The position numbers and the translations under genes were made by a program. Under the pieces are notes generated by a model. That model saw only the letters and a list, made by a program, of their open reading frames with translations. It made no database searches and was not told the origin of the DNA. Shown here piece after piece: positions 1 to 64,000 of a stretch of DNA of 64,000 nucleotides. The stretch's first letter is position 1. Every line of letters starts with the position of its first letter. Source of the DNA: Terriglobia bacterium (GTDB lineage: Bacteria > Acidobacteriota > Terriglobia > Terriglobales > Acidobacteriaceae); assembly GCA_020072815.1 (NCBI GenBank), contig JAIQGE010000006.1, positions 62,001 through 126,000 of the forward strand, written 5' to 3'.

Positions 1-1
1 T

Positions 2-523
2 CGCGGCGTGGAGATCGCGGAGATCACCCTGCACGTGGGCCTGGGCACGTTTCAGCCCGTACATGTTGAGCGCGTGGAAGACCACAAGATGCATGGCGAG
101 AGTTTTCATATCTCAGAAGCTGTGGCGGCACAGATCAACCGCGCGTTGGAAGAGAAGCGCCGGGTGGTGGCCGTGGGAACCACCACGGTTCGGGCTTTAG
201 AATTTGCTGCTTTGCAGCAGCAAACCGCCGCGGAGCGAAGTCCCGCAGCGAATGTTCGTGGCGGCCCGGCCACGTCGTCCGCAGAAAGCAAAGCGCCCGT
301 CCGCATCGCGCCCGGTTCCGGCGAAGCCGGCATCTTTATCTATCCCGGCTTTCAATTTCGCGTGGTGGGAGCGATGCTCACCAACTTCCATCTGCCCAAG
401 TCCACACTGCTGATGCTGGTTTCAGCATTTGCGGGAAAGGAAAACATTTTGCGCGCTTACGAACACGCAGTGCGTGAGCGCTACAGGTTCTTTTCTTACG
501 GCGACTGCATGTTTGTGGAGTGA
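2..523 (+). CDS. queA: S-adenosylmethionine:tRNA ribosyltransferase-isomerase QueA, C-terminal part (5' end outside window)
   Basis: QueA transfers and isomerises the ribosyl group of SAM onto 7-aminomethyl-7-deazaguanine in tRNA, giving epoxyqueuosine in the cytoplasm. The open frame runs in from the window edge, so the start is missing. Visible family signatures are [11 protein letters not shown] near the beginning, [10 protein letters not shown] in the middle, and [17 protein letters not shown] followed by [13 protein letters not shown] at the end, which is the normal QueA C-terminus. About 35 residues rich in Ala, Pro and Ser between ALEFAAL and APGSG look like an insertion in a loop. The call is secure because several conserved blocks occur in the right order. 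Confidence 0.95.
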
Positions 524-538
524 CGCCCGTTATACTGA

Positions 539-685
539 CCGCCTTGCCTGCTGGACGCCTATCCCCTGGCCGACATCAAAAATATCCGCAAAATTTGGGC
601 CGTCGTGCTGGATGGCCGCTTGCTGACGCGAACCGATTTGGACAAGATGCTCGAACAAGTGGCCGCGTACGCCCTGAACCACTGA
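539..685 (+). pseudogene. Remnant: C-terminal tail of an amidohydrolase
   Basis: Right behind queA a short open frame, with no start codon or ribosome site, encodes a peptide containing YPLADIKNIRKIWAVVLDGR followed by LLTRTDLDKML. This matches the closing segment of imidazolonepropionase-like amidohydrolases, where 'NPLxDIRNTRKIxxVxxDGK' ends the metal-dependent hydrolase fold. The rest of such a gene is absent; the frame is closed upstream by a stop at 536-538. I read it as the 3' scar of a deleted or recombined amidohydrolase gene. A chance frame is unlikely given the continuous family-like pattern, but expression is improbable. Confidence 0.6.
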
Positions 686-775
686 TTGGCCGTCCGCGAC
701 CGGCTCGTGGATGGTGGCATGGTAGGCTGAATGCTGTAGGCAATCATAGATTCTCGTCTTAAGGAATTATCCAGG

Positions 776-1927
776 GTGCGTGTCCAGCTCACGGTCTTCA
801 TCAGCATTGTGCAATCCATACTTTTCCTTGGCCATTTTTTTCTGTACCTAACGTGGTCTCGATTTTGGGGCGGGGCCGCGTCTTCCACGGCCATGAAGAT
901 CACTCTGGGACTGCTTTCCATCAGCTTTGTGCTGGCTTCGCTGCGCGGATGGTACTCCCACAGCTTTCTTGTGCGCTGGTTCTACCGGCTCGCCGCGCTG
1001 TGGCTGGGCGTGGCCAGTTATTTTCTATGGGCGTCACTGTTGTGCTGGATGGTGTATGGCGCTGCCCGGCTGGCCGGGCTGGGGTGGCCGCGCGCTTACA
1101 TTGCTGACGCGCTTTTCGGCGCGGCGATTCTTACTTCGGCCTTTGCCGTGGTCAACGCGTCCTGGCTGCGGGTGACTCGCATCAAGGTTGAGCTGCCCAA
1201 CCTGCCGCCGCAGTGGCGCGGACGCACCGCCGGCATGGTCAGCGACCTCCATCTGGGCCACGTGCGCAACGGAAGGTTCGTCCGGCGCGTGGTGAGCAAG
1301 CTGGCGGAGTTGCAGCCGGACATCGTTCTTATCGCCGGCGATTTGTATGACGGTATGTCCGCAGATTTTGAAAAGCTGGCTCAGCCGTGGGCAGAGTTCA
1401 TCGCCGCACAGGCCAAAGCATCGCCGCACGCCAAATCCTTTCTGGGCGTTTTCGCCATTCCCGGCAACCATGAAGAGTTTTATCGCTATACGGAATATCT
1501 GGCGCCGTTGGTCCGGGCCGGCGTGCATTTCTTGCACAACGAGAAAGTTGAAGTCGAGGGCCTGCAGCTCGTCGGCGTGAACTACAGCGATGCCGGGCAT
1601 CCGGAAAACTATCGCGCTGTGCTTCGCCACGCCCAACTGGACAAGGAGCGCGCGAGCATCCTGCTGTTGCATGCGCCGGTGCAATTGCCCATCAGCCTGG
1701 ATGAAGGAATTTCGCTTCAGCTTTCCGGACACACCCACGGCGGCCAGTTCTTTCCCTATACATGGATCGCCGGGCGCGTCTGGGGCAGGTTCATTTACGG
1801 CTTGCAGCGGCTGGGAAACTTGCAGATCTTTACTTCCTACGGCGCCGGGACCTGGGGTCCTCCGATGCGACTGGGGACACGACCGGAGATTGTGCTGATT
1901 ACCTTGAGCGACAAGCTCCAGACCTAA
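776..1927 (+). CDS. Membrane-anchored metallophosphoesterase (YkuE-like)
   Basis: A calcineurin-like phosphoesterase of 383 residues. The N-terminal 130 residues are hydrophobic and form about four membrane segments. The catalytic domain follows with the ordered metal-binding motifs DLHLGH, AGDLYDG, PGNHEEF and SGHTHGGQ, so all metal ligands appear present. Relatives such as YkuE act on phosphoesters or lipid-linked substrates at the cell surface; the substrate here is unknown. The start is GTG at 776, preceded by AAGGA at 761-765. It stands alone between the queA remnant and a secreted-protein pair. Confidence 0.88.
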   Translation: MRVQLTVFISIVQSILFLGHFFLYLTWSRFWGGAASSTAMKITLGLLSISFVLASLRGWYSHSFLVRWFYRLAALWLGVASYFLWASLLCWMVYGAARLAGLGWPRAYIADALFGAAILTSAFAVVNASWLRVTRIKVELPNLPPQWRGRTAGMVSDLHLGHVRNGRFVRRVVSKLAELQPDIVLIAGDLYDGMSADFEKLAQPWAEFIAAQAKASPHAKSFLGVFAIPGNHEEFYRYTEYLAPLVRAGVHFLHNEKVEVEGLQLVGVNYSDAGHPENYRAVLRHAQLDKERASILLLHAPVQLPISLDEGISLQLSGHTHGGQFFPYTWIAGRVWGRFIYGLQRLGNLQIFTSYGAGTWGPPMRLGTRPEIVLITLSDKLQT

Positions 1928-2134
1928 GAAAATCCTTAGTCCGCAGTTCCAAAATGGAACCGATGGAAAGCTATTGTTCTTAGAGCTACCATGCAAGAAA
2001 CTACCCCTTGGACGATCTAGCTACTAAGGCACTTACTATTGCCTGAAATACTAGTTGTAAATTAGCTCGCTGGCTTGATATACACAAACATGACTCGGAC
2101 AGCTACAGTTGTTACAAATCTACAAGGGAGAGCT

Positions 2135-2596
2135 ATGACAATGAAACTGATCAACTTGTTGTTCGGCGGACTGCTTTGTTTGCTCTTGGTAGTTGTGCTT
2201 GCCTCTCAAGCATCAGCCGCAGGCTGTGGGCTTGCTGCCAGACCTATTACTGTCGTTTGCGGTGAGGGATGTGGAACGCAGGTAGGTGGCGTTTGCGTGG
2301 CTGGAGGAGATGCAGGGAGTTATTGTTTCAATGGCTTTGGAGATTGCTGTGGAACGGAATACACTACAGCTAACACAGCACCCGATGGCGGTTGTACTCA
2401 GGGCGGTGGGGGCTCTCATAACAATGATAGATGCACAGTCGATCACCGAGTGATGCAATTTCATCCGCGAGTCTTTTTGGCGAGTAGCTGTAGCGGATCC
2501 CTGCGGACAGGCGAAGGCGTCATTTTGCCAGGGCTGAAAGACGCAAGTTCTGAACTCCCCATCCATGAGACCCGCCAGATCGGAGGGGGCCGATGA
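2135..2596 (+). CDS. Small secreted cysteine-rich protein, unknown function
   Basis: I do not recognise a family. The 153-residue product starts at ATG 2135 with an AAGGGAG ribosome site at 2124-2130; earlier in-frame ATGs lack such a site. A Sec signal peptide (hydrophobic stretch to QASAAG, cleavage near residue 30) is followed by a mature part rich in Gly and Cys, with about a dozen cysteines in pairs such as CGEGCG and GDCCG. That pattern suggests disulfide bonding outside the cytoplasm. Its stop overlaps the next start by 4 nt (ATGA at 2593-2596), so the two genes are translationally coupled and probably act together. The second half has fewer cysteines and low similarity to anything I know. 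Confidence 0.6.
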   Translation: MTMKLINLLFGGLLCLLLVVVLASQASAAGCGLAARPITVVCGEGCGTQVGGVCVAGGDAGSYCFNGFGDCCGTEYTTANTAPDGGCTQGGGGSHNNDRCTVDHRVMQFHPRVFLASSCSGSLRTGEGVILPGLKDASSELPIHETRQIGGGR

Positions 2597-3657
2597 CCAA
2601 CGGTTGGCCTGTTATGATCGTCGGCCTTCTGCTTGCTCAAATCGCAGCGGCGCAGAAGGAGCCTGCAGCGCCATCTGGCGCTGCAGGGACCAATGAGAGT
2701 CCCCTCGTGCTGAACGCGGGAACCATAACCAAAACCCAACTACAGGGACGGCCGATGGCAAAAGTGACATGCGACGAGGACGGGAATGTCTATACCCGTC
2801 TTTATGTGCACGAAAAGGCCATTGACGGCACGTTGTTTCAAGTTCCGATCCAACAAGTCAAAGCTGACGGCAGTCTGGGACGGCTGTTTACTACCGCTGA
2901 GAGCCAATTAAAAGATTTATCCATTGCGGATTTTTTTGTAGGCGCAAAGGGTGAGATGTATGAGCTCGGCTGGACGCCAAAGAAGGAAGTCTATGTTCTT
3001 GCTTTTGGGGATGATGGAGCGATTAGGTCAAAAACCAAGCTAGAAGCGCCCTTTTTTATGGCTTACCAGTTTGCTGTCTTTAAATCGGGCGAATTCCTGG
3101 TGAGCGGAACTCAAGGCCAAGACCAGCACGAACCCTTTACTGCTGTTTTTGATGCCAGCGGCAGAATGGTGAAGAAGTTATCTTCGCCGGAAGACGAAGG
3201 GTTCAAGAAAAGCGCAGAAACCGGCGACTCGAATAGCATTTCGCAGAGCACCGGCGGCACTGGTAACGCCTCCGTCGAGTTGGGCGAGGCGGTCGCGGGG
3301 TCTGATGGCAATGTCTATCTTCTGCGATCCAGTTCACCGGCCGTTGTCTATGCGATCTCTCCGGCGGGGGAAATAGTCCGTACGGTAAATGTTGATTCTG
3401 GTGACCCGGCGCTGTTTCCGACAGGAATGAAGGCATCCCCGGGAAGACTTGCGCTCGTATTTCATAAGGGCCGAGGCGCCACCCAAGCGGACGGAATAGT
3501 GCGAGTCGTCGATCTCCAAGGGAATTCAGTTGCCAACTACCTTCTGAACAGCCTTTGGGGTGGCGGGGCACTGACCTGCTATGTTCCACCTGGCTTCATC
3601 TTTGCCAACACGAAGAGCGATGGATTTGTCTACTTTTATCACGCTGAGCCGAAGTAA
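2593..3657 (+). CDS. Secreted protein with beta-propeller-like repeats, unknown function
   Basis: A 354-residue product beginning with a signal peptide that ends near AQIAAAQ. The mature part has recurring 'DGxVY' strand patterns (DEDGNVYTRLY, GAKGEMYELG, GSDGNVYLL, KSDGFVYFY), as in NHL/6-bladed propellers, but without a clear family signature. A low-complexity Ser/Gly/Thr segment lies near residue 210. The start overlaps the stop of the cysteine-rich gene by ATGA, implying coupling. I infer an extracytoplasmic scaffold or sensor role, with no substrate evidence. Confidence 0.6.
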   Translation: MTNGWPVMIVGLLLAQIAAAQKEPAAPSGAAGTNESPLVLNAGTITKTQLQGRPMAKVTCDEDGNVYTRLYVHEKAIDGTLFQVPIQQVKADGSLGRLFTTAESQLKDLSIADFFVGAKGEMYELGWTPKKEVYVLAFGDDGAIRSKTKLEAPFFMAYQFAVFKSGEFLVSGTQGQDQHEPFTAVFDASGRMVKKLSSPEDEGFKKSAETGDSNSISQSTGGTGNASVELGEAVAGSDGNVYLLRSSSPAVVYAISPAGEIVRTVNVDSGDPALFPTGMKASPGRLALVFHKGRGATQADGIVRVVDLQGNSVANYLLNSLWGGGALTCYVPPGFIFANTKSDGFVYFYHAEPK

Positions 3658-3895
3658 GCGGATTTGCCTGCCTCAGGGGGAAGTCCTAAGAAGCTCAATT
3701 CTGTGAGCCAACGCTTCCTTCCGATTAAGATCCATCCGAAGCACCTCTTGCGGAAGACGAACCTTACAAAGGGATCAGCCCCATTTTTCGCTTGTATTTC
3801 GCCATGACTTGTGCTAACATAAGCCTTTTATTTACAGTAGCTTGTAAGTATTATGGAGTGCTTGGCATGGCGCTTGTGGTGCGCCCGTTACTCCC

Positions 3896-3980
3896 AAACC
3901 CACGCCAAACTCTACCCAGCCTCGCGAAAGCCGCGCGGCTGGGGCCCATTGGGATGCGTCGCATAAGCCTTTTGGAATCC
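3896..3980 (+). repeat. Dispersed intergenic repeat, copy 1 (split by an insertion)
   Basis: The flanks AAACCCACGCCAAA and ATTGGGATGCGTCGCATAAG match copies at 4079-4136 and 53139-53194. Here about 38 bases, including a GCCGCGCGGC hairpin, sit between CCAAA and ATTGGG, where the other two copies are continuous. The three copies share the order CCCACGCCAAA - TTGGGATGCG(T/A)CGCGTAAG - TTTAGA. Confidence 0.6.
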
Positions 3981-4078
3981 TAGTTGAGGTACCCGGGGTG
4001 GGGCAGGGAGATTGCCAAAATCGCCGAAATTGCCAAAATCGGGTAATTGAAAACCGTGAGGTCGCCGCGACATCGCTC

Positions 4079-4136
4079 AAACCCACGCCAAATTGGGATG
4101 CGACGCGTAAGTCTTTTAGACATTGGGATGAACACA
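4079..4136 (+). repeat. Dispersed intergenic repeat, copy 2
   Basis: Contains AAACCCACGCCAAATTGGGA followed by TGCGACGCGTAAGTCTTTTAGA and ends with CATTGGGATGAACA. It matches 53139-53194 almost base for base over the first 42 positions. The second TTGGGATGA near the 3' end gives an internal direct repeat of TTGGGATG about 30 bases apart. Confidence 0.65.
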
Positions 4137-4226
4137 GGGGGTAGGTACCCTGGCTAGTATCGTGGAGATAGGGGTCTCTCGCTGCGCTCGAGACTTCGGA
4201 AAAAGCTCTCCCGGGCATGATGAAGA

Positions 4227-6992
4227 ATGACAGCGATGGTTACAGCCAGCACAACTTCGCCGAAGGGCCGTGTCTTCCTCCTGGACACCATGTCCTTCAT
4301 CTTTCGCGCGTATCACGCCATGGCGCGGCAGCGGCCCATGTCCACGCGAAGCGGCGTACCCACCGCGGCCACGTTTGTGTTTGTGAACATGCTGCGCAAG
4401 CTGCGCGCGGACTTCAATCCGGAATATCTGGCGGCGGTGTTTGACGTTGCCGGGCCAACGTTTCGCGATGAACAGGCCAAGGCGGTTACGTCGGTCAAAA
4501 AGTTTGACCTCAAGACACAAACTTTTCAGGACACTGCTTACCACGGCTACAAGGCCCAACGGTCGGAGATGCCGCTGGACTTGGTCCAGCAGGTTCCCTA
4601 CATACGGCGCGCGCTGGAAGCCTACCGCATTCCCATTCTGGAGCAGGAAGGCTTTGAGGCTGACGACGTGATCGGCACGCTGGCGCGCAAGGCGGCTGAG
4701 CAGTCGCACCAAGTGCTGGTGGTCTCCAGCGACAAAGACATGCTGCAGTTGGTGACGGACAAAGTCCACGTGCTGAATCCGCCCAAAGACAATTTGATCT
4801 ACGACGCACCCAAGGTGGAAGAGGTCTTGGGCGTGCGTCCTGACCAGGTGATTGACGTGATGGCCTTGCGCGGCGATTCGGTGGACAACATTCCCGGCGC
4901 GCCGGGCATCGGCGACAAGGGGTCGGTGGACCTGATCAAGCGCTTCGGCACGCTGGACAACGCGCTGAACCACGCGGACGAGGTCGAGCGCAAAACTTAC
5001 CGCGAGTCGCTGCAAACTAACCGCGACATGATTCTGTGGAGCAAGCAGTTGGTCACCATTGATCAGAACGTGCACGTTGATCTGCATCTGAATCAGATGG
5101 TGGCAGGCGAGCCGGACGTGGACGCGCTGCGCCACTTGTTCAGCGAGCTGGAATTCACCACGCTGCTCAAGGAGCTAACCCCGACGCAGGAGCTGAAAGA
5201 GACCCAGTATGGCGAGGCGCAGTCCGCCGAGGAGATCAAGGCGCTGATCAAAGCGCAAAGCATCGTCGCCCTGGCGTTTGAGGTCCACACCGCTGCAGAG
5301 GCTGACGCGGAAGAGGACGCAGAAGCGGAAGACGAAGGGCCGTCACATAAGCCGGGCGACTTGTTCGGTTCGCAGCAGTCGTGGCTAGTCGCGGAAGAAA
5401 GCGGCGACAAGCCGCTGAGGCTGGGAATCTCAGTGAAAGCCGGCTCGGCTTTGACTGCGGCCTTGGATCACAGCGAGATCGCCACGGCGTTGAAGCGGCT
5501 TCTGAGCGACGACAAAATCCCCAAAGCCGTCCACGACTACAAGGCAGCGTTGCGCGAGCTACGTTCGCGTGGCATGGAACTGGCCGGCGTCCGCGACGAG
5601 CCCATGCTCTACTCCTATCTGCTCAATCCCACGTATGCCCGGCATTCACTGGCGGAGATAACTCTGCGCAGCTTGAACCAGACGCTGGCCGGCTCGCTGG
5701 CGGAGGCCGCCGACGTAACCGGGCGCGCTGCCGCCGTCCTGCGGAAGGAAGTGGAAACTCACAATCTGATGCCGCTTTACCAGCAGATGGACCTGCCGCT
5801 GGTTCCGGTGCTGGCGCGCATGGAAGAAGTCGGCGTCAAGATTGATACGGCGATTCTCAGCGAACTTTCCACGCGCCTGGAAAAAGAAAGCTACGCCAAG
5901 GCCGCTGAGATCCATCAGAAGGCCGGGCACGAATTCAACATCAATTCTCCCAAGCAACTGGGCGACGTGCTGTTCAACAAGATGAACCTGCCCAAGCCGG
6001 TGAAGTACGGACGGGGCAAGACCATCTCCACCGCGGTGGACGTTCTGGAAGAGCTCTCTGAGCAGCACGAAGTCCCACGGCTGGTGCTGGAGTATCGCCA
6101 GCTCTCCAAGCTGAAAAGCACATACGTGGACACGCTTCCCGCTTTACTGAGCCCGCAAACGCATCGCCTGCACACAACGTTCAATCAGACCGGCACAGCA
6201 ACGGGGCGCTTGTCTTCGACGAATCCGAATTTGCAGAACATTCCCATTCGCACCGAACTGGGACGCGAGATCCGCGCGGCGTTCATCGCCGAGCCTGGCC
6301 ACGTCCTGCTGGCGGCCGACTACTCGCAAATTGAGCTGCGGCTGCTGGCGCATTTCTCAGAAGATCCGCTGTTGCTGGAAGCTTACCGCCGCGGCGATGA
6401 CATACACACGCTGACGGCGTCACAGGTGTTCGGCGTGCCGCCGCTGATGATTGACGCCGAACATCGCCGCCGCGCCAAGGCCGTGAACTTCGGCATCGTG
6501 TACGGGCTTTCGGCCTTCGGCTTGTCGCAGCAGATCGGCATTGAACAGCGCGAAGCCAAGAAGTTTATTGACGCGTACTTTGAAAAGTACAAAGGCGTGC
6601 GGACCTTCATTGATCATGTGCTGGCGGAGACCCGGCGCGAGCAGCAGGTAAAAACGCTGTTCGGGCGCGTTCGTCCCATCCCGGACATCAACAGCAAGAA
6701 CGCCAACGCCCGCGGCTTTGCCGAGCGGACGGCCGTCAACACGCCGCTGCAGGGCACGGCCGCCGACCTGATCAAGCTGGCCATGATCCAGATTGACGAA
6801 GAACTCCGCGCGCGCAAGCTGCGCTCCCGCATGCTGCTGCAGGTGCATGACGAACTCCTGTTCGAAGTGCCGGAAGCCGAAGTGGAGACCATGCGCGAGT
6901 TTGTCCGCGAGAAGATGGAAAAGGTCTACGAGTTGAAGGTGCCGTTGCTGGTGGAGATTGGCGTGGGGCCGAACTGGAGGGACGTGGAGTAG
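4227..6992 (+). CDS. polA: DNA polymerase I
   Basis: Replication and repair polymerase of 921 residues with three domains. Residues 1-300 are the 5'-3' flap exonuclease (LLDTMSFIFRAYHA, GFEADDVIGTLA, SSDKDMLQLV, GIGDKGSVDLI). The middle is a 3'-5' exonuclease fold in which the usual acidic residues are replaced: AFEVHT stands where DxE is expected, DEPML replaces the FDTML block, and the Tyr/Asp motif III is not visible. An acidic linker rich in Glu and Asp sits inside it. The C-terminal polymerase domain is intact (DYSQIELRLLAH, RRRAKAVNFGIVYG, QVHDELLFEVP). It should therefore polymerise and remove primers but probably lacks proofreading, as in Thermus and Geobacillus enzymes. ATG 4227 or ATG 4236 could be the start. 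Confidence 0.97.
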   Translation: MTAMVTASTTSPKGRVFLLDTMSFIFRAYHAMARQRPMSTRSGVPTAATFVFVNMLRKLRADFNPEYLAAVFDVAGPTFRDEQAKAVTSVKKFDLKTQTFQDTAYHGYKAQRSEMPLDLVQQVPYIRRALEAYRIPILEQEGFEADDVIGTLARKAAEQSHQVLVVSSDKDMLQLVTDKVHVLNPPKDNLIYDAPKVEEVLGVRPDQVIDVMALRGDSVDNIPGAPGIGDKGSVDLIKRFGTLDNALNHADEVERKTYRESLQTNRDMILWSKQLVTIDQNVHVDLHLNQMVAGEPDVDALRHLFSELEFTTLLKELTPTQELKETQYGEAQSAEEIKALIKAQSIVALAFEVHTAAEADAEEDAEAEDEGPSHKPGDLFGSQQSWLVAEESGDKPLRLGISVKAGSALTAALDHSEIATALKRLLSDDKIPKAVHDYKAALRELRSRGMELAGVRDEPMLYSYLLNPTYARHSLAEITLRSLNQTLAGSLAEAADVTGRAAAVLRKEVETHNLMPLYQQMDLPLVPVLARMEEVGVKIDTAILSELSTRLEKESYAKAAEIHQKAGHEFNINSPKQLGDVLFNKMNLPKPVKYGRGKTISTAVDVLEELSEQHEVPRLVLEYRQLSKLKSTYVDTLPALLSPQTHRLHTTFNQTGTATGRLSSTNPNLQNIPIRTELGREIRAAFIAEPGHVLLAADYSQIELRLLAHFSEDPLLLEAYRRGDDIHTLTASQVFGVPPLMIDAEHRRRAKAVNFGIVYGLSAFGLSQQIGIEQREAKKFIDAYFEKYKGVRTFIDHVLAETRREQQVKTLFGRVRPIPDINSKNANARGFAERTAVNTPLQGTAADLIKLAMIQIDEELRARKLRSRMLLQVHDELLFEVPEAEVETMREFVREKMEKVYELKVPLLVEIGVGPNWRDVE

Positions 6993-7086
6993 AACAGCAA
7001 TTGGCAATTAGCACTTGGCAATTAGCGCTCCGCGTGGTGCCACATGTGAATGCGCTACCGGTGTGCAAAGGCAAAAGAGCTTTGAT

Positions 7087-7416
7087 TCAATTGCCGTGTT
7101 CGCCGCGTTCAACAGCTTCCTTGAGATAGCGGACATTGCGGATGCGGTTGATGTGCCAGGCACGCACGTATGGCTTGAGAAATATCTTGTAGAAGGCGCC
7201 GAATACAATCCACGCCAGGAACGGCAGTCCGGCAAAGATGGCCACGTAGCCCAACAGGGCCACCGTTGTAATCGCCACGCCTAAAGTTGCTCTGACGAAC
7301 TGGGGCAGCATAAACAACGCCGCGCCGGATAGGACCAGCACGAGCGCTGACCGCTTCAACCAGATTGTGGTCGCAGGACTCAAGTAACCGGAATATCGCA
7401 TACCAAGGCGAGACAT
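7087..7416 (-). CDS. Small two-helix membrane protein, unknown function
   Basis: About 109 residues with two hydrophobic segments (SALVLVLSGAALFMLPQFV and a longer stretch around VALLGYVAIFAGLPFLAWIV) followed by a basic tail (FLKPYVRAWHINRIRNVRYL). I do not recognise the family. The frame could also start a few codons earlier or later; neither ATG 7416 nor ATG 7401 has a strong ribosome site. It lies convergent with polA and downstream of glmM on the same strand, 66 bases from the glmM stop. Confidence 0.5.
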   Translation of the reverse strand: MSRLGMRYSGYLSPATTIWLKRSALVLVLSGAALFMLPQFVRATLGVAITTVALLGYVAIFAGLPFLAWIVFGAFYKIFLKPYVRAWHINRIRNVRYLKEAVERGEHGN

Positions 7417-7482
7417 ACAAGCAGAGTGAGGGGACGAAAGATCACGCACCGGCTAAATCGAGAAAAGAAGCGCACAATGTAC

Positions 7483-8853
7483 TCACGCCGAGACAACGCC
7501 GGTCCCCAGAGCGGCTTCCAGCGCAGCGGCAATCCTGTTCGCCAGCCGATGCACCGTTGCTTCGTCCGCGGCTTCGACCATGACGCGCGCCAGAGCCTCA
7601 GTGCCGGAGTAGCGCACATTGATGCGCCCGTCGCCGTTCAGTTCGCCCTCAGCCTGGCGAATCGCGGCCATGACTTCCGGAATTTGTTCCAACGGACGCT
7701 TTTCCCGCACGTGCACATTCTTGATGGTTTGCGGGAAAACTTTCAAGCTGCTTACCAACTCGGCCAGAGACTTGCCGCTGCGGCAGACTACCTGCAACAC
7801 GCGCAGAGCGGTAAGCAAACCGTCTCCGGTGGTGGCTTCGCGCGAAAGAATAATGTGGCCGGACTGCTCGCCGCCCAGCACGGCGCCGGTCTTCTGCATT
7901 ACTTCCAGCACATACTTATCGCCCACGGGCGCGCGCAGCATCGTGATACCGGAAGCACGCAGCGCAATTTCCAGCCCCATGTTGGACATCGTTGTGGCGA
8001 CTACAGTGTCATGCGCCAACTCGTTGCGTGACTTCAGTTCTTGCGCCAGGAGCAGCATGACGGCGTCGCCATTGACGATGGTGCCGGCAGCGTCGGCGAA
8101 GAGCGCGCGGTCGGCGTCGCCATCAAAGCAGATGCCCAGGTCCGCTTTGCGCGCCACCACTTCGCGGGCAACGACTTCCGGATGCAAAGCCCCGCAATTT
8201 TCATTGATGTTGCGGCCGTTGGGCGAGCTGTGGGTGTACTCCGCTTGCAGTCCACAGCGGCGGAAGACCTCCGGGGCAATCGCACTGACCGCCCCGTTGG
8301 CGCAATCCACCACCGCCTTGAGCTTCTCCGCGCGGGGAATGGGATGGGCAGCCAGCCAGTTGATGTAAGCAGAACGCAAGCTGGGATCTTCAGTGACCGC
8401 GGCGTTTGCTGAAGCTGCCGCGTCGTCTTTGCTGGAGGAATTCAACAGCGAAAAAATCTCGGTTTCGATCTCCAGTTCGGTGGCGTCAGGGAGCTTGTAG
8501 CCGTCGCCGCCAAACACTTTGATGCCGTTGTCCTGCCAGGGATTGTGCGACGCCGAGATCACTACGCCCGCGGAGAAATCTCGGGTATGCGTGACGTAAG
8601 CGACGCCCGGTGTGGTGATAACGCCGGCAGACTTCACTTCCACTCCGGCCTGGCGCAATCCGGCGGAGAGAACGCCGGCGATCCAGGCGCTCGATTCGCG
8701 CGTGTCCTGGCCGATCACCACGCGGCGCGGCCCGGACGGCAGATGGTCGCCCAAGGCGCGGCCCACGGCAAAGATGGTGGCCTGGTCGAGTGGGTATTCA
8801 CCGGCGACGCTGCGGATTCCGTCTGTGCCAAAAAGTCTTCTCAAATTCGTCAC
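7483..8853 (-). CDS. glmM: Phosphoglucosamine mutase
   Basis: GlmM converts glucosamine-6-phosphate to glucosamine-1-phosphate for UDP-GlcNAc and peptidoglycan synthesis. The 456-residue product starts with the family signature LFGTDGIRSVAGEYPL. It has the phosphoserine loop VVISASHNPWQDNGIKVF, the metal-binding FDGDADRALF and the sugar-binding GEQSGHIILS, and ends with RYSGTEALARVMVEA. I chose GTG at 8853 because it precedes LRRLFGTDG directly; the frame stays open 83 codons further upstream, but that part translates the intergenic repeat and is not family-like. xseA lies upstream on the same strand with 130 bases between. Confidence 0.96.
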   Translation of the reverse strand: MTNLRRLFGTDGIRSVAGEYPLDQATIFAVGRALGDHLPSGPRRVVIGQDTRESSAWIAGVLSAGLRQAGVEVKSAGVITTPGVAYVTHTRDFSAGVVISASHNPWQDNGIKVFGGDGYKLPDATELEIETEIFSLLNSSSKDDAAASANAAVTEDPSLRSAYINWLAAHPIPRAEKLKAVVDCANGAVSAIAPEVFRRCGLQAEYTHSSPNGRNINENCGALHPEVVAREVVARKADLGICFDGDADRALFADAAGTIVNGDAVMLLLAQELKSRNELAHDTVVATTMSNMGLEIALRASGITMLRAPVGDKYVLEVMQKTGAVLGGEQSGHIILSREATTGDGLLTALRVLQVVCRSGKSLAELVSSLKVFPQTIKNVHVREKRPLEQIPEVMAAIRQAEGELNGDGRINVRYSGTEALARVMVEAADEATVHRLANRIAAALEAALGTGVVSA

Positions 8854-8865
8854 CCGTCTCTTTTT

Positions 8866-8988
8866 ACCACAGAGGGCAGAGAGGACGCAGAGGGAGCAAG
8901 AACAAGGCTGAGAACGCGTGCCAACATAGCAACGGGTGACCGGGAAAGCCTGCTTCACCTTCGTGTTCTTTGTGTCCTCTGGGTTAGT
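8866..8988. repeat. Imperfect inverted repeat between xseA and glmM
   Basis: The left arm (8866-8893, ACCACAGAGGGCAGAGAGGA and on) and the right arm (about 8960-8988, CTTCGTGTTCTTTGTGTCCTCT and on, here read in two pieces) are imperfect reverse complements separated by about 65 bases. The 'accacagaggacacagagg' class of intergenic inverted repeats occurs in many GC-rich environmental bacteria. The right arm begins directly behind the xseA stop codon, so it may end or stabilise that transcript. Confidence 0.5.
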
Positions 8989-10360
8989 GTTTTTTGGTTT
9001 CTTTGATCTCCGCGGTGAAGGTCCCCTTGGAGACGCGGGCTGAAACCTGGTCGCCGGGCCTGAGCTTGGAGGCGTCGCTGACCAACTGGCCTTGCGCGTC
9101 AAACACCAACGCGTAGCCGCGATCCAGGATCTTCATGGGGGAGAGCGCGTCCAGCTTGACGGAAAGCTCATTCAGTTTGGCGCGATCTTCCGCCTGCCGC
9201 GCCGACATGGCGCGAAGCAGCGCGCGGGAGCTGGCGTCCAGGCGCGTGCGGGTCAAGGTGAGCGCGCGGCGAAAATCAAAATGCAGCACGCGAGACGACG
9301 CAACCTCCAGGCGGCGATGATATTCGCGCAGGCCTTCAGTAAAGGCCGTAGCCAGGCGGAAGACCAGTTCATCCAGCCGCTGCGCGCGGCGACCCAGCAA
9401 ATCCTGTGTGCGAGCGAAGGCGCCGTTCTGGGCCAACTCCGTGAGACGGCTGCGCGCCATCAGCAGGCGGTAGCGCGCGGCCCGGGCCAGGCGCTGGCGC
9501 AGATGCTCCAGGTGTTCGGCCAACTGGCGCTTGGAATCAATCACCAGCTCTGCGGCAGCGGACGGCGTGGGCGCGCGCAGGTCAGCGACGAAGTCCGCGA
9601 CGGTGAAATCCGTCTCATGGCCCACCGCTGAAATCACCGGCAGCGTGGACGCGGCGATGGTCCGGGCCAGGGCCTCATCGTTGAACGCCGCCAGATCTTC
9701 CACCGAGCCGCCGCCGCGCGCGATGATGATGACGTCAACGTTCTTGGCGCGGTTGAAGTACTTCAAACCTGCGGCGACTTCTTCCGCCGCAGCGTCGCCC
9801 TGCACCTGCGCGGGATAGATCAGGACGCTGACATTCTCATGCCGGCGCGCCAGAATGTTGAGAATGTCCTGCAGGGCCGCACCGCGCGGCGAGGTCACCA
9901 CGCCAATGCGGCGCGGCAACTGCGGAATTGCTTTCTTCCGCGACGCTTCAAACAGTCCTTCCTGTGCCAGCCTGGCTTTCAACTGCTCAAATGCCAGTTG
10001 CAGAGCGCCCGCGCCCAGCGGCTCCAGGAATTCGGCGGAGAGTTGCAGCTCGCCGCGCGCGTCGTAGATCGTGATGCGGCCGCGGGCCACGATCTGCATG
10101 CCGTTGTCCGGGCGGAAGCGCAGCAAGCGCGCCTGGCTGCGGAACATCACGACGCGAAGCTGAGCGTCACCGTCTTTGAGGGTGAAATAAAGGTGGCCGG
10201 ACTCGGCGGGACGATAATTGGAGACTTCGCCTTCCACCCAAATATCGGTGAAGCCGCGTTCCACCGTGGTGCGCACGGCGCTCACCAGGTCTGCTACGCG
10301 CCATATGCTGCGTGACGGCGCTTGGGTGAAGGTGAAGCCGAGTTGGTTTTCGATATCCAT
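8984..10360 (-). CDS. xseA: Exodeoxyribonuclease VII large subunit
   Basis: XseA is the catalytic subunit of the single-strand-specific exonuclease VII. The 458 residues show an N-terminal OB fold (FTDIWVEGEVSNYRPAESGH, LYFTLKDGDAQLRVVMF) and the nuclease core with IGVVTSPRGAALQDI, DVIIIARGGGSVEDL, and PVISAVGHETDFTVADFVAD. A helical region and a short basic C-terminus ending in KETKKH follow. No xseB small subunit is encoded next to it in this window, although the two genes are often adjacent. glmM follows on the same strand. Confidence 0.96.
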   Translation of the reverse strand: MDIENQLGFTFTQAPSRSIWRVADLVSAVRTTVERGFTDIWVEGEVSNYRPAESGHLYFTLKDGDAQLRVVMFRSQARLLRFRPDNGMQIVARGRITIYDARGELQLSAEFLEPLGAGALQLAFEQLKARLAQEGLFEASRKKAIPQLPRRIGVVTSPRGAALQDILNILARRHENVSVLIYPAQVQGDAAAEEVAAGLKYFNRAKNVDVIIIARGGGSVEDLAAFNDEALARTIAASTLPVISAVGHETDFTVADFVADLRAPTPSAAAELVIDSKRQLAEHLEHLRQRLARAARYRLLMARSRLTELAQNGAFARTQDLLGRRAQRLDELVFRLATAFTEGLREYHRRLEVASSRVLHFDFRRALTLTRTRLDASSRALLRAMSARQAEDRAKLNELSVKLDALSPMKILDRGYALVFDAQGQLVSDASKLRPGDQVSARVSKGTFTAEIKETKKH

Positions 10361-10540
10361 TCCCGTTGCAGTTTAACAGTTAAAAGATAGCTGTTCCAAA
10401 ATGGGCCGGACTCGAGGCGTCCGATCAAAATAAGAGGCACAATCCGCGATCTCCAGAGATACGATTTGTAAGACTTGGAGGTGCCGAACCGGCGAGCATT
10501 GCAAGTACTTCCCGGCCTCTTACCTGAAAGGAGCAGCACC

Positions 10541-10768
10541 ATGCTCAGAAAAGTATTGTTAGCCGCAATGCTGGCGGCAACTCTCTCTGCAGGCGCCCTG
10601 TCCGCGCGCCAATTGAGAAAAAGCACGTATGCGGGTCTCGCCTGCGGAAGCGCTTGCAGTCGCTCCAACCTCAACTGTCAAAAGCCGTGTTATTGCTTTG
10701 GCCTGACTGACACAAATCCCAACGGCGTGTGCCAGCCGGAAGGCCCGGCGCCTGCACCCACAAAATGA
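10541..10768 (+). CDS. Small secreted cysteine-rich peptide 1 of a tandem pair
   Basis: A 75-residue product starting at ATG 10541 behind GAAAGGAG (ribosome site). A signal peptide (LLAAMLAATLSAGALSARQL) precedes a mature part with six Cys in the layout ACGSAC - x6 - C - QKPCYCF - x9 - GVCQPEG, followed by a Pro-rich tail. The next gene encodes a clear paralogue with the same Cys spacing. I know no named family. The spacing suggests a compact two- or three-disulfide fold in the periplasm or outside the cell. Roles such as toxin, inhibitor or signalling peptide are open. Not a precursor of an obvious modifying enzyme, since none lies nearby. Confidence 0.65.
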   Translation: MLRKVLLAAMLAATLSAGALSARQLRKSTYAGLACGSACSRSNLNCQKPCYCFGLTDTNPNGVCQPEGPAPAPTK

Positions 10769-10793
10769 GTCAACAAAACAAGGAGGACGAACG

Positions 10794-11024
10794 ATGGTGA
10801 AAAAGCTTGTGACTGCGGCAATGTTCATGACCGTGCTCTCAGCCGGCGCGCTCTCGGTTCGCCAACTACGAGCTAGCTCCACGGGCGTGACCGCTTGCGG
10901 GAGCCCCTGCGAAAAGACAACAACAACCTGTGCAAAGCCCTGTTATTGCTTCGTCGTGAGCGGTACCGCAGGTTATTGCCAGCCGGAAGGGCCGCCGCCG
11001 CCTCCTCCCGACCTCACACAGTAG
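10794..11024 (+). CDS. Small secreted cysteine-rich peptide 2 of a tandem pair
   Basis: A 76-residue paralogue of the preceding gene, 25 bases downstream, with its own strong ribosome site (AAGGAGG at 10780-10786). It shares the leader ending SAGALSxRQLR, the ACGSPC - x6 - C - AKPCYCF - CQPEG cysteine frame, and a Pro-rich C-terminus (GPPPPPPDLTQ). Between the two copies the loop around TTTT versus RSNLN and the segment before CQPEG vary while every Cys is kept, which argues that the protein is real and folded by disulfides. The pair probably forms one transcript. Confidence 0.68.
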   Translation: MVKKLVTAAMFMTVLSAGALSVRQLRASSTGVTACGSPCEKTTTTCAKPCYCFVVSGTAGYCQPEGPPPPPPDLTQ

Positions 11025-11097
11025 TCTGATTTGATCAGGGCGCTTGCCGCAAAGCAGGCACCCAGCACCGGCCGCCTGCCATCTGGCCCGCCTGCGC

Positions 11098-11322
11098 TCA
11101 ATGACCTCTGCGGTTGACCAGCCACAGAATCAGAGAAAGAACCACGCTCACGATGATGCAGGTGGCCAGCGGAAAATAAAATATTGTGTGCTTGCCGCGA
11201 TAAACGAAGTCGCCGGGCAGGCGTCCCAGGGGCAGGTTGAACTTTCCTGCCAGCAAGAGCACAGCGCCAATGGCGAAGATCACGCCGCCAAGAATCAGCA
11301 GGAGTTTACCCAGTTCGGTCAT
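11098..11322 (-). CDS. DUF2905 family small membrane protein
   Basis: A 74-residue protein with two membrane helices (LLLILGGVIFAIGAVLLLAG and an Ile/Val-rich C-terminal helix) around the hallmark loop LPLGRLPGDFVYRGKHTIFY. This layout is characteristic of the DUF2905 family, found as a stand-alone inner-membrane protein in many bacteria and without known function. It is transcribed toward the cysteine-rich peptide pair and has no evident operon partner. Confidence 0.85.
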   Translation of the reverse strand: MTELGKLLLILGGVIFAIGAVLLLAGKFNLPLGRLPGDFVYRGKHTIFYFPLATCIIVSVVLSLILWLVNRRGH

Positions 11323-11536
11323 ACAGAATTATTTTAGACCGTAGGACGAGCGGCGAGGCCGACTCGCGCGCCGAGCCGCCTGCGGTAAAGCAGAAGAATC
11401 GCGGCAAGAAGGAAAATCGCAAGCGGTGTGGAGCACAGCGACGAAACGAAGCCGCGAATTACGCGAAATAGACCCGAATCAGAAAAGCTAGTTCCTGATT
11501 CGTGTTGTTCGCGTTGATTCGCGGCTGCGGGTTGTC

Positions 11537-12841
11537 TTACTTCCAGTACTGGTCGCGCAACTGTGTTTGCTTGTTCACCAGCGGAATCTCTTCGCCGGCA
11601 ATGAAGACGTGCTTCACGTCAGTCTTCACGTCCAGGGGATCGCCGTTGGCCACGACCACGTTGGCCATCTTGCCCGCGTCCAACGAGCCCAGGTTTTTGT
11701 CCACGCCCCACATCTGCGCGGGGTTCAGGGTCAGGGCCTTGAGGGCTTCTTCCCAAGGCAGGCCGAAAGCCGAGGCGTACCCAGCCGCGTACGGCAAGTT
11801 GCGGACGTTGTGCGCTTCATAGGACGCAAACGCGATCTTGATGCCGCGCTTGGCCATCTCCGCCGGCATCCTGTAAACCGCGTCATAGCGCTCGTTTTCC
11901 TTGGGCTCTTCGTAGATGGGGCCGACAATCACGGGAAAGCCGCTGGCCGCGACCTGGTCCAGCACCGCGGAAGAGTGCGAGAGATGGTTCAGAATTATTT
12001 TGAGATGAAATTCCTTGGCCAGTCCCATGGCGGTCTGCAGATCGTTGGATTGTTCCGCAGCCAGCACCACCGGCTTCTGTCCGTGCAGGTAAGGCAGCAG
12101 AGCTTCGAACTTCAGGTCGCGCTTGGGCGGAGCACCGGCTTTGTCGGGATCGGCGGCTTTCTTTTTGTCGTAGGCGCCGATCTTCTGCTCGTAGTCCTGC
12201 GCGTCAATGAAAGCTTGGCGCAGCTGGGCGATGAGTCCCATGCGGGTAAAAGGAAATTTGGCCTGGTCAAAATTCTGGTTGCGGCGTTGCGTGCCGGTAA
12301 AGTTCAGCGGCATGGCGATGTCGCGCACCGTGAGCATCTCTTCCGCCGACTTGCCGGCGAGCTGGATGAACGAATCCTGACCGGGAAGAGTATCGCCATT
12401 GGCCGGCGCGACGATGGCGTTGGTGATGCCGTTGATGCGCGCCACGGGAATCAGCGCGGTTTCCGCGTGAAACGCGTCGTAGACGTGCATGTGGGGCATG
12501 ATTTCGTCGCTGGGTTCCAGCGTGTCGTTGGTCATGCGGTCGGCCTGGACTTCCGTCAGGCCGAGGTGCGTTTCCGAATCAATCAGGCCGGGATAGACGG
12601 TCATGCCGGTGACGTCAATGATCTTGGCGCCCTTGGGAATCGCCGTGTTCGCGCCGCCAACGGCTGTGATGCGGCCGTTGTGCATGATCACCACACCGTT
12701 CTCGATGACGCCGTGGGAAATGGTGAGCAGCTTGCCGCCCTTCAAGGCGATGGTCTCGCTCTTGTCGGACTGGGCTTTTTCTGACTGGGCGCAGGCCGCG
12801 GTTGCGAGGAACAAAAGAGGGATGAGGATTTTCTTCAGCAT
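11537..12841 (-). CDS. Secreted amidohydrolase-family protein with altered metal site
   Basis: A 434-residue amidohydrolase fold with an export signal ending in a lipobox-like TAAC. The N-terminal KGGKLLTISHGVIENG and C-terminal LNPAQMWGVDKNLGSLDAGK segments are typical of imidazolonepropionase-like members. The usual first metal motif HxH is changed: PGLIDSETHLGL carries Glu where the partner gene has His (IIDSHSHIAL). The late Asp found in active members (KSDSGD in the neighbour) is replaced by FASYEAHN. It lies 2 bases behind the start-proximal neighbour, so both are cotranslated. I infer a paired or regulatory partner of the neighbour rather than an ordinary independent hydrolase. Confidence 0.8.
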   Translation of the reverse strand: MLKKILIPLLFLATAACAQSEKAQSDKSETIALKGGKLLTISHGVIENGVVIMHNGRITAVGGANTAIPKGAKIIDVTGMTVYPGLIDSETHLGLTEVQADRMTNDTLEPSDEIMPHMHVYDAFHAETALIPVARINGITNAIVAPANGDTLPGQDSFIQLAGKSAEEMLTVRDIAMPLNFTGTQRRNQNFDQAKFPFTRMGLIAQLRQAFIDAQDYEQKIGAYDKKKAADPDKAGAPPKRDLKFEALLPYLHGQKPVVLAAEQSNDLQTAMGLAKEFHLKIILNHLSHSSAVLDQVAASGFPVIVGPIYEEPKENERYDAVYRMPAEMAKRGIKIAFASYEAHNVRNLPYAAGYASAFGLPWEEALKALTLNPAQMWGVDKNLGSLDAGKMANVVVANGDPLDVKTDVKHVFIAGEEIPLVNKQTQLRDQYWK

Positions 12842-12843
12842 GG

Positions 12844-14217
12844 TTATTGGCCCTCCTTGGTGTGGGTCAGGCCCAGTCCGGGCAGTGAGCGATCGAAGAA
12901 CACGTCGCCGTCAATCAATACTTTGTCCACCAGAGCATTGGAGCCCAGCGGATAGTTGTTCCAGATGGTGATGTCGGCGTCTTTGCCCACGTCCAGCGAG
13001 CCCACGCGGTCTTCCACGCCGATGATCCACGCCGGGTTCAAGGTGATCATCTTGAGCGCGTCTTCTTCGCTGACGTTGCCGTAGTGCATGATCTTGCCGG
13101 CTTCTGTGTTCAAGCGGCGCGTTACGTCGCCGGAATCGCTCTTGATGGCCACACGCACACCGTTGTGCAAGTTGATGACGGCGTTCCAAGGAATGCCGTC
13201 CCAGGCTTCATACTTGAAGCCCCACCAGTCCGGCCAGGTGGCCACGGCGACGCCGTTGGCGGCAATCTTGTCGGCAACTTTGTAGGCTTCCAGCGCGTGA
13301 TGGAACGCGCGGATCTTGTAGCCAAATTCCTTGGCCAGGGCCATTTCGGTGAGGAACTCGTCGGCGCGATAGCAGTGGATCTGCACCAGCAGCTTGCCGC
13401 GAAGGATGTCGGCGAGGGCCTCCAGTTTCAAATCTCTCTTGGGCGGCGTGGCGTCCTTGTCGCCTTTCTTGACTTTAGCGTCATAGTCGTCCCAGGTGCG
13501 CATGTATTCGCGGGCTTCAATAAAGGCCGCGCGCATCACTTCAAAGTTGCCCATGCGGGTGGCAGGAAGCTGGTTGCGCGAGCCGTACACGCGCTTGGGG
13601 TTTTCGCCGCTGGCGAACTTGATGGACTGGGGCGCGCCGGGGAAGAGCAAATCGTCCTTGCCCATGCCGTACTTGTGCTTGATGACAATGGACTGCCCGC
13701 CAATCATGTTGGCCGAGCCATGCAGCAGCAGCGAGGTGGTAACACCGCCGGCCAGCGCGCGATAGATGCCCTTATCGTCATAGTCAAAGGCGTCCTTCAT
13801 CATCATGTGCGGGGTGATGGGGCTGGTGGGCTCGTTCACGTCATCATCCAGCGCGATGTGCGAGTGGGAGTCAATGATGCCGGGCATCACCCATTTGCCG
13901 GCGGCGTCAATCACCGTGGCGCTGGAGGGGGCGTCCACGGTCTTGCCCACGGCAGCGATCTTGCCGTCATGGATGTAAAGGCTGCCATTCTCGATGCGGC
14001 CGTGCGTCACGGTGAGCAACGTGGCGCCTTTGATGACCACGTCGTGGTGAGCGGCCGGCGGCGTAGCGGTAGAGCCGGAATCCTTGCTTACAGAATCAAC
14101 TGAATTTTTTGCTGTTGGGGAAGGCTGCGCGGCACTCTGCGCCGGCAAGAACCTGCCGGACAGAAGAAAAGCCGTGAACAGCATCACCCGACACAACACA
14201 ACAGAGCGACGCGCCAT
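12844..14217 (-). CDS. Secreted amidohydrolase (imidazolonepropionase-like)
   Basis: A 457-residue exported metal-dependent hydrolase. After a signal peptide and a Ser/Thr/Pro-rich linker it shows VVIKGATLLTVTHGRIENGS, the metal motif MPGIIDSHSHIAL, QIHCYRADE, AFHHALEAYKVAD, and the metal-binding Asp in IKSDSGD. The end of the fold is MITLNPAWIIGVEDRVGSLD. All ligands expected for a binuclear or mononuclear site are visible. The substrate is unknown; relatives cleave cyclic amides or dipeptides. It is the first gene of a two-gene operon, with 2 bases to the paralogue, and the pair probably arose by duplication. Confidence 0.88.
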   Translation of the reverse strand: MARRSVVLCRVMLFTAFLLSGRFLPAQSAAQPSPTAKNSVDSVSKDSGSTATPPAAHHDVVIKGATLLTVTHGRIENGSLYIHDGKIAAVGKTVDAPSSATVIDAAGKWVMPGIIDSHSHIALDDDVNEPTSPITPHMMMKDAFDYDDKGIYRALAGGVTTSLLLHGSANMIGGQSIVIKHKYGMGKDDLLFPGAPQSIKFASGENPKRVYGSRNQLPATRMGNFEVMRAAFIEAREYMRTWDDYDAKVKKGDKDATPPKRDLKLEALADILRGKLLVQIHCYRADEFLTEMALAKEFGYKIRAFHHALEAYKVADKIAANGVAVATWPDWWGFKYEAWDGIPWNAVINLHNGVRVAIKSDSGDVTRRLNTEAGKIMHYGNVSEEDALKMITLNPAWIIGVEDRVGSLDVGKDADITIWNNYPLGSNALVDKVLIDGDVFFDRSLPGLGLTHTKEGQ

Positions 14218-14401
14218 ATTGCAAACTCCTTGATGAGAGAAATAGGAAACCGATTCTATGAGTGCTGCTTTGCTCCCGTCAATGCGGCTGCTGCTGGAGT
14301 CAACCTGATTGAGTTTTCTTCCGTGCCACTTGCGGCCAGAGATTTAGGGCCGCGATCTCCACGCCAGGGAACGCCAGTTCGGACGAAGCTATAATCAGCC
14401 C

Positions 14402-14521
14402 ATGTCGAGGAACAACCTATCAGACGTAGCGATGGAGGAAATGACAGCGGAGAATTGGAGCGCCGTCCGGGCCGTTGCTTTCGATGAGGCCGTCACCGGC
14501 GAAGAGGCGGGCGTTTCATGA
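14402..14521 (+). pseudogene. Short frame resembling a GNAT acetyltransferase N-terminus, coupled to dtd
   Basis: A 39-codon frame beginning ATG TCG and containing MEEMTAENWSAVRAV. This resembles the opening strand and helix of phosphinothricin-acetyltransferase-like GNAT proteins (xxMTxxDWxAVRxIY). It stops after 39 codons at TGA, which overlaps the dtd ATG (ATGA at 14518-14521). A TATAAT box lies at 14390-14395, only 6 bases upstream of the start. Either it is a truncated acetyltransferase whose remainder was replaced by dtd, or it now works as a leader that feeds ribosomes to dtd. The homology is by eye and short, so confidence is moderate. Confidence 0.45.
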
Positions 14522-14982
14522 GGGCGGTCGTCCAGCGAGTAGCGCGTTGCCGCGTGCAGGTGCAAGGCGAAACCGTAGGCCAGATTGGACTGGGCCTGCT
14601 GGTGCTGCTGGGAGTGGGAAAGACTGACAACGAAGCTGCCGCGGACTATCTGGTTGAGAAAATCCTGGGCTTGCGGATCTTTGAAGACGATGCCGGCAAG
14701 ATGAATCTTTCCGTCCAGGACATTGCCGGGCAGGACCGGCCGGGCGAAGTCCTGGTGGTCAGCCAGTTCACGCTCTATGGCGATGTGCGGCGCGGCAAGA
14801 GGCCGTCGTTTGACGACGCGGCCCGCCCGGAAGAAGCCAAGCGGCTGTATGAATACTTTGTCGGCGAGGTGCGCGCCGCCGGCCTGCGCTGCGAAACCGG
14901 CCAGTTCCAGGCGATGATGGACGTGGAACTGGTGAACGCCGGGCCGGTGACCATCCTGGTGGATTCTGAAAAAGCTTTTTGA
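14518..14982 (+). CDS. dtd: D-aminoacyl-tRNA deacylase
   Basis: Dtd hydrolyses D-amino acids wrongly attached to tRNA and so protects translation. The 154-residue length is normal. Signatures are [13 protein letters not shown] at the N-terminus, [19 protein letters not shown], the catalytic [17 protein letters not shown], and a C-terminal [12 protein letters not shown] in place of the usual NxGPVT block. The start ATG overlaps the stop of an upstream 39-codon frame, implying translational coupling. A palindrome, GAAAAAGCTTTTT, covers the last codons. Confidence 0.96.
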
Positions 14983-15332
14983 ATCAGCTTATCGGCGGAG
15001 TTACGAAAGGTTTGGTTTTCATCGGCGTCCCAGCGGGGACTGCCGTCCCGCACCCACCTCTGCAAGGCCTATTGGCCCGGTTGCACAATGTTTTCCGGAT
15101 TGCGGCCAGGAAGGCAGTCACTTTCTAAGGCGAAGAGCGCTCCTGCCGCATTTTGCCGGAATGGAATCAATTTTCGCGGGAATCCGCCAGGAATCAGTGT
15201 GAATTCGCCTGAACGTTACTCTGGTACGTGTCCCTGTTCCCAAACCGGCAGGTTTGAGTAATACTGACCAAATCCCTACGTAATTGTGACCAGGACTGAT
15301 CTCTTAATTTCTTGCGCCGCGAGTCCCCCGGA
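14983..15332. other. 350-bp non-coding stretch upstream of the GAF/HD-GYP gene
   Basis: No coding frame with family features is visible. It probably contains the promoter of the downstream GAF/HD-GYP gene, but I find no convincing -35/-10 pair. A short GC-rich hairpin-forming sequence (GCGGGGACTGCCGTCCCGC) is present around 15034. Confidence 0.4.
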
Positions 15333-17384
15333 ATGAGCACAGCCGTCTTTTCAAAACGATACGAAACGCCGGGCACCCGCCCGCTGCCGATCATCGCCTA
15401 CTTTGAGGACGATCCGGTGGCCAGCCGGTATTTCGTCGGCGTGCAGCGGTTCCGCCGCGTGTCGTTTGAGAATATGCGACGGGAAGGCGCGGACCTGGAG
15501 CGGATTGTCTTGGTTTCCAAGGAAGATCTGGTCGAGCGCTATTACAACCAGCTCCGCGTCCCCAACACCCGGGTGCTGGCGCTTACCAACCATCGCTTCA
15601 AAGATCCGCGCAATGACGGAGCGGTGTACGCGTACTTTCCCGCCGACGTGCCGGAGACCTTGCTGGAACGCATGGTGGACAACGCGCTGGACCACATTCA
15701 TCTGGTCCACACCCGTCACCTGGTAAACCAGCGCCTGGCCGGAGCCAGCCAGGAAATTCATGAGCTGAACCAGATTGGGGTGGCGCTTTCCGCGGAACAT
15801 GATCCGGAGAAGCTGCTGGAGTTGATCCTGACCAAGGCGCGCGAGCTTACCGGCAGCGACGCAGGCTCCATCTACATTGTGGAGAATGTTGCCTCCGGGC
15901 GGGTACAACAGTCGCTGTTGTTCGGAGGCAGCCCGCAGAACCAGGTCCCGGGAGTTCACGCGCTGGACGAGACCGTGGGCCAGCAACTGCGCTTTAAGCT
16001 GGCACAGAATGACACGGTGGAAGTGCCTTTCCGCGAAATCACCATGGAGATTGACGAGCACTCCATCGCCGGCTATGTGGCATTGACCGGGGAAATCGTC
16101 AACATTGAAGACGCGTACCAGTTGCCGGCGGGCGTGCCGTACAGCATCAACAGCAGGTTCGACCAGGATTCAGGTTATCGCACGCGCTCGATTCTGGCGG
16201 TGCCCATCCGCAACCAGAAAGAGCAAGTGTTGGGCGTGTTGCAACTCATCAACGCCAAGCGCGCCTTTGGCGCCCGGCTGGATTCGTTGGAAGCAGTGGA
16301 CGCGTACGTGGTCCCTTACAGCGCCCGCCAGCAGGAAATTGTGCTTTCGCTCGCCAGCCAGGCCGCGGTGGCGTTTGAAAACAGCCGGCTGTATGAGGAC
16401 ATCCAGCGCTTGTTTGAAGGCTTTGTGCGCGCGTCGGTCACCGCGATTGAAACCCGCGATCCGGCCACTTCCGGGCATTCCTTCCGCGTAGCCAACCTGA
16501 CGCTGGCGCTGGCGGAGGCAGTAGACCGCGAGGACAGCGGCCTTTATGCTGGGGTGAATTTTTCTCGCGACCAGATGCGGGAGATCCGCTACGCAAGCCT
16601 GCTGCATGATTTTGGCAAGGTCGGCGTGCGCGAAGAAGTCCTGGTAAAAGCCAAGAAGCTTTATCCCGAACAACTGGAGCTGATCAAACAGCGCTTCGGG
16701 TTTGTGCGACGCACGTTGGAAAATGAAGTGCTGCAGTCGCAGATGAAATACCTTCTGGAAAAAGGCCGCGAAGAATTCCTGGCCGCGCGGAAGGACTTCG
16801 ACTGCAAACTCGGCGGCGCGCTGCGCGAAGTGGACCAGTACCTGGAAGCCGTGATCTGGGCCAACGAGCCCACGGTGCTGCCGGAAGGCAGCTTTGAAGA
16901 CCTGGAGCAAATTGCCCGCATCGCTTACAGGGACCTGGACGGGGCTGTCCGCCCGCTGCTCACGCCGGAGGAGGTGCGCCTGCTCTCCATTCGCCGGGGA
17001 TCGCTGGACGAAGGCGAGCGCGTGCAGATTGAAGCCCACGTGCTTCATACCGTGAACTTCCTGCAGCAGATTCCGTGGACCAGCGAGCTGCGCAACGTGA
17101 CCGAGATCGCCCGCGGGCACCATGAAAAGCTGAACGGCACCGGGTATCCGTACAAGCTTTCCGCGCCAGAGATTCCAGTGCAGACGCGCATGATGACCAT
17201 CGCTGACATTTTTGACGCGCTGGCAGCGGCTGACCGTCCTTACAAGAAAGCTGTTTCCGTGGAGCGCGCGCTCGAAATTCTGGACCTGGCTGTGCAAGAC
17301 AATGAGATTGATCCCCACCTGTTCGGCATCTTCAAGGCCGCGAAGATCTACCAGAGCTGGAAAGTTGAAGCGCGCGCGTATTGA
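15333..17384 (+). CDS. GAF and HD-GYP domain protein (predicted cyclic di-GMP phosphodiesterase or sensor)
   Basis: A 683-residue cytoplasmic signalling protein. Residues 1-150 form a degenerate receiver-like domain (PIIAYFEDDPVASRYF, VYAYFPADVPETLLERMV). A GAF domain follows (ALSAEHDPEKLLELILTKAR to LASQAAVAFENSRLY). The C-terminal half is an HD domain with SGHSFRVA, LLHDFGKVGV and HHEKLNGTGYP; the last is the GYP motif that marks HD-GYP hydrolases. An insertion of about 150 residues separates HDFGK from HHE. HD-GYP proteins hydrolyse cyclic di-GMP. I took ATG 15333 rather than an upstream TTG. A YhaM-type HD nuclease gene follows 69 bases later. Confidence 0.87.
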   Translation: MSTAVFSKRYETPGTRPLPIIAYFEDDPVASRYFVGVQRFRRVSFENMRREGADLERIVLVSKEDLVERYYNQLRVPNTRVLALTNHRFKDPRNDGAVYAYFPADVPETLLERMVDNALDHIHLVHTRHLVNQRLAGASQEIHELNQIGVALSAEHDPEKLLELILTKARELTGSDAGSIYIVENVASGRVQQSLLFGGSPQNQVPGVHALDETVGQQLRFKLAQNDTVEVPFREITMEIDEHSIAGYVALTGEIVNIEDAYQLPAGVPYSINSRFDQDSGYRTRSILAVPIRNQKEQVLGVLQLINAKRAFGARLDSLEAVDAYVVPYSARQQEIVLSLASQAAVAFENSRLYEDIQRLFEGFVRASVTAIETRDPATSGHSFRVANLTLALAEAVDREDSGLYAGVNFSRDQMREIRYASLLHDFGKVGVREEVLVKAKKLYPEQLELIKQRFGFVRRTLENEVLQSQMKYLLEKGREEFLAARKDFDCKLGGALREVDQYLEAVIWANEPTVLPEGSFEDLEQIARIAYRDLDGAVRPLLTPEEVRLLSIRRGSLDEGERVQIEAHVLHTVNFLQQIPWTSELRNVTEIARGHHEKLNGTGYPYKLSAPEIPVQTRMMTIADIFDALAAADRPYKKAVSVERALEILDLAVQDNEIDPHLFGIFKAAKIYQSWKVEARAY

Positions 17385-17453
17385 GCACCACCCTTCCGAC
17401 GTTCGCGCTTTTCATGACAAAGTGCAGTAAGATGGATTGCAGAACGAACACGC

Positions 17454-18518
17454 ATGAAAGACTTCTATATTGCCGATTCGGCCCGCTTTGAAAACCAGGT
17501 CATTACATCTTCTTTTGTGGTGGTCACGAAACAAGCCAAGCCCAAGAAGAGCGGAGACCTGTACCTGGCGCTCACGCTGGCGGACCGCACCGGGCATATT
17601 GACGCCAAGATGTGGGACAACGTCAGCGACCACATCTCCATCTTCGAGCAGAACGACTTTGTAAAAGTCCGCGGCCTGATCAACAAGTTCAACGGCCGCT
17701 TCCAGCTCACCGTCCATAAATTGCGTTCCATGCCGGAAGCTGAAGTGGACGTGCAAGACTACCTGCCGCGCACCACCAAGGACATTGATGGCTTGTGGCG
17801 CACTTTGGGCGAGTTCGTGGCCAGCATCACGGACCCGCATCTGAAAGCGCTGCTGCAGGCGTTCATGGCTGATCCGCAGATTGAGCAGGCGTACAAGACC
17901 GCGCCGGCGGCAAAGTCATTGCATCACGCGTTCATCGGCGGGCTGCTGGACCACGTGGTTTCACTGTTCCAGCTCTGCGACCTGGCCTGCCGCAACTACC
18001 CGGAGCAGATCAATCGCGACCTGCTGCTGACCGGCGCGTTTCTGCATGACATCGGCAAAGTGCATGAGCTGGCGTTTGCGCGTTCGTTCAGCTACACCAC
18101 GCGCGGCCAGTTGCTGGGCCATATGGTGATCGAGCTGGAAATGCTGCATGGAAAAGTCGCGCTGGTGCCAGGGTTCCCGGAGGAATACAAGACACTGATC
18201 GAGCACCTGATCATCAGCCATCACGGCAAATACGAGTTCGGCAGCCCCAAGCTGCCTATGTTTCCTGAAGCGCTCATGCTTCACTACCTGGACGACCTGG
18301 ATTCCAAAATGGAAGCCATGCGCGCCCACTTCCAACGCGAGCCCGGCGCCGACTGGACGGCTTACAACCCCAGCCTGGAGCGTCCGCTGCTGAATTCCAA
18401 GAGATTGCTGGACAGACTGAAAGCGGGTGGTGGCGAAGCCCAGGAGCCGCCGGCGCCGCCGGAAGCCGACAAGGGCCAAGCTTCGCCTGCGGACGAAACA
18501 TCGGGCGAAGAGCCGTAG
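17454..18518 (+). CDS. YhaM-type 3'-5' exoribonuclease (OB fold plus HD domain)
   Basis: A 354-residue RNA-processing enzyme. The N-terminal part is an OB fold (VITSSFVVVTKQAKPKKSGD, FVKVRGLINKFNGRFQLTVH). The HD domain has SLHHAFIGGLLDHVVSL, GAFLHDIGKVHEL, LGHMVIE and IISHHGKYEFGSP, all expected of YhaM/CBF1-like nucleases that degrade RNA from the 3' end. The C-terminus ends in a Pro/Glu-rich tail without domain features. It follows the HD-GYP gene on the same strand and may share its transcript. Confidence 0.88.
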   Translation: MKDFYIADSARFENQVITSSFVVVTKQAKPKKSGDLYLALTLADRTGHIDAKMWDNVSDHISIFEQNDFVKVRGLINKFNGRFQLTVHKLRSMPEAEVDVQDYLPRTTKDIDGLWRTLGEFVASITDPHLKALLQAFMADPQIEQAYKTAPAAKSLHHAFIGGLLDHVVSLFQLCDLACRNYPEQINRDLLLTGAFLHDIGKVHELAFARSFSYTTRGQLLGHMVIELEMLHGKVALVPGFPEEYKTLIEHLIISHHGKYEFGSPKLPMFPEALMLHYLDDLDSKMEAMRAHFQREPGADWTAYNPSLERPLLNSKRLLDRLKAGGGEAQEPPAPPEADKGQASPADETSGEEP

Positions 18519-18695
18519 CCTGCGCAGCAAGCGCCCAGGTTTTCTATTCGCAGTGGCTCAGCCGGGAACGGCCTCCGTTTCAGCCTTTTTGAATCATTAC
18601 CATTTCGTCCAAGAGTGCACGCGCCCTCGTGCATTGCTGAGAAGAAGAATGATTGGTAGAACTGAAACCATCTGGCCGTACGAAAAGGGGTACTG

Positions 18696-19460
18696 ATGAT
18701 GAAAGCTTTAAGATTGATGAATTTTGCGGCGTTGTTGGTGCTGGCTTTTCTTCTTGGGTGTGGCAAATCTGCGCCGCCGGCCCCCAACAGCTCCAGTCCA
18801 AACACGAGTGCGTCGCCGGGCGCCGCCCAAAGCGGAGGTGCGCCCAGTGGCGGAAGTGCGCCAAGCGGTGGCAATGCGCCCAGTGCGGGCAGCACTGCCA
18901 GTGGCGGATCGGCGGCGAGCCAACCTGCTCCTGAACCCACGTCGCCTCCGGAACCTATCGTGATTCCGGTGGGCAAGACGATCACCGTCCGCCTGGGCGA
19001 GACTCTGAGTTCCAAGGAAAGCCAGGACGGCCAGAGCTTCTCCGCGACCGTGGCCGTTCCGGTGCGAGTCAACGGCGAAACCGTGATTGAAAAGGGCGCT
19101 TCGGCCCGCGGGATGGTGGTGGCGGCCAAAGCCATGGGCCATTTCAAAGGAGGAGCGTTGCTGCAGGTGCGTCTCAATTCGGTAAGCATCCACGGACGTG
19201 AGCATGCCATTGTGACCGGCGTGGTGTCACGCGAACTTAAAGGCAAAGGCAAGCGCTCTACCGGACTGATTGCCGGCGGCGCTGGAGCCGGAGCCGTTAT
19301 TGGCGCACTGGCCGGCGGCGGCAAAGGCGCGGCGATTGGCGCGGTGGCCGGCGGCGGCGCAGGCACCGCTGGCGCTGGAATGACCGGCAACAAAGAAATC
19401 GTATTGCCGGTGGAGTCTTCGCTTTCGTTCACGCTCAAGCGGGCGATTCAGGTGAAGTAG
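18696..19460 (+). CDS. Lipoprotein with low-complexity linker and glycine-zipper region
   Basis: A 254-residue lipoprotein: the lipobox is LLGCGKS and the cysteine would be acylated. A Ser/Gly/Ala/Pro-rich linker with SGG and PSGG repeats covers about residues 30-85. A globular part begins with IPVGKTITVRLGETLSSKE and includes FSATVAVPVRVNGETVIEKG, a pattern I have seen in uncharacterised acidobacterial envelope proteins. A glycine-zipper segment (GGAGAGAVIGALAGGG) follows and may insert in or associate with membrane. No function can be assigned. It is convergent with the TonB-domain gene, 16 bases apart. Confidence 0.7.
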   Translation: MMKALRLMNFAALLVLAFLLGCGKSAPPAPNSSSPNTSASPGAAQSGGAPSGGSAPSGGNAPSAGSTASGGSAASQPAPEPTSPPEPIVIPVGKTITVRLGETLSSKESQDGQSFSATVAVPVRVNGETVIEKGASARGMVVAAKAMGHFKGGALLQVRLNSVSIHGREHAIVTGVVSRELKGKGKRSTGLIAGGAGAGAVIGALAGGGKGAAIGAVAGGGAGTAGAGMTGNKEIVLPVESSLSFTLKRAIQVK

Positions 19461-19476
19461 TGGCCGTTGACCGCCA

Positions 19477-20871
19477 CTACTGCACGTGAAACACGATGTC
19501 AGCATTGAAACGTTGCGGCCTTCCGTTGACCTTGTAGGGCGTGAACAACCATAAGCGGAGGGCAGCTTCCGCTCCGTAGAAGAGGCCAAGATCAATTTTG
19601 TACTCATTTTCTATGCGCTCAACGCGCCCATGCTCATTTACGGTGATACGCACCTTAAACTCGGTGCCTTTTGGGAATGTAGTGGTCAGGAAACGCGGAT
19701 CTGATTGTCCTATCGCTATTTTGCGGGCCTCCGCATTCGATAGCAGCGGGATGGGGTTCACGATCGTCGTCTGAAAGGGCAACGTCATGGTGAACTCCGT
19801 TTGGACGGGAGCGCCGTCGCGCTTAACCGGCTCGAACCGCCATTTCAACATCTCCTGGCGCGCCTGGTCGCGCACGAAAGTATTGTCCGACTTCAGCGGC
19901 CAGGTTTCGCGAACGCGTCCCTCTTTGTCAGCGTAAACCATCACGCTGATCACGCCGTTGGTCTTTCCCTCGTGTACAGGATTCCAGGCGATTTCTGGAG
20001 AATTTAACAGCAGCTTGCGCGCTTCGGTTTCGCTCAAGCGAAGTGATTGCACGCGCTCTACTTCCGCGGTAGGCTGCGCAACAGAAAACAGGGCCTCATT
20101 GGGCTGCCGAATCTGGGACAGCTCTTTGATCTGGGCTTCAATATGTGTCTCTGGCCCGGAAGAAAGCACGATGCGGCGAGGCACAATTTTTTGCCCAAAC
20201 GCCGCGTAGTCCAGGAATTCGGCGGAAAAAGTCGGGTTGCTGACTGACATGAGCAGTTGCTGACTGGCTTCTACGCAGATGGAGTGCACTACCGAATTGC
20301 GTAAAGGTGGCGTTCCCACTGGTTCTTCCCAAGTGGAACAACCAGACCGGTAAATCTTGCCGGGAGTCATCGGGGTAGCCCCGATCAATGGTCCACTGGC
20401 GGGAGCCGTTCCGCGGTCCATTGGGACAGTCAGCGGGTCTTCGGCTGCTTCGGGCTTCTTCGCGTTGGACTTTTTCCGGCTGAAGTCTTCCGGGAGAAGA
20501 TCAATCATGGCGGTGACCAGATCGCGAAGCCAAAACGGGTAATAGTCTCCGGTGTGCTGTTCGAACACCTTGTCGCCGTTGACAATCATCGTCTGGGAGA
20601 ACTGCGGTGATTCAATCGAACGGCGCCATTTGTCAGGGGCAACCCAGAACTCTTCGATCCGGGCCCGGTAAGAAGAGTTCTTTTTTCCAGGTTCACTGAT
20701 CATTGCTTTCAGATGAAATGGAACACTGCCTGGAGATGTAATTTTGGAAAGGCTCACTGCGCTGGTGGTGTCTCCGGGATCAGGGTAGCGGCCCTGGGCG
20801 CTGACTGTCCTGGCCAGGTTGGCGGTCATCAGCATGCTCAAAGTCACGCGTATTACAGCTCGAGTGTCCAT
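19477..20871 (-). CDS. Secreted TonB C-terminal-like domain protein
   Basis: A 464-residue exported protein. The N-terminal half (after a signal peptide ending VSAQ) contains a LolA-like segment around ARIEEFWVAPDKWRRSIE. The C-terminal half has two TonB-C-like units: GVISVMVYADKEGRVRETWP with WRFEPVKRDGAPV, and FKVRITVNEHGRVERIENE with LWLFTPYKVNGRP. Such 'energy transducer TonB' paralogues without an N-terminal anchor are common in Acidobacteriota; their partner receptors are unknown. It stands alone. Confidence 0.75.
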   Translation of the reverse strand: MDTRAVIRVTLSMLMTANLARTVSAQGRYPDPGDTTSAVSLSKITSPGSVPFHLKAMISEPGKKNSSYRARIEEFWVAPDKWRRSIESPQFSQTMIVNGDKVFEQHTGDYYPFWLRDLVTAMIDLLPEDFSRKKSNAKKPEAAEDPLTVPMDRGTAPASGPLIGATPMTPGKIYRSGCSTWEEPVGTPPLRNSVVHSICVEASQQLLMSVSNPTFSAEFLDYAAFGQKIVPRRIVLSSGPETHIEAQIKELSQIRQPNEALFSVAQPTAEVERVQSLRLSETEARKLLLNSPEIAWNPVHEGKTNGVISVMVYADKEGRVRETWPLKSDNTFVRDQARQEMLKWRFEPVKRDGAPVQTEFTMTLPFQTTIVNPIPLLSNAEARKIAIGQSDPRFLTTTFPKGTEFKVRITVNEHGRVERIENEYKIDLGLFYGAEAALRLWLFTPYKVNGRPQRFNADIVFHVQ

Positions 20872-21005
20872 GCAAGTACTCAGTTTACTTTGCCCGACAC
20901 ATAGTCGCGGCGGCCTGCACGCTGATCAGGCAACGACCATAAACCGCTTGGTATAGTCCACATCAGGTCCTTCCCGCTAGCTAAGGACGAGGGCAGCACA
21001 GCTAT

Positions 21006-21542
21006 TCAAAGAAGATAGTCGCCCCGGTAAACCAACCTATCTTCAATGATCCGCGCTTCTTTGGTCAATCTATGTTCGCCGGGAGGATTCTCGTCCACAA
21101 TGTGCAGCACTTGGTGGCCGCGGCTCACCAGATAATCTGATACCAGCATGCGATGGCAGCGAAAATACAGGTATTCCGCACACATGATCGCCGTGCGCTG
21201 CTTCACGGACCGCTCCACCAATCGGTCAATGGTGTTCTGGAACGCCGGCGAAAGCATGTAATCGGCGTAATTGCGGAAGGCGTCTTCCCGAAGCGCAAAG
21301 TTGGGCGACTTGTCCGGCGGCATCTGCTGCTTGCGCATGCCGCCCAAATCTTTTTCCCACACATAGTCCAGGCCGATCTCCGGCAGCCACAACTCCAGGT
21401 ATTCGCGGCTGAAGTGGGGATGGCGGCGCGAAGCGGGAAACGCGCGGACATCCACCAGCAGCCGAATCTCATGCGCCTGCAAGACGCGGGAGAATTCAGC
21501 AAGATCGCGCGTGGAGTGGCCGATGGTGAAGATGCAGGTCAT
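21006..21542 (-). CDS. DUF488 family protein
   Basis: A 178-residue protein with all DUF488 hallmarks: FTIGHSTRDLAEFSRVLQAH at the N-terminus, LLVDVRAFPASRRHPHFS, YVWEKDLGGMRK, and the cysteine-containing MCAEYLYFRCHRMLVSDYL. The family is cytoplasmic and lacks a proven function; a nucleic-acid-related or heavy-metal role has been proposed. ATG 21542 places the family start (MTCIFTIGHS) at the N-terminus. selA lies upstream on the same strand with 132 bases between, filled with a degenerate repeat. Confidence 0.9.
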   Translation of the reverse strand: MTCIFTIGHSTRDLAEFSRVLQAHEIRLLVDVRAFPASRRHPHFSREYLELWLPEIGLDYVWEKDLGGMRKQQMPPDKSPNFALREDAFRNYADYMLSPAFQNTIDRLVERSVKQRTAIMCAEYLYFRCHRMLVSDYLVSRGHQVLHIVDENPPGEHRLTKEARIIEDRLVYRGDYLL

Positions 21543-21674
21543 TGGTACTAGTATTTGGTACTTGGCCAACAGCCGGGGTCATTGATACTGAGTATTTGAA
21601 ATTTGGCCAACAGCCCAGAACTTGGAATGAGATAACACATACCAAATACCAAGTACTAAACACTAAATACTGGT
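21543..21674. repeat. Degenerate 'tatttggtacttgg' repeat between selA and the DUF488 gene
   Basis: The 132 bases contain GTATTTGGTACTTGGCCAAC, then GTATTTGAAATTTGGCCAAC with CAGCC following each, and finally the opposite-strand form TACCAAATACCAAGTACTAA. The first two are direct repeats about 45 bases apart; the third can pair with the first. A similar 'GGTATTTAGTATTTGGTAGT' stretch lies at 52806-52825. This type of AT-rich, self-complementary string is a recurring intergenic element rather than a gene. Confidence 0.5.
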
Positions 21675-23090
21675 TTATCCCCCAATTTCCATCAACGCCT
21701 GCAACAACTCCCGTTCTTCATTTCCCAAAACCGTTCGCAGGTCCAGCAGGACGCGGCCTTCTTCCACGCGAGCAATCACCGCCGGCGTGCCCAGGCGCAG
21801 TCGAGCGGAGAGCTCGTCCGCGCTGAGGGATTGCGCGGTCAGCGCCAGCAGAAAAGTCGGCAGCGTGGACGTAGGCGCGGAACCGCCGCCCACCAGCGAT
21901 TCGCCGCCGACGATCTCCGAGCTCAGCAGGCGGGCCGACGAAAGTTTTTCCTGCAGCATCCAGGCGCGTTTGCGGATTTCATCGGCGGGAATGCGCATCA
22001 TGCGCAGGAACGGGATTGCTTCGTGGTTCTGCCGGACGTATTCCATCAAAGTTGCTTCCAGCGCGGCGTAAGTCAGCTTGTCCACGCGCAGGGCGCGGAA
22101 CAGCGGATTGGAGCGCACGCGCTTGATCAGGTCGTCGCGCCCGCTGAGCATGCCGGCTTGCGGGCCGCCCAGCATCTTGTCGCCGCTGTAGGTGACCAGG
22201 TCGGCGCCGGCGCGCAGGCTGTCCGCCAGGCTGCTTTCATTCACGCCCAGGCTGCGCAGCGGCACCAGGGCCCCGCCGCCCAGGTCTTCCATGACAGGGA
22301 TCTTGTGTTTGCGGCCGAGTGCGCAAAGCTCTTCCAGCGACGGCTGCTCGGTGAATCCGATAATCGCAAAATTGGAGCGATGCACCCGCAACAGCAGCCG
22401 GGTCTTTTCGTTGATGGCCTGTTCGTAGTCCTGAATCCGTGTGCGGTTGGTGGTGCCCACTTCGCGCAGCACCGCGCCGGATTTGCTCATGACGTCCGGG
22501 ACTCTAAACGATCCGCCGATCTCCACCAGCTCACCGCGCGAAACGATCACTTCTCCGCCTTCAGCCAGCGTGTTCAGCGCCAGCATCACCGCGGCAGCAC
22601 AGTTGTTCACGACCACGGTACGAACGCCCGTGACTCCATCTTGGTTCAGCAAGCGCGCGAAGAGCCGCTCCACGTGGACGTCGCGTTTGCCGCGCTGGCC
22701 TTCCGCGATGTCGAATTCAAGATTGGAATATCCGCCGGCAACTTCCGCGATGCGCTTGATGGCCGCCTGCGCCAGCGGCGCGCGGCCCAGGTTGGTATGC
22801 AGGATCACGCCCGTGGCGTTGATCACCGGCTTGAGCGAAAACTCCATGGCTGAACGCAACTGGCGGGTGATGGCGTCCGGCAGACCGGCCACGGCGATCT
22901 GGACGGCTGCGTCCGTAGCCAGGTTCCCGGCGGCAATCTCATTGCGCAACTGGTCGAGCACCGCGCGTACAGCGTCAGCCAGCGCCGGTTGGCCTTCGCG
23001 CGCCAACAACGGCGTCAGTTCCGGGCTTTGCAGAAGCTCGTCCACGGAAGGCAGCAGGCGGTAGAGCTCGGATTTGGAAGTGGTTTTCAC
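21675..23090 (-). CDS. selA: L-seryl-tRNA(Sec) selenium transferase
   Basis: SelA is the PLP enzyme that turns Ser-tRNA(Sec) into Sec-tRNA(Sec) with selenophosphate. The 471-residue product shows the N-terminal LYRLLPSVDELLQSPEL, the hallmark PVINATGVILHTNLGRAPL, VNNCAAAVMLAL, REVGTTNRTRIQDY, VMEDLGGGALVPL, and the PLP-lysine segment LVTYSGDKMLGGPQAG. I selected GTG 23090 because GGAAGGAG (23101-23108 on this strand's complement) lies about 10 bases upstream; the frame is open further but is not family-like. selB, selC and selD are not in the window, and no selenoprotein gene was recognised. Confidence 0.95.
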   Translation of the reverse strand: MKTTSKSELYRLLPSVDELLQSPELTPLLAREGQPALADAVRAVLDQLRNEIAAGNLATDAAVQIAVAGLPDAITRQLRSAMEFSLKPVINATGVILHTNLGRAPLAQAAIKRIAEVAGGYSNLEFDIAEGQRGKRDVHVERLFARLLNQDGVTGVRTVVVNNCAAAVMLALNTLAEGGEVIVSRGELVEIGGSFRVPDVMSKSGAVLREVGTTNRTRIQDYEQAINEKTRLLLRVHRSNFAIIGFTEQPSLEELCALGRKHKIPVMEDLGGGALVPLRSLGVNESSLADSLRAGADLVTYSGDKMLGGPQAGMLSGRDDLIKRVRSNPLFRALRVDKLTYAALEATLMEYVRQNHEAIPFLRMMRIPADEIRKRAWMLQEKLSSARLLSSEIVGGESLVGGGSAPTSTLPTFLLALTAQSLSADELSARLRLGTPAVIARVEEGRVLLDLRTVLGNEERELLQALMEIGG

Positions 23091-23162
23091 GGCTACGTGA
23101 CTCCTTCCGTCGCAGCCAAACGCAGCCGCCCCGGAACAACGGCTTGTCCTGGGCACGCGGCT

Positions 23163-23612
23163 CTATTGGGTTGCATCGTAAACTTTCTGGCTTCCTTCCT
23201 GCACGCGTTCAAAAGCGTCTTTGAGCGCTGCGACGTCGAGTGACGCTTTGTGCAGTTCCGCCCGGAGAAACAGATCACCGTCGTTGTCAATTCCCACTTT
23301 CACAAAGTCCAGCTCGTGGTTCAAGTGCAGCAGCTTGGCCAGCGTTGCGGAAGAGAGATTGAGGTTTGCTTTCAGCTTGACCACCGCGCCTAGAACAATG
23401 ACGTCTTCCTGCTCGCCAATCAGGACTGCTCCCTGCATGCCGTCACGGGGTATGCTGAGCGCTTCAAAGGTGACCCAAAACTTGCACTTCGGGTCGCTTT
23501 TGAACGTGAAGCCGGATTGTTTTGTAAACGCCTCGATCTTTGGGTTGCACTGTGCCTGTGCCAGGCTGCCAAGGAACATGACGAATGCCACGCAGGTTAT
23601 CCATCTCTTCAC
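23163..23612 (-). CDS. Secreted YbjN-like protein, paralogue 1
   Basis: A 149-residue exported protein. The mature part contains FVKVGIDNDGDLFLRAELH and an end block KDAFERVQEGSQKVYDATQ. This resembles the YbjN/CesT-like chaperone fold (L-x2-LN ... Kxx.D.DGDLxLxxEL), normally cytoplasmic but here behind a Sec signal peptide (FVMFLGSLAQAQ). I chose GTG 23612, six bases behind GGGAGG, which also gives the same length and N-terminus (KRWITC) as its tandem paralogue (KRLITC). Function unknown; a periplasmic binding role is possible. It is the second gene of the pair, 24 bases behind the first. Confidence 0.75.
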   Translation of the reverse strand: MKRWITCVAFVMFLGSLAQAQCNPKIEAFTKQSGFTFKSDPKCKFWVTFEALSIPRDGMQGAVLIGEQEDVIVLGAVVKLKANLNLSSATLAKLLHLNHELDFVKVGIDNDGDLFLRAELHKASLDVAALKDAFERVQEGSQKVYDATQ

Positions 23613-23636
23613 GTGTTGCCTCCCCATACAAACAAT

Positions 23637-24086
23637 TTATTGAGTTGCGTCGTAGACCTTTTGACTTCCATTCTTCACGCGGTCAAAGGCGTCTTTGAGC
23701 GTTTCTGCATCCAGCGACTTTTTGTGCAATTCGGCGCGGAGAAACAAATCGCCATCAGGGTCAATGCCGATCTTCACAAAAAGCATGTCGTTGTTCAACC
23801 GCATCAGTTTTGCCAGCGTCGCAGGGGTGTGATCGAGATTCCCTTTCAGCTTGATCACTGCCACCACCATGACGATATCGCCTCGCTCAGCGATCATGAG
23901 CGATCCCTGCATATCATCATGCGGGATGGTAAGAGCATCGGTACTGACCCAAAACGCGCACTTTGGGTCGGCTTCGAACTTGTAGCCGGATTTCTTCACA
24001 AAATCCGTAATCGTCGGGTTGCACTGCGCCTGTGCCAAAACGCCCATAGCCAAGACGAACGCCAGGCAAGTTATTAATCTCTTCAT
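23637..24086 (-). CDS. Secreted YbjN-like protein, paralogue 2
   Basis: A 149-residue product with signal peptide FVLAMGVLAQAQ and the same architecture as its downstream paralogue: CNPTITDFVKKSGYKFE, PKCAFWVS, FVKIGIDPDGDLFLRAELHK and an identical last nine residues, SQKVYDATQ. Its ribosome site GAAGGAGG sits 4 bases before ATG. Tandem duplication with conserved ends and variable middle suggests diversification. The start lies just behind the disrupted end of recG and overlaps the frame-shifted recG reading frame by 4 bases. Confidence 0.77.
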   Translation of the reverse strand: MKRLITCLAFVLAMGVLAQAQCNPTITDFVKKSGYKFEADPKCAFWVSTDALTIPHDDMQGSLMIAERGDIVMVVAVIKLKGNLDHTPATLAKLMRLNNDMLFVKIGIDPDGDLFLRAELHKKSLDAETLKDAFDRVKNGSQKVYDATQ

Positions 24087-24165
24087 ATTGCCTCCTTCGC
24101 GCCGCCTGGCCGAAGGGGGAATCGGTCTTGCCGCGGCGGTCCCATAACCAGTCTAATCCTTGTGG

Positions 24166-26320
24166 TTACCCCACCTCCACCAGACCATACCTTCTCTGCC
24201 AGTGCTGGCGCAGATGCTGCAGGATGCGGTCGCGGTCCAGCTGGGTGATCTCGGGATTGGTGTGCTCCACGATGGCGCGGGCCTCGATCTTGGCCAGCTC
24301 CAGCAATTTGCGATCGCGAAGAATGTTGGCGACGCGCAATCCCGGCATGCCGGCCTGTTTCGTCCCTGGTCTTGAGACGCTCGTCGCCTTCGGGCGAGAC
24401 TTTGCCGCCGGTCATCAGGACGCAATAGGACTTGGCCGCGCCGCGCCCGATGCGTCCGCGAAGCTGGTGCAGTTGCGACAGGCCGAAACGTTCGGCGTGC
24501 TCCACCACCATCACCGTGGCGTTGGCCACGTCCACGCCGACTTCAATCACCGTGGTGGAAACCAGCACGTCAATCTCCCCCTGTTGGAAGCGGCGCATGG
24601 TCTGCTCTTTTTCGTCCGCATCAAGCCGGCCGTGCAGCAGACCCACGCGCAAATCAGGAAAGAGTTTTTTGCTCAGCTCTTCGTACATATGCATGGCGGC
24701 TTTCAGGCCGGACTTGGACGTTGCGGGAGTGCCGGAGAATTCGATCTCCGGCTGGGCGTCTCCCAGCAGATCATTCCCAGGAGAGTCCGTCGCCACGCCC
24801 TCAATGACGGGATAGACAACGTAAGCCTGCCGCCCGGCTTTCACTTGTTTGCGCACAAACGCCCAGACTTCGTCAGCCTTTTCGTCGGACACTCTCTTGG
24901 TGGTGATGGGCGTGCGGCCCGGCGGAAGCTCGTCCAGAATGCTGGTGTCCAGGTCGCCGTACAGCGTCAGCGCCAGAGTGCGCGGGATGGGCGTGGCGGT
25001 CATGACCAGGGTGTCCGGCTCGGCTTCGCCTTTCTTCATGAGCTTGAAGCGCTGCATCACGCCAAAGCGGTGTTGTTCGTCCACAATCACCAGGCCAAGA
25101 TTGTGGAACTCCACTTTTTCCTGGATCAGCGCATGCGTGCCGATGACCAGGTGCGCGTTGCCCTGCGCGATGTGCCGGCGCGTGCTGCGCTTGCGGTCAT
25201 CTTCCTGCGACCCGGTGAGCAGCGCCACGCGATACCCGGCAGGCTCCAGCACGCGGCGGGCGGAAAAATAATGCTGCGTAGCAAGGATTTCCGTAGGCGC
25301 CATGAGCGCGGCCTGATAGCCGTTCTCCATGGCGATGACCGCGGCCTGCAGCGCGACGATCGTCTTGCCCGAGCCCACGTCGCCCTGCAGCAGGCGGCGC
25401 ATGGGTGAAGGCTGGCGCATGTCTTCGGCAATTTCGCCCAGCACGCGCTTCTGAGCGTTGGTGGGATGGAACGGAAGGATCTTCTTAATGGCTTCGCGCA
25501 CTTTGGGACTCAGCTCAAAGGCGATGCCCACGCGCTGGCGCATGCGGCGGCGCTTGAGTTCCAGTCCCACTTCCAGAAAAAACAGCTCTTCAAAGATCAG
25601 GCGGCGATGCGCCGGCGTGCGCTGCTCGCTCAGGTCGGCAAAAACTTCGCCGGCCTTGGGAAAATGCACTTGCTCAAAGGCCTGGCGACGGTCCATCAGG
25701 TCCAGGCGGCGGCACAGCGCGAGCGGCAGGCCATCGGCAATTTCCGGTTTCAGGTTCTTGAGCGCGCCATGCACGATGCGCCGGAACCAGCGCGACGTGA
25801 GCTTCTGGTTCGCCGCCGACTCGTAGATGGGCACAATGCGCCCGACTTCCAGCGATTGGATTTCTGCTGCGTCGGCCTCGTCGCTGGCCAGTTCGCCCTG
25901 TCCGTTGTCCAGTATTTCAAACTGCGGCTGGATGATCTGCAGGCCGCGGCCTTTCCATCCCGGCTCCACCTTGCCGTAAAGCGCGACTAGCTGTCCGGGC
26001 CGGAAGCGGTCGCGCAGGTACGCCCCGTTGAACCACAGGCACTTCAGCGTGGACGCGCCCTGCCCGGCCACCATCTCGAACAGCGGCATGCGCTTGGTGC
26101 GGAACATGCCGGCATTGCGCACCTCGGCGATGACCGTGGCCATCTCGCCCGGTTGCAGTTCGCCGATGCCGCGCGGGTTCAGCCGGTCTTCATAGCGGAA
26201 CGGCAGGTAGTAGAGCAGGTCTTCCACGGTGCATATGTTCTTCTGCTCCAGCCATTCGGCCACGCGCGGGCCCACGCCTTTGACGTATTTAACTGGGGTC
26301 TCAAGATCCAGCACTGGCAT
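24166..26320 (-). pseudogene. recG: ATP-dependent DNA helicase RecG, disrupted by an internal deletion and frameshift
   Basis: RecG remodels stalled forks and Holliday junctions. The start at 26320 (PVLDLETPVKYVKGVGPRVA), wedge OB domain, Walker A (GDVGSGKTIVALQ), VDEQHRFGVMQR, MTATPIPRTLAL and QLRGRIGRGAAKSYC are intact. At about 24376-24380 the sequence goes from GDERLKT directly to what should be GTKQAGMPGLRVANILRD, but in another frame. The 23 or so residues that normally lie between (DGFxIAExDLxxRGPGEFF, part of the TRG translocation motif) are missing, so about 68 or 71 bases were lost. The original frame then runs on to 24083 as unrelated sequence. The product probably cannot translocate. 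An assembly error is the main alternative. Confidence 0.82.
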
Positions 26321-26767
26321 GATGATAAATGGGGAAGCCCTGATTATTCTGATTCCCGGATTAGCCGCGGTCTCCATCATTCCTTCCTACCACCCTGCTT
26401 TTGGTTCTCCGATCACGGCGATGCCGGCGATCACGTGCGATCACGGCGATGTGCCCCTCCGGGGCACCCGTTCATCCCCGGAAAATAAGGACTTAGCTCA
26501 TGTCATCCCCGGCGATATCCCCGCAGCCATCCGCCGGGTATCGCCAAGTTGCTCCCTTGTGTCCCCGGCGTTGTCCAGCTGCCTTGATGTCACCGTAAAC
26601 CGTTGCAATAAAACAACTTATATTACACCAAGACTGGGCGAAAGTCAAGCAAAAACAACCCTTTCTGATCTCCGCTCCCGCAGCTACGAAAAGTCTTCTA
26701 TACTGGGCAAAAGCGCACCCTAGCAGATTGAGTCCGGCCGCCGCGCGCGCCGGAGAGGAACCGAGCC
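26321..26767. other. 447-bp intergenic region with short repeats
   Basis: No gene is visible. GATCACGGCGATG occurs twice (26411-26423 and 26439-26451) with GCGATCACGTGCGATCAC between them. A perfect hairpin GTGCCCC-TCC-GGGGCAC covers 26451-26467. An AT-rich part around 26600-26640 (CTTATATTACACC) may contain the promoter of the downstream CVNH gene, but no clear -35/-10 pair stands out. Confidence 0.4.
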
Positions 26768-27268
26768 ATGCGAGTTTGTTTTGTGATTGCCCTAGCCATT
26801 ATTTCTTCTTTAGCCCTAGCGCCCAGCGCCGCAGCCCAGGCAGCCCCGCCTCCGGGTCCGTACAACGAGACTTGCCAGAACATTCAGATGAAAGGCTCCA
26901 CGCTCCACGCCCAGTGCCAGGCCGCGGGCGGCAAGTATGTTGACGCCAAATTGAAGGACGCGCAGAAATGCTCTGACGGCGTAATCAACCTGAACGGCGT
27001 CTTGAGCTGCCAGACCGGACTGCTGCCTCCGGGATCGTACGTGACGAGTTGCACGGACGTCCGGCTGCAAGGCACCACGCTCAAAGCCAGTTGCAAGAAC
27101 AGCAAAGACAAATCCGTGAACACTGAATTGAAAAGCGCCAACCAGTGCAGCGGCGACATCGCCAACAAGGATGGGGCGCTCAAGTGCATCGCCGGACCCA
27201 AGGCGGCGAAAGAAGCAACCGACAAGCCGGAAAAGAAAAAAAAGAAGAAGAGATTTTTGGTGTTCTAG
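26768..27268 (+). CDS. Secreted cyanovirin-N homologue (CVNH) with two repeats
   Basis: A 166-residue exported protein. After a signal peptide (residues 1-24, ending SAAAQ) come two tandem CVNH-like units. Unit 1 has YNETCQNIQMKGSTLHAQC, then NLNGVLSC; unit 2 has YVTSCTDVRLQGTTLKASC, then NKDGALKC. This is the 'SxxCxxIxLxGxxLxAxC ... NxxGxLxC' pattern of cyanovirin-N, with both Cys pairs kept. CVNH domains typically bind mannose-rich glycans. The C-terminus carries a lysine-rich tail (KPEKKKKKKRFLVF) not part of the fold. It stands alone, convergent with the CoA-transferase gene. The fold call is strong by pattern; the ligand is unknown. Confidence 0.82.
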   Translation: MRVCFVIALAIISSLALAPSAAAQAAPPPGPYNETCQNIQMKGSTLHAQCQAAGGKYVDAKLKDAQKCSDGVINLNGVLSCQTGLLPPGSYVTSCTDVRLQGTTLKASCKNSKDKSVNTELKSANQCSGDIANKDGALKCIAGPKAAKEATDKPEKKKKKKRFLVF

Positions 27269-27272
27269 ATGC

Positions 27273-28469
27273 TCACACCACTTCCTCCGCCCACAAACCC
27301 GTGATCTCTTCTTCTGTGTAACCAATCTCCAGCAGGACTTCCTCCGTATGTTCCCCCAGCGTGGGGGCGCGCATGCGGATGGCCGGTGGCGTGGCTGAAA
27401 GCTGCACAGCGGGGTTGGCCAGAGGAACCGGCTTGGGCGCGCCGGGATAATCCACGAATTGCAAGAGCCGGCGGGCTTTGACCTGGGGATCGTCCATGAC
27501 CTTCGTCGCCGCAAGGACCGGCCCGGCGGGAATGCGCGCCGACTCCATTTGCGCCATGGCTTCCGCGGTGGTGCGCGTCGCCAGCCAGGCGTTCATGATG
27601 TCTGTAATCACCTCGCGGTGGTTGGCGCGGCTGAGGTCGTCCGCCAAGCGTGAGTCGTTGAGCAGGTCTTCGCGGCCAACCATCCGCGCCCAGCGGGCAA
27701 ACATCTCTGGGCCAATCGCCGAAACAACAATCCATCCGTCGCGGGTGCGATAGGTGTCCGCCGGAGCCGCGTAGAAACTTGCATTCCCCGTTTGATGGCG
27801 CTCCACGCCGAGCAGATGATGTTCCGCGTAGATCCCTTGCATGAAGGTAACGCCAGTGGCCAGCAGCGACGCGTCCACCAGTTGGCCCTGGCCGGTCCGC
27901 TGGCGATGGTACAGCGCCACCATCACGCCGAACGCGATGTGCAGCGCCGTACCGAAATCTTCAAACGGCGCCAGCGCGCGCACCGGCGCGCCGGGAAAGC
28001 CGGTGAGACTCATGGCGCCGGACATGGCCTGGGCCACGGTGTCAAAGCCCAGGCGGTTGGCATACGGGCCGTCGGGGCCAAACGCCGAGACGCGCGCCAG
28101 AATAATTGCCGGCTTGATGGCGCGCAGAGCGTCGTAGTCCAGGCCCATCTTCTTCATGACGTCAATGGGCAGGTTGGCGACCACCACGTCCGCCGATTTG
28201 ATCAGCCGCTGGATGATCTTCGCCGCGCCGGGCTTGGCGGCGTCTAGCGTCATGCTGCGCTTGTTCCGATTGAGCGACAGGAAGCCCGCGCCTTCGCCGC
28301 CGGAGGTGACCGGAGCCAGGTAGCGGTCTTCGCTCCCTTGGCGTCGGTCAATGCGAATCACGTCCGCGCCCATGTCCGCCAGCAGCATGGCGCAGTACGG
28401 CCCGGCGATGAAGCGGCCAAAATCAATTACCCGGATGCCGGCGAGCGGGCCGGCAGTCTGCGCGCTCAT
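27273..28469 (-). CDS. CaiB/BaiF family (class III) CoA-transferase
   Basis: A 398-residue CoA-transferase. The N-terminal GIRVIDFGRFIAGPYCAMLL and ADMGADVIRIDRRQGSEDR are diagnostic. Family features continue with SLNRNKRSMTLD, ADVVVANLPIDVMKKMGLDY, RVSAFGPDGPYANRLGFDTV, and PFEDFGTALHIAFGVMVAL, whose Asp is the likely acyl-carrying residue. The acyl substrate cannot be read from sequence. The start overlaps the dacB stop by 4 bases (ATGA), so the two are coupled, though no functional link with cell-wall synthesis is obvious. Confidence 0.92.
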   Translation of the reverse strand: MSAQTAGPLAGIRVIDFGRFIAGPYCAMLLADMGADVIRIDRRQGSEDRYLAPVTSGGEGAGFLSLNRNKRSMTLDAAKPGAAKIIQRLIKSADVVVANLPIDVMKKMGLDYDALRAIKPAIILARVSAFGPDGPYANRLGFDTVAQAMSGAMSLTGFPGAPVRALAPFEDFGTALHIAFGVMVALYHRQRTGQGQLVDASLLATGVTFMQGIYAEHHLLGVERHQTGNASFYAAPADTYRTRDGWIVVSAIGPEMFARWARMVGREDLLNDSRLADDLSRANHREVITDIMNAWLATRTTAEAMAQMESARIPAGPVLAATKVMDDPQVKARRLLQFVDYPGAPKPVPLANPAVQLSATPPAIRMRAPTLGEHTEEVLLEIGYTEEEITGLWAEEVV

Positions 28470-30133
28470 CGCTTCACCGCGCGGCCTTCGGTCACCAGCA
28501 GTTGCACGATTGAATCCATCACCGGAAGAATTTTCGCCGAACCCAGATTGTGATTGTTGCAGAAAATGGAAAACGCAAAGCGCCGGCCGCGCAGGGTTTG
28601 TCCGTAACCGGAAAGCGCGTTGACATGGCTGAGCGTTCCGGTCTTGGCGTGGATGAGACCCGCCGCCGGCGTGTTGACGAACCGTTCTGAGAGCGAGCCA
28701 TCCACACCGCTGATGGGCAGCGAGCTTTCGTAGGCCGCGCCCCAGGGCTGTTGCGCGGCATAGTGCAGCAACTGGACCACGGCCGCAGGCGTGACCAGGT
28801 CGCGCCGCGAGAGGCCGGAACCATCGAGCAGCACAAATTCTTCTTCCTTCAAACCGGCTTGCAGCAGAAACTGTTTCATGGCCGCAGTGCCGCCTTCAAA
28901 CGATCCGGTAAATCCGCCCAGCTTGCCGGCGAGGCGGAAAGCCAGTTCCGCGTGCAGGTTCTGGCTGGTCTTGTTGGTGACGCGCACGTCTTCGATCAAA
29001 GGCAGCGAAACGTGTTCCGCCAACACGACGGGCGGGGACGATTGGAACGCCGCAGAGATGGTGGGCACTGAGGGCACGGGCGCCGAAGTACTTTGCGCGG
29101 CATTTTGCGCAGCGGTCTGCGGGGCTACTGGAGCAAAGTTCTGCAGCACCGGCTGGTCGAAGAACTGGGCAACGTCCGCGTGGCGCGCGCGGGCCTTTCC
29201 CGCGATGGTGATGCCGCGCCGCTCCAGCACCGTGCGAAAAAGCTGCGCGGTGAACTCCGCCGGGTCTTCCATGGCCAGCGGCTCTCTCATGCCGTGATCG
29301 TCGGCGGGCAGCGAGCCCCAAAGGACAATCGTCTTCGAACCAATATCGCGATGAATGCCGATCTTGCGCGCGATGCCCGGCGGCACCGTCACAATATGAC
29401 TCTCAATCTGGTAGTACGCGACGTCCGGTTCCACGGAGATGACCGCCGCGTCGCCGGCTTGCGCGCCAGGCTGTATGTTCACAAACACCACGTTGTCATT
29501 GAAGGTGAGCGCGGAAACCGGAGCTCCGTCAATCCACTGCAGGTCGTCCTGCGCCGAGCCGGGAGCAAAACGTTCGCCCGCGTAGAATGTGTCGTCGGCG
29601 ATCAGGTCGCCGCTGACGGTCTTCACGCCGCTGCGCGCAACCTGGTCGGCCAGGTCTTCCAGCACCTGGGTGTGCGGCGGCACGCGCTCGGTCTTGAGCT
29701 GATAGGGCATCACGCGTCCGGAAATGTTGGGATCGCCCCGGCCAACGATCACCAGGTCGCCGAGGAGCAGGCCTCGATCGTCAGGTTTGGCCGCAGCTTC
29801 CACCGTGGTGTGGAAGCGATAATCCGGCCCCGCGGCCGCAAGCACGGCGGCCGTCGTGAACAGCTTGGCGTTCGATGCAGGAAGAAAAAGCTGGTCGGCG
29901 TTGAGCGAGAAGAGAGTCTTTCCGGTTGCCAGGTCCACCGCGTATACGCCCCAGTGCGCGCGCGCCAGCTGCGGCTGGCCCAGCATTTCCCGGATCTGCA
30001 CCGCCACGGGCTTCTTGCGCGCTTTCTTTTTTGCGGGGGCGGCGGCCGGGGCTGCGGACATGCTCGCTGCGGGAACGCACAGCAGGAGCGCAACGAAACA
30101 GGCGGTGAAGACGCGTGCGCGTGATCGGAGCAT
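28466..30133 (-). CDS. dacB: D-alanyl-D-alanine carboxypeptidase/endopeptidase (PBP4/DacB type)
   Basis: A 555-residue periplasmic class C penicillin-binding protein for peptidoglycan trimming. After a signal peptide and a Lys/Ala-rich stretch it shows the SxxK motif in LPASNAKLFTTAAVLA, a large inserted domain (VSGDLIADDTFY, WIDGAPVSALTFNDN) typical of PBP4, the second motif LLDGSGLSRRDLVTP, and the KTG motif in GLIHAKTGTLSHV. An additional Ala/Gln/Pro-rich linker lies around residues 340-370. Upstream it diverges from folP with 29 bases between the start codons, and downstream it overlaps the CoA-transferase gene by ATGA. Confidence 0.93.
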   Translation of the reverse strand: MLRSRARVFTACFVALLLCVPAASMSAAPAAAPAKKKARKKPVAVQIREMLGQPQLARAHWGVYAVDLATGKTLFSLNADQLFLPASNAKLFTTAAVLAAAGPDYRFHTTVEAAAKPDDRGLLLGDLVIVGRGDPNISGRVMPYQLKTERVPPHTQVLEDLADQVARSGVKTVSGDLIADDTFYAGERFAPGSAQDDLQWIDGAPVSALTFNDNVVFVNIQPGAQAGDAAVISVEPDVAYYQIESHIVTVPPGIARKIGIHRDIGSKTIVLWGSLPADDHGMREPLAMEDPAEFTAQLFRTVLERRGITIAGKARARHADVAQFFDQPVLQNFAPVAPQTAAQNAAQSTSAPVPSVPTISAAFQSSPPVVLAEHVSLPLIEDVRVTNKTSQNLHAELAFRLAGKLGGFTGSFEGGTAAMKQFLLQAGLKEEEFVLLDGSGLSRRDLVTPAAVVQLLHYAAQQPWGAAYESSLPISGVDGSLSERFVNTPAAGLIHAKTGTLSHVNALSGYGQTLRGRRFAFSIFCNNHNLGSAKILPVMDSIVQLLVTEGRAVKR

Positions 30134-30162
30134 GAGAGTCGCTGAGATTATACAATCCGGGC

Positions 30163-31047
30163 ATGGAGCGACCTGTTTTTGAGTGGCGGCTGCGCAGCCG
30201 CGCGCTGGCGCTGGGCCGGCGGACGCTGGTGATGGGCATCTTGAACGTTACGCCGGACTCGTTTTCCGACGGCGGCAAGTTTCTGGCGCGCGACCGCGCC
30301 GTGGCCCATGCCCTGCAGATGCTCGATGAGGGCGCGGACATTCTCGACATTGGCGGCGAATCCACGCGACCCGGAGCGAAAGTGGCTGAGAGCGGCGTTT
30401 CTGCGGAAGAAGAAATGCGCCGCGTGTTGCCGGTGATCGAGGACGTGCTGCGCGAACGCCCGGGCACGGTGGTTTCTGTGGATACTTACAAATCTGAAGT
30501 CGCGCGCGCCGCCGTGCAGGCCGGAGCGGAGATTGTGAACGACGTTAGCGCCCTGCGTTGGGACCAGCACATGCCCTCCGCCATGGTGTTGTTGCATTGC
30601 GGCGTGATTTTGATGCACACGCGCGGGCGTCCGGAGGAGTGGGGCGCGCTGCCGCCTTCGCCGGACATTGTGCGTGAAGTCACCACCGAACTGCGCACGT
30701 GGTCAGAGGCCGCCGTGGCTTGCGGGATCGGACGCGACCAGTTGGTGCTGGATCCGGGCTTCGGTTTCGGCAAGCGCTTCAACGAAAATTACCCGCTGCT
30801 GGCGCGTCTGGACGAACTGCACAAACTGGGATTCCCGCTGCTGTCGGGGACATCACGCAAGTCGTTCATCGGACGCACGCTGGCCCGCGACGGTAAGGAC
30901 GCTCCTGCGGAACAGCGCCTCAGCGGAACGCTGGCCACGGTCACCGCTTCGGTGCTGAAGGGCGCGCACATCGTTCGCGTGCATGACGTGAAGCCCGCGG
31001 TGGAAGCGGTGAAGGTGGCGGACGAGGTGCTGCGAGCGGAGAGGTGA
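30163..31047 (+). CDS. folP: Dihydropteroate synthase
   Basis: FolP condenses p-aminobenzoate with dihydropterin pyrophosphate in folate synthesis. The 294-residue protein has the signatures MGILNVTPDSFSDGG, DIGGESTRPGAKV, VVSVDTYKSEVA, IVNDVSALRW, LVLDPGFGFGKRFNENY and SGTSRKSFIG, ending with TVTASVLKGAHIVRVHDV. It is divergent from dacB; GATTATACAAT at 30145-30155 could be a -10 element. Confidence 0.96.
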   Translation: MERPVFEWRLRSRALALGRRTLVMGILNVTPDSFSDGGKFLARDRAVAHALQMLDEGADILDIGGESTRPGAKVAESGVSAEEEMRRVLPVIEDVLRERPGTVVSVDTYKSEVARAAVQAGAEIVNDVSALRWDQHMPSAMVLLHCGVILMHTRGRPEEWGALPPSPDIVREVTTELRTWSEAAVACGIGRDQLVLDPGFGFGKRFNENYPLLARLDELHKLGFPLLSGTSRKSFIGRTLARDGKDAPAEQRLSGTLATVTASVLKGAHIVRVHDVKPAVEAVKVADEVLRAER

Positions 31048-31073
31048 CTAAAAGACAAGAAGAGGCGCCCACC

Positions 31074-31091
31074 TTCTTCGGGTAGGGCGCC
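31074..31091. terminator. Hairpin between convergent folP and LysM gene
   Basis: GGCGCCC (31074-31080) and GGGCGCC (31085-31091) are perfect complements with a 4-base minimal loop; the stem is more relaxed if the CCTTCTTCGG segment is used. No T run follows on the plus strand, so it may act as a transcript-stabilising stem rather than a classic intrinsic terminator. Confidence 0.35.
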
Positions 31092-31114
31092 GGTTGAAAC
31101 AATCTGAAAACGAT

Positions 31115-31495
31115 CTAGGCAGCGGGAATCAGGAGTTCCTGTCCCACTTTGATTTTGTCCGGGTCCTCAAGATCGTTGGCTTTGGCGATGGTCATGAACT
31201 TGCTGGCATCGCCGTAGAACTGCTTGCTGATCTTGGACAGATTATCGCCGGGCTTGACGATGTAGGTTTGACCACCCGCGCGAACTCCAATGTCGTGCTT
31301 CAAATCAGCAAAAGTGGGATCAACGGCTTTGATTGCGTCCCAAATGCGGCCTTTGCTGGCCTCCGAGACAGCCACCACTTTTATGAAAAGTTGGTTTCCA
31401 TCCAAATTGAGATTTAAGAACTCGGCGCCTTCTTTCTTAATGGTGTCGAGGACCGGCTGATACTTCAGCTTCAGTTGCTCAAATAGGTCAGGCAT
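31115..31495 (-). CDS. LysM domain protein similar to Kbp/YgaU
   Basis: A 126-residue protein whose C-terminal half is a LysM motif (TYIVKPGDNLSKISKQFYGD to KIKVGQELLIPAA). The N-terminal half resembles the BON-like domain of the E. coli potassium-binding protein Kbp (LNLDGNQLFIKVVAVSEASK, IWDAIKAVDPTF). No signal peptide is visible, as in Kbp, which is cytoplasmic. Ribosome site GGAGA lies upstream of the ATG. It is the last gene before a 455-base gap that separates it from the JmjC/ATP-grasp operon on the same strand. Confidence 0.82.
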   Translation of the reverse strand: MPDLFEQLKLKYQPVLDTIKKEGAEFLNLNLDGNQLFIKVVAVSEASKGRIWDAIKAVDPTFADLKHDIGVRAGGQTYIVKPGDNLSKISKQFYGDASKFMTIAKANDLEDPDKIKVGQELLIPAA

Positions 31496-31950
31496 GAACG
31501 GTCTCCTTTCGTGTTTTTTTCTGTTTCAAGCATCGTTTCGTTAGGACGCCACCGCGTGCGGCAAGGTTGTCACTGAAAAACGCCGCACTTGAGATGGCTA
31601 CCCTGTTTTCTCCCGGCAACCGGAATGGCCGCGAGCGTGTCTTCGGATGGCATTCCAGAATCGTTGCCGGCGGAATTTTGATCTGCTCGCCTTTTTGGTT
31701 TGGCGCGTGGACGCCAAGGCCCGACATTTGCAACATCGGGGTGAGCAGAGAACCACGGGTGCAACGGCGGCGGCCGTACGGCCGGAGCCGAGAGAAGTAG
31801 AACTAATTGGAAAGTAGAGCAGCGGGGTCGGTCCGGTATGTGAGCGCCGTCACCGCGACCCGTGATTAGGGGACGGACCGGCTGGTAAGCCGTCGTCTTA
31901 GTAAAGACGAGATCCTCGCGTCTCATTCCCGCGCGTAACGATGGGAAGCC
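31496..31950. other. 455-bp intergenic region between LysM gene and JmjC gene
   Basis: No reliable gene. GGTCGGTCCG (31828-31837) and CGGACCGGCT (31875-31884) are near-perfect complements around a region with no other signal and could form a stem at the end of the JmjC operon. GCCGTACGGC is a short perfect palindrome near 31772. No -35/-10 pair was recognised for the LysM gene. Confidence 0.35.
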
Positions 31951-33126
31951 TTATTGGGCCGTGACCACTGCCAGTATTCCTTCACGGACGAGCCTGCGCA
32001 CCAGCACTAGTTTGCCTGCGTCATCCAGTTCACCGGGCAGTTCGCCCACGCGGAAGCGCTGCGCCGTCAGCGCGAAGCGCACGCCGGCGGCGGCGGCAGG
32101 GGGAAAGCTGATTTCGTTACCGTAACACCGCAGCCGAAGAGCGGTCTGGTCTTCCTGCAGCGAGTAGGCAAGGTAGTCGTGCCGGCCAACGAAGCTGTCT
32201 ACGTTAATATCCGCAATGCTTGCGATCTGCCTCATTTGTCCACGCAGCCGGGGGCGGCGCGTATTGATAAATTCGCCGGCAAAAGCGTCGAGCGCCGCGT
32301 CAGCATTGGCGGATTGCGCGAAGAGATCGAGCAGTTTGCGGAAGGTTGCACGCGCGGCCGTGCGGTCGAACCCTGGCTGGGCCATTCCCGGCGGCAGCGA
32401 GCGGCGAAACGCCGGATCTTCCAGGACCGCATCAGCCAGCGATTCCAGCATCAGGTCGGTCCATGTGTAAGAAAGGATGCCGACGGTAATGTGCATCGAA
32501 GTCGAGTCCAGAGACGGAGCGTCATGGACCAGTCCGCGGGGAATGTAAAGCGTGTCGCCGGCATTCAGTTCAAATTCCGTGACCGGAAGGCCCGGCTCTT
32601 CCTGGACCGCCTCGCTTCCCTGGCCTGAAAGAGGCAAAGCGATGGGTGTTCCGTAAAGGCGCCAACGCTTGGAGCCATGCACCTGGAGAATAAAAACGTC
32701 ATGCGTATCGAAGTGGGCCTTGAATCCCCGGGCGCGAGGCGGTGTGAGGTAGATATTGGCCTGAAAGGGTGCACTAAACTCGGCTTCCAGGGCAGCGCAC
32801 AATTCCGCCAGCGGCGCGTGTGAAGTATTGAGATGGTTCAGAACGATGGTCGCGCCACTGGCGTGAAGCTGGTATAGCCGCACGGGATCAATTTCATCGC
32901 CACGCCCGGTGTATTCCGCCGCCTTGATTTCACGCTCTGCGTTGGTCAGGAATATGTCGGGATAGCAGCCGGTGCGGGTAGTAAGGATTTGGTCAATGTC
33001 ATCGAGAGAAAGTAACCGGCGAAAATAGTCCGGGTCGTCACGTGCGACCACCAGCGGCCTGGTTTCGAAATAATCGGCAAAAAACACATCTGCCGTGACC
33101 GCGCCAAGGACCGTCTTAAGCGACAG
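31951..33126 (-). CDS. JmjC/cupin oxygenase, last gene of a putative RiPP operon
   Basis: A Fe(II)/2-oxoglutarate oxygenase of the JmjC/ROXA-YcfD class. FKAHFDTHDVFILQVHGSKR holds the HxD iron ligands (H125 and D127 counted from GTG 33087), and TLYIPRGLVHDA the second His (H188). Relatives hydroxylate Arg, His or other side chains in proteins. The conventional GTG start at 33087 would cut off the family-like beginning LKTVLGAVTADVFFADYF. The frame opens at CTG 33126, 7 bases behind AGGAG, so I annotate that non-AUG start (391 residues). The upstream repeat protein gene ends 14 bases earlier, and the ATP-grasp gene lies beyond it, which suggests a peptide-modifying role. Confidence 0.82.
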   Translation of the reverse strand: MSLKTVLGAVTADVFFADYFETRPLVVARDDPDYFRRLLSLDDIDQILTTRTGCYPDIFLTNAEREIKAAEYTGRGDEIDPVRLYQLHASGATIVLNHLNTSHAPLAELCAALEAEFSAPFQANIYLTPPRARGFKAHFDTHDVFILQVHGSKRWRLYGTPIALPLSGQGSEAVQEEPGLPVTEFELNAGDTLYIPRGLVHDAPSLDSTSMHITVGILSYTWTDLMLESLADAVLEDPAFRRSLPPGMAQPGFDRTAARATFRKLLDLFAQSANADAALDAFAGEFINTRRPRLRGQMRQIASIADINVDSFVGRHDYLAYSLQEDQTALRLRCYGNEISFPPAAAAGVRFALTAQRFRVGELPGELDDAGKLVLVRRLVREGILAVVTAQ

Positions 33127-33140
33127 GGGTCAGCTCCTCC

Positions 33141-33479
33141 CTAGCTCTTGGAGTCGCCGGGTTCGCGCTTGTCATGGTCGGAGCCGCTTTTTGCCTTGTT
33201 GTCGGGCGGTCTGCCGGTGTCGGAGTCATGGGACTTCTTGGGAGGCTTCTCCTTGCTGCCTTTGGCGTCACCGGGCTCGCGCTTGTCATGGTCGGAACCG
33301 CTTTTTCCCTTGTTGTCGGGCGGCCTGCCGGTGTCAGAGTCCTTGAGCGCCAAGGCGCTCGCGGCTTCCGAACCGATCACCAGCGACGCGGCGCCAACCA
33401 CTGCGGCCCCCACGCGAGATATAAAGGAACGCCTGGTAACGGCCCGTTCGGTAATGATGTCATCATCACGGAGAGTCAT
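33141..33479 (-). CDS. Tat-signal protein with two 25-residue repeats; candidate RiPP substrate
   Basis: A 112-residue protein starting at ATG 33479. Residues 15-44 form a twin-arginine signal (TRRSFISRVGAAVVGAASLV, ending ASALA). The exported part is two near-identical repeats, residues 47-71 and 85-109, beginning DSDTGRPPDNK and ending SDHDKREPGD; they differ only at Gly58 versus Ala96. The linker is GSKEKPPKKSH. The repeats are rich in Asp, Lys, Ser and Thr, residues that ATP-grasp ligases join by ester or amide bonds. It lies between the ATP-grasp and JmjC genes with 139 and 14 bases spacing. I know no named family; the repeats may instead be a structural or metal-binding tail. Confidence 0.7.
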   Translation of the reverse strand: MTLRDDDIITERAVTRRSFISRVGAAVVGAASLVIGSEAASALALKDSDTGRPPDNKGKSGSDHDKREPGDAKGSKEKPPKKSHDSDTGRPPDNKAKSGSDHDKREPGDSKS

Positions 33480-33618
33480 GATTAGAACCTTCCCTAGAAC
33501 CTTGCAGAGTAGAGTAGAAGTATAGTCGGGCAAATGGGACCGGCAACACATATATTCCGGGCTGTCGCGTTAACAACCCCGAGGGTCGTTCCCATTTTGG
33601 GATAAGGACGCGCTTATC

Positions 33619-34707
33619 CTAGCGCTCGATTGCAACAATCTGGTGGCTGGGACGCTCCTTCTTGCGCACCTCGTGTTTCGGGATTGCGCGGAGGTAGTCA
33701 TCGAGTGCAGGAAAGCGCGACGCGCGCTCTTCCAGTCCTTGGATTGAATCCGGGGACGAGGTAAGAAAAGCCAGGAACCGCTGCAGCAATTTCGCGCCGG
33801 GGAAGAACTCTTCCAGCCACAGGAACTGTCCTTGCTCGTTGACCTCCAGGAACCACCATGCACCCTGCATGTCCACGGCGAAATCAAAGGAGCCAAAGAC
33901 GATTCCCGACTCCCGGGCAAACGAGTGCAGCGCAGCTTCGACTTCCACCGGCGTGGCGATGCTTTCCACCTGGATTTTTCCTTGGCAGGCGTCCTGCCGC
34001 CAGTCCAGAGACCCCTGCGGGTCGTGCAGGACGAATGAATAGATGTTCGGGCCCATCAGTACGGTCCGCACATCGAACTGCTTGACCACCATTTCCTGAT
34101 AAATGGCCGGCGCGTAGGTCAGCACCTGGTCGGCAGGCAGCGTTTCGGGGCTGAGTTCAAATGCTTCGGTGACCGCCATCGCATCGGAGCCTTCTTTCTT
34201 CCATACATGAGGGAAAAAGGCCTTGCAGATCGTCCGCCCGCCGTGCGGAGCAAGAAAAGACTTCAGCGCGGCGGGTGAATTGGACATCAGAGTCCGCGGA
34301 ACATGGAAGCCGCATTTTCTTGCCAGCAGGAGTTGAACGGACTTGTTGTTGATGAGCCGCGAAGCACTATAGCGATTGATGCACCTTACGGGAAGCCGTT
34401 CCAGAAGATAGGCCAGCGAGTAGTGAAACCAGCGGTATTCTTCTTCCGCGAACGCTTTGTCGGCTTCACTGATCTGAGGATGGAGTGTGGCAGGCCAGGA
34501 CCGGCGCAGCCAGACCACGTCGCCTGGGTCTACAGGTTGACCGCCGAGCACCATCCCGGTCGCTGTGTCCAGGGAGATGGCTGCCTGCTGGCCCTCCGTC
34601 CACCCGAGCCCGCCCCAGCACGCCACCTGGTATCCGGCCTGCTCCAGGCCCCACTTTGCTGAAGCAGCGTGGCTGTCGGTTTCGCGCGCCAAAATGACGA
34701 TTTTCAT
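33619..34707 (-). CDS. ATP-grasp peptide ligase (MvdD/MdnC-like)
   Basis: A 362-residue ATP-grasp enzyme of the kind that builds lactone and lactam bridges in graspetides. Recognisable segments are DVVWLRRSW, NNKSVQLLLARKCGFHVPRT, LMSNSP, APAIYQEMVVKQFDVRTVL (ATP and Mg binding), HDPQGSLDWRQD, and GIVFGSFDFAVDMQGAWWF followed by LEVNEQGQFLWLEE, the usual end of the active site. It is cytoplasmic, without membrane segments. Two small candidate substrates flank it: a 50-residue peptide upstream and the repeat protein downstream. The function in ester/amide bond formation is inferred from the family; the true substrate is not shown. Confidence 0.87.
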   Translation of the reverse strand: MKIVILARETDSHAASAKWGLEQAGYQVACWGGLGWTEGQQAAISLDTATGMVLGGQPVDPGDVVWLRRSWPATLHPQISEADKAFAEEEYRWFHYSLAYLLERLPVRCINRYSASRLINNKSVQLLLARKCGFHVPRTLMSNSPAALKSFLAPHGGRTICKAFFPHVWKKEGSDAMAVTEAFELSPETLPADQVLTYAPAIYQEMVVKQFDVRTVLMGPNIYSFVLHDPQGSLDWRQDACQGKIQVESIATPVEVEAALHSFARESGIVFGSFDFAVDMQGAWWFLEVNEQGQFLWLEEFFPGAKLLQRFLAFLTSSPDSIQGLEERASRFPALDDYLRAIPKHEVRKKERPSHQIVAIER

Positions 34708-34814
34708 AGTCGCATCTTTTAACTTTTCAGAAGCCGGCCGGGCAGAAGCCGGCTAAAGCCGCAGCTGCGTGACCAGAGCGAAAGGGACGCCTTATGCAGG
34801 CGCCCCCGTGTTGG

Positions 34815-34967
34815 TTAGAGCAGGCTGCATTCGCCGTCGTGAAAGTTGGGCGGTTCAAAGGTGCAAGGCAACGATGTGTGGAGATCTCCGGTCAAAACCT
34901 CCAGCTCTTCCGGCGACAACTCGTGGGCGCCGATTCTTCCGAGCACTCTGCCATCATAGATTGACAT
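34815..34967 (-). CDS. Short peptide with leader-like N-terminus; candidate RiPP precursor
   Basis: A 50-residue peptide starting at ATG 34967 behind GAAAGG (ribosome site). It has a helical leader-type segment GRIGAHELSPEELEVLTG, a TG-D boundary as in peptides cleaved after a double-glycine-like site, and a short tail DLHTSLPCTFEPPNFHDGEC with two Cys and several Asp, Glu, Thr and Ser. Similar 'GARELTxEExxxVxGG' leaders precede short cores in acidobacterial RiPP-like peptides. It is the first gene of the operon, 107 bases before the ATP-grasp gene. Confidence 0.62.
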   Translation of the reverse strand: MSIYDGRVLGRIGAHELSPEELEVLTGDLHTSLPCTFEPPNFHDGECSLL

Positions 34968-35435
34968 AAGTTTTCCTTTCTTGATTGTTGGTCTTTGGAT
35001 GTCCGCTAGCGTGCCGGCTGATCCTTCTTGCGACAGCGGCCAAATTCTAATGGACACCCAGGCCAAACAAGGATGAGAAATCTCTAACTGGGATTGTCAG
35101 CGTTCCATTTTGGAACTAGCGCCCAGCAGGCGTGAGCGAAGCCGGGATCCCCGGACCGCGCCGGTTTTGCGCGGGCTGGGGTGGGAAGCCGGGGTCCCCG
35201 GACCGCGCCGTTTTGCGCGGGCTTCGGTGGGAAGCGGGAGCCTGCTGCCGAAATCCTGAGCGAAGCCGAAGGATCGTTCCTACGAAAATCTCCAACGCAC
35301 AAGGTGGGCAATCTAGCTGGGCTTATCGTTACGATTTCCAACTGATATCCTAGGAGCGCTCCTGCTCCACTACTCCGCGCGCCGGTCTTTGGACTGTTTA
35401 GGTCCCAGTTCCGGCAAGGCTTTTCAAAGGAATGC
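34968..35435. other. 468-bp divergent intergenic region with GC-rich tandem repeat
   Basis: It separates the RiPP operon (minus) from efp (plus) and must contain both promoters, though I could not identify them with confidence. The middle (35138-35230) is occupied by a tandem repeat, listed separately. The rest has no coding frame. Confidence 0.4.
35138..35230 (+). repeat. Two tandem copies of a 46/47-bp GC-rich element
   Basis: Copy 1 (35138-35184) and copy 2 (35185-35230) share GAAGCCGGG-(A/G)-TCCCCGGACCGCGCC and TTTTGCGCGGGCT. The second copy has one G less before TTTTGCGCG and TTCG for GGGG near its end. Each unit contains CCGGGxTCCCCGG and GCGCxxxxTTTTGCGC half-palindromes, so it can fold as a stem. 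The type resembles dispersed hairpin elements between genes. Confidence 0.6.
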
Positions 35436-36011
35436 ATGGCCGCACTCATTGATGCCATTGACGTAAAGCGTAAGATGTTTTTTGAGTTGGACGGCGTCCC
35501 CTACCACTGCCTGGACGTGGAGATCAACACTCCTACCGCCCGTGGAGGCCAGACGCTGGTCCGCCTGAAGATGCGCAACCTTCTCACCCGCGCGGTCTTT
35601 GATAAGACGTTCAAGGCCGGCGACAAGTTCAAGGAGCCGGACCTGGAAATGGTCCCCGCATCTTTTCTGTATGCCGATGCAGACGGCTTCTACTTCATGG
35701 ACCAGGAGAGCTTTGAAACTCTCACGCTATCGCAGGAGATGATTGGCGACGCGCAGGATTTTCTTGCCGAAGGACTGGTCATCCAGGTGCACAAGTACAA
35801 CGGCAATCCCATCGGCCTGCAATTGCCGCCGCACGTGGAACTGGTTGTGAAATACACCGAGCCGGGCGTGCGCGGCGACTCCTCCAGCGGCAGCGTGACC
35901 AAACCCGCCACGCTGGAAACCGGCGTGGAAATCCGCGTGCCTCTGTTCATTAAAGAGGGTGAAAAGGTCAAGGTGTCCACGGAGACCAGGGAGTTTGTCG
36001 GGAGAGCGTAA
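35436..36011 (+). CDS. efpL: Elongation factor P family protein, EfpL/YeiP-like
   Basis: A 191-residue, three-domain EF-P family factor that helps ribosomes past proline-rich stretches. The domains run from RKMFFELDGVPYHCLDVEIN through LVIQVHKYNGNPIGLQLPP to KPATLETGVEIRVPLFIKEG. The tip loop reads NTPTARGGQTLVRLKMR, with Arg36 at the position where classical EF-P has a modified Lys in PGKGQ. TPTARG matches the loop I remember for EfpL (SPTARGAAT), and FYFMDQESFETLTLS resembles YeiP more than EF-P. It should therefore act without lysine modification. Whether a second, classical efp exists elsewhere cannot be seen here. Confidence 0.85.
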   Translation: MAALIDAIDVKRKMFFELDGVPYHCLDVEINTPTARGGQTLVRLKMRNLLTRAVFDKTFKAGDKFKEPDLEMVPASFLYADADGFYFMDQESFETLTLSQEMIGDAQDFLAEGLVIQVHKYNGNPIGLQLPPHVELVVKYTEPGVRGDSSSGSVTKPATLETGVEIRVPLFIKEGEKVKVSTETREFVGRA

Positions 36012-36135
36012 GGCTGGTGAGGACTGGGCAGAGTTAGAAGAGATTGCCAGAATCGCCGGAATTGAAAAGCACGAGCTGATTGCTAATTACCAGACAGACC
36101 TTCACCGCCGTGCTCGGACGCGGTTGGCGTGATGT

Positions 36136-36141
36136 TATAAT
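36136..36141 (+). promoter_or_regulatory. Possible -10 box upstream of tRNA-Pro
   Basis: TATAAT lies 53 bases before the tRNA 5' end. A good -35 is not visible at the expected distance. Confidence 0.4.
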
Positions 36142-36194
36142 GGTTAAGCGCCGCTGGATTACCCCCTGCAAGACGGCGGTTTCCTCGCAGAAGT

Positions 36195-36271
36195 CGGGAC
36201 GTGGCTCAGCCTGGTAGAGCACTCGCTTGGGGTGCGAGGGGTCGGCAGTTCAAATCTGCCCGTCCCGACCA
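36195..36271 (+). tRNA. tRNA-Pro (anticodon GGG), CCA encoded
   Basis: A 77-base cloverleaf. The acceptor stem CGGGACG (36195-36201) pairs with CGTCCCG (36261-36267), followed by A and CCA. The D arm is GCTCAGCCTGGTAGAGC. The anticodon stem CTCGC/GCGAG encloses loop TTGGGGT, so the anticodon is GGG and reads CCC/CCU proline codons. The T arm GGCAGTTCAAATCTGCC carries the GTTCAAATC loop. Downstream sequence contains a 40-base direct repeat of the tRNA 3' end. Confidence 0.95.
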
Positions 36272-36325
36272 TTTTTTTCTTCACGGAACTTCAGCAAATT
36301 AGATCTCTGTCTATGGCCGTGTTGT

Positions 36326-36464
36326 GAACTGCCGATCGCGAGCACCCCAAGAGGTAAGCGTCGGAGCGCAGCGGAGACGCCGAATAGAAGCCTTGCGAGG
36401 GGTCCGTCACGTAGTGACGCGTGCGTTCAAATCTGCCCGTCCCGACCATTTTTTCCTTCACGGA
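36326..36464. repeat. Scrambled partial copies of tRNA-Pro
   Basis: Two fragments of the upstream tRNA lie here. At 36425-36464 a 40-base direct copy of 36248-36287 (GTTCAAATCTGCCCGTCCCG, then ACCA and the T run) has one mismatch. Ten or so bases before it, TGCGAGGGGTC (36394-36404) matches 36233-36243, but the intervening 4 bases are replaced by 20 bases forming the hairpin CGTCAC-GTA-GTGACG. At 36326-36351 GAACTGCCGA and GCACCCCAAG are the reverse complement of the tRNA T arm and anticodon region. The pieces cannot fold as a functional tRNA. Confidence 0.75.
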
Positions 36465-36561
36465 TACTCAACCTATACCCCATGCGTTTTCGCGTGCTGA
36501 TACGGGCACACGGTAAGTCCCAACTCCCCTACCGGCCAGGCGCTTTCTTGCGCCAACGTTG

Positions 36562-37386
36562 TTATTGTCGGGTCGCATGGCAATCTGTGAATGCCACTTC
36601 CACGTCAAAAGGGCTGCCGCCGTAACTGCCTTTTATGTTGAGTTTTTTCGGCACCTGCAGACCATCCGCCAACTGGTAGGCGATGTCTACTTTTAATTCC
36701 GTGGTTTCTGCCGCGGTTGCTCCCAGGTAAGTGGCCTGATAGCCGCTGAGCAGGAAGCCCTTGGTGGTCTTGGTGAATTGCGGCCAAAGCGTGCTTTTGA
36801 ATTCTGCGGTGTTGACTTTGAGTTCGCTGATGACCAGGTCCTTGCCCATGGTGGTAGTTACGTCCGCCGTGCCGTCCTTATACGTCAGGCGATGTTGAGT
36901 TCCCAGGTCGTCCAGTTGGTAATCGCTTTCAACCTGAGGAAGGCTGGGTGTCATTACGAACATTGTCCACGTCTGAAAAAAGCCAACGGTCATCTGTTCC
37001 ATGCCGCCATAGACCTGCTTAAGGCCTTCGGCAACCTGTGCGTTCTCCGCGGACAGTTCGTTGTGGGTGACTTTGGCATCGCTCCCGGGAGTTACCGTGA
37101 CCGAGAAACGAAGCTGATTGAGCTTTTGCACGCCGCGGGCGGCGGCTTCAGGGTCGGTTTTTTTCAGGTCGGCGAGCAGCGAGTCCCAGTTTGGCTCCAT
37201 GGTGCAATGGAATTCTGCCAGGCCTTCGTCCTTCAAAGAGTAATAAGATTGCCGCGCCTGCTTTACGATCTCTTTTTTGTCGGCGGTTTGAGCAGACAGC
37301 GTCGCCGGGAGCATCACCATGACGACCAGGCCGGCGCAAAGGACTGCCATCTCCAACTTGCGACCGCGTGTGCGATTGAAATTCAC
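36562..37386 (-). CDS. Secreted protein of unknown function
   Basis: About 274 residues from GTG 37386, which lies 4 bases behind AAGGGGG; an earlier start is possible. A signal peptide (MAVLCAGLVVMVMLPATLSA) precedes a mature part with helical LVKQARQSYYSLKDEGLAEF-type sequence (here shortened) and a beta-rich second half (HRLTYKDGTADVTTTMGKDL, IAYQLADGLQVPKKLNIKGS). The pattern of an outer-membrane lipoprotein-sorting (LolA-like) fold is possible but not secure. It stands alone downstream of the tRNA mosaic and convergent with it. Confidence 0.6.
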   Translation of the reverse strand: MNFNRTRGRKLEMAVLCAGLVVMVMLPATLSAQTADKKEIVKQARQSYYSLKDEGLAEFHCTMEPNWDSLLADLKKTDPEAAARGVQKLNQLRFSVTVTPGSDAKVTHNELSAENAQVAEGLKQVYGGMEQMTVGFFQTWTMFVMTPSLPQVESDYQLDDLGTQHRLTYKDGTADVTTTMGKDLVISELKVNTAEFKSTLWPQFTKTTKGFLLSGYQATYLGATAAETTELKVDIAYQLADGLQVPKKLNIKGSYGGSPFDVEVAFTDCHATRQ

Positions 37387-37509
37387 AGTTTCCCCCTTGG
37401 GCAATGAACGGACTGAAGCCATTATGCAGCAGTTTGCCGGGAGGCGGGCGTGACTTTGGTTACCCTGAAAGTGTGACGTTGCGACCAGCGGGATGGGGGC
37501 GGCTTTGCC

Positions 37510-37782
37510 TTACGTGGTGGGCGGCACGAATTCTTTAGGCAACTGCGATCCGGCGCCGAAGAAAAAAGCTTCCATCTGTTCCACCAGGAACTGCTGGGCT
37601 TCGGGCTTCCAGGGCTGCAGGCGATATTCGTTCAGCAGCATTTTGGAGTGCTCGCTCCACATGCGCCAGGCTTCCGCGCTGACGTTTTCAAAAACCTTCT
37701 GGCCCAGCGGGGTATCAAAGGGTGGTTCGTCCAGGCCGGGAAGCTCGCGGCCGAGCTTTACGCATTTCACCATTCGTGGCAT
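37510..37782 (-). CDS. yggX: Fe(II)-trafficking/oxidative damage protection protein YggX
   Basis: A 90-residue cytoplasmic protein with the full family pattern: VKCVKLGRELPGLDEPPFD, LGQKVFENVSAEAWRMW, HSKMLLNEYRLQPWKPEA and FLVEQMEAFFFG. The Cys in MVKCVKLG is the conserved one. YggX-type proteins are linked to protection of iron-sulfur clusters and iron trafficking. Length equals the normal 90 residues. Confidence 0.94.
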   Translation of the reverse strand: MPRMVKCVKLGRELPGLDEPPFDTPLGQKVFENVSAEAWRMWSEHSKMLLNEYRLQPWKPEAQQFLVEQMEAFFFGAGSQLPKEFVPPTT

Positions 37783-37841
37783 ACAGACAGCTCCTTCTAT
37801 CGGCGGGCAACTCGCTTATTGTACTAGACGGTTTGCGGAAG

Positions 37842-40505
37842 TTAATGCCGCTTCTTCTTCTGCCGGCGTCGTTCTTTCTTCGATGCCGGCTTTTTCTTTG
37901 CTGGCTTGATTCCCGCCGACGCGGGCGTTTGCGTGTGCGTTGCGTGTTCCTTCTGTGGCGGCTTGCCCGGATGCTTGGGGCGAGGCTGCGTCGCCGATTC
38001 TCCGGCCAGCGCAAACTGGATCCTGCGCTGCGCGTGGTCAATGCGGTCAGCCAGCACGCGCACTTTGTCGCCGATGGAAAACGTCCGGCGCGTGCGTCCG
38101 CCGACGATCTGCCGGGTATTTTCGTGGAAGCTGTAGTAATCGTCTTCCAGCGAATCGAGCGGCACCAGGCCTTCAATGAACAGCTCGCTCAGTTCCACGA
38201 AGAACCCGTACTTGGTCACGCTGACGATCAGGCCGTCAAACTCGTCGCCCAGGCGGTCCTGCATGAATTTTAGTTTCTTCCACTCCAGCAGTTCGCGCTC
38301 AGCTTCGGCGGCGGCGCGCTCCGCCTGGCTGGAGGAGACGGCGATGTCGTGCAGGGCCTCTTCCGATAACCCCGCAATAGATCGTAGCTCTCGCCGATGG
38401 TGTCCTGCGCCTGTTTCACCGGCGCGCCCTTCGTGATGGGACGCGTTCTTCGGCATCCGCTTGGACCAGGGTGATGCGTGTTCGTTCTGCGCAGGCGGGC
38501 GTCCTTGCTGCGGGCCGTAGCCTTCGCGCAGAACAGCTTTCAGAATGCGGTGGACGATCAAGTCCGGGTAGCGCCGTATGGGCGACGTGAAATGCGTGTA
38601 GGTGGGCGCGGCCAGGGCAAAGTGGCCCTCATTGACCTCGGAGTAACGCGCCTGCTTGAGCGAACGCAGCATCAGGAAAGAGAGCACGCGCTCTTCCGGC
38701 TTGCCGGCAATTTTCTGCACCAGCTTCTGGTACATGCGCGGCGTCACGTGGACTTCTTCCGGCAATTCGATCACCGGCGCACGGCGTCCGCTGCCGTAGT
38801 AAGAGCGCTTGTCGGCCCGCGCTTGGACGCGCTTGATGGGCAACGCGCCCACGCCGAGCGAGTACCCAAAGCTGGCCGCGATGGTTTCAAAGTCGTAAAT
38901 GCGTTTGGGATCGGGCTTTTCGTGGATGCGGTACAGGCTGGCCAAGCCGCGCGATTCCAGATGCCCGGCCACGGTCTCATTGGCGGCCAGCATGAATTCT
39001 TCAATCAGGCGATGCGCCCAGTTGCGTTCTGAGGGCGAGATGCTCTGCATCAAGCCCCAGTCATCAAATTCGATCACCGCCTCGGGCAAATCAAAGTCAA
39101 TGGAGCCGCGCTTGACGCGCTTGCGGTTGAGGACCTGGGCCAGCTCCAGCATCAGATCAAAGTTCGCAGACAACGCGCCGTACTTCGAGCGCAGGACCTG
39201 GTCGCCTTCCACGATGGCGTTCACGTCGGTGTAAGTCATGCGGTGGACGGAACGGATGACGCCTTCCGCCAGCTGGTAAGAAACGATTTCGCCCTGCGGG
39301 TCAATTTCCATCACGCAGGAAAGCACCAGGCGTTCGACCTCGGGGCGCAAGCTGCAAATGTCAGTGGAAAGCTCCAGGGGCAGCATGGGCACGGCTCGGT
39401 CGGGAAAGTAAACGGACGTTCCGCGCTTGGCCGCTTCTTCGTGAATGGCGGAGCCGTCTTCCACATACTGTGCCACGTCGGCGATGTGGACGTGCAACTC
39501 GTAGTTGCCACCGTCGAGCTTGCGCACCAGGACGGCGTCGTCAAAATCACGGGCAGTTTCGCCGTCAATGGTCACGATGGGCAGATCGCGGAAGTCCGCT
39601 CGGCGGGCGATTTCGGTATGCGGAATCACCGCGCTGATTTCCTGCGCTTCTTCCAGCACCTCAGCGGGAAAGGTGTGGCGGATGTGGTGCTTGCGGATGA
39701 CCATTTCCACGTCCACGCCAAAATCGTCTTCCATGCCCAGGATTTCCCGGACGCGCCCGCGCGGACTCTGCGTGGCCGACGGCCACTGGACGATTTCCAC
39801 CTCGACAACAACGTCCTCCAGATCGTCCCACTGGTGGCGTTTGACTTCTTCACCCAGCACGCGATGCGGCGACGGCACGCGGGGATGAACATGAACTGCC
39901 GGCCGGTGAGCATGGGTGACGTCCGACGGTTCGCGCGTTTCGCCTTCGTCCGTTTCCGCCTGCGGGCGCTCCATGCCTGGCGGGATGATGATCTCCGCGG
40001 TCACCTTTTCGTCAATCGGAGTGACGTAGTTGTAGCGATTGCCGTAGTGGAACTTGCCGACCACCGTCTCGTGCTCGCGCTCCAGCACGCGGACGATGCG
40101 GCCTTCGCCTTTGCCGTCCGGGCGTATGCGGCCCATCTCCACCAGCACGTGGTCGCCGTGCATGGCGTTGGCGGTCTCCGGCGGTGGAATAAAGATGTCA
40201 CCCAGCAGCTTGCCTTTGGCCCGCGCGGGGAGCGAATCGGCGTCCGGGATGACGAACCCATAGCCGTCGCGATGCATGCGCAGGTGTCCGGTGACCAAGT
40301 CCTGGCTGGAAGCCGAGGTTGGCAATCCCCAGCGCTCTTTGCCGATGGCGATCAGCTTGCGGCGGCGCGTCATGGCGCGCAGAAGTTCCTGCAACAGGCG
40401 GCGGTCCCGGCCCTTCAAGGCCAGGTCGTGGGTCATCTGCTTGAAGCCCGCCAGATGCTTGGGCTGTTTGGCAACGTAATGGAGGATCTGTTGTTCGCTG
40501 ATCAC
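37842..40505 (-). CDS. rnr: Ribonuclease R
   Basis: A processive 3'-5' exoribonuclease of 887 residues. The N-terminal helix-turn-helix (QQILHYVAKQPKHLAGFKQM) is followed by cold-shock domains (LRMHRDGYGFVIPDADSL), the RNB domain with DGETARDFDDAVLV (catalytic Asp cluster), VHIADVAQYVEDGS and YFPDRAVPMLPLELS, then an S1 domain (FDGLIVSVTKYGFFVELSEL) and a basic tail KPAKKKPASKKERRR. An extra stretch of about 45 residues (QGRPPAQNEHASPWSKRMPK and on) lies between the RNB core and the helix before S1. The start is GTG 40505, overlapping the stop of the upstream gene (GTGA). Confidence 0.95.
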   Translation of the reverse strand: MISEQQILHYVAKQPKHLAGFKQMTHDLALKGRDRRLLQELLRAMTRRRKLIAIGKERWGLPTSASSQDLVTGHLRMHRDGYGFVIPDADSLPARAKGKLLGDIFIPPPETANAMHGDHVLVEMGRIRPDGKGEGRIVRVLEREHETVVGKFHYGNRYNYVTPIDEKVTAEIIIPPGMERPQAETDEGETREPSDVTHAHRPAVHVHPRVPSPHRVLGEEVKRHQWDDLEDVVVEVEIVQWPSATQSPRGRVREILGMEDDFGVDVEMVIRKHHIRHTFPAEVLEEAQEISAVIPHTEIARRADFRDLPIVTIDGETARDFDDAVLVRKLDGGNYELHVHIADVAQYVEDGSAIHEEAAKRGTSVYFPDRAVPMLPLELSTDICSLRPEVERLVLSCVMEIDPQGEIVSYQLAEGVIRSVHRMTYTDVNAIVEGDQVLRSKYGALSANFDLMLELAQVLNRKRVKRGSIDFDLPEAVIEFDDWGLMQSISPSERNWAHRLIEEFMLAANETVAGHLESRGLASLYRIHEKPDPKRIYDFETIAASFGYSLGVGALPIKRVQARADKRSYYGSGRRAPVIELPEEVHVTPRMYQKLVQKIAGKPEERVLSFLMLRSLKQARYSEVNEGHFALAAPTYTHFTSPIRRYPDLIVHRILKAVLREGYGPQQGRPPAQNEHASPWSKRMPKNASHHEGRAGETGAGHHRRELRSIAGLSEEALHDIAVSSSQAERAAAEAERELLEWKKLKFMQDRLGDEFDGLIVSVTKYGFFVELSELFIEGLVPLDSLEDDYYSFHENTRQIVGGRTRRTFSIGDKVRVLADRIDHAQRRIQFALAGESATQPRPKHPGKPPQKEHATHTQTPASAGIKPAKKKPASKKERRRQKKKRH

Positions 40506-41179
40506 GGTTTCCTTTGTGGATGTAAGCGGAAAATTAAGAGTTGCCGATGAGGTTCCTTCCCGGCCACCACCGCCAAGAGATTCTGGTCTTTGCTCAACCG
40601 GCCGCTCTCCACCGGCAATTCTGCGGGGAGGTGCGGGAGAAGCTTGCGCGCCTGAGCGGGAGTCAAGTCCGGATCAGGCGGCTTGATCGGTTCCCGCAGC
40701 GGTTCATCATCGGCGGAGCCGTGTTTCGTGGCAAGGAGCTTGGCATCAGTTCGGCGGATGGTGAGGTCGTCCCAGTCAACGTCGCCGTCAGCGTAGGTGA
40801 CCACCAGGAGCTGATCGCTACGCCACTTGATGCCGCCAACAAAGGCGGAGTAGCTGGCGTACTTGCGCGCCTGTTCGGGACTGACCAGAACTTGCACGCC
40901 TTTGGTTTGCAGATCGGCGACGAGGGTGCCATCCAGTTCAGAAAATTCGTCGGTTGCAGCCGCTGCGGGGGGCCGGACGGTCACGGTCGCGAAAGCCAAA
41001 TAGCGTCCAGTCGGCGAAAAGCTCGGTTTTGCCAGGTCGCCACCACGAATGGAGGCCACGCAATGCGGGGTAGCATCGCGCGGGTAAGGTGAACAGTCAG
41101 GCTTGACGCGCGGGGATTCGTATCGTCGCGTGGGAGCGGCGAGAGCGATGAACAAAGCGGCAAGGATGGTCGGTCGCAT
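40502..41179 (-). CDS. Exported protein with TolB/WD40-like segment, unknown function
   Basis: A 225-residue product with a short hydrophobic N-terminus (TILAALFIALAAPT). The stretch RGGDLAKPSFSPTGRYLAFA is the kind of 'FSPDGxxLAF' blade found in TolB and WD40 proteins, but only one or two blades fit in the length. The rest shows KWRSDQLLVVTYADGDVDWD and a C-terminal KDQNLLAVVAGKEPHRQLLI. It overlaps rnr by 4 bases, so both are on one transcript; a functional relation is not evident. Confidence 0.6.
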   Translation of the reverse strand: MRPTILAALFIALAAPTRRYESPRVKPDCSPYPRDATPHCVASIRGGDLAKPSFSPTGRYLAFATVTVRPPAAAATDEFSELDGTLVADLQTKGVQVLVSPEQARKYASYSAFVGGIKWRSDQLLVVTYADGDVDWDDLTIRRTDAKLLATKHGSADDEPLREPIKPPDPDLTPAQARKLLPHLPAELPVESGRLSKDQNLLAVVAGKEPHRQLLIFRLHPQRKP

Positions 41180-41485
41180 CTTAACCCTATGCTAAGCGCG
41201 AATCCACTTTTTGGCTAAGGGCCTTGCAATATAAGAAGTGCACTAAAAGCGGGAATAATTACCGGAGCTTGACAGATCCCGAGTCGCCCTTGCGAAGCGC
41301 TTTTGGCCGCTAAGGCAGCGGTAATGCACCAGTTCCGCGATGTGGCTCACGCTCGCGGAGTTTGGTTATCTACGTGCGACACATTGTTACTCCTGTTCTC
41401 TACAGCCGATTCATACCAGCAGACGGCGACCTAGATGCTGGCTGCGCAGCAACCTAAATAGACTCACGAAAGGAAGTATCAGTAA
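41180..41485. other. 306-bp divergent intergenic region upstream of bactofilin
   Basis: No gene is present. TTGCAATATAAGAAG (around 41225) is the most AT-rich part and may hold a promoter for either direction. GAAAGGAAG directly before the bactofilin ATG is its ribosome site. Confidence 0.35.
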
Positions 41486-42022
41486 ATGTGGAAGCCTGCT
41501 AGTTCGCCCAGCTCAACCCCCAAGACCACGACTCCGGAACCCGTAAAACCCGCGGTGAGTACCAGCTCTGCGCCCGCCGCCGAGCCAGCGCCCGCTCCGG
41601 CGCCGCGCAGCACGGTGAACGTCAGCAGCCAGGAACAGGCCACCATCGGCAAATCGCTGGTGATCAAAGGTGAAGTCACCGGGTCCGAATCCCTATATGT
41701 TGACGGCCGCGTGGAAGGCGCCGTGAATCTTCCCGGCCATCGCGTGACCGTGGGACGCAATGGACACGTCCAGGCAAATATCCAGGCGAAGGAAGTCGTC
41801 GTCCTGGGCAAAGTCAAAGGCAACGTGACGGCCAGCGACCGCGTGGACATCCGCAATGACGGCTCGCTCACCGGCGACGTGGTGTGCCAGCGCATTTCTA
41901 TTGAAGATGGCGCGTTTTTCAAAGGCAGCATTGATATCGGCAAACCTGGCCTGAAAGAAGTGAACTCCGGAACCAAGGTTGAGCCGTCGTCAGAAACATC
42001 GCGCTCCAGCATCAGCGCGTAA
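41486..42022 (+). CDS. Bactofilin
   Basis: A 178-residue cytoskeletal protein of the bactofilin (DUF583) family. A Pro/Ala/Thr-rich N-terminal tail of about 45 residues is followed by the beta-helix core beginning ATIGKSLVIKGEVTGSESLY and including VDGRVEGAVNLPGHRVTVGR, VVVLGKVKGNVTASDRVDIR and GSLTGDVVCQRISIEDGAFF. The C-terminal tail is polar. Bactofilins polymerise without nucleotide and organise cell-shape or envelope enzymes. A Zn-ribbon mini-protein gene follows, and murJ lies nearby on the other strand. Confidence 0.93.
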   Translation: MWKPASSPSSTPKTTTPEPVKPAVSTSSAPAAEPAPAPAPRSTVNVSSQEQATIGKSLVIKGEVTGSESLYVDGRVEGAVNLPGHRVTVGRNGHVQANIQAKEVVVLGKVKGNVTASDRVDIRNDGSLTGDVVCQRISIEDGAFFKGSIDIGKPGLKEVNSGTKVEPSSETSRSSISA

Positions 42023-42079
42023 AGATTTTGGCGGAAACCGCCGACGAAGTGAATTGCATTTGCCTCCTCATACTCAGCC

Positions 42080-42113
42080 GGGGTGCTTCCGCCAGGAGGC
42101 GCCCCGATTTTTT
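42080..42113 (+). terminator. Intrinsic terminator downstream of bactofilin
   Basis: GGGGTGCTTCC (42080-42090) pairs with GGAGGCGCCCC (42095-42105) over 11 positions including two G-T pairs, with loop GCCA and the run ATTTTTT behind it. Confidence 0.7.
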
Positions 42114-42144
42114 CTGCCGACGGCGGCAACGGAAGTAGACCAAG

Positions 42145-42372
42145 ATGTTCAACCGGATCCTGCAATTGCTCAATATCCGCTGTGCCCATAGAAAGCTGTC
42201 GCAGCCGTTTGCCGCTTTCGCGCCCGCTCCCGCGCGCGCCGTCACTGCCGATTGGGACCATCCCGGCGCGGTGACGCATCACTACGTGGTCTGCCTGGAT
42301 TGCGGACGCAAGTTCGATTACGACTGGAACAACATGCGGATGGGCAGACGCAACCAACCCCAAAACCCTTGA
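42145..42372 (+). CDS. Small zinc-ribbon-like protein
   Basis: A 75-residue protein starting at ATG 42145. NIRCAHRKLSQPF at the start and HHYVVCLDCGRKFDYDWNNM further on give Cys-x-His and Cys-x2-Cys pairs, a plausible zinc site. The 'YVVCLDCGRKFxYDW' block looks conserved, as in short acidobacterial proteins I have seen unnamed. It has no signal peptide. It is 32 bases behind the bactofilin terminator and is probably transcribed on its own. Confidence 0.65.
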   Translation: MFNRILQLLNIRCAHRKLSQPFAAFAPAPARAVTADWDHPGAVTHHYVVCLDCGRKFDYDWNNMRMGRRNQPQNP

Positions 42373-42616
42373 AACACGGAGGAACGGCGTAAGCGGAAGC
42401 TGTTAGCGAAGCAAAGCGAAAACCTTTGAAACACGGAGGAACGGAGGCAGCGGAGGGATCATTAATCTGTAGTTCCTGAACGTGGTTTGACTCCCCGCGT
42501 TTGCGATCTGAGGCTTGGTTTGTTCGCGTAGATTCATTGGCGCGATTCTCGGTTCAACTCTGCGTTATTCTTACTCTTCCTCTCCGTTTCCTCCGTTCCT
42601 CCGTGTTTCAAAGGTT
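42367..42616. repeat. Perfect 27-bp inverted repeat with an extra direct copy
   Basis: AACCTTTGAAACACGGAGGA followed by ACGGAGG (42421-42447) is repeated exactly, inverted, at 42590-42616. The 142 bases between have no coding frame. A partial third copy in direct orientation, CCTTGAAACACGGAGGAACG, lies at 42368-42387. The murJ stop is just beyond the right arm. The pattern resembles intergenic inverted repeats of the 'gaaacacggaggaacggagg' class and may form a long cruciform or transcript hairpin. Confidence 0.75.
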
Positions 42617-42626
42617 CTGGGTTTTC

Positions 42627-44225
42627 TTATCGTTTGATAAAACCAAAGAGCCTTCTTCGCACAGCAGCCGCTTCGTCAATGTCCATCATCGCCGTCAGAA
42701 TCAGGTAGGCGATCCCATAAGGCAAGAGAATCACCAACGCCCCGACCAGTGGCTGGCGGGGATGAAAGAAGAACTGAAAGCCCAGCCCAACCGCGTCCGC
42801 CATCGCGGCGGCGAACCAAAGCTTACCGAAGTAGGAAGCAGGAAAGGGAATGCGTCCGATACGGCGCTCCATCCCGCGGCGCAGCAGCGTGAATTCCAGC
42901 CAGGCGGCTAAGCCGGCAGAAGCCGTCAGTCCGGCGGCTCCCCAACTGGGATAGCCAATCAGCCTGGGCAGCGGCAGCGCGCAAAGGTAGCCCAGCACAG
43001 TGGTCAGTACAACGCGAATCACGGCGTAACGCAGAGGCGTGCGCGTGTCCCGCAGAGCGTAATAGGCCGACGAGTAAAGCCTGCTGGTGGTGGACGCCAC
43101 CAGGCCCACGGCTGACCCGGCGAGAATGGCCCAGACGTACTGGCTGTTGGAGTGGGTGAAGACCCCGGTTTGGAAGATGGCGGCGGCGATCACGTCGCCC
43201 AGCGCGAGGAAAGCAGCGGCGGAGGGCACCACGAAGAAGGCGATGCGTCGCGTGCTGGCGGCGATGCGGCGGCGCAGAGTTTCCGCCACTTCCTGCTCGT
43301 TGCCCAGCGCGCTGGACATGGCCGGCAACTCGGCGGCGGAAATGGCCATCCCGAACAAGCTGACCGGCAAGGTGGACAAGATTTGCGCGTTGGCGATGGC
43401 CGCGAGCGCGCCCACGGGAAGATAGCTGGCGATGATGGTGTCCACGTAGGCGCTGATCTGGTTCACGCCGCGGCTGACAAACACCGGCACAAAGTTCTTG
43501 ACCACCACGCGAACGTTGTCGCTGAGAGTGGTGATGGCGAATCGCAGCGCGGGCGCCAGGCGCAGAACGGTGGGAAGCTGGACCAGGAACTGCAGCGCGC
43601 TGCCCGCCACGTAGGCCCAGGCCGCGTAGACGGCGAGATCGGAAGGAGCTTTGCTCGGTCCCCACACCAGCAGGGCCACGATGATGGTCACGTTCCATAT
43701 GACCGGTGAAACGTAAGACAGGAAAAACTTGCGATGGCTGTTGAGAATCCCCAGGCACCACGCGGAAAACACCAGCAGCCCGATACCGGGAAAGAAAATG
43801 CGCACCAGTTGGATGGCCAGGGGGCGGCGTTCGTCATGAAACCCGGGAGCGATGAGATCGATGAGCAGGGGCGTAGCCAGCACGCCAACCAGCACCAAGG
43901 CCGAGGTCAGCAACGCAAGCAAAGAAAAGATAGCGCCGGCCACGCGTCCCGCTTCTTCTTCATCCTCTTGCGCCAGCAGTTTGGCGTAGACGGGAATGAA
44001 GGAAGCGGAGATTACGCCTTCGCCCAAAAGATTTTGCAAGAAGTTGGGGATACGCAGCGCTGAGGTGAACGCGTCCGCCTGCCAGGAGAGGCCGAAGTAA
44101 TTCGCGAATACCCGGCCGCGCACCAGCCCAAAGATCCGGCTGAGAAAAATTCCCGCGGCCACCAGGAAAGAAGAGCGGCCGGTGTTTTCCTGGGGCGCCG
44201 GAGTCAGATCGGTGGGGGAACTCAT
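42627..44225 (-). CDS. murJ: Lipid II flippase MurJ
   Basis: A 532-residue inner-membrane protein with 13 or 14 predicted helices. It flips lipid II for peptidoglycan synthesis. Signatures are FLVAAGIFLSRIFGLVRGRV near the N-terminus, FTSALRIPNFLQNLLGEGVI, SASFIPVYAKLLAQ, FVSRGVNQISAYVDTIIAS, and LSTLPVSLFGMAISAAELPA. The length is normal. It stands between the 27-bp inverted repeat and the M50 protease gene, which is divergent. Confidence 0.95.
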   Translation of the reverse strand: MSSPTDLTPAPQENTGRSSFLVAAGIFLSRIFGLVRGRVFANYFGLSWQADAFTSALRIPNFLQNLLGEGVISASFIPVYAKLLAQEDEEEAGRVAGAIFSLLALLTSALVLVGVLATPLLIDLIAPGFHDERRPLAIQLVRIFFPGIGLLVFSAWCLGILNSHRKFFLSYVSPVIWNVTIIVALLVWGPSKAPSDLAVYAAWAYVAGSALQFLVQLPTVLRLAPALRFAITTLSDNVRVVVKNFVPVFVSRGVNQISAYVDTIIASYLPVGALAAIANAQILSTLPVSLFGMAISAAELPAMSSALGNEQEVAETLRRRIAASTRRIAFFVVPSAAAFLALGDVIAAAIFQTGVFTHSNSQYVWAILAGSAVGLVASTTSRLYSSAYYALRDTRTPLRYAVIRVVLTTVLGYLCALPLPRLIGYPSWGAAGLTASAGLAAWLEFTLLRRGMERRIGRIPFPASYFGKLWFAAAMADAVGLGFQFFFHPRQPLVGALVILLPYGIAYLILTAMMDIDEAAAVRRRLFGFIKR

Positions 44226-44300
44226 CGCTCAGGGCGAGTGTTTCACACGCACGCGGTGGCGCGCAAACCTTTCATCGTCGGCCACCAGAAAAGAAAGTAC

Positions 44301-44329
44301 CTGGTTAGGGCTAGGCTGCTTTCTATAAT
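44301..44329 (+). promoter_or_regulatory. Possible promoter for the M50/CBS protease gene
   Basis: TATAAT at 44324-44329 is preceded by CTGGTT 17 bases upstream. The -10 is perfect, the -35 weak. The ATG of the next gene is 56 bases downstream. Confidence 0.4.
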
Positions 44330-44384
44330 GACCTCAGGGGAAAAGCATCTAAGCTACTGTCTGTAAGCGGAAAGACAAAGGACC

Positions 44385-45518
44385 ATGCGATCACACATCA
44401 AGCTGGGGCGGATTTTCGGCATTGAAATTGGCATTCACTACAGTTGGTTCATCATTGCTCTGCTCATCACGCTTTCTCTTGCCGCGCAATTTCGCGCCAT
44501 GAACAAACAATGGAGCGAACAAACCGTGTGGGCGGCTGCGGCGCTTACGGCGCTGCTGTTCTTTCTGTGCCTGCTGGCGCATGAGCTTTCGCACTCGCTG
44601 GTGGCGCGGGCGCACAAGTTGCCGGTGAGCCGCATTACGTTGTTCGCGCTGGGTGGCGTTTCCGTTATCGAAAAAGAAGCTCAGGACGCCTGGACTGAGT
44701 TCCTGGTGGCGATTGTCGGCCCCATCACCAGCGTAGTGATCGGAACCGCGCTCATCCTGGCCAGCGGCGGATTCCAGGGAGGCATGGCGGCGGTGCGACC
44801 GACTCCCGTCCAGGCCACGATGCACTGGCTGGGCTACATCAACCTTGGTCTGGGCGTATTCAACATGCTGCCGGGATTTCCCCTGGATGGCGGGCGCGTA
44901 CTGCGCAGCGTGATCTGGGGCGCCACCCATAGCATGGAGCGGGCCACGCGGATGGCGTCGCGCGTGGGCCAGGCGGTGGCGGTGATTTTTATTCTCATCG
45001 GCATTTACGAATTTTTCCACGGCGCGGGTATCAGCGGGCTGTGGATCGCGTTCATCGGATGGTTTCTGATGCAGGCGGCCAGCGCCAACTACATGGAAGT
45101 GCAAATCAAGCACGCCATGGAGGGCCTGCGGGCCGGCGATCTGATGTCCCGCGATTGCGCGCATGTGCCGGGGCAGATCAGCGTCCAGGAATTTGTGGAT
45201 GAGTTTTTGCTGCGCACGGGGCGGCGCTGCTTTCTGGTGATGGTCCAGGACCGCCTGGCGGGACTCATCACCACGCACGAAGTGCGCGCCCTGGAACGCG
45301 CGTCCTGGCCCATGACCCCGGTGCAGCAGATCATGAAGCCGCTGGACCAGGTGCGCGTGGTCGCGCCGGAGACGCCGGTGAACGACGTGCTGGAGTTGAT
45401 GGCCAAAGAGGACTTCAACCAGGTGCCGGTGCTTGCCAACGGCGAGTTGGTGGGCATGCTGGCGCGGGCGGACATCCTGCAGGCACTGCGGTCCAGGATG
45501 GAGTTGAAGAAAGAGTAA
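44385..45518 (+). CDS. Site-2 protease (M50 family) with two CBS domains
   Basis: A 377-residue intramembrane metalloprotease. The first 215 residues contain about six membrane helices with the zinc motif LLAHELSHSLVARAH and the second active-site motif NMLPGFPLDGGRVLRS, which marks S2P/Rip3-type proteases. Residues 240-377 form a pair of CBS modules (GDLMSRDCAHVPGQISVQEF, VMVQDRLAGLITTHEV, FNQVPVLANGELVGMLARAD) that may sense adenine nucleotides. The substrate, typically an anti-sigma factor or a membrane protein, is unknown. Confidence 0.93.
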   Translation: MRSHIKLGRIFGIEIGIHYSWFIIALLITLSLAAQFRAMNKQWSEQTVWAAAALTALLFFLCLLAHELSHSLVARAHKLPVSRITLFALGGVSVIEKEAQDAWTEFLVAIVGPITSVVIGTALILASGGFQGGMAAVRPTPVQATMHWLGYINLGLGVFNMLPGFPLDGGRVLRSVIWGATHSMERATRMASRVGQAVAVIFILIGIYEFFHGAGISGLWIAFIGWFLMQAASANYMEVQIKHAMEGLRAGDLMSRDCAHVPGQISVQEFVDEFLLRTGRRCFLVMVQDRLAGLITTHEVRALERASWPMTPVQQIMKPLDQVRVVAPETPVNDVLELMAKEDFNQVPVLANGELVGMLARADILQALRSRMELKKE

Positions 45519-45611
45519 CAGCTGATCGCGATGCGGCGATTGCTTGAACCTTCGTAACAATTGTTTGCAGGAATTGACCGCGAATTTTGGCGCGTCTCGG
45601 GATATGGTTTC

Positions 45612-46763
45612 ATGAGGATGATGACGAGCAGAGGTTCGAGCTTGGCAGCAGTGTTGTTGGGGTTGGCGATGACCGCTGCGAATCTGGCGGCGCAACAGCC
45701 AACGCCTGCTTCGCCAAGCACGCAGGCGGCGCCGCAAGCGACTCCGCAGTCGGCAACTTCGCCATCAGCAGCGCCGCAGGCCACCCCGCAAGCCACGCCT
45801 TCGCCGACGGCCGCGCCATCAACATCGCACAGCCCTTCTCCATCGCCTGCCGCGGGCGCCCAGACAACGGGGACAGAGACCAGCACCGCAGAAAGCGCCA
45901 AAGCCGCGGAGCCGGAGCTGCCGCCGACCAACGATCCCAAAGAGATCATCCGGCGCGCGATTGACATTGATCATCGCACCCTGGAGCTGGCGAGGAGCTA
46001 TACCTGCCAGCAACGCGAAGTCCTGAAGAACCTGGACAAGCATGGGAACGTGAAGTCCACGGAGATCAAGACCTGGGACGTGAACTTTTACTACGGCCAG
46101 GAGTATTCGCGCCTGGTGCAGAAAGATGACAAGCCGCTCAGCGACAAAGAGCAGAAGAAGGAAGACGAGAAGCAGGAAAAATTCCTGGCCAAGTATCGCA
46201 ATGAGAGCGACTCTGACCGCGAACACCGCTTGGCGAAGGAAAAGAAGGAACGCGAAAAAGGGCGGCTGTTCGTGCGCGATATGCTGGCGGCCTTCGATTT
46301 CCGCATCGCGGCAGAAGATCAGGTGGACGGCGCGGACGTCTGGGTGATTGAGGCCACGCCGCGCAAGGACTTCCATCCCACGCAGCCGCACGCCGACATC
46401 CTCACCAAGGCCCGAGGGAAACTGTGGATCGAAAAACAAGGCTACAACTGGGTGAAGGTGGAAGGGGAAGTCCTGGATACGATTTCGTTTGGGTGGTTCC
46501 TGGCAAGGATCCATCCCGGATCACATTTTGTGGTCGAGAAGACGCACGTGAACAAGGAAGTCTGGCTGCCGCGGCGGTTTTACGTGAAAGGCGGAATCAG
46601 AATTGCGTTGGTCAAGAACGAACTGGCGGAGCAGGAGGACATCCTGACAGGCTTCAGGAAATTCTCCACGTCGTCGCGGATTCTGCCCGGAGTGAAAGAA
46701 GTGCAGGAGAATTCGCCACCCGCAGTGCCGGTCGCCAGGCCCACGCCCGCTCCGCCGCAGTGA
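45612..46763 (+). CDS. Secreted protein with Ala/Pro/Ser-rich linker, unknown function
   Basis: About 383 residues from ATG 45612; the open frame continues upstream but without a ribosome site. A signal peptide (LAAVLLGLAMTAANLAA) leads to about 80 residues of Ala, Pro, Ser and Thr with repeated PQATP and PSP units. The globular part begins with NDPKEIIRRAIDIDHRTLEL, contains a charged helical run (SDKEQKKEDEKQEKFLAKYR), and then the beta-rich RGKLWIEKQGYNWVKVEGEV and LPRRFYVKGGIRIAL. The pattern resembles LolA-fold outer-membrane proteins. It is convergent with the response-regulator gene; a terminator lies between. Confidence 0.65.
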   Translation: MRMMTSRGSSLAAVLLGLAMTAANLAAQQPTPASPSTQAAPQATPQSATSPSAAPQATPQATPSPTAAPSTSHSPSPSPAAGAQTTGTETSTAESAKAAEPELPPTNDPKEIIRRAIDIDHRTLELARSYTCQQREVLKNLDKHGNVKSTEIKTWDVNFYYGQEYSRLVQKDDKPLSDKEQKKEDEKQEKFLAKYRNESDSDREHRLAKEKKEREKGRLFVRDMLAAFDFRIAAEDQVDGADVWVIEATPRKDFHPTQPHADILTKARGKLWIEKQGYNWVKVEGEVLDTISFGWFLARIHPGSHFVVEKTHVNKEVWLPRRFYVKGGIRIALVKNELAEQEDILTGFRKFSTSSRILPGVKEVQENSPPAVPVARPTPAPPQ

Positions 46764-46780
46764 GCTGGTCGAGCGGGAAC

Positions 46781-46813
46781 AGAAAAAGGACGCCTCATCG
46801 ACGCCCTTTTTCT
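46781..46813. terminator. Bidirectional terminator between convergent genes
   Basis: AGAAAAAGG (46781-46789) pairs with CCTTTTTCT (46805-46813), giving A and T runs on both sides of a 15-base loop. It fits the convergent stops at 46763 and 46833. Confidence 0.6.
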
Positions 46814-46832
46814 TTGGGGAGGGTCTTACTGC

Positions 46833-47501
46833 CTACTGGTTCACCGGAATCTTGATGATCTTTTTCTGGATGGCGTACGTCACCAGCTGGGCTTTGTTGT
46901 GGATGTCCAGCTTGCGCATCAGGTTGAACTTGTGGGCTTCCACGGTCTTCACGCTCAGGCCCAGGATCACGGCAATTTCCTTGACTGAATTGCCCTCGGC
47001 CAGCAGCTTGAGGATCTCGCGTTCGCGCGGGGTGAGCGTGGACATGCGGGGACGCATGCGCGTGGTGTCGCGGGCGCGCGAGCGGAAGTCTTCCACCAGT
47101 TTGCCCAGCACCTGCGAGCTCAAATACTTCCCGCCTTTGTACACGTCGCGCACGGCGTTGAGCAGTTGCGGCGCCGGCGTGTCTTTCAGCACGTAGCCAG
47201 ACGCGCCCACTTCCAGGCACTGGACGAGGTAATCTTCGTCGTCATACATGGTGAGGAAGAGAAGCTTGGTTTCCGGGCGGTTCTTTTTGATTTGCCGCGC
47301 CGACTCAAAGGACGACAGACCGGGCATGCCGATATCCATCAGCACCACGTCGGGGCGGAGTTCGCGGGCCTTTTCCACGGCATCGCCGCCGTCGGGCGAT
47401 TCGCCGACGACTTCGAAGTCGCTCTCTGTTTCCAGCAATCGCCGCACGCCCTGGCGAAACAGCGTGTGGTCATCTACGAGCAAGCATTTGATCTTCGGCA
47501 T
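46833..47501 (-). CDS. NarL/FixJ-type response regulator
   Basis: A 222-residue transcription factor. The receiver domain has KCLLVDDHTLFRQGVRRLL, the phosphorylated Asp in VVLMDIGMPG, LLFLTMYDDEDYLVQCLEVG and ASGYVLKDT. The C-terminal LuxR-type helix-turn-helix is STLTPREREILKLLAEGNSV and LGLSVKTVEAHKFNLMRKL. Its start lies 23 bases behind the stop of the histidine kinase gene, so the two are an operon. Target genes cannot be read here. Confidence 0.94.
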   Translation of the reverse strand: MPKIKCLLVDDHTLFRQGVRRLLETESDFEVVGESPDGGDAVEKARELRPDVVLMDIGMPGLSSFESARQIKKNRPETKLLFLTMYDDEDYLVQCLEVGASGYVLKDTPAPQLLNAVRDVYKGGKYLSSQVLGKLVEDFRSRARDTTRMRPRMSTLTPREREILKLLAEGNSVKEIAVILGLSVKTVEAHKFNLMRKLDIHNKAQLVTYAIQKKIIKIPVNQ

Positions 47502-47524
47502 TGGGGAGTTCCTCTCACTTCTTG

Positions 47525-49159
47525 TTAATTCGGCCGGACCCCGGCTTGGGCTGCGGCCCGTGCCGGCGCAGGACGTTCCACCGGCGCAGCCGGCTCGCCT
47601 GCGGGTACGGTTATTTCAATGCGCGTTCCTTTTCCTTTAGCGGAGACCACGCGCGAAACTCCGCCCAGCATGGAAATTCGTTCCTTGATTCCGGCCAGTC
47701 CAAAGGACTGGTCGTTATCCTGGCTGCGCGCCTGGATCCCGACGCCGTCGTCGGCCACCATCACCTGCACCGAGTCGTCTTCGCGAACCACCTGCACGGT
47801 CACGTTCTTGGCGTGGGCGTGCTTGGCCACGTTGTGCAGGGCCTCCTGCACCACGCGATAAATCGCCTGCTCGGTCCCCGCCGCCAGGCGGCCCACGTCT
47901 TGCGCAATCAGCACGCGCGCTTTCACGCCGGTGGCTTTGGCAAAGTCCTTGGCCTCTTTGCGCACCGCGGCCACCAGTCCTAGTTCTTGTAGCACCAGGG
48001 GAGAGAGCTTGCCTATGATTCTCCTGATGCCGTCAATGGTGCGGTCCACCACTTCCACGGTTTCCTTGATCTTGGCGCGCGTTCCGCGCGGCGTAGCGGC
48101 GGTCTCCATCATGCCCAGATACAGGCGGATCACCATAAGCGCCTGTCCGGTTTCATCGTGCAATTCGCGGCTGATGCGCTTGCGCTCTTCCTCCTGCACG
48201 CGCAGCAAGTGGGCGGAGAGGTCGGCGATCTTTTGTTCGCGTTCGCGCAGCGCGTCAGTCATGCGGGCGCGTTCCATGGCCAGCGCGGTACGCTCGGCGA
48301 TGGCCCGCAGCAACTCGCGTTCCGTGGGCAGCCACTCGTACGGTTTGGGGAAGCCAATCATCAAGACGCCAATGGTCTGGCCTTCCACTTTCAGCGGCAC
48401 GCCCCACAAAGATTTGGCTTTCATGCGGATCATCGGCGTAAGCGGCCCGCCTTCCGCGCTGGTGTCCAGCACCATGCCCGGCTCGCCGCTGGCCGCAATG
48501 TTGCCGGCAAAGCCTTTGCCCATCTCCACGCGGAAGTAGTCGGGCAACTCGGCGTCCAATCCCATGGACGACGCCACGCGAAGCTGCGTGCTTTCCGGCT
48601 CCACCAGCAGCACGCCGCCCATGGAAGCCTGGAAAGTGCGCGTGGTAATGCCTAAAACGTTTTGCAGCAGCGCGGGCAGGTCGCCGGCGGCAAGCTCGGC
48701 GTCCAGCACGGAGAGCAGCGCCGTGGATTCCAGCGTGCGCGCGTCAAAGTACGCGCCGGAGATGATCACGAACGACGCCGATGACAGCATTTCCAGCGTG
48801 GCTTTGGCTTCTGCTTCGCGATCGGGAAAGAGTCCGGCGAGATAAGGATCGCAACTCAGCAGGTAGAGCTCCAGGCTGCGCGCCACGGCGCGCGTGTCCA
48901 CTTGCAGCTTGGCCAGCCGGGTGCCGAAATAGTGCAGGTTTTCCTGGAAGCCGGGAAAATCGTTGTGGAGAAAATACCCGCATCCGGCGGCGGGCGTCAG
49001 GCGTTCCAGAGCGGCGAGCGTGCGCCCGTCAAAACCAAATTCGCGAACTAGTTTTTCGCGCCAGTTGTTGGTGATGTCCGGGAAGTACGGCTCCAGAGCG
49101 CGCGCTACCTCCACGATCATTTCCCGCGACGATTCCTTGAACGGCGGTACGGCTGTCAC
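47525..49159 (-). CDS. Cytoplasmic sensor histidine kinase with GAF and HisKA_3 domains
   Basis: A 544-residue kinase without membrane segments. The N-terminal 150 residues are helical (ARALEPYFPDITNNWREKLV, YFGTRLAKLQVDTRAVARSL) and may be an RsbR-like sensor. A GAF domain follows (LPALLQNVLGITTRTFQASM to RAIAERTALAMERARM). The kinase part has HisKA_3 with EEERKRISRELHDETGQALM (phospho-acceptor His) and the ATPase end IYRVVQEALHNVAKHAHAKN, VADDGVGI. I took GTG 49159, 6 to 7 bases behind AGGAA, over upstream options. It is the first gene of the two-component operon. Confidence 0.9.
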   Translation of the reverse strand: MTAVPPFKESSREMIVEVARALEPYFPDITNNWREKLVREFGFDGRTLAALERLTPAAGCGYFLHNDFPGFQENLHYFGTRLAKLQVDTRAVARSLELYLLSCDPYLAGLFPDREAEAKATLEMLSSASFVIISGAYFDARTLESTALLSVLDAELAAGDLPALLQNVLGITTRTFQASMGGVLLVEPESTQLRVASSMGLDAELPDYFRVEMGKGFAGNIAASGEPGMVLDTSAEGGPLTPMIRMKAKSLWGVPLKVEGQTIGVLMIGFPKPYEWLPTERELLRAIAERTALAMERARMTDALREREQKIADLSAHLLRVQEEERKRISRELHDETGQALMVIRLYLGMMETAATPRGTRAKIKETVEVVDRTIDGIRRIIGKLSPLVLQELGLVAAVRKEAKDFAKATGVKARVLIAQDVGRLAAGTEQAIYRVVQEALHNVAKHAHAKNVTVQVVREDDSVQVMVADDGVGIQARSQDNDQSFGLAGIKERISMLGGVSRVVSAKGKGTRIEITVPAGEPAAPVERPAPARAAAQAGVRPN

Positions 49160-49635
49160 TGACACTTCCTGCGTGCAAAACTTTTTATGACGATGAGGCC
49201 TTGGTCCTACTCTGCTGCTGGGCCGGTGTTGCGGGTGTTTTGCCAAGGCAATCTTTTGAAAAGACGGCCTCTCACGCCCCAAGCACCTTAGACTCAGTTT
49301 AAGGTATTTTACCTCTAAGGTGGAGATATGTGAACTAAAGAGTTACTAGGGTATTAATCAGCAGTGAAAGACCTTAAGGCCAGTGTAAATGCTTGAAAAT
49401 GGATAGCTTGCGATGTGCACTTGGTTGCCATATGTGTGCAAATGGGCGTGTACGCCGGATTTCTCCCTCGATTTCTCTCACTCTGATTCTCTCACTCTGG
49501 TTTTCTCACGTCTGCTTTTCTCACTCTAAACATGAAAGCTGCGCTGCGCTCGGGCCCGCGGCCTGAGCCCAGGCAAGCGAGTGACACGAAGGTCGCCCAG
49601 ATTTTTTCAGCGCCGCGAGTCCGCGTGAGAGATTT
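49160..49635. other. 476-bp intergenic region with pyrimidine-rich tandem repeat
   Basis: Apart from a pyrimidine-rich tandem repeat at 49459-49527 nothing coding is visible. AT-rich sequence around 49290-49370 (GTTTAAGGTATTTTACCTCT, GGGTATTAATCAGC) with the small palindrome AAGGTATTTTACCT is the likely promoter zone of the kinase operon. Confidence 0.4.
49459..49527 (+). repeat. Tandem array of about five 12-15-bp TTTCTCACTCT units
   Basis: Units read GATTTCTCCCTC, GATTTCTCTCACTCT, GATTCTCTCACTCT, GGTTTTCTCACGTCT and GCTTTTCTCACTCT. The drift in sequence and length is typical of a slipped minisatellite. One strand is nearly pure pyrimidine. Confidence 0.55.
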
Positions 49636-50058
49636 TTATTTTTTCTTGGGCGCGGCCTTCGCAGCTTCTTTTTTTACCCCTTCCGGAGTGGCGGGCGCGT
49701 TCTTTAGCTCCACCAGGATGAAGCCCATGGTGGTCTTGCCCACGTTTTCGGATGTATGCGGGCCTTCCGCGTTGAGCCAGCCGGCTTCGCCCGCCTTGGC
49801 TTCCCAGATTTCGCTCTTGCCATCCGAGTGGACCACCTTCATGCTGCCCGGCTTGGTCACGTAATACCATCCGGAAGGATGCGTGTGCATGCCGTCCTTC
49901 TCGCCGGGCGCCAGCGTGTTCTCAATCACGCGGACGTATTTGTTTTCTTTCAGGATTTTGTAGTGGTCGGGCGCGACTTTCACGGCGTCTTGCCCGGTGG
50001 CCGCGGCGGCGGCCAGCAACAGGGAACCCAAAACGGCAATCGCGAACGTGTGTTTCAT
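49636..50058 (-). CDS. Secreted cupin-domain protein
   Basis: A 140-residue exported protein starting at ATG 50058 with AAGGAG upstream. The signal peptide ends near AAAAATGQ. The cupin shows NKYVRVIENTLAPGEKDGMH, with HTHPSGWYYVTKPGSMKVVH carrying the first His motif and GWLNAEGPHTSENVGKTTMG the second. A Lys/Ala-rich tail (KKEAAKAAPKKK) closes it. Family members bind metal and may act as enzymes or small-molecule sensors. A tannase-family gene lies upstream on the same strand with 52 bases between, so they may be co-expressed. Confidence 0.8.
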   Translation of the reverse strand: MKHTFAIAVLGSLLLAAAAATGQDAVKVAPDHYKILKENKYVRVIENTLAPGEKDGMHTHPSGWYYVTKPGSMKVVHSDGKSEIWEAKAGEAGWLNAEGPHTSENVGKTTMGFILVELKNAPATPEGVKKEAAKAAPKKK

Positions 50059-50110
50059 CCTTTGATTTCTCCTTGAGGATTTGCGGATTGATGATTCCAT
50101 GAGTTTTGGT

Positions 50111-51721
50111 TCATTTCTTTGCCGCTGCGCAAACAAAATTGGCAGCGTCATTGGTGTCGCCCGCGCCTTTGTACTTGGCGACCTGCGGGAACGGGCACAG
50201 CGGACGCGTCATCTTCACGCCCGACGCCCTGGTCTGGTCAACAACATATTTGGTGGCGATGATCTTGTCCGGCGCCGTGCCTTTTTCCACCCACTGTTCC
50301 AGCGTCGCCAGCGCGCCATACTGCACGTCACTGTCGCGAGTGTCGGTCCATTGTCCGAAGACATTGGGCCCCGGCCCGCCTCCGCAGTGCTGCATGCCGG
50401 GCGCCATGTACAGTCGCGCAAAGCTGGCGGTGCTTTGCGCGCCCATGGCGCGGACCACACTGTTGTAATACGCGATGGTGTTCAACGGCGGGATGGCAAT
50501 ATCACTCCAGCCGTGATAAAGAATCAACTTACCGCCGTGCTTGGCAAAGTCTTTCACGTTTGGGTCCGTGGCGTTGAGCACGCGCGCCTGCTTGTCGTCG
50601 GCGAGTTTCACGCCGGTATCGAAGTTGAAGGTCTTGAAGTCCCATGCCGGATCATCGAAGACCATGTTCTTGTAAAACCCGGCGCCAAACAGGAATTGCA
50701 GGCTGGTTCCAGGAGCGCTGCCGCTCAGCCACAAGCCCCAGCCGCCTCCGCCTTCTTCGCCGCCGGGAGAGAAGCCGGAAAAAATCCTGCGGCCTTTGGA
50801 ATCGTGCGGGCCTGCGTAGATTTTCTTCAGCGCCGCGACTTGCGGCGCAGTGAAGCAACTATTCGAGTCCGCGCCGGCTTCTTTGTGGCACAACAGCACG
50901 GCGGGATCAAAGTGACAGGCGCGCGGGTCGTTGACGAGACCGTCCTTTAGTCCATCTTGGCCATCGCAAGCGGCCAGCACGGCGGCGCTAAGCGCGGGGA
51001 TTTTCGCCGCCGGAATGTAGCTGGCGGGCTTCGCTTCCGTGGCCTGGATGTTCCAAACGGCGGCGGTGAGCAGGTGCGTCCAATAATTCGCGGGCGCGCC
51101 GGCCAGGATGCCGTCGTAATCGGACGGGTAGCGTTGCGCTTCCATCAGGGCCTGGCGTCCGCCGTTGGAGCAGCCGACAAAGTAGGAGTGCTTGGCGCCC
51201 TCGCCGTAAAACGCCGCAACGACGGCCTTGGCCTTGACCGTCATCTCGTGGATGGCGCGATGGCCAAAGTCAATGATCTTTTCCTGGTGCTTCAGTGCCC
51301 AGGTGGCGTCGGGCGGCGTGCCGGTGTGTCCGGTGTCGGTTCCGGCCGCGGCATCGCCGCTGCGCAAAGCGAAGGCCATGTCGGAATAGGCAAGGGACCC
51401 GCCAAAACCTCCGTTGCCCGTTCCCTGCAGGCGGCCGTTCCATCCGGAGAGCGGCATCCAGACTTCCACCTTGATGTCAGAATCCGCAGCGGGTTTGATC
51501 CGCATGATCACCCGGCAAAACGCGGACAGGTCTTTGAAGGCGGGCGAGGTGGGCTCGGTCAGACCGCCCGCCGGGACGCTTTGCGCGGAGACGATCGTGG
51601 TGTCCGGCAGCTTGAGGATGCTTAGGGATTCACAAGGTGCGGCGAAGGCGGGCGTGGAGAAGAAAAACAAGCATAGGATGAGCAACTGGTGAATGTATCT
51701 TGAGGAACTGGATGCAGTCAT
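50111..51721 (-). CDS. Tannase/feruloyl esterase family secreted hydrolase
   Basis: A 536-residue exported esterase. After a signal peptide (LLILCLFFFSTPAFAAPCES) the family landmarks are VEVWMPLSGWNGRLQGTGNG, GFGGSLAYSDMAFALRSGDA, the nucleophile GCSNGGRQALMEAQRYPSDY, DGILAGAPANYW, LILYHGWSDIAIPP (Asp) and YMAPGMQHCGGGPG (His). Cysteines that usually pair around the active site (C-near-S and C-near-H) are present. Such enzymes release gallate or ferulate from plant material. ATG 51721 was preferred for its GGGAGAAC ribosome site. Confidence 0.9.
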   Translation of the reverse strand: MTASSSSRYIHQLLILCLFFFSTPAFAAPCESLSILKLPDTTIVSAQSVPAGGLTEPTSPAFKDLSAFCRVIMRIKPAADSDIKVEVWMPLSGWNGRLQGTGNGGFGGSLAYSDMAFALRSGDAAAGTDTGHTGTPPDATWALKHQEKIIDFGHRAIHEMTVKAKAVVAAFYGEGAKHSYFVGCSNGGRQALMEAQRYPSDYDGILAGAPANYWTHLLTAAVWNIQATEAKPASYIPAAKIPALSAAVLAACDGQDGLKDGLVNDPRACHFDPAVLLCHKEAGADSNSCFTAPQVAALKKIYAGPHDSKGRRIFSGFSPGGEEGGGGWGLWLSGSAPGTSLQFLFGAGFYKNMVFDDPAWDFKTFNFDTGVKLADDKQARVLNATDPNVKDFAKHGGKLILYHGWSDIAIPPLNTIAYYNSVVRAMGAQSTASFARLYMAPGMQHCGGGPGPNVFGQWTDTRDSDVQYGALATLEQWVEKGTAPDKIIATKYVVDQTRASGVKMTRPLCPFPQVAKYKGAGDTNDAANFVCAAAKK

Positions 51722-51782
51722 GGATTGTTCTCCCGGCTGTTCTTGTGGCGTCAGAAGTATAAACGCGTGTTCGAGAGATAGA

Positions 51783-52304
51783 ATGGTCAACATGATCACC
51801 CTTCGCACAAGGGGGCTTAGGGCTGTGGTTCTGGCCAGCATGGTCGTCGGTCAAGCAAGCGACTCATGGATCGTCCGCAAAAACAGCGTGGGGCCGGTAA
51901 GGTTTGGGATTAGCCTCGCACAGCTCAACACGACGATCCAGGAAAAGTTTGTCCTGCCAGAAGACAAAGACGAGCGGAAATGCTTTTATGTGGAGCCCAA
52001 GGGGCACCCACACGTCGGTTTCATGATTGAACACGGACGTGTTGCGCGGGTCGACGTGACCGGACCGGGCGTCCAAACGGCGGAAGGCATTCAGGTGGGT
52101 GACACCGAAAAGCGAGCTTTGCAGGTGTATGGCGGAAAACTCAAAGTTGAACCGCATGCCTACACGGGCCCCGAAGGACACTATCTGACGGCCTACTCGG
52201 ACGATGGCAAGTACGGCATCAGGTTTGAAACCGATGGCAAAAAGATTGACGGATTTTACGCGGGCCTTGCCGGAGCTATCTCATATATTGAAGGTTGTTC
52301 ATAA
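51783..52304 (+). CDS. Small exported protein of unknown function
   Basis: About 173 residues, start ATG 51783 or 51792. A weak signal peptide (LRAVVLASMVVGQASDSW) leads to a segment SVGPVRFGISLAQLNTTIQE, a 'GPVxFGxSxxxl' pattern seen in several uncharacterised periplasmic proteins. It continues with HVGFMIEHGRVARVDVTGPG and ends GFYAGLAGAISYIEGCS. I cannot name the family with certainty. It is divergent from the tannase gene, 61 bases between starts. Confidence 0.65.
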   Translation: MVNMITLRTRGLRAVVLASMVVGQASDSWIVRKNSVGPVRFGISLAQLNTTIQEKFVLPEDKDERKCFYVEPKGHPHVGFMIEHGRVARVDVTGPGVQTAEGIQVGDTEKRALQVYGGKLKVEPHAYTGPEGHYLTAYSDDGKYGIRFETDGKKIDGFYAGLAGAISYIEGCS

Positions 52305-52345
52305 GGGACAGAGCCTAAGTCCCTCGACTCTCGAAGGAGCATCCC

Positions 52346-52429
52346 GTGCATTACTTCTTCCTCTATGACGTGGTCCCCGACTACGTGGAACGCTGCGGGG
52401 AATCCACTGAATCCGCGCAATGCATTTGA
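52346..52429 (+). pseudogene. Remnant: N-terminus of a YciI-family protein
   Basis: GTG 52346, behind a good ribosome site GAAGGAG, opens a frame reading HYFFLYDVVPDYVERCGEST and stopping after 27 codons. 'MHYFLLYYDVVxDYxERR' is the usual start of YciI-like proteins, so the rest of the gene was lost after the first strand and helix. The remaining frame has no family features. Confidence 0.55.
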
Positions 52430-52552
52430 TCTATCCTCGTCAGCGCCGTGATCCCTTGTCACATATGCGCGGATTGCCCACGCAAGATCTGTGCCCGCTC
52501 CGCCTTCGGCTGCGCGCGGGCCTGCGGCGCGAGGAAGGAATCGTTTCGTTTT

Positions 52553-52721
52553 CCCGCCGTTGAAACGGCGGGCTACTCCCAACCGTCCCGCTGGGGCGGG
52601 GCTGGAGTTCCGTGTGGTCCAAGTTTGATCTTCCCATAAGAATCGGCACAGGCAGGAGTGCCTGTGCCACACGATCTTTGTGGGCTCGTTGGGTTCTCCA
52701 GCGCAGGCGGGGGCGCCTGCG
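52553..52721. repeat. Cluster of three perfect hairpin elements
   Basis: Hairpin 1 (52553-52572): CCCGCCGT-TGAA-ACGGCGGG. Hairpin 2 (52645-52668): GGCACAGGCA-GGAG-TGCCTGTGCC. Hairpin 3 (52702-52721): CGCAGGCG-GGGG-CGCCTGCG. Each has a 4-base loop. The 'cacaggcaxxxgtgcctgtg' type is a familiar intergenic element in acidobacterial genomes. Confidence 0.75.
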
Positions 52722-52941
52722 GTCCACACACTTCTTCAAGGACGATGAACTACTTCGCACTGGGCGCGAATAAAATACGATATACTAGCAACCCGGTAGT
52801 TGGTATTTAGTATTTGGTAGTTGGTGAAAACCGCGCCGCCCAGGCGGAACCGGGATGGTCTTTGAAAATCGAGCAGTTAGCAATCAGCACGCAGCCAAAA
52901 AGCAAGCCAGCTTCTGAAAGAGTGGATTCGCTCGAGCCGTA

Positions 52942-52996
52942 ACCGTCCGGTCACCGTCCGATGACCGACCGGTGACCGACCGATGACCGGCCGGTC
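52942..52996 (+). repeat. Five tandem 11-bp units, ACCG(T/A/G)CCG(G/A)T(C/G)
   Basis: Units are ACCGTCCGGTC, ACCGTCCGATG, ACCGACCGGTG, ACCGACCGATG and ACCGGCCGGTC, without spacers. An alternation of GGT and GAT at the 8th to 10th position is visible. CCGGCCGG is palindromic. Confidence 0.75.
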
Positions 52997-53062
52997 GAAT
53001 GGGTTTGGGGCTTTGTTTGCAACAGATGCGGGCGAAAGGGGGTAGGCCGCGCAAGGTGCGGC

Positions 53063-53194
53063 GAATCGCCGGAATCGCCGAGATCCCAACGAAATCGCAC
53101 GAAAATCGGAAAACCAACCCCACTGTGGGTGCAGCTCGCAAAACCCACGCCAAATTGGGATGCGTCGCGTAAGCCGTTTAGATCTTGGGATGAT
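53063..53194 (+). repeat. Dispersed intergenic repeat, copy 3, with adjacent 'GAATCGCCGG' element
   Basis: 53139-53194 (CAAAACCCACGCCAAATTGG and GATGCGTCGCGTAAGCCGTT) matches the copies at 3896-3980 and 4079-4136. GAATCGCCGGAATCGCCGAG at 53063-53082 is related to 'ATTGCCAAAATCGCCGAAAT' at 4012 and to AGAATCGCCGGAATTGAAAA at 36049. Thus two repeat types travel together at two loci 49 kb apart. Confidence 0.65.
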
Positions 53195-53330
53195 GCGGGA
53201 AGGGTAGCCAGGGCTCCTTCGACTCCCCTTCGGCAAGCCTCAGGGTCGCTCAGGATTTCGCCTGCGGGCTCAGACGCCCGCAAAACGGCTCAACTTTGAA
53301 CTTTGGGATGAACAGGGAGGGGAGGGGCGG

Positions 53331-54914
53331 CTACTTCTTCCTCTTCTTCATACTCCCCTCCGCCGCTTTCGCTGCCGCACGCTGGGCCAGCGCGAAGTCC
53401 ACCACGCGCTGCATTTCGGCCACCGGCGCCGGCTTGCCGCTCCAGATTTCAAACTGGCGCGCGCCCTGCTGGACGAACGTCTCCGCCCCCAGGATCACGT
53501 GCATGCCTTTGGCGCGGGCCAGCTTGACCATTTTGGTTTCGCTCGGCGTGTACACCATTTCGAAGAAATAGCGGGCCTTGAACTCGGCTTCCGAGATGGG
53601 CAGGGGATCGCGATTGCCCTCCATGCCGACGGGAGTGGCGTTGATGATCACCTCAAACTCCATCTTCTTCAGCATGGTGCGGTTGATGGCCTTGGCGCGG
53701 GCCTGCTTGGCCAGATTCTGCGCCGGACCGGCGGTGCGATTGAGGATGTATACGTCAGCCCCGCGTTCTTTCAGTCCAAAGACCGCGGCGCGGGCCGCGC
53801 CTCCGGCGCCCAGGACAAGAATCTTGGCGCCTTGCAGGCGAATGCGGGTTTCCAGAGGGCGGACCACGCCGGTCACGTCAGTATTGAAGCCGTAGAGTTT
53901 CCCGTCCTGCGCGCGGACCACGGTGTTGCAAGCGCCGATCTTGGTGGTCAGCGGGTCGGTCTTGTCCAGGTGCTTGATGATTTCTTCTTTGTACGGCATG
54001 GTCACGCTGAAGCCGGCAATGGGGATGTCGCGCACGCAGGTCATCAGATCGTCGAGCGTCTTGGCGTGCAGCGCCAGGTAGACGGCGTTCACGTTTTCGC
54101 GACGGAAAGCGGTATTGAGCATGACGGGAGAAAGCGAGTGCGCGACGGGATCGCCGACGACGCCGTACACGCGCGTGGCCGCGTCCACCTGGTCAATGCG
54201 ATAGGTCTCGCGCAGAACGCGGGCGGTGACTTGTCCGGGCGCGGTTTCTTCACCGGGGTTGGCGGAGGCAAAAGTGAACTGGCTTCCGGCGCGCACGCAC
54301 AGCAGCCGGCTGATGAACCCTTGTTCGCCCATGCACAGGCCGACGAGCGAGTGCTCATGGCTGTGTTTTTCCAGGAACTTCATCAGCACTACGTTGTCGT
54401 GCAGCGAGTTGGCGGTGCTGACCAGCTTGAAGAAATCCGCCGGATACTGGCGCATCTTGGCAAAGGTTTCTTCCAGCTTCTTGGTGCCGCGATAGTCGTG
54501 GTAGGAGAGGATCAGGTTGGCGGATCGCCGTAAACGGTTAAAATCCGCCGGTTTCAGGTGGCTGGCCGACTCCAGCTCGATATCCACCAGATGGCACCCC
54601 TGGGCGGCGGCCTTTACCAGGACGTCAACCTGGGCGGCGATGCTTCCCCGGAACTTGCCTCCGCTGACCACCCGGCGGCAGGTGGCGACGATCAGCGCCT
54701 CGGGGTGGTATTCCACAAAGGTGCGCAGCTTGGGCAGGCCCAGCGCAGGTTTGGGAAGGTAGTCTAACCTGAACTCAACAAAGGGGTTCTCCCGCACCAG
54801 CACATCGGCCTTTTGCACCATTTCAGCAGGGTTGGTGGCGGCAATGGCCACGCACACCCGGGGCAACCGGGCGGGTAGAAACCGAGGCGCAATATTGGCT
54901 GTGTTTCCTGTCAT
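53331..54914 (-). CDS. aroDE: Bifunctional 3-dehydroquinate dehydratase/shikimate dehydrogenase
   Basis: A 527-residue fusion for steps 3 and 4 of the shikimate pathway. The N-terminal type I dehydratase has VEFRLDYLPKP, HLVDIELESASHL, ILSYHDYRGTKKLEETF and FFKLVSTANSLHDN, with the Schiff-base Lys in FFKLV. The C-terminal AroE part begins VYGVVGDPVAHSLSPVMLNT and contains GFSVTMPYKEEIIKHLD (catalytic Lys), GACNTVV, GFNTDVTGVV and VLGAGGAARAAVFGL (NADP loop), ending with QQGARQFEIWSG. Such fusions are typical of plants but also occur in several bacterial phyla. It stands alone. Confidence 0.96.
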   Translation of the reverse strand: MTGNTANIAPRFLPARLPRVCVAIAATNPAEMVQKADVLVRENPFVEFRLDYLPKPALGLPKLRTFVEYHPEALIVATCRRVVSGGKFRGSIAAQVDVLVKAAAQGCHLVDIELESASHLKPADFNRLRRSANLILSYHDYRGTKKLEETFAKMRQYPADFFKLVSTANSLHDNVVLMKFLEKHSHEHSLVGLCMGEQGFISRLLCVRAGSQFTFASANPGEETAPGQVTARVLRETYRIDQVDAATRVYGVVGDPVAHSLSPVMLNTAFRRENVNAVYLALHAKTLDDLMTCVRDIPIAGFSVTMPYKEEIIKHLDKTDPLTTKIGACNTVVRAQDGKLYGFNTDVTGVVRPLETRIRLQGAKILVLGAGGAARAAVFGLKERGADVYILNRTAGPAQNLAKQARAKAINRTMLKKMEFEVIINATPVGMEGNRDPLPISEAEFKARYFFEMVYTPSETKMVKLARAKGMHVILGAETFVQQGARQFEIWSGKPAPVAEMQRVVDFALAQRAAAKAAEGSMKKRKK

Positions 54915-55126
54915 TTAGATACAAGGCAAAGCTGGCATCATATGGTAGAGAAAATCACAGATGCAAGACCCGAATGCAAGCTCCAAAATGTACTTCTGTA
55001 ATGAGGTGTATCTTCTAAGTAAATAAGAGTTTAGTTGAACTCCCCGGAAAAGCGGTGATATGTTCCAACCTGGGAAAGATGTGCCTGGGCGGAGAGGTAT
55101 GTCCCTTGCAGGTACGGGAGGTAAGC

Positions 55127-56734
55127 ATGAAGACAACAGGACTCATACTTTTGGCACTGACCGCAGCGGCCATGGGACAGGGAGCACAGGCGCCGCAGGT
55201 GGGAACCACCAAAGTGGTAGCGACGGGCAAGGCCCTGGAAATCGGCAACGTCCCCACACCCTCTGACATGTACTGCGCGGGGTTCATCACCACCGACAAG
55301 GTACCCGACCATCGCTACGTGGCGGCCGGCTGGGCCAGTCCGGACCAATCGCGCTACGCCGCAGGCGGCGACACGATATTCATCCACGGCCGCGACATGA
55401 AAGAAGGCGAGCGCTACCAGATTGTGCGCAAGGTGAAAGATCCCAACCATTACGAGCTGTACCGCGGACAGGCGGGCGCCATCCGCGAAGCCGGCCAGGC
55501 GTACTTTGAACTTGGCTACGTGAAGATTTTGGAAGTGCAGAAGGACACGGCCATCGCCAGGCCCGAGCTGAGTTGTGCGGAAATTGTGCCGGGTGATATC
55601 GCCATCCCTTTTGAAGCCCGCGAAGCGCCGGTGTTCCGCAATGTCACGCTGGAGCGCTTTGCTCCACCCAACGGCAAGACCGTGGGCCGCATCATCATGG
55701 CGAACGAGTTTGATACGTACGTGGGGTCCAAGTACAAGGTGTATCTCAGCATTGGCGAAGACAAGGGACTGAAGGTAGGCGACTATTTGCGCGCCACGCG
55801 GACTTATTCCTCCACCTACAATGACGCGGAAGCCGGCTTGTCGCTGAAAGCCAGCGCTAATGAAGACACGCAGCTCAACCCGCAGCAACTGCCGCGGGGA
55901 GACGTCTCCAGCCTGCCGCGCCTCACCCTGGGCGACATGGTGGTGCTGCAGGTCCATCGCAAGAGCGCAACGGCCATGGTGATGACCGCGCTGCAGGACA
56001 TCCACGTGGGCGATGGCGTGGAATTGATGGACGTGGCCGCCGCGCCTGAAATTCAACCCGTACTGCCGGTTTCCGCCGGCGGACCAGGCGCCGAGGCCGC
56101 TGCCGCCCCGCCGGACAAGAACTCTCCGCCCACCATCACCTGTACCGCCACTCCCAGCACCGTGCGCGTGGGAGAGAGCTCCACCATCAACTGCAATGCC
56201 GCCAGTCCGGACAACCGTCCGCTGAGCATTACCTTTGTCGCGAACGGCGGCCGGCTGTCTTCCAACCGCAACCAGGCCACGCTGGACACGTCGGAAACCG
56301 GAGCCGGCCCCATCCAGGTGCGCGCCACGGCGTTTGACGATCGCCAGTTGAGTTCCAGCGCGGTGACCACGGTCAACGTGGAAGCGGGCACGCCGCCCGT
56401 CCCCACCGCGCAGAAGCTGAGCGAACTGGAATTCAAACCCAACAGCGCGTACGTGGACAATCGCTCCAAAGCGATTCTGGACGATGTTGCTTTGAAGATG
56501 GAGCAGGACCCAGGCAGCAACGTGATGCTCACCGGCTCGTCAGAAGAACTGGAACCACCGCGCCTGGCGACGCAGAGAGCCGACAACAGCAAAACCTACT
56601 TGACCAAATCCAAAGGGATTGACGGCCAGCGTATTCAAACCAAAGCCGGCGGTTCAGGACGCAAAGTGGAAGTCTGGACGCTGCCTCCCGGCGCCACAAC
56701 GCCTGACGCCGCCAAGCCCGAGCCGCCCAAGTAG
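55127..56734 (+). CDS. Secreted protein with C-terminal OmpA-like domain
   Basis: A 535-residue product from ATG 55127, 4 bases behind GGGAGGTAAGC. The signal peptide ends near AAAMGQG. The N-terminal 330 residues have LysM-free, beta-rich sequence with GDTIFIHGRDMKEGERYQIV and LPRLTLGDMVVLQVHRKSAT. A CATPSTVRVGESSTINC segment resembles an Ig-like or PKD fold with a Cys pair. The C-terminal domain ELEFKPNSAYVDNRSKAILD and LMxxSSEELEPPRLATQRAD is OmpA-like, although the Asp and Arg that bind peptidoglycan are only partly conserved. It probably lies in the envelope. Confidence 0.75.
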   Translation: MKTTGLILLALTAAAMGQGAQAPQVGTTKVVATGKALEIGNVPTPSDMYCAGFITTDKVPDHRYVAAGWASPDQSRYAAGGDTIFIHGRDMKEGERYQIVRKVKDPNHYELYRGQAGAIREAGQAYFELGYVKILEVQKDTAIARPELSCAEIVPGDIAIPFEAREAPVFRNVTLERFAPPNGKTVGRIIMANEFDTYVGSKYKVYLSIGEDKGLKVGDYLRATRTYSSTYNDAEAGLSLKASANEDTQLNPQQLPRGDVSSLPRLTLGDMVVLQVHRKSATAMVMTALQDIHVGDGVELMDVAAAPEIQPVLPVSAGGPGAEAAAAPPDKNSPPTITCTATPSTVRVGESSTINCNAASPDNRPLSITFVANGGRLSSNRNQATLDTSETGAGPIQVRATAFDDRQLSSSAVTTVNVEAGTPPVPTAQKLSELEFKPNSAYVDNRSKAILDDVALKMEQDPGSNVMLTGSSEELEPPRLATQRADNSKTYLTKSKGIDGQRIQTKAGGSGRKVEVWTLPPGATTPDAAKPEPPK

Positions 56735-56762
56735 GACGCAAGACAAGCTTCTTCTTGAGACT

Positions 56763-56797
56763 GAGAGCAGGAAGGCTTTCCTGCTCTCGTTTTTTTA
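56763..56797 (+). terminator. Intrinsic terminator downstream of the OmpA-like gene
   Basis: GAGAGCAGGAA (56763-56773) and TTCCTGCTCTC (56778-56788) form a perfect 11-base stem with loop GGCT, followed by GTTTTTTT. Confidence 0.92.
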
Positions 56798-56975
56798 TTG
56801 CGCTACCGACTCTGCGCACGGCGAAAAATCATCCGTTGTTCCCGAATCGGGACTCGATTGCACGCTTTCATCAATCTTCACGCGCCTTTCAAGTGATGTT
56901 CACACAAGGTACTTAGACTTTCTTCCATACCGCATCCGGGGGCGGCAATTCAGGTGGAAAGGAAATCTTCGAACC

Positions 56976-57893
56976 ATGAAGTTGCTCAAGCTTTGTTTTA
57001 CTCTGTTGTCGTTTGTAGTCCTGGCGGGCTTCAACGTTTCCGCGCACGCGCAGACCGGAAACATCAAGACCGTTTGGATCATTCTGATGGAAAACCACAA
57101 CTGGTCGCAGATCAAAGGAAGCGCCAGCGCGCCTTACATCAATAACACGGTGTTGCCCATGGCATCGCACGCGGAGCAGTATTTCAATCCGCCGGGCATC
57201 CATCCCAGCTTGCCCAACTATCTTTGGCTGGAGGCAGGAACGAACTTCGGCGTGCTGGATGATAACGCGCCCAGTTCGCACCACTTCAGCACCACGCAGC
57301 ACCTGGTGACCCTGCTGCAGAACAAGGCAATTTCCTGGAAGACTTACCAGGAAAACATTACCGGCACCACTTGCCCATTGACCAGCAGCGGCGAGTACGC
57401 GGTAAAGCACAACCCGTTTGTCTATTTTGACGACGTGACCAACACGCTGGACCCCAACTCGGCGGAGTGCATCAACCATGTGCGGCCGTTCACCGAATTT
57501 GCCTCTGACTTGGCCAACAACAACGTCGCCCACTACAACTTCATTACGCCCAACCTGTGCGATGACATGCACGACAGTTGCAAACCCACGCGCAATCCGG
57601 TCAAGCAGGGCGACACCTGGCTCTCGCAGAACCTGCCATTGATCCTAAACTCCGCGGCCTACAAGGCCGGCGGCGCAGTCTTCATCACCTGGGACGAAGC
57701 CGCCACCGGCGACGGGCCCATCGGCATGATCGTGCTCTCGCCTTTTGCCAAGGGAGGCGGTTATTCCAATACCATCCATTACACCAGCGGCTCCACTTTG
57801 CGCACCTTCGAAGAGATATTTGGAGTAACGCCCCTGCTGGGCGATGCCGCCAATCAGACTGACTTGAAAGATCTGTTTGCCGTATTCCCCTAG
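56976..57893 (+). CDS. Secreted phosphoesterase-family (phospholipase C/acid phosphatase-like) protein
   Basis: A 305-residue exported protein from ATG 56976 with GGAAAGGAAAT upstream. The signal peptide ends VSAHAQ. The family start is KTVWIILMENHNWSQIKGSA, with PYINNTVLPMASHAEQYFNP and HPSLPNYLWLEAGTNFG; the second metal site is in AVFITWDEAATGDGPIGMIV. This is the alkaline-phosphatase-like phosphoesterase family (PF04185) that includes acid phosphatase AcpA and phospholipase C. The substrate is unknown. It stands alone between two terminators. Confidence 0.87.
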   Translation: MKLLKLCFTLLSFVVLAGFNVSAHAQTGNIKTVWIILMENHNWSQIKGSASAPYINNTVLPMASHAEQYFNPPGIHPSLPNYLWLEAGTNFGVLDDNAPSSHHFSTTQHLVTLLQNKAISWKTYQENITGTTCPLTSSGEYAVKHNPFVYFDDVTNTLDPNSAECINHVRPFTEFASDLANNNVAHYNFITPNLCDDMHDSCKPTRNPVKQGDTWLSQNLPLILNSAAYKAGGAVFITWDEAATGDGPIGMIVLSPFAKGGGYSNTIHYTSGSTLRTFEEIFGVTPLLGDAANQTDLKDLFAVFP

Positions 57894-57914
57894 GCCCTAA
57901 TGTTGTCATTCACG

Positions 57915-57942
57915 GCCCGGACGCCATGTCCGGGCATTTTTG
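57915..57942 (+). terminator. Intrinsic terminator downstream of the phosphoesterase gene
   Basis: GCCCGGAC (57915-57922) pairs with GTCCGGGC (57928-57935), loop GCCAT, followed by ATTTTTG. Confidence 0.88.
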
Positions 57943-58218
57943 TTTGCCGAAGGTAATGCAGGTTATTTAGGAGTTCCTTCACCTCGTGCAGGAATACCGG
58001 AAGTCATTGAATTAACAATTATTTACAAAATCTTTCCCTAAAAAACGCGAGGATGCCGTCAAATAGAGGAGTTGGCCCAGTCATCTGCCCCCAAACCAGG
58101 TGAGGTAAACGCGGAGTCGGCAAGGTCCCGCCAAGTGACTACCACGCGCTAAAAATCGGAATCACTCTGGTAAAGTAAAGGTTTGCGCCTGCCCCGTGAG
58201 AGGACAGGGAGGACATGG
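57943..58218. other. Non-coding region upstream of the RND pump operon
   Basis: No gene is present. AATTAACAATTATTTACAAAAT (58011-58032, read in two parts) is the most AT-rich stretch and the best place for an upstream promoter element or activator site. AGGGAGG at 58205-58211 is the ribosome site of the adaptor gene. Confidence 0.45.
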
Positions 58219-59472
58219 ATGTTGAAAGCTTCGTCTAAAGAGCCCATCGTCGCGACGCTCGGCCTTCTGGCCTGCGCGGCGCTGGCGTGTTTGCTTGCGG
58301 GCTGCGCAAATTCTCCTGACCCGCAAGCTGCCAGCAAGGGTGGCGGAAAAAAAGGCGGCCGCATGGGAGCGCAGGCCGTCTCCGTGGCGGTGGCTAAAGC
58401 AGAAGTCCGCGACATGCCGGTGTTCCTCAACGGGCTGGGTTCGGTAGACGCCTTCAATACCGTCACCGTGAAGAGCCGCATTGACGGACAAATAATCCGG
58501 ATCGCGTTTCGCGAAGGGCAGCAAGTAAAGAAGGGCGATCTTCTGGTGGAAATTGACCCCCGCCCTTACCAAGTTGCCCTGAGCCAGGCGGAAGCCAATC
58601 TCTTCAAAGACCAGTCCGCCTTGAAGGACGTCAGACTCAACATGGCCCGCTTCGCCGGACTGGTGAAAGACGGCGTGATCCCGCAGGCGCAGTACGATAC
58701 CCAGGTCTCACTGGCCGGACAGCTCGAAGGTACGGTGCGCGCCGACCAGGCACAGATTGACAACGTGAAGCTGAATTTGATGTACACGCGCATCACCGCG
58801 CCCATCAACGGGCGCGTGGGCTTGCGCCAGGTGGACGTCGGCAACATGGTCCACGCTTCTGATCCCACGGGAATGCTGGTGATCACGCAACTGCAGCCCA
58901 TCGCCGTGCTGTTCACGCTGCCGGAAGACCAGCTTCCCGCGGTGTCCAAGCGCATGCATGCCGGAGAGCTTCCGGCAGAAGCTTACGCCCGCGACGATCA
59001 GACCAAGCTGGCTACCGGCAAACTGCTGACCATTGACAACCAGATTGATACCACCACGGGCACGGGCAAGCTGAAAGCCGTCTTTGACAATCGCGATAAC
59101 GTGCTGTGGCCCAACCAGTTTGTCAACATCCACCTGCTGCTGGAAGTGCGCAAAGACAACACCGTGGTGCCAGCGGCGGCCATCCAGCGCGGCCCGCAAG
59201 GAACCTATGTATTCACCGTCAAGCCGGACAAGACGGTGGAACTGCGTTATGTGACCGTGGCCTTCAATGGCGGGAACCTGTCCGCCATCAGCAAAGGATT
59301 GAGCCCGGGAGAAGCGGTGGTGACAGACGGGCAAGACCGGCTGCAGAACGGCAGCCAGGTGGAAGTCCGCGGCGGTGACGCTGGAGCGGCGCCGGCAACA
59401 TCTCCTGCGCCCGGCGGAACCGGAGAGCGCAAAAAACGGCCTTCTGACGCGTCCGCGCCGCAGGCGCAATAG
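58219..59472 (+). CDS. mdtA: RND efflux periplasmic adaptor (MdtA-like)
   Basis: A 417-residue membrane fusion protein linking inner-membrane pump and outer-membrane channel. It starts at ATG 58219 and has a lipobox LLAGCANS. The order is beta-barrel strand VFLNGLGSVDAFNTVTVKSR, lipoyl half DGQIIRIAFREGQQVKKGDL, LVEIDPRPYQVALSQAEANL, an alpha-helical hairpin, and MYTRITAPINGRVGLRQVDV. The C-terminal membrane-proximal part ends with TVVPAAAIQRGPQGTYVFTV. Two RND permeases follow, the MdtABC arrangement. Export of toxic compounds or bile-like agents is inferred from the family. Confidence 0.93.
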   Translation: MLKASSKEPIVATLGLLACAALACLLAGCANSPDPQAASKGGGKKGGRMGAQAVSVAVAKAEVRDMPVFLNGLGSVDAFNTVTVKSRIDGQIIRIAFREGQQVKKGDLLVEIDPRPYQVALSQAEANLFKDQSALKDVRLNMARFAGLVKDGVIPQAQYDTQVSLAGQLEGTVRADQAQIDNVKLNLMYTRITAPINGRVGLRQVDVGNMVHASDPTGMLVITQLQPIAVLFTLPEDQLPAVSKRMHAGELPAEAYARDDQTKLATGKLLTIDNQIDTTTGTGKLKAVFDNRDNVLWPNQFVNIHLLLEVRKDNTVVPAAAIQRGPQGTYVFTVKPDKTVELRYVTVAFNGGNLSAISKGLSPGEAVVTDGQDRLQNGSQVEVRGGDAGAAPATSPAPGGTGERKKRPSDASAPQAQ

Positions 59473-59500
59473 CACGCGTTCCTTGACACGAACCTGAATC

Positions 59501-62500
59501 ATGGCCAACGGCGGTCCATCTCGCTTATTCATTCTTCGTCCGGTAGCCACCTCGCTGCTGATGATCGCCGTGCTGCTGGTGGGCGCGGTGGCTTACCGCC
59601 AGTTGCCGGTATCGGCGCTGCCCCAGGTGGATTACCCCACCATCCAGGTGATCACGTTTTATCCCGGCGCCGCGCCGGAAGTGATGGCTTCGTCGGTCAC
59701 CGCGCCCATGGAGCGCCAGTTCGGCCAGGTGGCCGGGCTGAGCCAGATGACGTCCACCAGTTCGTTTGGCAGTTCGGTCATCACGCTGCAATTCACGCTG
59801 GAACAGAACATTGACGTCGCTGAGCAGGAAGTGCAGGCGGCCATCAACGCGGCCACAACCTTCCTTCCGCGCGACCTGCCCAACCCGCCGATCTACAGCA
59901 AGGTCAATCCCGCGGACGCGCCGATTCTTACCCTGGCCCTGACCTCTGACAGCCTGCCGCTGACCAAAGTGGAAGACCTGGCGGACACCACGCTGGCGCA
60001 AAAAATCTCCCAGCTCACCGGCGTGGGACTGGTCTCCATCAGCGGCGGCCAGCGTCCGGCGGTGCGCATACAGGCCAACCCTTCGGCCCTGGCTTCTTAC
60101 GGCCTCAGTTTGGAAGACCTGCGCACCACGCTGGGGCAAGCCAACGTGGACCAGGCCAAAGGTATTCTGGAAAACCAGCGGCAGGCGTTCACCATCAACA
60201 GCAATGACCAGTTGCTGTCCGCGAATGAATACAAGGAAGTGGTCCTCGCTTACCGCAACGGCGCACCAGTGCGCTTGAAGGACGTGGCCAACATCATTGA
60301 CGGCGCGGAGAACACCAAACAAGCGGCCTGGATGGGGACCACCACGCCCGGCCAGGGCCCGCAGGTGTTGCCGGCGGTCATCGTCAACATTCAGCGCCAG
60401 CCCGGGGCCAACATTATCCAGGTGGTGGACCGCGTCAAGAAATCTTTGCAGCAGTTGCAGGCCGCCTTGCCCAAGTCGGTCCAGATGCACATGCTCACCG
60501 ACCGTACGGAAACTATTCGCGCCTCAGTGAAGGACGTGCAATTTGAAATGATGCTCACCGTGGTCCTGGTGGTGATCGTCATTTTCCTGTTCCTGCGCAA
60601 CCTTTCTGCCACGGTCATCCCCAGCGTGGCCGTGCCGCTTTCGATTGTTGGCACTTTCGGCGTGATGTACCTACTGGGCTACAGCCTGGACAATCTTTCG
60701 CTCATGGCGCTTACCATCTCCACCGGCTTTGTGGTGGATGACGCCATTGTGATGATCGAAAACATTGACCGCTTTCTGGAAGAAGGCCACTCGCCGCTGG
60801 AAGCCGCGTTGAAAGGGTCCGGGCAGATCGGCTTCACGATTATTTCTTTGACCGTGTCCCTCATCGCTGTGCTGATTCCGCTGCTGTTCATGGGCGACAT
60901 TGTGGGGCGGCTCTTCCGCGAATTCGCCGTCACGCTGGCCGTGACCATCGTCATTTCGGCCTTCGTTTCGCTCACGCTCACGCCCATGATGGCCGCGCGG
61001 CTGCTCAAGAACCCGAAAGAAGCCAAGCACGGGCGCATGTTCCAGGCTTCGGAACGCGCGTATGAACGGGTGATCGCGTTTTACGGTCGCACCCTGCAGT
61101 GGGTCCTCAGGCACCAGACCGCCACGCTGCTGGCAACCGCCGGTGCACTGGCGCTGACGCTTTATCTCTACGTGATTGTCCCCAAAGGTTTCTTTCCGGT
61201 GCAGGACACCGGCGTGATCCTGGGGATTTCAGAGGCTGCCCAGGCCACGTCATTCAATGCCATGGCGGAGCAGCAGCAGAAGCTGGCCAAGGTGATCCTG
61301 CAGGACCCGGACGTGGCCAGCCTGTCATCGTTCATCGGGATTGACGGCACCAATACCACGCAGAACAGCGGGCGCATCCAGATCAACCTGAAGCCGCACG
61401 ACCAGCGCAGCGCCACCGCGTCGGACATCATCCGCCGCCTGCAGCCGGAAGTGGACAAGGTGCGCGACACGGCCGGCATTGCGCTTTATATGCAGCCGGT
61501 GCAGGACCTGACGGTGGAAGACCGCATCAGCCGCACGCAGTATCAATATTCGCTGGAAGACGCTGACGCCAACGAGCTGAACGACTACGCCAACAAGATC
61601 ATGGGGCGGCTGCGCAACCAGCCCGAACTGCTGGACGTGGCCAGCGACCAGCAGAACCAAGGCCTGCGCGCTGACCTGGTGATTGATCGCGATACCGCAG
61701 CGCGCTTCGGCATTCTGCCCCAGACGATTGACGATACTTTGTATGACGCTTTTGGCCAGCGCCAGGTTTCAACCATCTTCACCCAGCTCAACCAGTACCA
61801 CGTGATTCTGGAAGTGGGCCCGCAGTTCCGCGACGACCCCGCGGACCTGGGCAACATCTATGTGAAGTCGGTCACCGGGACCCAGGTGCCATTGGCTGCA
61901 TTCAGCCATTTTGAAACGTTCAAGACCGCGCTGGCCATCAACCACCAGGGACAGTTTCCAGTGGTGACCATCTCCTTCAACCTGGCGCCGGGCGAATCGC
62001 TGGGCAGGGCCACCAAAGTGATCACCGGCGTCGAAAACGATCTGGGCATGCCGGCCAGCATCCATCCCAGCTTCCAGGGGACGGCCGCGGCCTTCCAGAA
62101 CTCGCTGGCTTCGGAACCCTGGCTGATTCTGGCCGCGCTGATTACCGTGTACATCGTGCTGGGCGTTTTGTACGAAAGCTACATTCACCCGGTGACCATT
62201 CTTTCCACCCTGCCTTCCGCCGGCGTGGGCGCGATCCTGGCGCTGATGATCACCCGCAGCGATCTCACGGTAGTCGCGCTGATAGGCGTGATCCTGTTGA
62301 TCGGCATCGTGAAGAAAAACGCCATCATGATGATTGACTTTGCCTTGGAAGCCGAACGCAAAGAAAACAAGCCTGCGGCGGAAGCCATCTACCAGGCCAG
62401 CCTGCTGCGCTTCCGCCCCATCATGATGACCACCATGGCCGCTCTGCTGGGCGCGGTGCCGCTGGCCTTTGGCCGCGGCACGGGCTCCGAGTTGCGGCAT

Positions 62501-62656
62501 CCCCTGGGCATAACGATTATCGGCGGCTTGCTGCTCAGCCAGTTGTTCACCCTGTACACCACGCCGGTGATTTACATATGGTTTGACAAGCTGGCGCAAA
62601 AGTTCTCGCGCTTCTCCATCGGCAACGCCATTCCCACGGAGGCGAGTGGAGACTGA
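59501..62656 (+). CDS. mdtB: RND efflux permease (MdtB-like)
   Basis: A 1051-residue inner-membrane transporter with 12 helices and two large periplasmic loops. The start LFILRPVATSLLMIAVLLVG, PVSALPQVDYPTIQVITFYP and the proton-relay Asp pair in STGFVVDDAIVMIENI are intact. Other marks are GDIVGRLFREFAVTLAVTIV, VPKGFFPVQDTGVILGISEA and KKNAIMMIDFALEAERKE, plus the final GTGSELRHPLGITIIGGLLL. It is 28 bases behind the adaptor. The partner permease is separated by the GIY-YIG cassette. Confidence 0.95.
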   Translation: MANGGPSRLFILRPVATSLLMIAVLLVGAVAYRQLPVSALPQVDYPTIQVITFYPGAAPEVMASSVTAPMERQFGQVAGLSQMTSTSSFGSSVITLQFTLEQNIDVAEQEVQAAINAATTFLPRDLPNPPIYSKVNPADAPILTLALTSDSLPLTKVEDLADTTLAQKISQLTGVGLVSISGGQRPAVRIQANPSALASYGLSLEDLRTTLGQANVDQAKGILENQRQAFTINSNDQLLSANEYKEVVLAYRNGAPVRLKDVANIIDGAENTKQAAWMGTTTPGQGPQVLPAVIVNIQRQPGANIIQVVDRVKKSLQQLQAALPKSVQMHMLTDRTETIRASVKDVQFEMMLTVVLVVIVIFLFLRNLSATVIPSVAVPLSIVGTFGVMYLLGYSLDNLSLMALTISTGFVVDDAIVMIENIDRFLEEGHSPLEAALKGSGQIGFTIISLTVSLIAVLIPLLFMGDIVGRLFREFAVTLAVTIVISAFVSLTLTPMMAARLLKNPKEAKHGRMFQASERAYERVIAFYGRTLQWVLRHQTATLLATAGALALTLYLYVIVPKGFFPVQDTGVILGISEAAQATSFNAMAEQQQKLAKVILQDPDVASLSSFIGIDGTNTTQNSGRIQINLKPHDQRSATASDIIRRLQPEVDKVRDTAGIALYMQPVQDLTVEDRISRTQYQYSLEDADANELNDYANKIMGRLRNQPELLDVASDQQNQGLRADLVIDRDTAARFGILPQTIDDTLYDAFGQRQVSTIFTQLNQYHVILEVGPQFRDDPADLGNIYVKSVTGTQVPLAAFSHFETFKTALAINHQGQFPVVTISFNLAPGESLGRATKVITGVENDLGMPASIHPSFQGTAAAFQNSLASEPWLILAALITVYIVLGVLYESYIHPVTILSTLPSAGVGAILALMITRSDLTVVALIGVILLIGIVKKNAIMMIDFALEAERKENKPAAEAIYQASLLRFRPIMMTTMAALLGAVPLAFGRGTGSELRHPLGITIIGGLLLSQLFTLYTTPVIYIWFDKLAQKFSRFSIGNAIPTEASGD

Positions 62657-62684
62657 TTGTTCCGGAGTCCCGAACGCCGTAGGC

Positions 62685-63056
62685 GGAGGGACCCCTATAA
62701 GAAGACGAAGGTTACGGTATGACGATCAAAGCCAAACAGACATCACGGAGGTCGCAACGCTGTTACTTTGTCTACTTGCTCGCGAGTCTAAGTGGCACAT
62801 TGTACGTTGGCCTTACCGACAATCTCTGGAAACGAATGACACAGCACAAAGCCGGCATGTTTGATGGTTTCACCAGGAAGTACAAAGTCAATCGCTTAAT
62901 GTACTTTGAAACCTTCAGCGACGCCACAATAGCTGGTCACCGCGAACAGCAGATCAAAAAATGGCGAAGGGAAAAGAAGGTCGCATTATTTGCAAAGAGT
63001 AATGCACAGTGGAGAGATCTAACACCTGAGCTTTCTCAGGTCATAGGGGTCCCTCC
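62685..63056. repeat. Perfect 14-bp inverted repeat flanking the GIY-YIG gene
   Basis: GGAGGGACCCCTAT (62685-62698) and ATAGGGGTCCCTCC (63043-63056) are exact reverse complements. The outer sides also resemble each other (CCGGAGTCCCGAACGCCGTA versus the complement of CCCTTCGGCAAGCTCAGGGT). The right arm lies inside the last codons of the GIY-YIG frame. Confidence 0.85.
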
Positions 63057-63096
63057 CCTTCGGCAAGCTCAGGGTCGGGATTGCAGAACATTATGA
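62719..63096 (+). CDS. GIY-YIG nuclease domain protein (UPF0213 type) inside an inverted-repeat cassette
   Basis: A 125-residue protein with one GIY-YIG domain: CYFVYLLASLSGTLYVGLTD (the GIY-YIG strands), NLWKRMTQHKAG, a conserved EQQIKKWRREKKVALFAKSN end, and a C-terminal PPLRQAQGRDCRTL that is merely translated repeat sequence. GIY-YIG domains cut DNA; stand-alone UPF0213 members have no established role. Its stop overlaps the next permease start by ATGA (63093-63096), and it lies inside a 14-bp inverted repeat between two genes that normally adjoin. I infer a late insertion. Confidence 0.88.
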   Translation: MTIKAKQTSRRSQRCYFVYLLASLSGTLYVGLTDNLWKRMTQHKAGMFDGFTRKYKVNRLMYFETFSDATIAGHREQQIKKWRREKKVALFAKSNAQWRDLTPELSQVIGVPPLRQAQGRDCRTL

Positions 63097-64000
63097 ACAT
63101 CGCCGCTCCATTCATCCGCCGTCCGGTCGCTACTTCATTGCTGGCGCTGGGCGTGCTGATTGCGGGAATCCTGGCGTACACGCGATTGCCCGTCGCGCCC
63201 ATTCCCCAGGTGGAATATCCGGTCATCAGCGTGAACGCCGGTCTGCCCGGCGCCAGCCCGGAGACCATGGCTTCGTCGGTGGCCACGCCGCTGGAGCGCC
63301 AGTTCGGACGCATTGCCGGCGTGAACCAGATGACCTCCAGCAGCCAACTGGGGTCCACCAGCATTACGATGCAGTTTGATCTCAGCCGCAACATTGACGC
63401 CGCCGCGCGCGACGTGCAAGCGGCCATCAACGCTTCTCTGGGCCAGTTGCCCGCCAACCTGCCGGTGCGTCCTAATTGGCGCAAAGTCAATCCCGCGGAC
63501 GCGCCCATCATGATCCTGGCGCTGACCTCAGACTCCGTCACCAAGCCGCGCATGTATGACATTGCCGATTCCGTGCTGGCGCAAAAGCTCTCGCAGGTGC
63601 CGGGCATCGGACAGGTGTTTGTCGGCGGCGGCGCCAAACCCGCCGTTCGCGCGGAAGTGAATCCCATGCTGCTGAGCAAGATGGGCGTGGGCGTGGAGCA
63701 GGTCAGCCGGGCTCTATCTGCGGCCAACGCCAATCGCCCCAAGGGCGAAGTGGCCAACGAGACGAACGCCTGGCAGGTTTCCGCCAACGACCAACTGTTC
63801 AAAGCCGAGGAGTACAGAAAGATCATCGTGGCCCGCAGCGCCAACGGCATCGTCCGCCTGGAAGACGTGGCTGACGTCCAGGATTCGGTGGAAGACATCC
63901 GCAACACCGGCCTGGCCAATGGAAAGCCCGCGGTGCTGATGATTGTTTTCCGCCAGCCCGGCGCCAACATTATTGAAGCGGTGGACCGCGTCAAGGCCCT
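63093..64000 (+). CDS. mdtC: RND efflux permease (MdtC-like), N-terminal part
   Basis: The first 302 residues of a second RND permease, cut by the window end. The start is NIAAPFIRRPVATSLLALGV with LPVAPIPQVEYPVISVNAGL, SVATPLERQFGRIAGVNQMT and QAAINASLGQLPANLPVRPN. It pairs with the upstream MdtB-like permease as in MdtBC heterotrimers. ATG 63093 overlaps the stop of the GIY-YIG gene, and no separate ribosome site of good quality precedes it, so the translation of this gene may depend on the inserted gene. Confidence 0.95.
   Translation, partial: MNIAAPFIRRPVATSLLALGVLIAGILAYTRLPVAPIPQVEYPVISVNAGLPGASPETMASSVATPLERQFGRIAGVNQMTSSSQLGSTSITMQFDLSRNIDAAARDVQAAINASLGQLPANLPVRPNWRKVNPADAPIMILALTSDSVTKPRMYDIADSVLAQKLSQVPGIGQVFVGGGAKPAVRAEVNPMLLSKMGVGVEQVSRALSAANANRPKGEVANETNAWQVSANDQLFKAEEYRKIIVARSANGIVRLEDVADVQDSVEDIRNTGLANGKPAVLMIVFRQPGANIIEAVDRVKA

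Follow-up and report, generated by a model that had tools for sequence, protein, structure and literature searches.

A graspetide-type peptide and ligase gene pair adjoining a JmjC oxygenase and its putative exported Asp-rich partner in a Terriglobia bacterium

Among described systems the closest to the first gene pair presented here are the graspetides, with the synthetases MdnB and MdnC of microviridin, PsnB of plesiocin, CdnC of chryseoviridin and PruB. About half of graspetide precursors carry a Pro-hydrophobic-hydrophobic motif, according to excerpts of PMC8939145. Oxygenases may accompany these enzymes: excerpts of PMC13097080 place one in all clusters of graspetide group 15 (Corallococcus) and frequently in those of group 18 (SmaO/SmaX), where, as in the locus described below, oxygenase and graspetide synthetase share one locus. 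Excerpts from the literature on Acidobacteria graspetides assign a few group 13 clusters to these bacteria, and passages of another source depict Acidobacteriota as RiPP-rich in metagenomes. The second gene pair is comparable with the ribosomal oxygenases NO66, MINA53 and YcfD and also with the hydroxylases BipG/BpmG of biphenomycin and PbsQ, which are JmjC or cupin-like enzymes acting on a ribosomal precursor (excerpts of PMC12707348 and PMC12257519). Bacterial PF08007 homologues occur in RiPP-like contexts (excerpts of PMC12710340), and RRE-like domains fused to PF08007 represent further JmjC proteins in RiPP settings. Excerpts of these last three papers contain no mention that we found of Tat-exported D-x-D repeat partners, and neither “Tat” nor “twin-arginine” occurs as a whole word in PMC12710340. 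A description of a JmjC enzyme paired with an exported Asp-rich repeat protein was likewise not found in the literature searched, mostly at surface level. A 2010 survey reportedly deals with JmjC-type peptide dioxygenases.

Here, we describe a locus within a window of 64,000 nucleotides, the whole stretch of DNA that was analysed. Its four genes are all located on the minus strand: a precursor peptide gene (34815..34967, 50 aa), the gene of a graspetide-type ATP-grasp ligase (33619..34707, 362 aa), the gene of a putative Tat-signal protein (33141..33479, 112 aa), which is the probable JmjC substrate, and the gene of a JmjC (PF08007) oxygenase of the ribosomal-oxygenase type (31951..33126, CTG or GTG start). 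Recomputation returned the same strand and the same gaps of 107, 139 and 14 bases as the initial annotation, whereby the 14-base gap presupposes a CTG start of the JmjC gene at 33126. The earliest ATG, GTG or TTG start in this frame is the GTG at 33087, and the longer N-terminus is favoured because several homologues align to residues preceding it. A chance origin is unlikely since the ATP-grasp and JmjC genes each have homologues with conserved neighbours. We consider it rather probable that these genes constitute two independent, adjoining modules, namely a graspetide pair and a JmjC enzyme hydroxylating an exported Asp-rich repeat protein. The gap between them (33480..33618, 139 bases) includes one promoter-like match (33546-33519, minus strand), which is weak because a scan of 31700-35440 yielded 1 such match with 1.0 expected by chance. 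The same scan gave 5 terminator-like matches against 4.0 expected by chance and no strong promoter or terminator between the modules.

The assignment of the ligase as MvdD/MdnC-like is borne out by sequence relatives in NCBIfam and PDB and by the fold of its model, both of which point to graspetide synthetases of the MdnB/MdnC/PsnB kind. NCBIfam matches were obtained with TIGR04187 (E 1.7e-45), MvdC (1.8e-33) and MvdD (1.3e-31), all under the curated cut-offs. The enzyme is thus unlike the known microviridin ligases in scoring far below the MvdC, MvdD and SAV_5884 cut-offs (116 of 425 bits for MvdC and 110 of 475 bits for MvdD). When the model is compared with PDB entries, graspetide synthetases occupy the first 9 places (MdnC 5ig9: Z 26.5, rmsd 3.0, 295 aligned residues), followed by RimK (Z 22.0, rmsd 3.1, 276 aligned). 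Homologues were examined at 13 places, 12 of them with 50-60% identity and spread over five sister genomes of the same genus, and one with 37% in another genus; the ATP-grasp alignment comprised 14 of 27 places with at least 37% identity. Genes of peptides with the same leader (1-13 per locus) are found upstream of the enzyme in all 13 homologues, so the expected conserved small peptide was present throughout; the Tat-repeat gene and the JmjC gene, anticipated as further companions, occur in none of the 13 flanks (about 5 kb, with one side of 1.4-2.8 kb in L030, L033 and L038). Of the two small genes whose regular loss would have spoken against the initial proposal, the peptide is therefore always kept and the Tat-repeat gene is never kept. 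A homologue of a C39-peptidase ABC exporter, as known from graspetide systems, accompanies 6 of 12 ATP-grasp loci (its domains were scanned in one, L028). It was the only widely shared real third gene noticed once ATP-grasp genes, precursors and reverse-strand shadows had been set aside.

The 50-residue peptide, with the leader RVLGRIGAHELSPEELEVLTG and the core region DLHTSLPCTFEPPNFHDGECSLL, had been taken for a leader-bearing product, and its leader is indeed common to the homologous loci, which fits the precursor of a graspetide-type ATP-grasp enzyme. Upstream of the ligase in 12 loci a regular expression detected 60 precursor-like genes (1-13 per locus, one frame-broken). Leaving out the frame-broken one (L030 3345) and including two precursors missed by the expression, the alignment comprised 62 sequences, i.e. 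the window peptide and 61 from homologous loci. R7, V8, A14, L17 and E21 are identical in all 62, and the leader consensus reads RVLxRxGARxLxxxE, which differs from other graspetide leaders by having no conserved Pro. The core is more variable: at the positions of window residues T31, C35 and T36 the commonest residues are T (49), C (40) and T (38), and at D44, G45 and E46 they are D (44), G (39) and D (55). Conserved Thr (31, 36) and Asp (44, 46) are thus found as in graspetide cores, and the enzyme has beside it a short precursor whose leader is conserved and whose core varies. The cores of L037 and L038 follow a Cys-less pattern. The second G of a GG motif is the commonest residue in its position (33/62), where the window peptide has D. 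Up to 13 core variants stand behind one ATP-grasp enzyme, a feature in which this family departs from the graspetides compared. The copy in the window, which has a single precursor, lacks GG and adjoins no C39-ABC exporter, looks reduced in comparison with its relatives' loci. Judging from sequence, peptide and ligase most likely form a graspetide module in which the ATP-grasp enzyme crosslinks the peptide.

The JmjC assignment is confirmed by a match to JmjC_2 PF08007 (E 3.3e-27, 95 bits against a cut-off of 22). H138, D140 and H201, which we take to be the metal ligands of the HxD...H type in PF08007 oxygenases, are invariant in 18 sequences (18 of 22 class matches; L052 with an inner stop, L059, L072 and L073 were left out). 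The closest solved structures are ribosomal oxygenases, and the model matches NO66 over its full length (Z 27.4, rmsd 6.5, 370 aligned). The likeness to NO66, MINA53 and YcfD extends to a C-terminal winged-helix-like part (residues 312-391, strands followed by helices in the model); an RRE is not distinguishable here from the winged helix of ribosomal oxygenases because these residues also align with NO66. Unlike those enzymes the window-type JmjC is patchy in distribution (22 of 399 class genomes at E 1e-30) and is mostly paired with the gene of an Asp-rich protein.

In the window this partner has the two nearly identical repeats reported before (DSDTGRPPDNK..SGSDHDKREPGD), encoded by two 80-nt copies with 91% identity and a spacing of 114 nt. 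Its putative Tat signal scores 15.4 bits with TIGR01409 (cut-off 16.7); an RRSF motif is present, and the genome has a TatC gene (205 bits). An LRDDDIITER segment, which resembles a segment of other JmjC partners, precedes the RRSF motif, so that the protein adjoining JmjC combines an LRDDDI leader-type motif with 5 D-x-D. The window repeat contains H, K, R, N and P and differs from the DPD/Lys-rich repeats of the nearest relatives. A Pfam/NCBIfam scan of eight repeat proteins gave weak sub-cut-off matches, Tat-type among them, and a plasmid search with one repeat protein gave no match. As a graspetide substrate the repeat protein is not preferred because it is missing from the neighbourhood of every ATP-grasp homologue examined; some non-substrate role is possible.

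The grouping of the Tat protein with JmjC was upheld, since an adjoining RR-motif protein with D-x-D recurs beside JmjC homologues. At the class level such a protein with at least 2 D-x-D adjoins JmjC in 19 of 22 homologues, window included; it is encoded on the same strand in one clade and divergently in another (9 loci), which means that the gene link survives rearrangement. A cross-phylum scan covered the best 80 loci out of at least 588 JmjC relatives, and 48 of these 80 passed a partner test. With full flanks the test was positive in 33/50 loci versus 2/50 control outer flanks that had about twice the test span. A stricter leader expression, of which the partner test is a widened version, was positive in 38/80 loci and in 29/50 with full flanks versus 4/50 control flanks; both versions miss loci positive by eye. 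A looser leader motif is present in 41 of the 48 positive loci, of which at least one (L153) looks spurious by eye. Counts of three or more D-x-D were found upstream of JmjC in 44/62 cases versus 2/62 farther out. By eye 63/80 scan loci have the partner and 17/80 do not (in 5 of the latter no more than 250 bases of contig remain upstream), and a mostly cyanobacterial JmjC clade seems genuinely devoid of it. These counts are not fully independent because class-level and scan loci come partly from the same genomes (e.g., L052/L086, L055/L074). The pair occurs in Acidobacteriota, Proteobacteria, Myxococcota, Chloroflexota, Actinomycetota, Bacteroidota, Planctomycetes and Gemmatimonadetes and includes the well-studied Streptomyces clavuligerus (L175), where a 48-residue peptide accompanies a JmjC annotated as cupin. 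For a JmjC tree the window and 6 class loci were combined with those scan loci whose match spanned 1000 bases or more, and partner labels were assigned by eye. In this tree the window enzyme groups among partner-bearing relatives, as sister of an Acidobacteriota Tat/DPD clade (support 0.865; deeper supports down to 0.47).

The earlier view of the four genes as one conserved system was not sustained, as homologue neighbourhoods show the combination in the window only, apart from the distant Mesorhizobium locus L130. That JmjC hydroxylates and the ATP-grasp enzyme crosslinks one or both small products in a single four-gene pathway appears improbable to us. It would agree with the shared strand and with gaps permitting one transcript, both of which count against two modules, as does the lack of a strong promoter or terminator between them, and with L130, where JmjC (46 bases upstream) adjoins a graspetide-type ATP-grasp gene with a small upstream ORF. 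JmjC is also plausible as a second tailoring enzyme because relatives sit near other RiPP-type genes, e.g., a SPASM radical SAM gene in R. etli and LanM with NHLP in Pseudanabaena. However, JmjC was found in 0/20 ATP-grasp loci, in contrast to the oxygenases of groups 15 and 18, and goes with another partner, and 4 of 5 sister genomes with a close ATP-grasp enzyme gave no JmjC homologue at E 1e-10; sister genome G050 has both modules, on different contigs. No graspetide-type ATP-grasp gene is present at 102 of 104 JmjC-bearing loci (some being the same site twice, and class-level loci having 1.5 kb flanks only), the exceptions being the window and L130. The window JmjC clusters with relatives that have Asp-repeat partners, on the opposite side of the midpoint root from L130, and a joint pathway is possible yet not favoured because L130 represents 1/80 scan loci on a distant branch.

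Two independent modules being preferred, JmjC most likely hydroxylates the exported repeat protein, as far as gene sequences and neighbourhoods can tell. The gene pairs, the conservation of leader and core, the active-site residues and the predicted folds are what the analysis shows; as to leader recognition, modified residue, export and function, we infer the following course. The ATP-grasp enzyme would bind the conserved leader of the peptide, activate Asp/Glu side chains of the core with ATP and form lactones between these and Thr/Ser side chains of the core. The winged-helix-like domain of JmjC probably binds its partner at the N-terminal LxDDxIxTER segment, and residues in the D-x-D repeats would be hydroxylated in the cytoplasm, most likely at the Asp beta carbon, before the protein leaves by the Tat route. 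A variant that keeps the pair and the two modules and places the hydroxyl group on Lys, Arg, His, Asn, Pro or Ser in or beside D-x-D deserves some credence, distinctly below even. PDB titles name His and Arg as the residues that structural relatives hydroxylate, a JmjC-related hydroxylase of biphenomycin-type RiPPs acts on ornithine (excerpts of PMC12707348 and PMC12257519), and the window repeat offers several of these residues. On the other side, the second halves of 48 partners contain Lys in 13, Arg in 22, His in 11, Asn in 25, Pro in 38, Ser in 45 and Asp in 48 cases, the last being universal by construction because Asp was a selection criterion. It is very improbable that the target of JmjC is a ribosomal or some other housekeeping protein, as for NO66, MINA53 and YcfD, with the repeat protein as unrelated neighbour. 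Its nearest solved structures would suit this role, but the pairing (33/50 versus 2/50) crosses phyla and persists through strand inversion, and a patchy occurrence is unexpected for a housekeeping modifier.

The graspetide pair probably belongs to a recognised type of peptide crosslinking, and the oxygenase pair is one that recurs in several phyla. We propose tentatively, at less than even confidence, that the latter represents a class of modified peptides of ribosomal origin that spans phyla and is undescribed. An LTDxDI-type leader would direct JmjC to hydroxylate many Asp residues of D-x-D. The resulting hydroxyaspartate polymers would be exported, held at the surface or lipidated and could bind calcium or iron; in this genome the class would have become coupled to a graspetide operon. 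The graspetide half is a genus-level family with one enzyme behind up to 13 cores and offers a natural test of substrate tolerance. If the proposed oxygenase pairing is true, a simple two-gene pair of many phyla makes a novel hydroxylated repeat protein or peptide, orphan bacterial JmjC enzymes would gain concrete candidate substrates, and the winged helix of ribosomal oxygenases could be tied to leader recognition.

All four genes at 31951–34967 lie on the minus strand and are separated by the 107, 139 and 14 bases initially reported, the last gap depending on an ambiguous JmjC start (CTG at 33126 gives 14 bases, and the first common start is a GTG at 33087). The initial annotation had regarded them as one undescribed peptide-modification operon. 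Comparison does not support a single conserved system: a JmjC gene was found in none of 20 ATP-grasp loci and a graspetide-type ATP-grasp in only two of 104 JmjC loci, namely the window and L130 from Mesorhizobium prunaredense. The expectation that ATP-grasp homologues are accompanied by a small peptide gene plus a JmjC gene was borne out for the peptide (13 of 13 homologues, i.e., 12 close ones and one at 37% identity, have window-type peptide genes upstream) and failed for the oxygenase. We distinguish a graspetide module, comprising a leader-bearing 50-residue peptide (34815–34967) and the ATP-grasp (33619–34707), from a second module formed by a 112-residue putative Tat/repeat protein (33141–33479) and the JmjC oxygenase (31951–33126). 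The sister genome G050 contains both modules on separate contigs. The neighbours of the operon, identified by eye only, are a gene resembling elongation factor P on the opposite strand (35436–36011) and a gene for a small LysM-like protein on the operon's own strand (31115–31495). Upstream of the operon the intergenic region 35130–35250 shows a pair of similar GC-rich units at a spacing of 47 bases, with CCCCGGACCGCGCCG occurring twice; this pairing is only suggestive, since 7 of 100 shuffles gave at least two matches.

The window ATP-grasp matches the TIGR04187, MvdC and MvdD models with scores well under their cut-offs, and also matches solved graspetide synthetases in sequence. Its AlphaFold model (mean pLDDT 80.8) has nine graspetide synthetase entries as best structural matches with MdnC on top (Z 26.5, rmsd 3.0, 295 aligned), RimK ranking behind them (Z 22.0, rmsd 3.1, 276 aligned). 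Matches at 1e-5 occur in 14 of 300 family genomes and at 1e-20 in 10 of 396 genomes of the phylum, and the window genome (5.29 Mb, 32 contigs) contains a single match at E 0.01. Besides the window, 12 close homologues with 50–60% identity are found in five sister genomes and the one at 37% belongs to another genus.

Twelve fetched loci, one of which carries two ATP-grasp genes so that 13 homologues are covered, contain 60 peptide genes by regular expression, with 1 to 13 per locus. In L035 and L036, from two genomes of one genus, 13 and 11 precursor genes by the same count precede a single ATP-grasp; these arrays are alike and differ partly in membership. Among 62 aligned peptides (window included) the leader residues R7, V8, A14, L17 and E21 are identical throughout, R11 occurs in 61, Arg at position 15 in 60 (the window has His) and Gly at position 27 in 52. 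The commonest core residues, in window numbering, are T31 (49), C35 (40), T36 (38), D44 (44), G45 (39) and D46 (55; Glu in the window), and cores of the loci L037 and L038 are without the Cys and follow a different Thr/Ser and Asp pattern. An ABC exporter homologue of the C39-peptidase type, its domains confirmed in locus L028, lies upstream of the peptide genes in 6 of 12 loci, some of the others ending too soon. No such exporter was found in the 12 kb compared around the window locus and the rest of that genome gave just two weak C39 matches (33.8 and 26.6 bits). The window precursor reads TGD, with GD where GG is the commonest pair in its relatives, and cleavage of its leader by a C39 peptidase may possibly have been lost. 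We read the window locus as a reduced member of its kind because it has one peptide, GD for GG and no such exporter nearby.

The window JmjC protein scores 95 bits against PF08007, and H138, D140 and H201 are invariant among 18 homologues. Its model (mean pLDDT 77.6, pTM 0.60) has strands and then helices at residues 312–391. The full length of the model is covered by the alignments to NO66 (Z 27.4, rmsd 6.5, 370 aligned) and to MINA53 (Z 26.3, rmsd 7.0, 355 aligned). The adjoining Tat protein indeed contains two near-identical repeats (80-nt copies, 91% identity). At 1e-30 a JmjC homologue is present in 22 of 399 class genomes, and in 19 of these (window included) the product of the adjoining gene, the candidate substrate or partner, has an RR-type motif as well as two or more D-x-D motifs. 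One of the other three, L059, has a seemingly frame-broken version of it. The remaining two, L072 and L073, neighbour ORFs that we take by eye to be asparagine-synthase-like and HPr-kinase-like, presumably an arrangement as in lasso-peptide clusters. One clade of class loci has a Lys/Pro-rich (DPDKK) partner on the same strand; in a second clade (9 loci) it is divergent, Ser/Asp-rich and mostly has a Cys behind a hydrophobic stretch. Most partners share a segment ahead of the RR motif, similar to LTDDQIVTER or LTDEDITTVR (LRDDDIITER in the window).

A scan with one genome per species gave at least 588 JmjC relatives, of which the best 80 loci were analyzed. A partner, defined as an ORF up to 1.2 kb away with at least two D-x-D, at least 12% Asp in its second half and a leader or RR motif, was found in 48 of these 80; among those with full flanks it was present in 33 of 50 vs. 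2 of 50 outer flanks, the latter spanning about twice the test flanks. When D-x-D motifs alone were counted upstream, at least three occurred in 44 of 62 of these best loci vs. 2 of 62 farther out, and at least two in 50 vs. 8. Visual reading recognized a partner in 63 of the 80, and 5 of the other 17 have less than 250 bases upstream. Partners that combine a Tat-like signal with diverse Asp repeats, such as TDSDTGTYADPAGNGR in Aurantiacibacter, come from Alpha- and Deltaproteobacteria, Myxococcota, Planctomycetes and Gemmatimonadetes, and those without a clear Tat signal from Chloroflexi, Acidimicrobiia, Niabella and Streptomyces including S. clavuligerus. In a few loci (L137, L146, L148) the partner has the Tat signal and no leader motif. 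On an S. clavuligerus plasmid (L175, 5799–7194) a 48-residue peptide ending ADNDPSDPPIAIADPDPFDPVI lies directly upstream of a cupin-annotated JmjC gene, with a peptidase and an ABC transporter near this pair. A Rhizobium etli plasmid (L173, 3230–7155) encodes in one same-strand run a 77-residue peptide, a SPASM radical SAM protein, a hypothetical protein and JmjC, and the region of a Pseudanabaena relative also holds LanM and NHLP genes.

The JmjC tree places the window as sister to an Acidobacteriota Tat/DPD clade (support 0.865) within a mostly partner-bearing half, deep supports being weak. L130 (880–4671; small ORF, unannotated gene, PF08007 JmjC and graspetide-type ATP-grasp, one after another) falls in the opposite half next to partner-bearing actinobacterial genes; its unannotated gene, presumably sulfotransferase-like by eye, had no match in a Pfam search. 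The simplest history is that the JmjC/repeat pair came to sit behind the reduced graspetide locus.

Multi-precursor graspetide loci are already known (PMC8939145, PMC13097080) and a few Acidobacteria clusters have been recorded in group 13 (PMC13001092); the present leader type is not mentioned in the text consulted. Following established graspetide chemistry, in which core Asp/Glu is phosphorylated and then attacked by Thr, Ser or Lys (PMC13097080), the window ATP-grasp would proceed in the same way on its peptide. The second module would perform Fe(II)/2-oxoglutarate-dependent hydroxylation within the repeats, preceding Tat export. Asp would be our first choice of target because D-x-D recurs and Lys, Ser, Arg, His and Pro vary between clades, an argument that is partly circular as partners were selected by Asp content. 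Eight repeat proteins (window included) have only sub-cut-off matches and no model of their own in Pfam and NCBIfam, and four JmjC proteins none beyond PF08007 and sub-cut-off matches in NCBIfam (Pfam for one). Among the papers listed by our literature searches, nothing names a JmjC/repeat pair. The general idea behind it is already in print because RRE-like domains fused to PF08007, with bacterial homologues in RiPP-like contexts (PMC12710340), and a cupin-like hydroxylase acting on a precursor (PMC12257519) have been described. With relatives beside SPASM radical SAM in R. etli and LanM/NHLP in Pseudanabaena, the JmjC family overall looks like a peptide-tailoring family.
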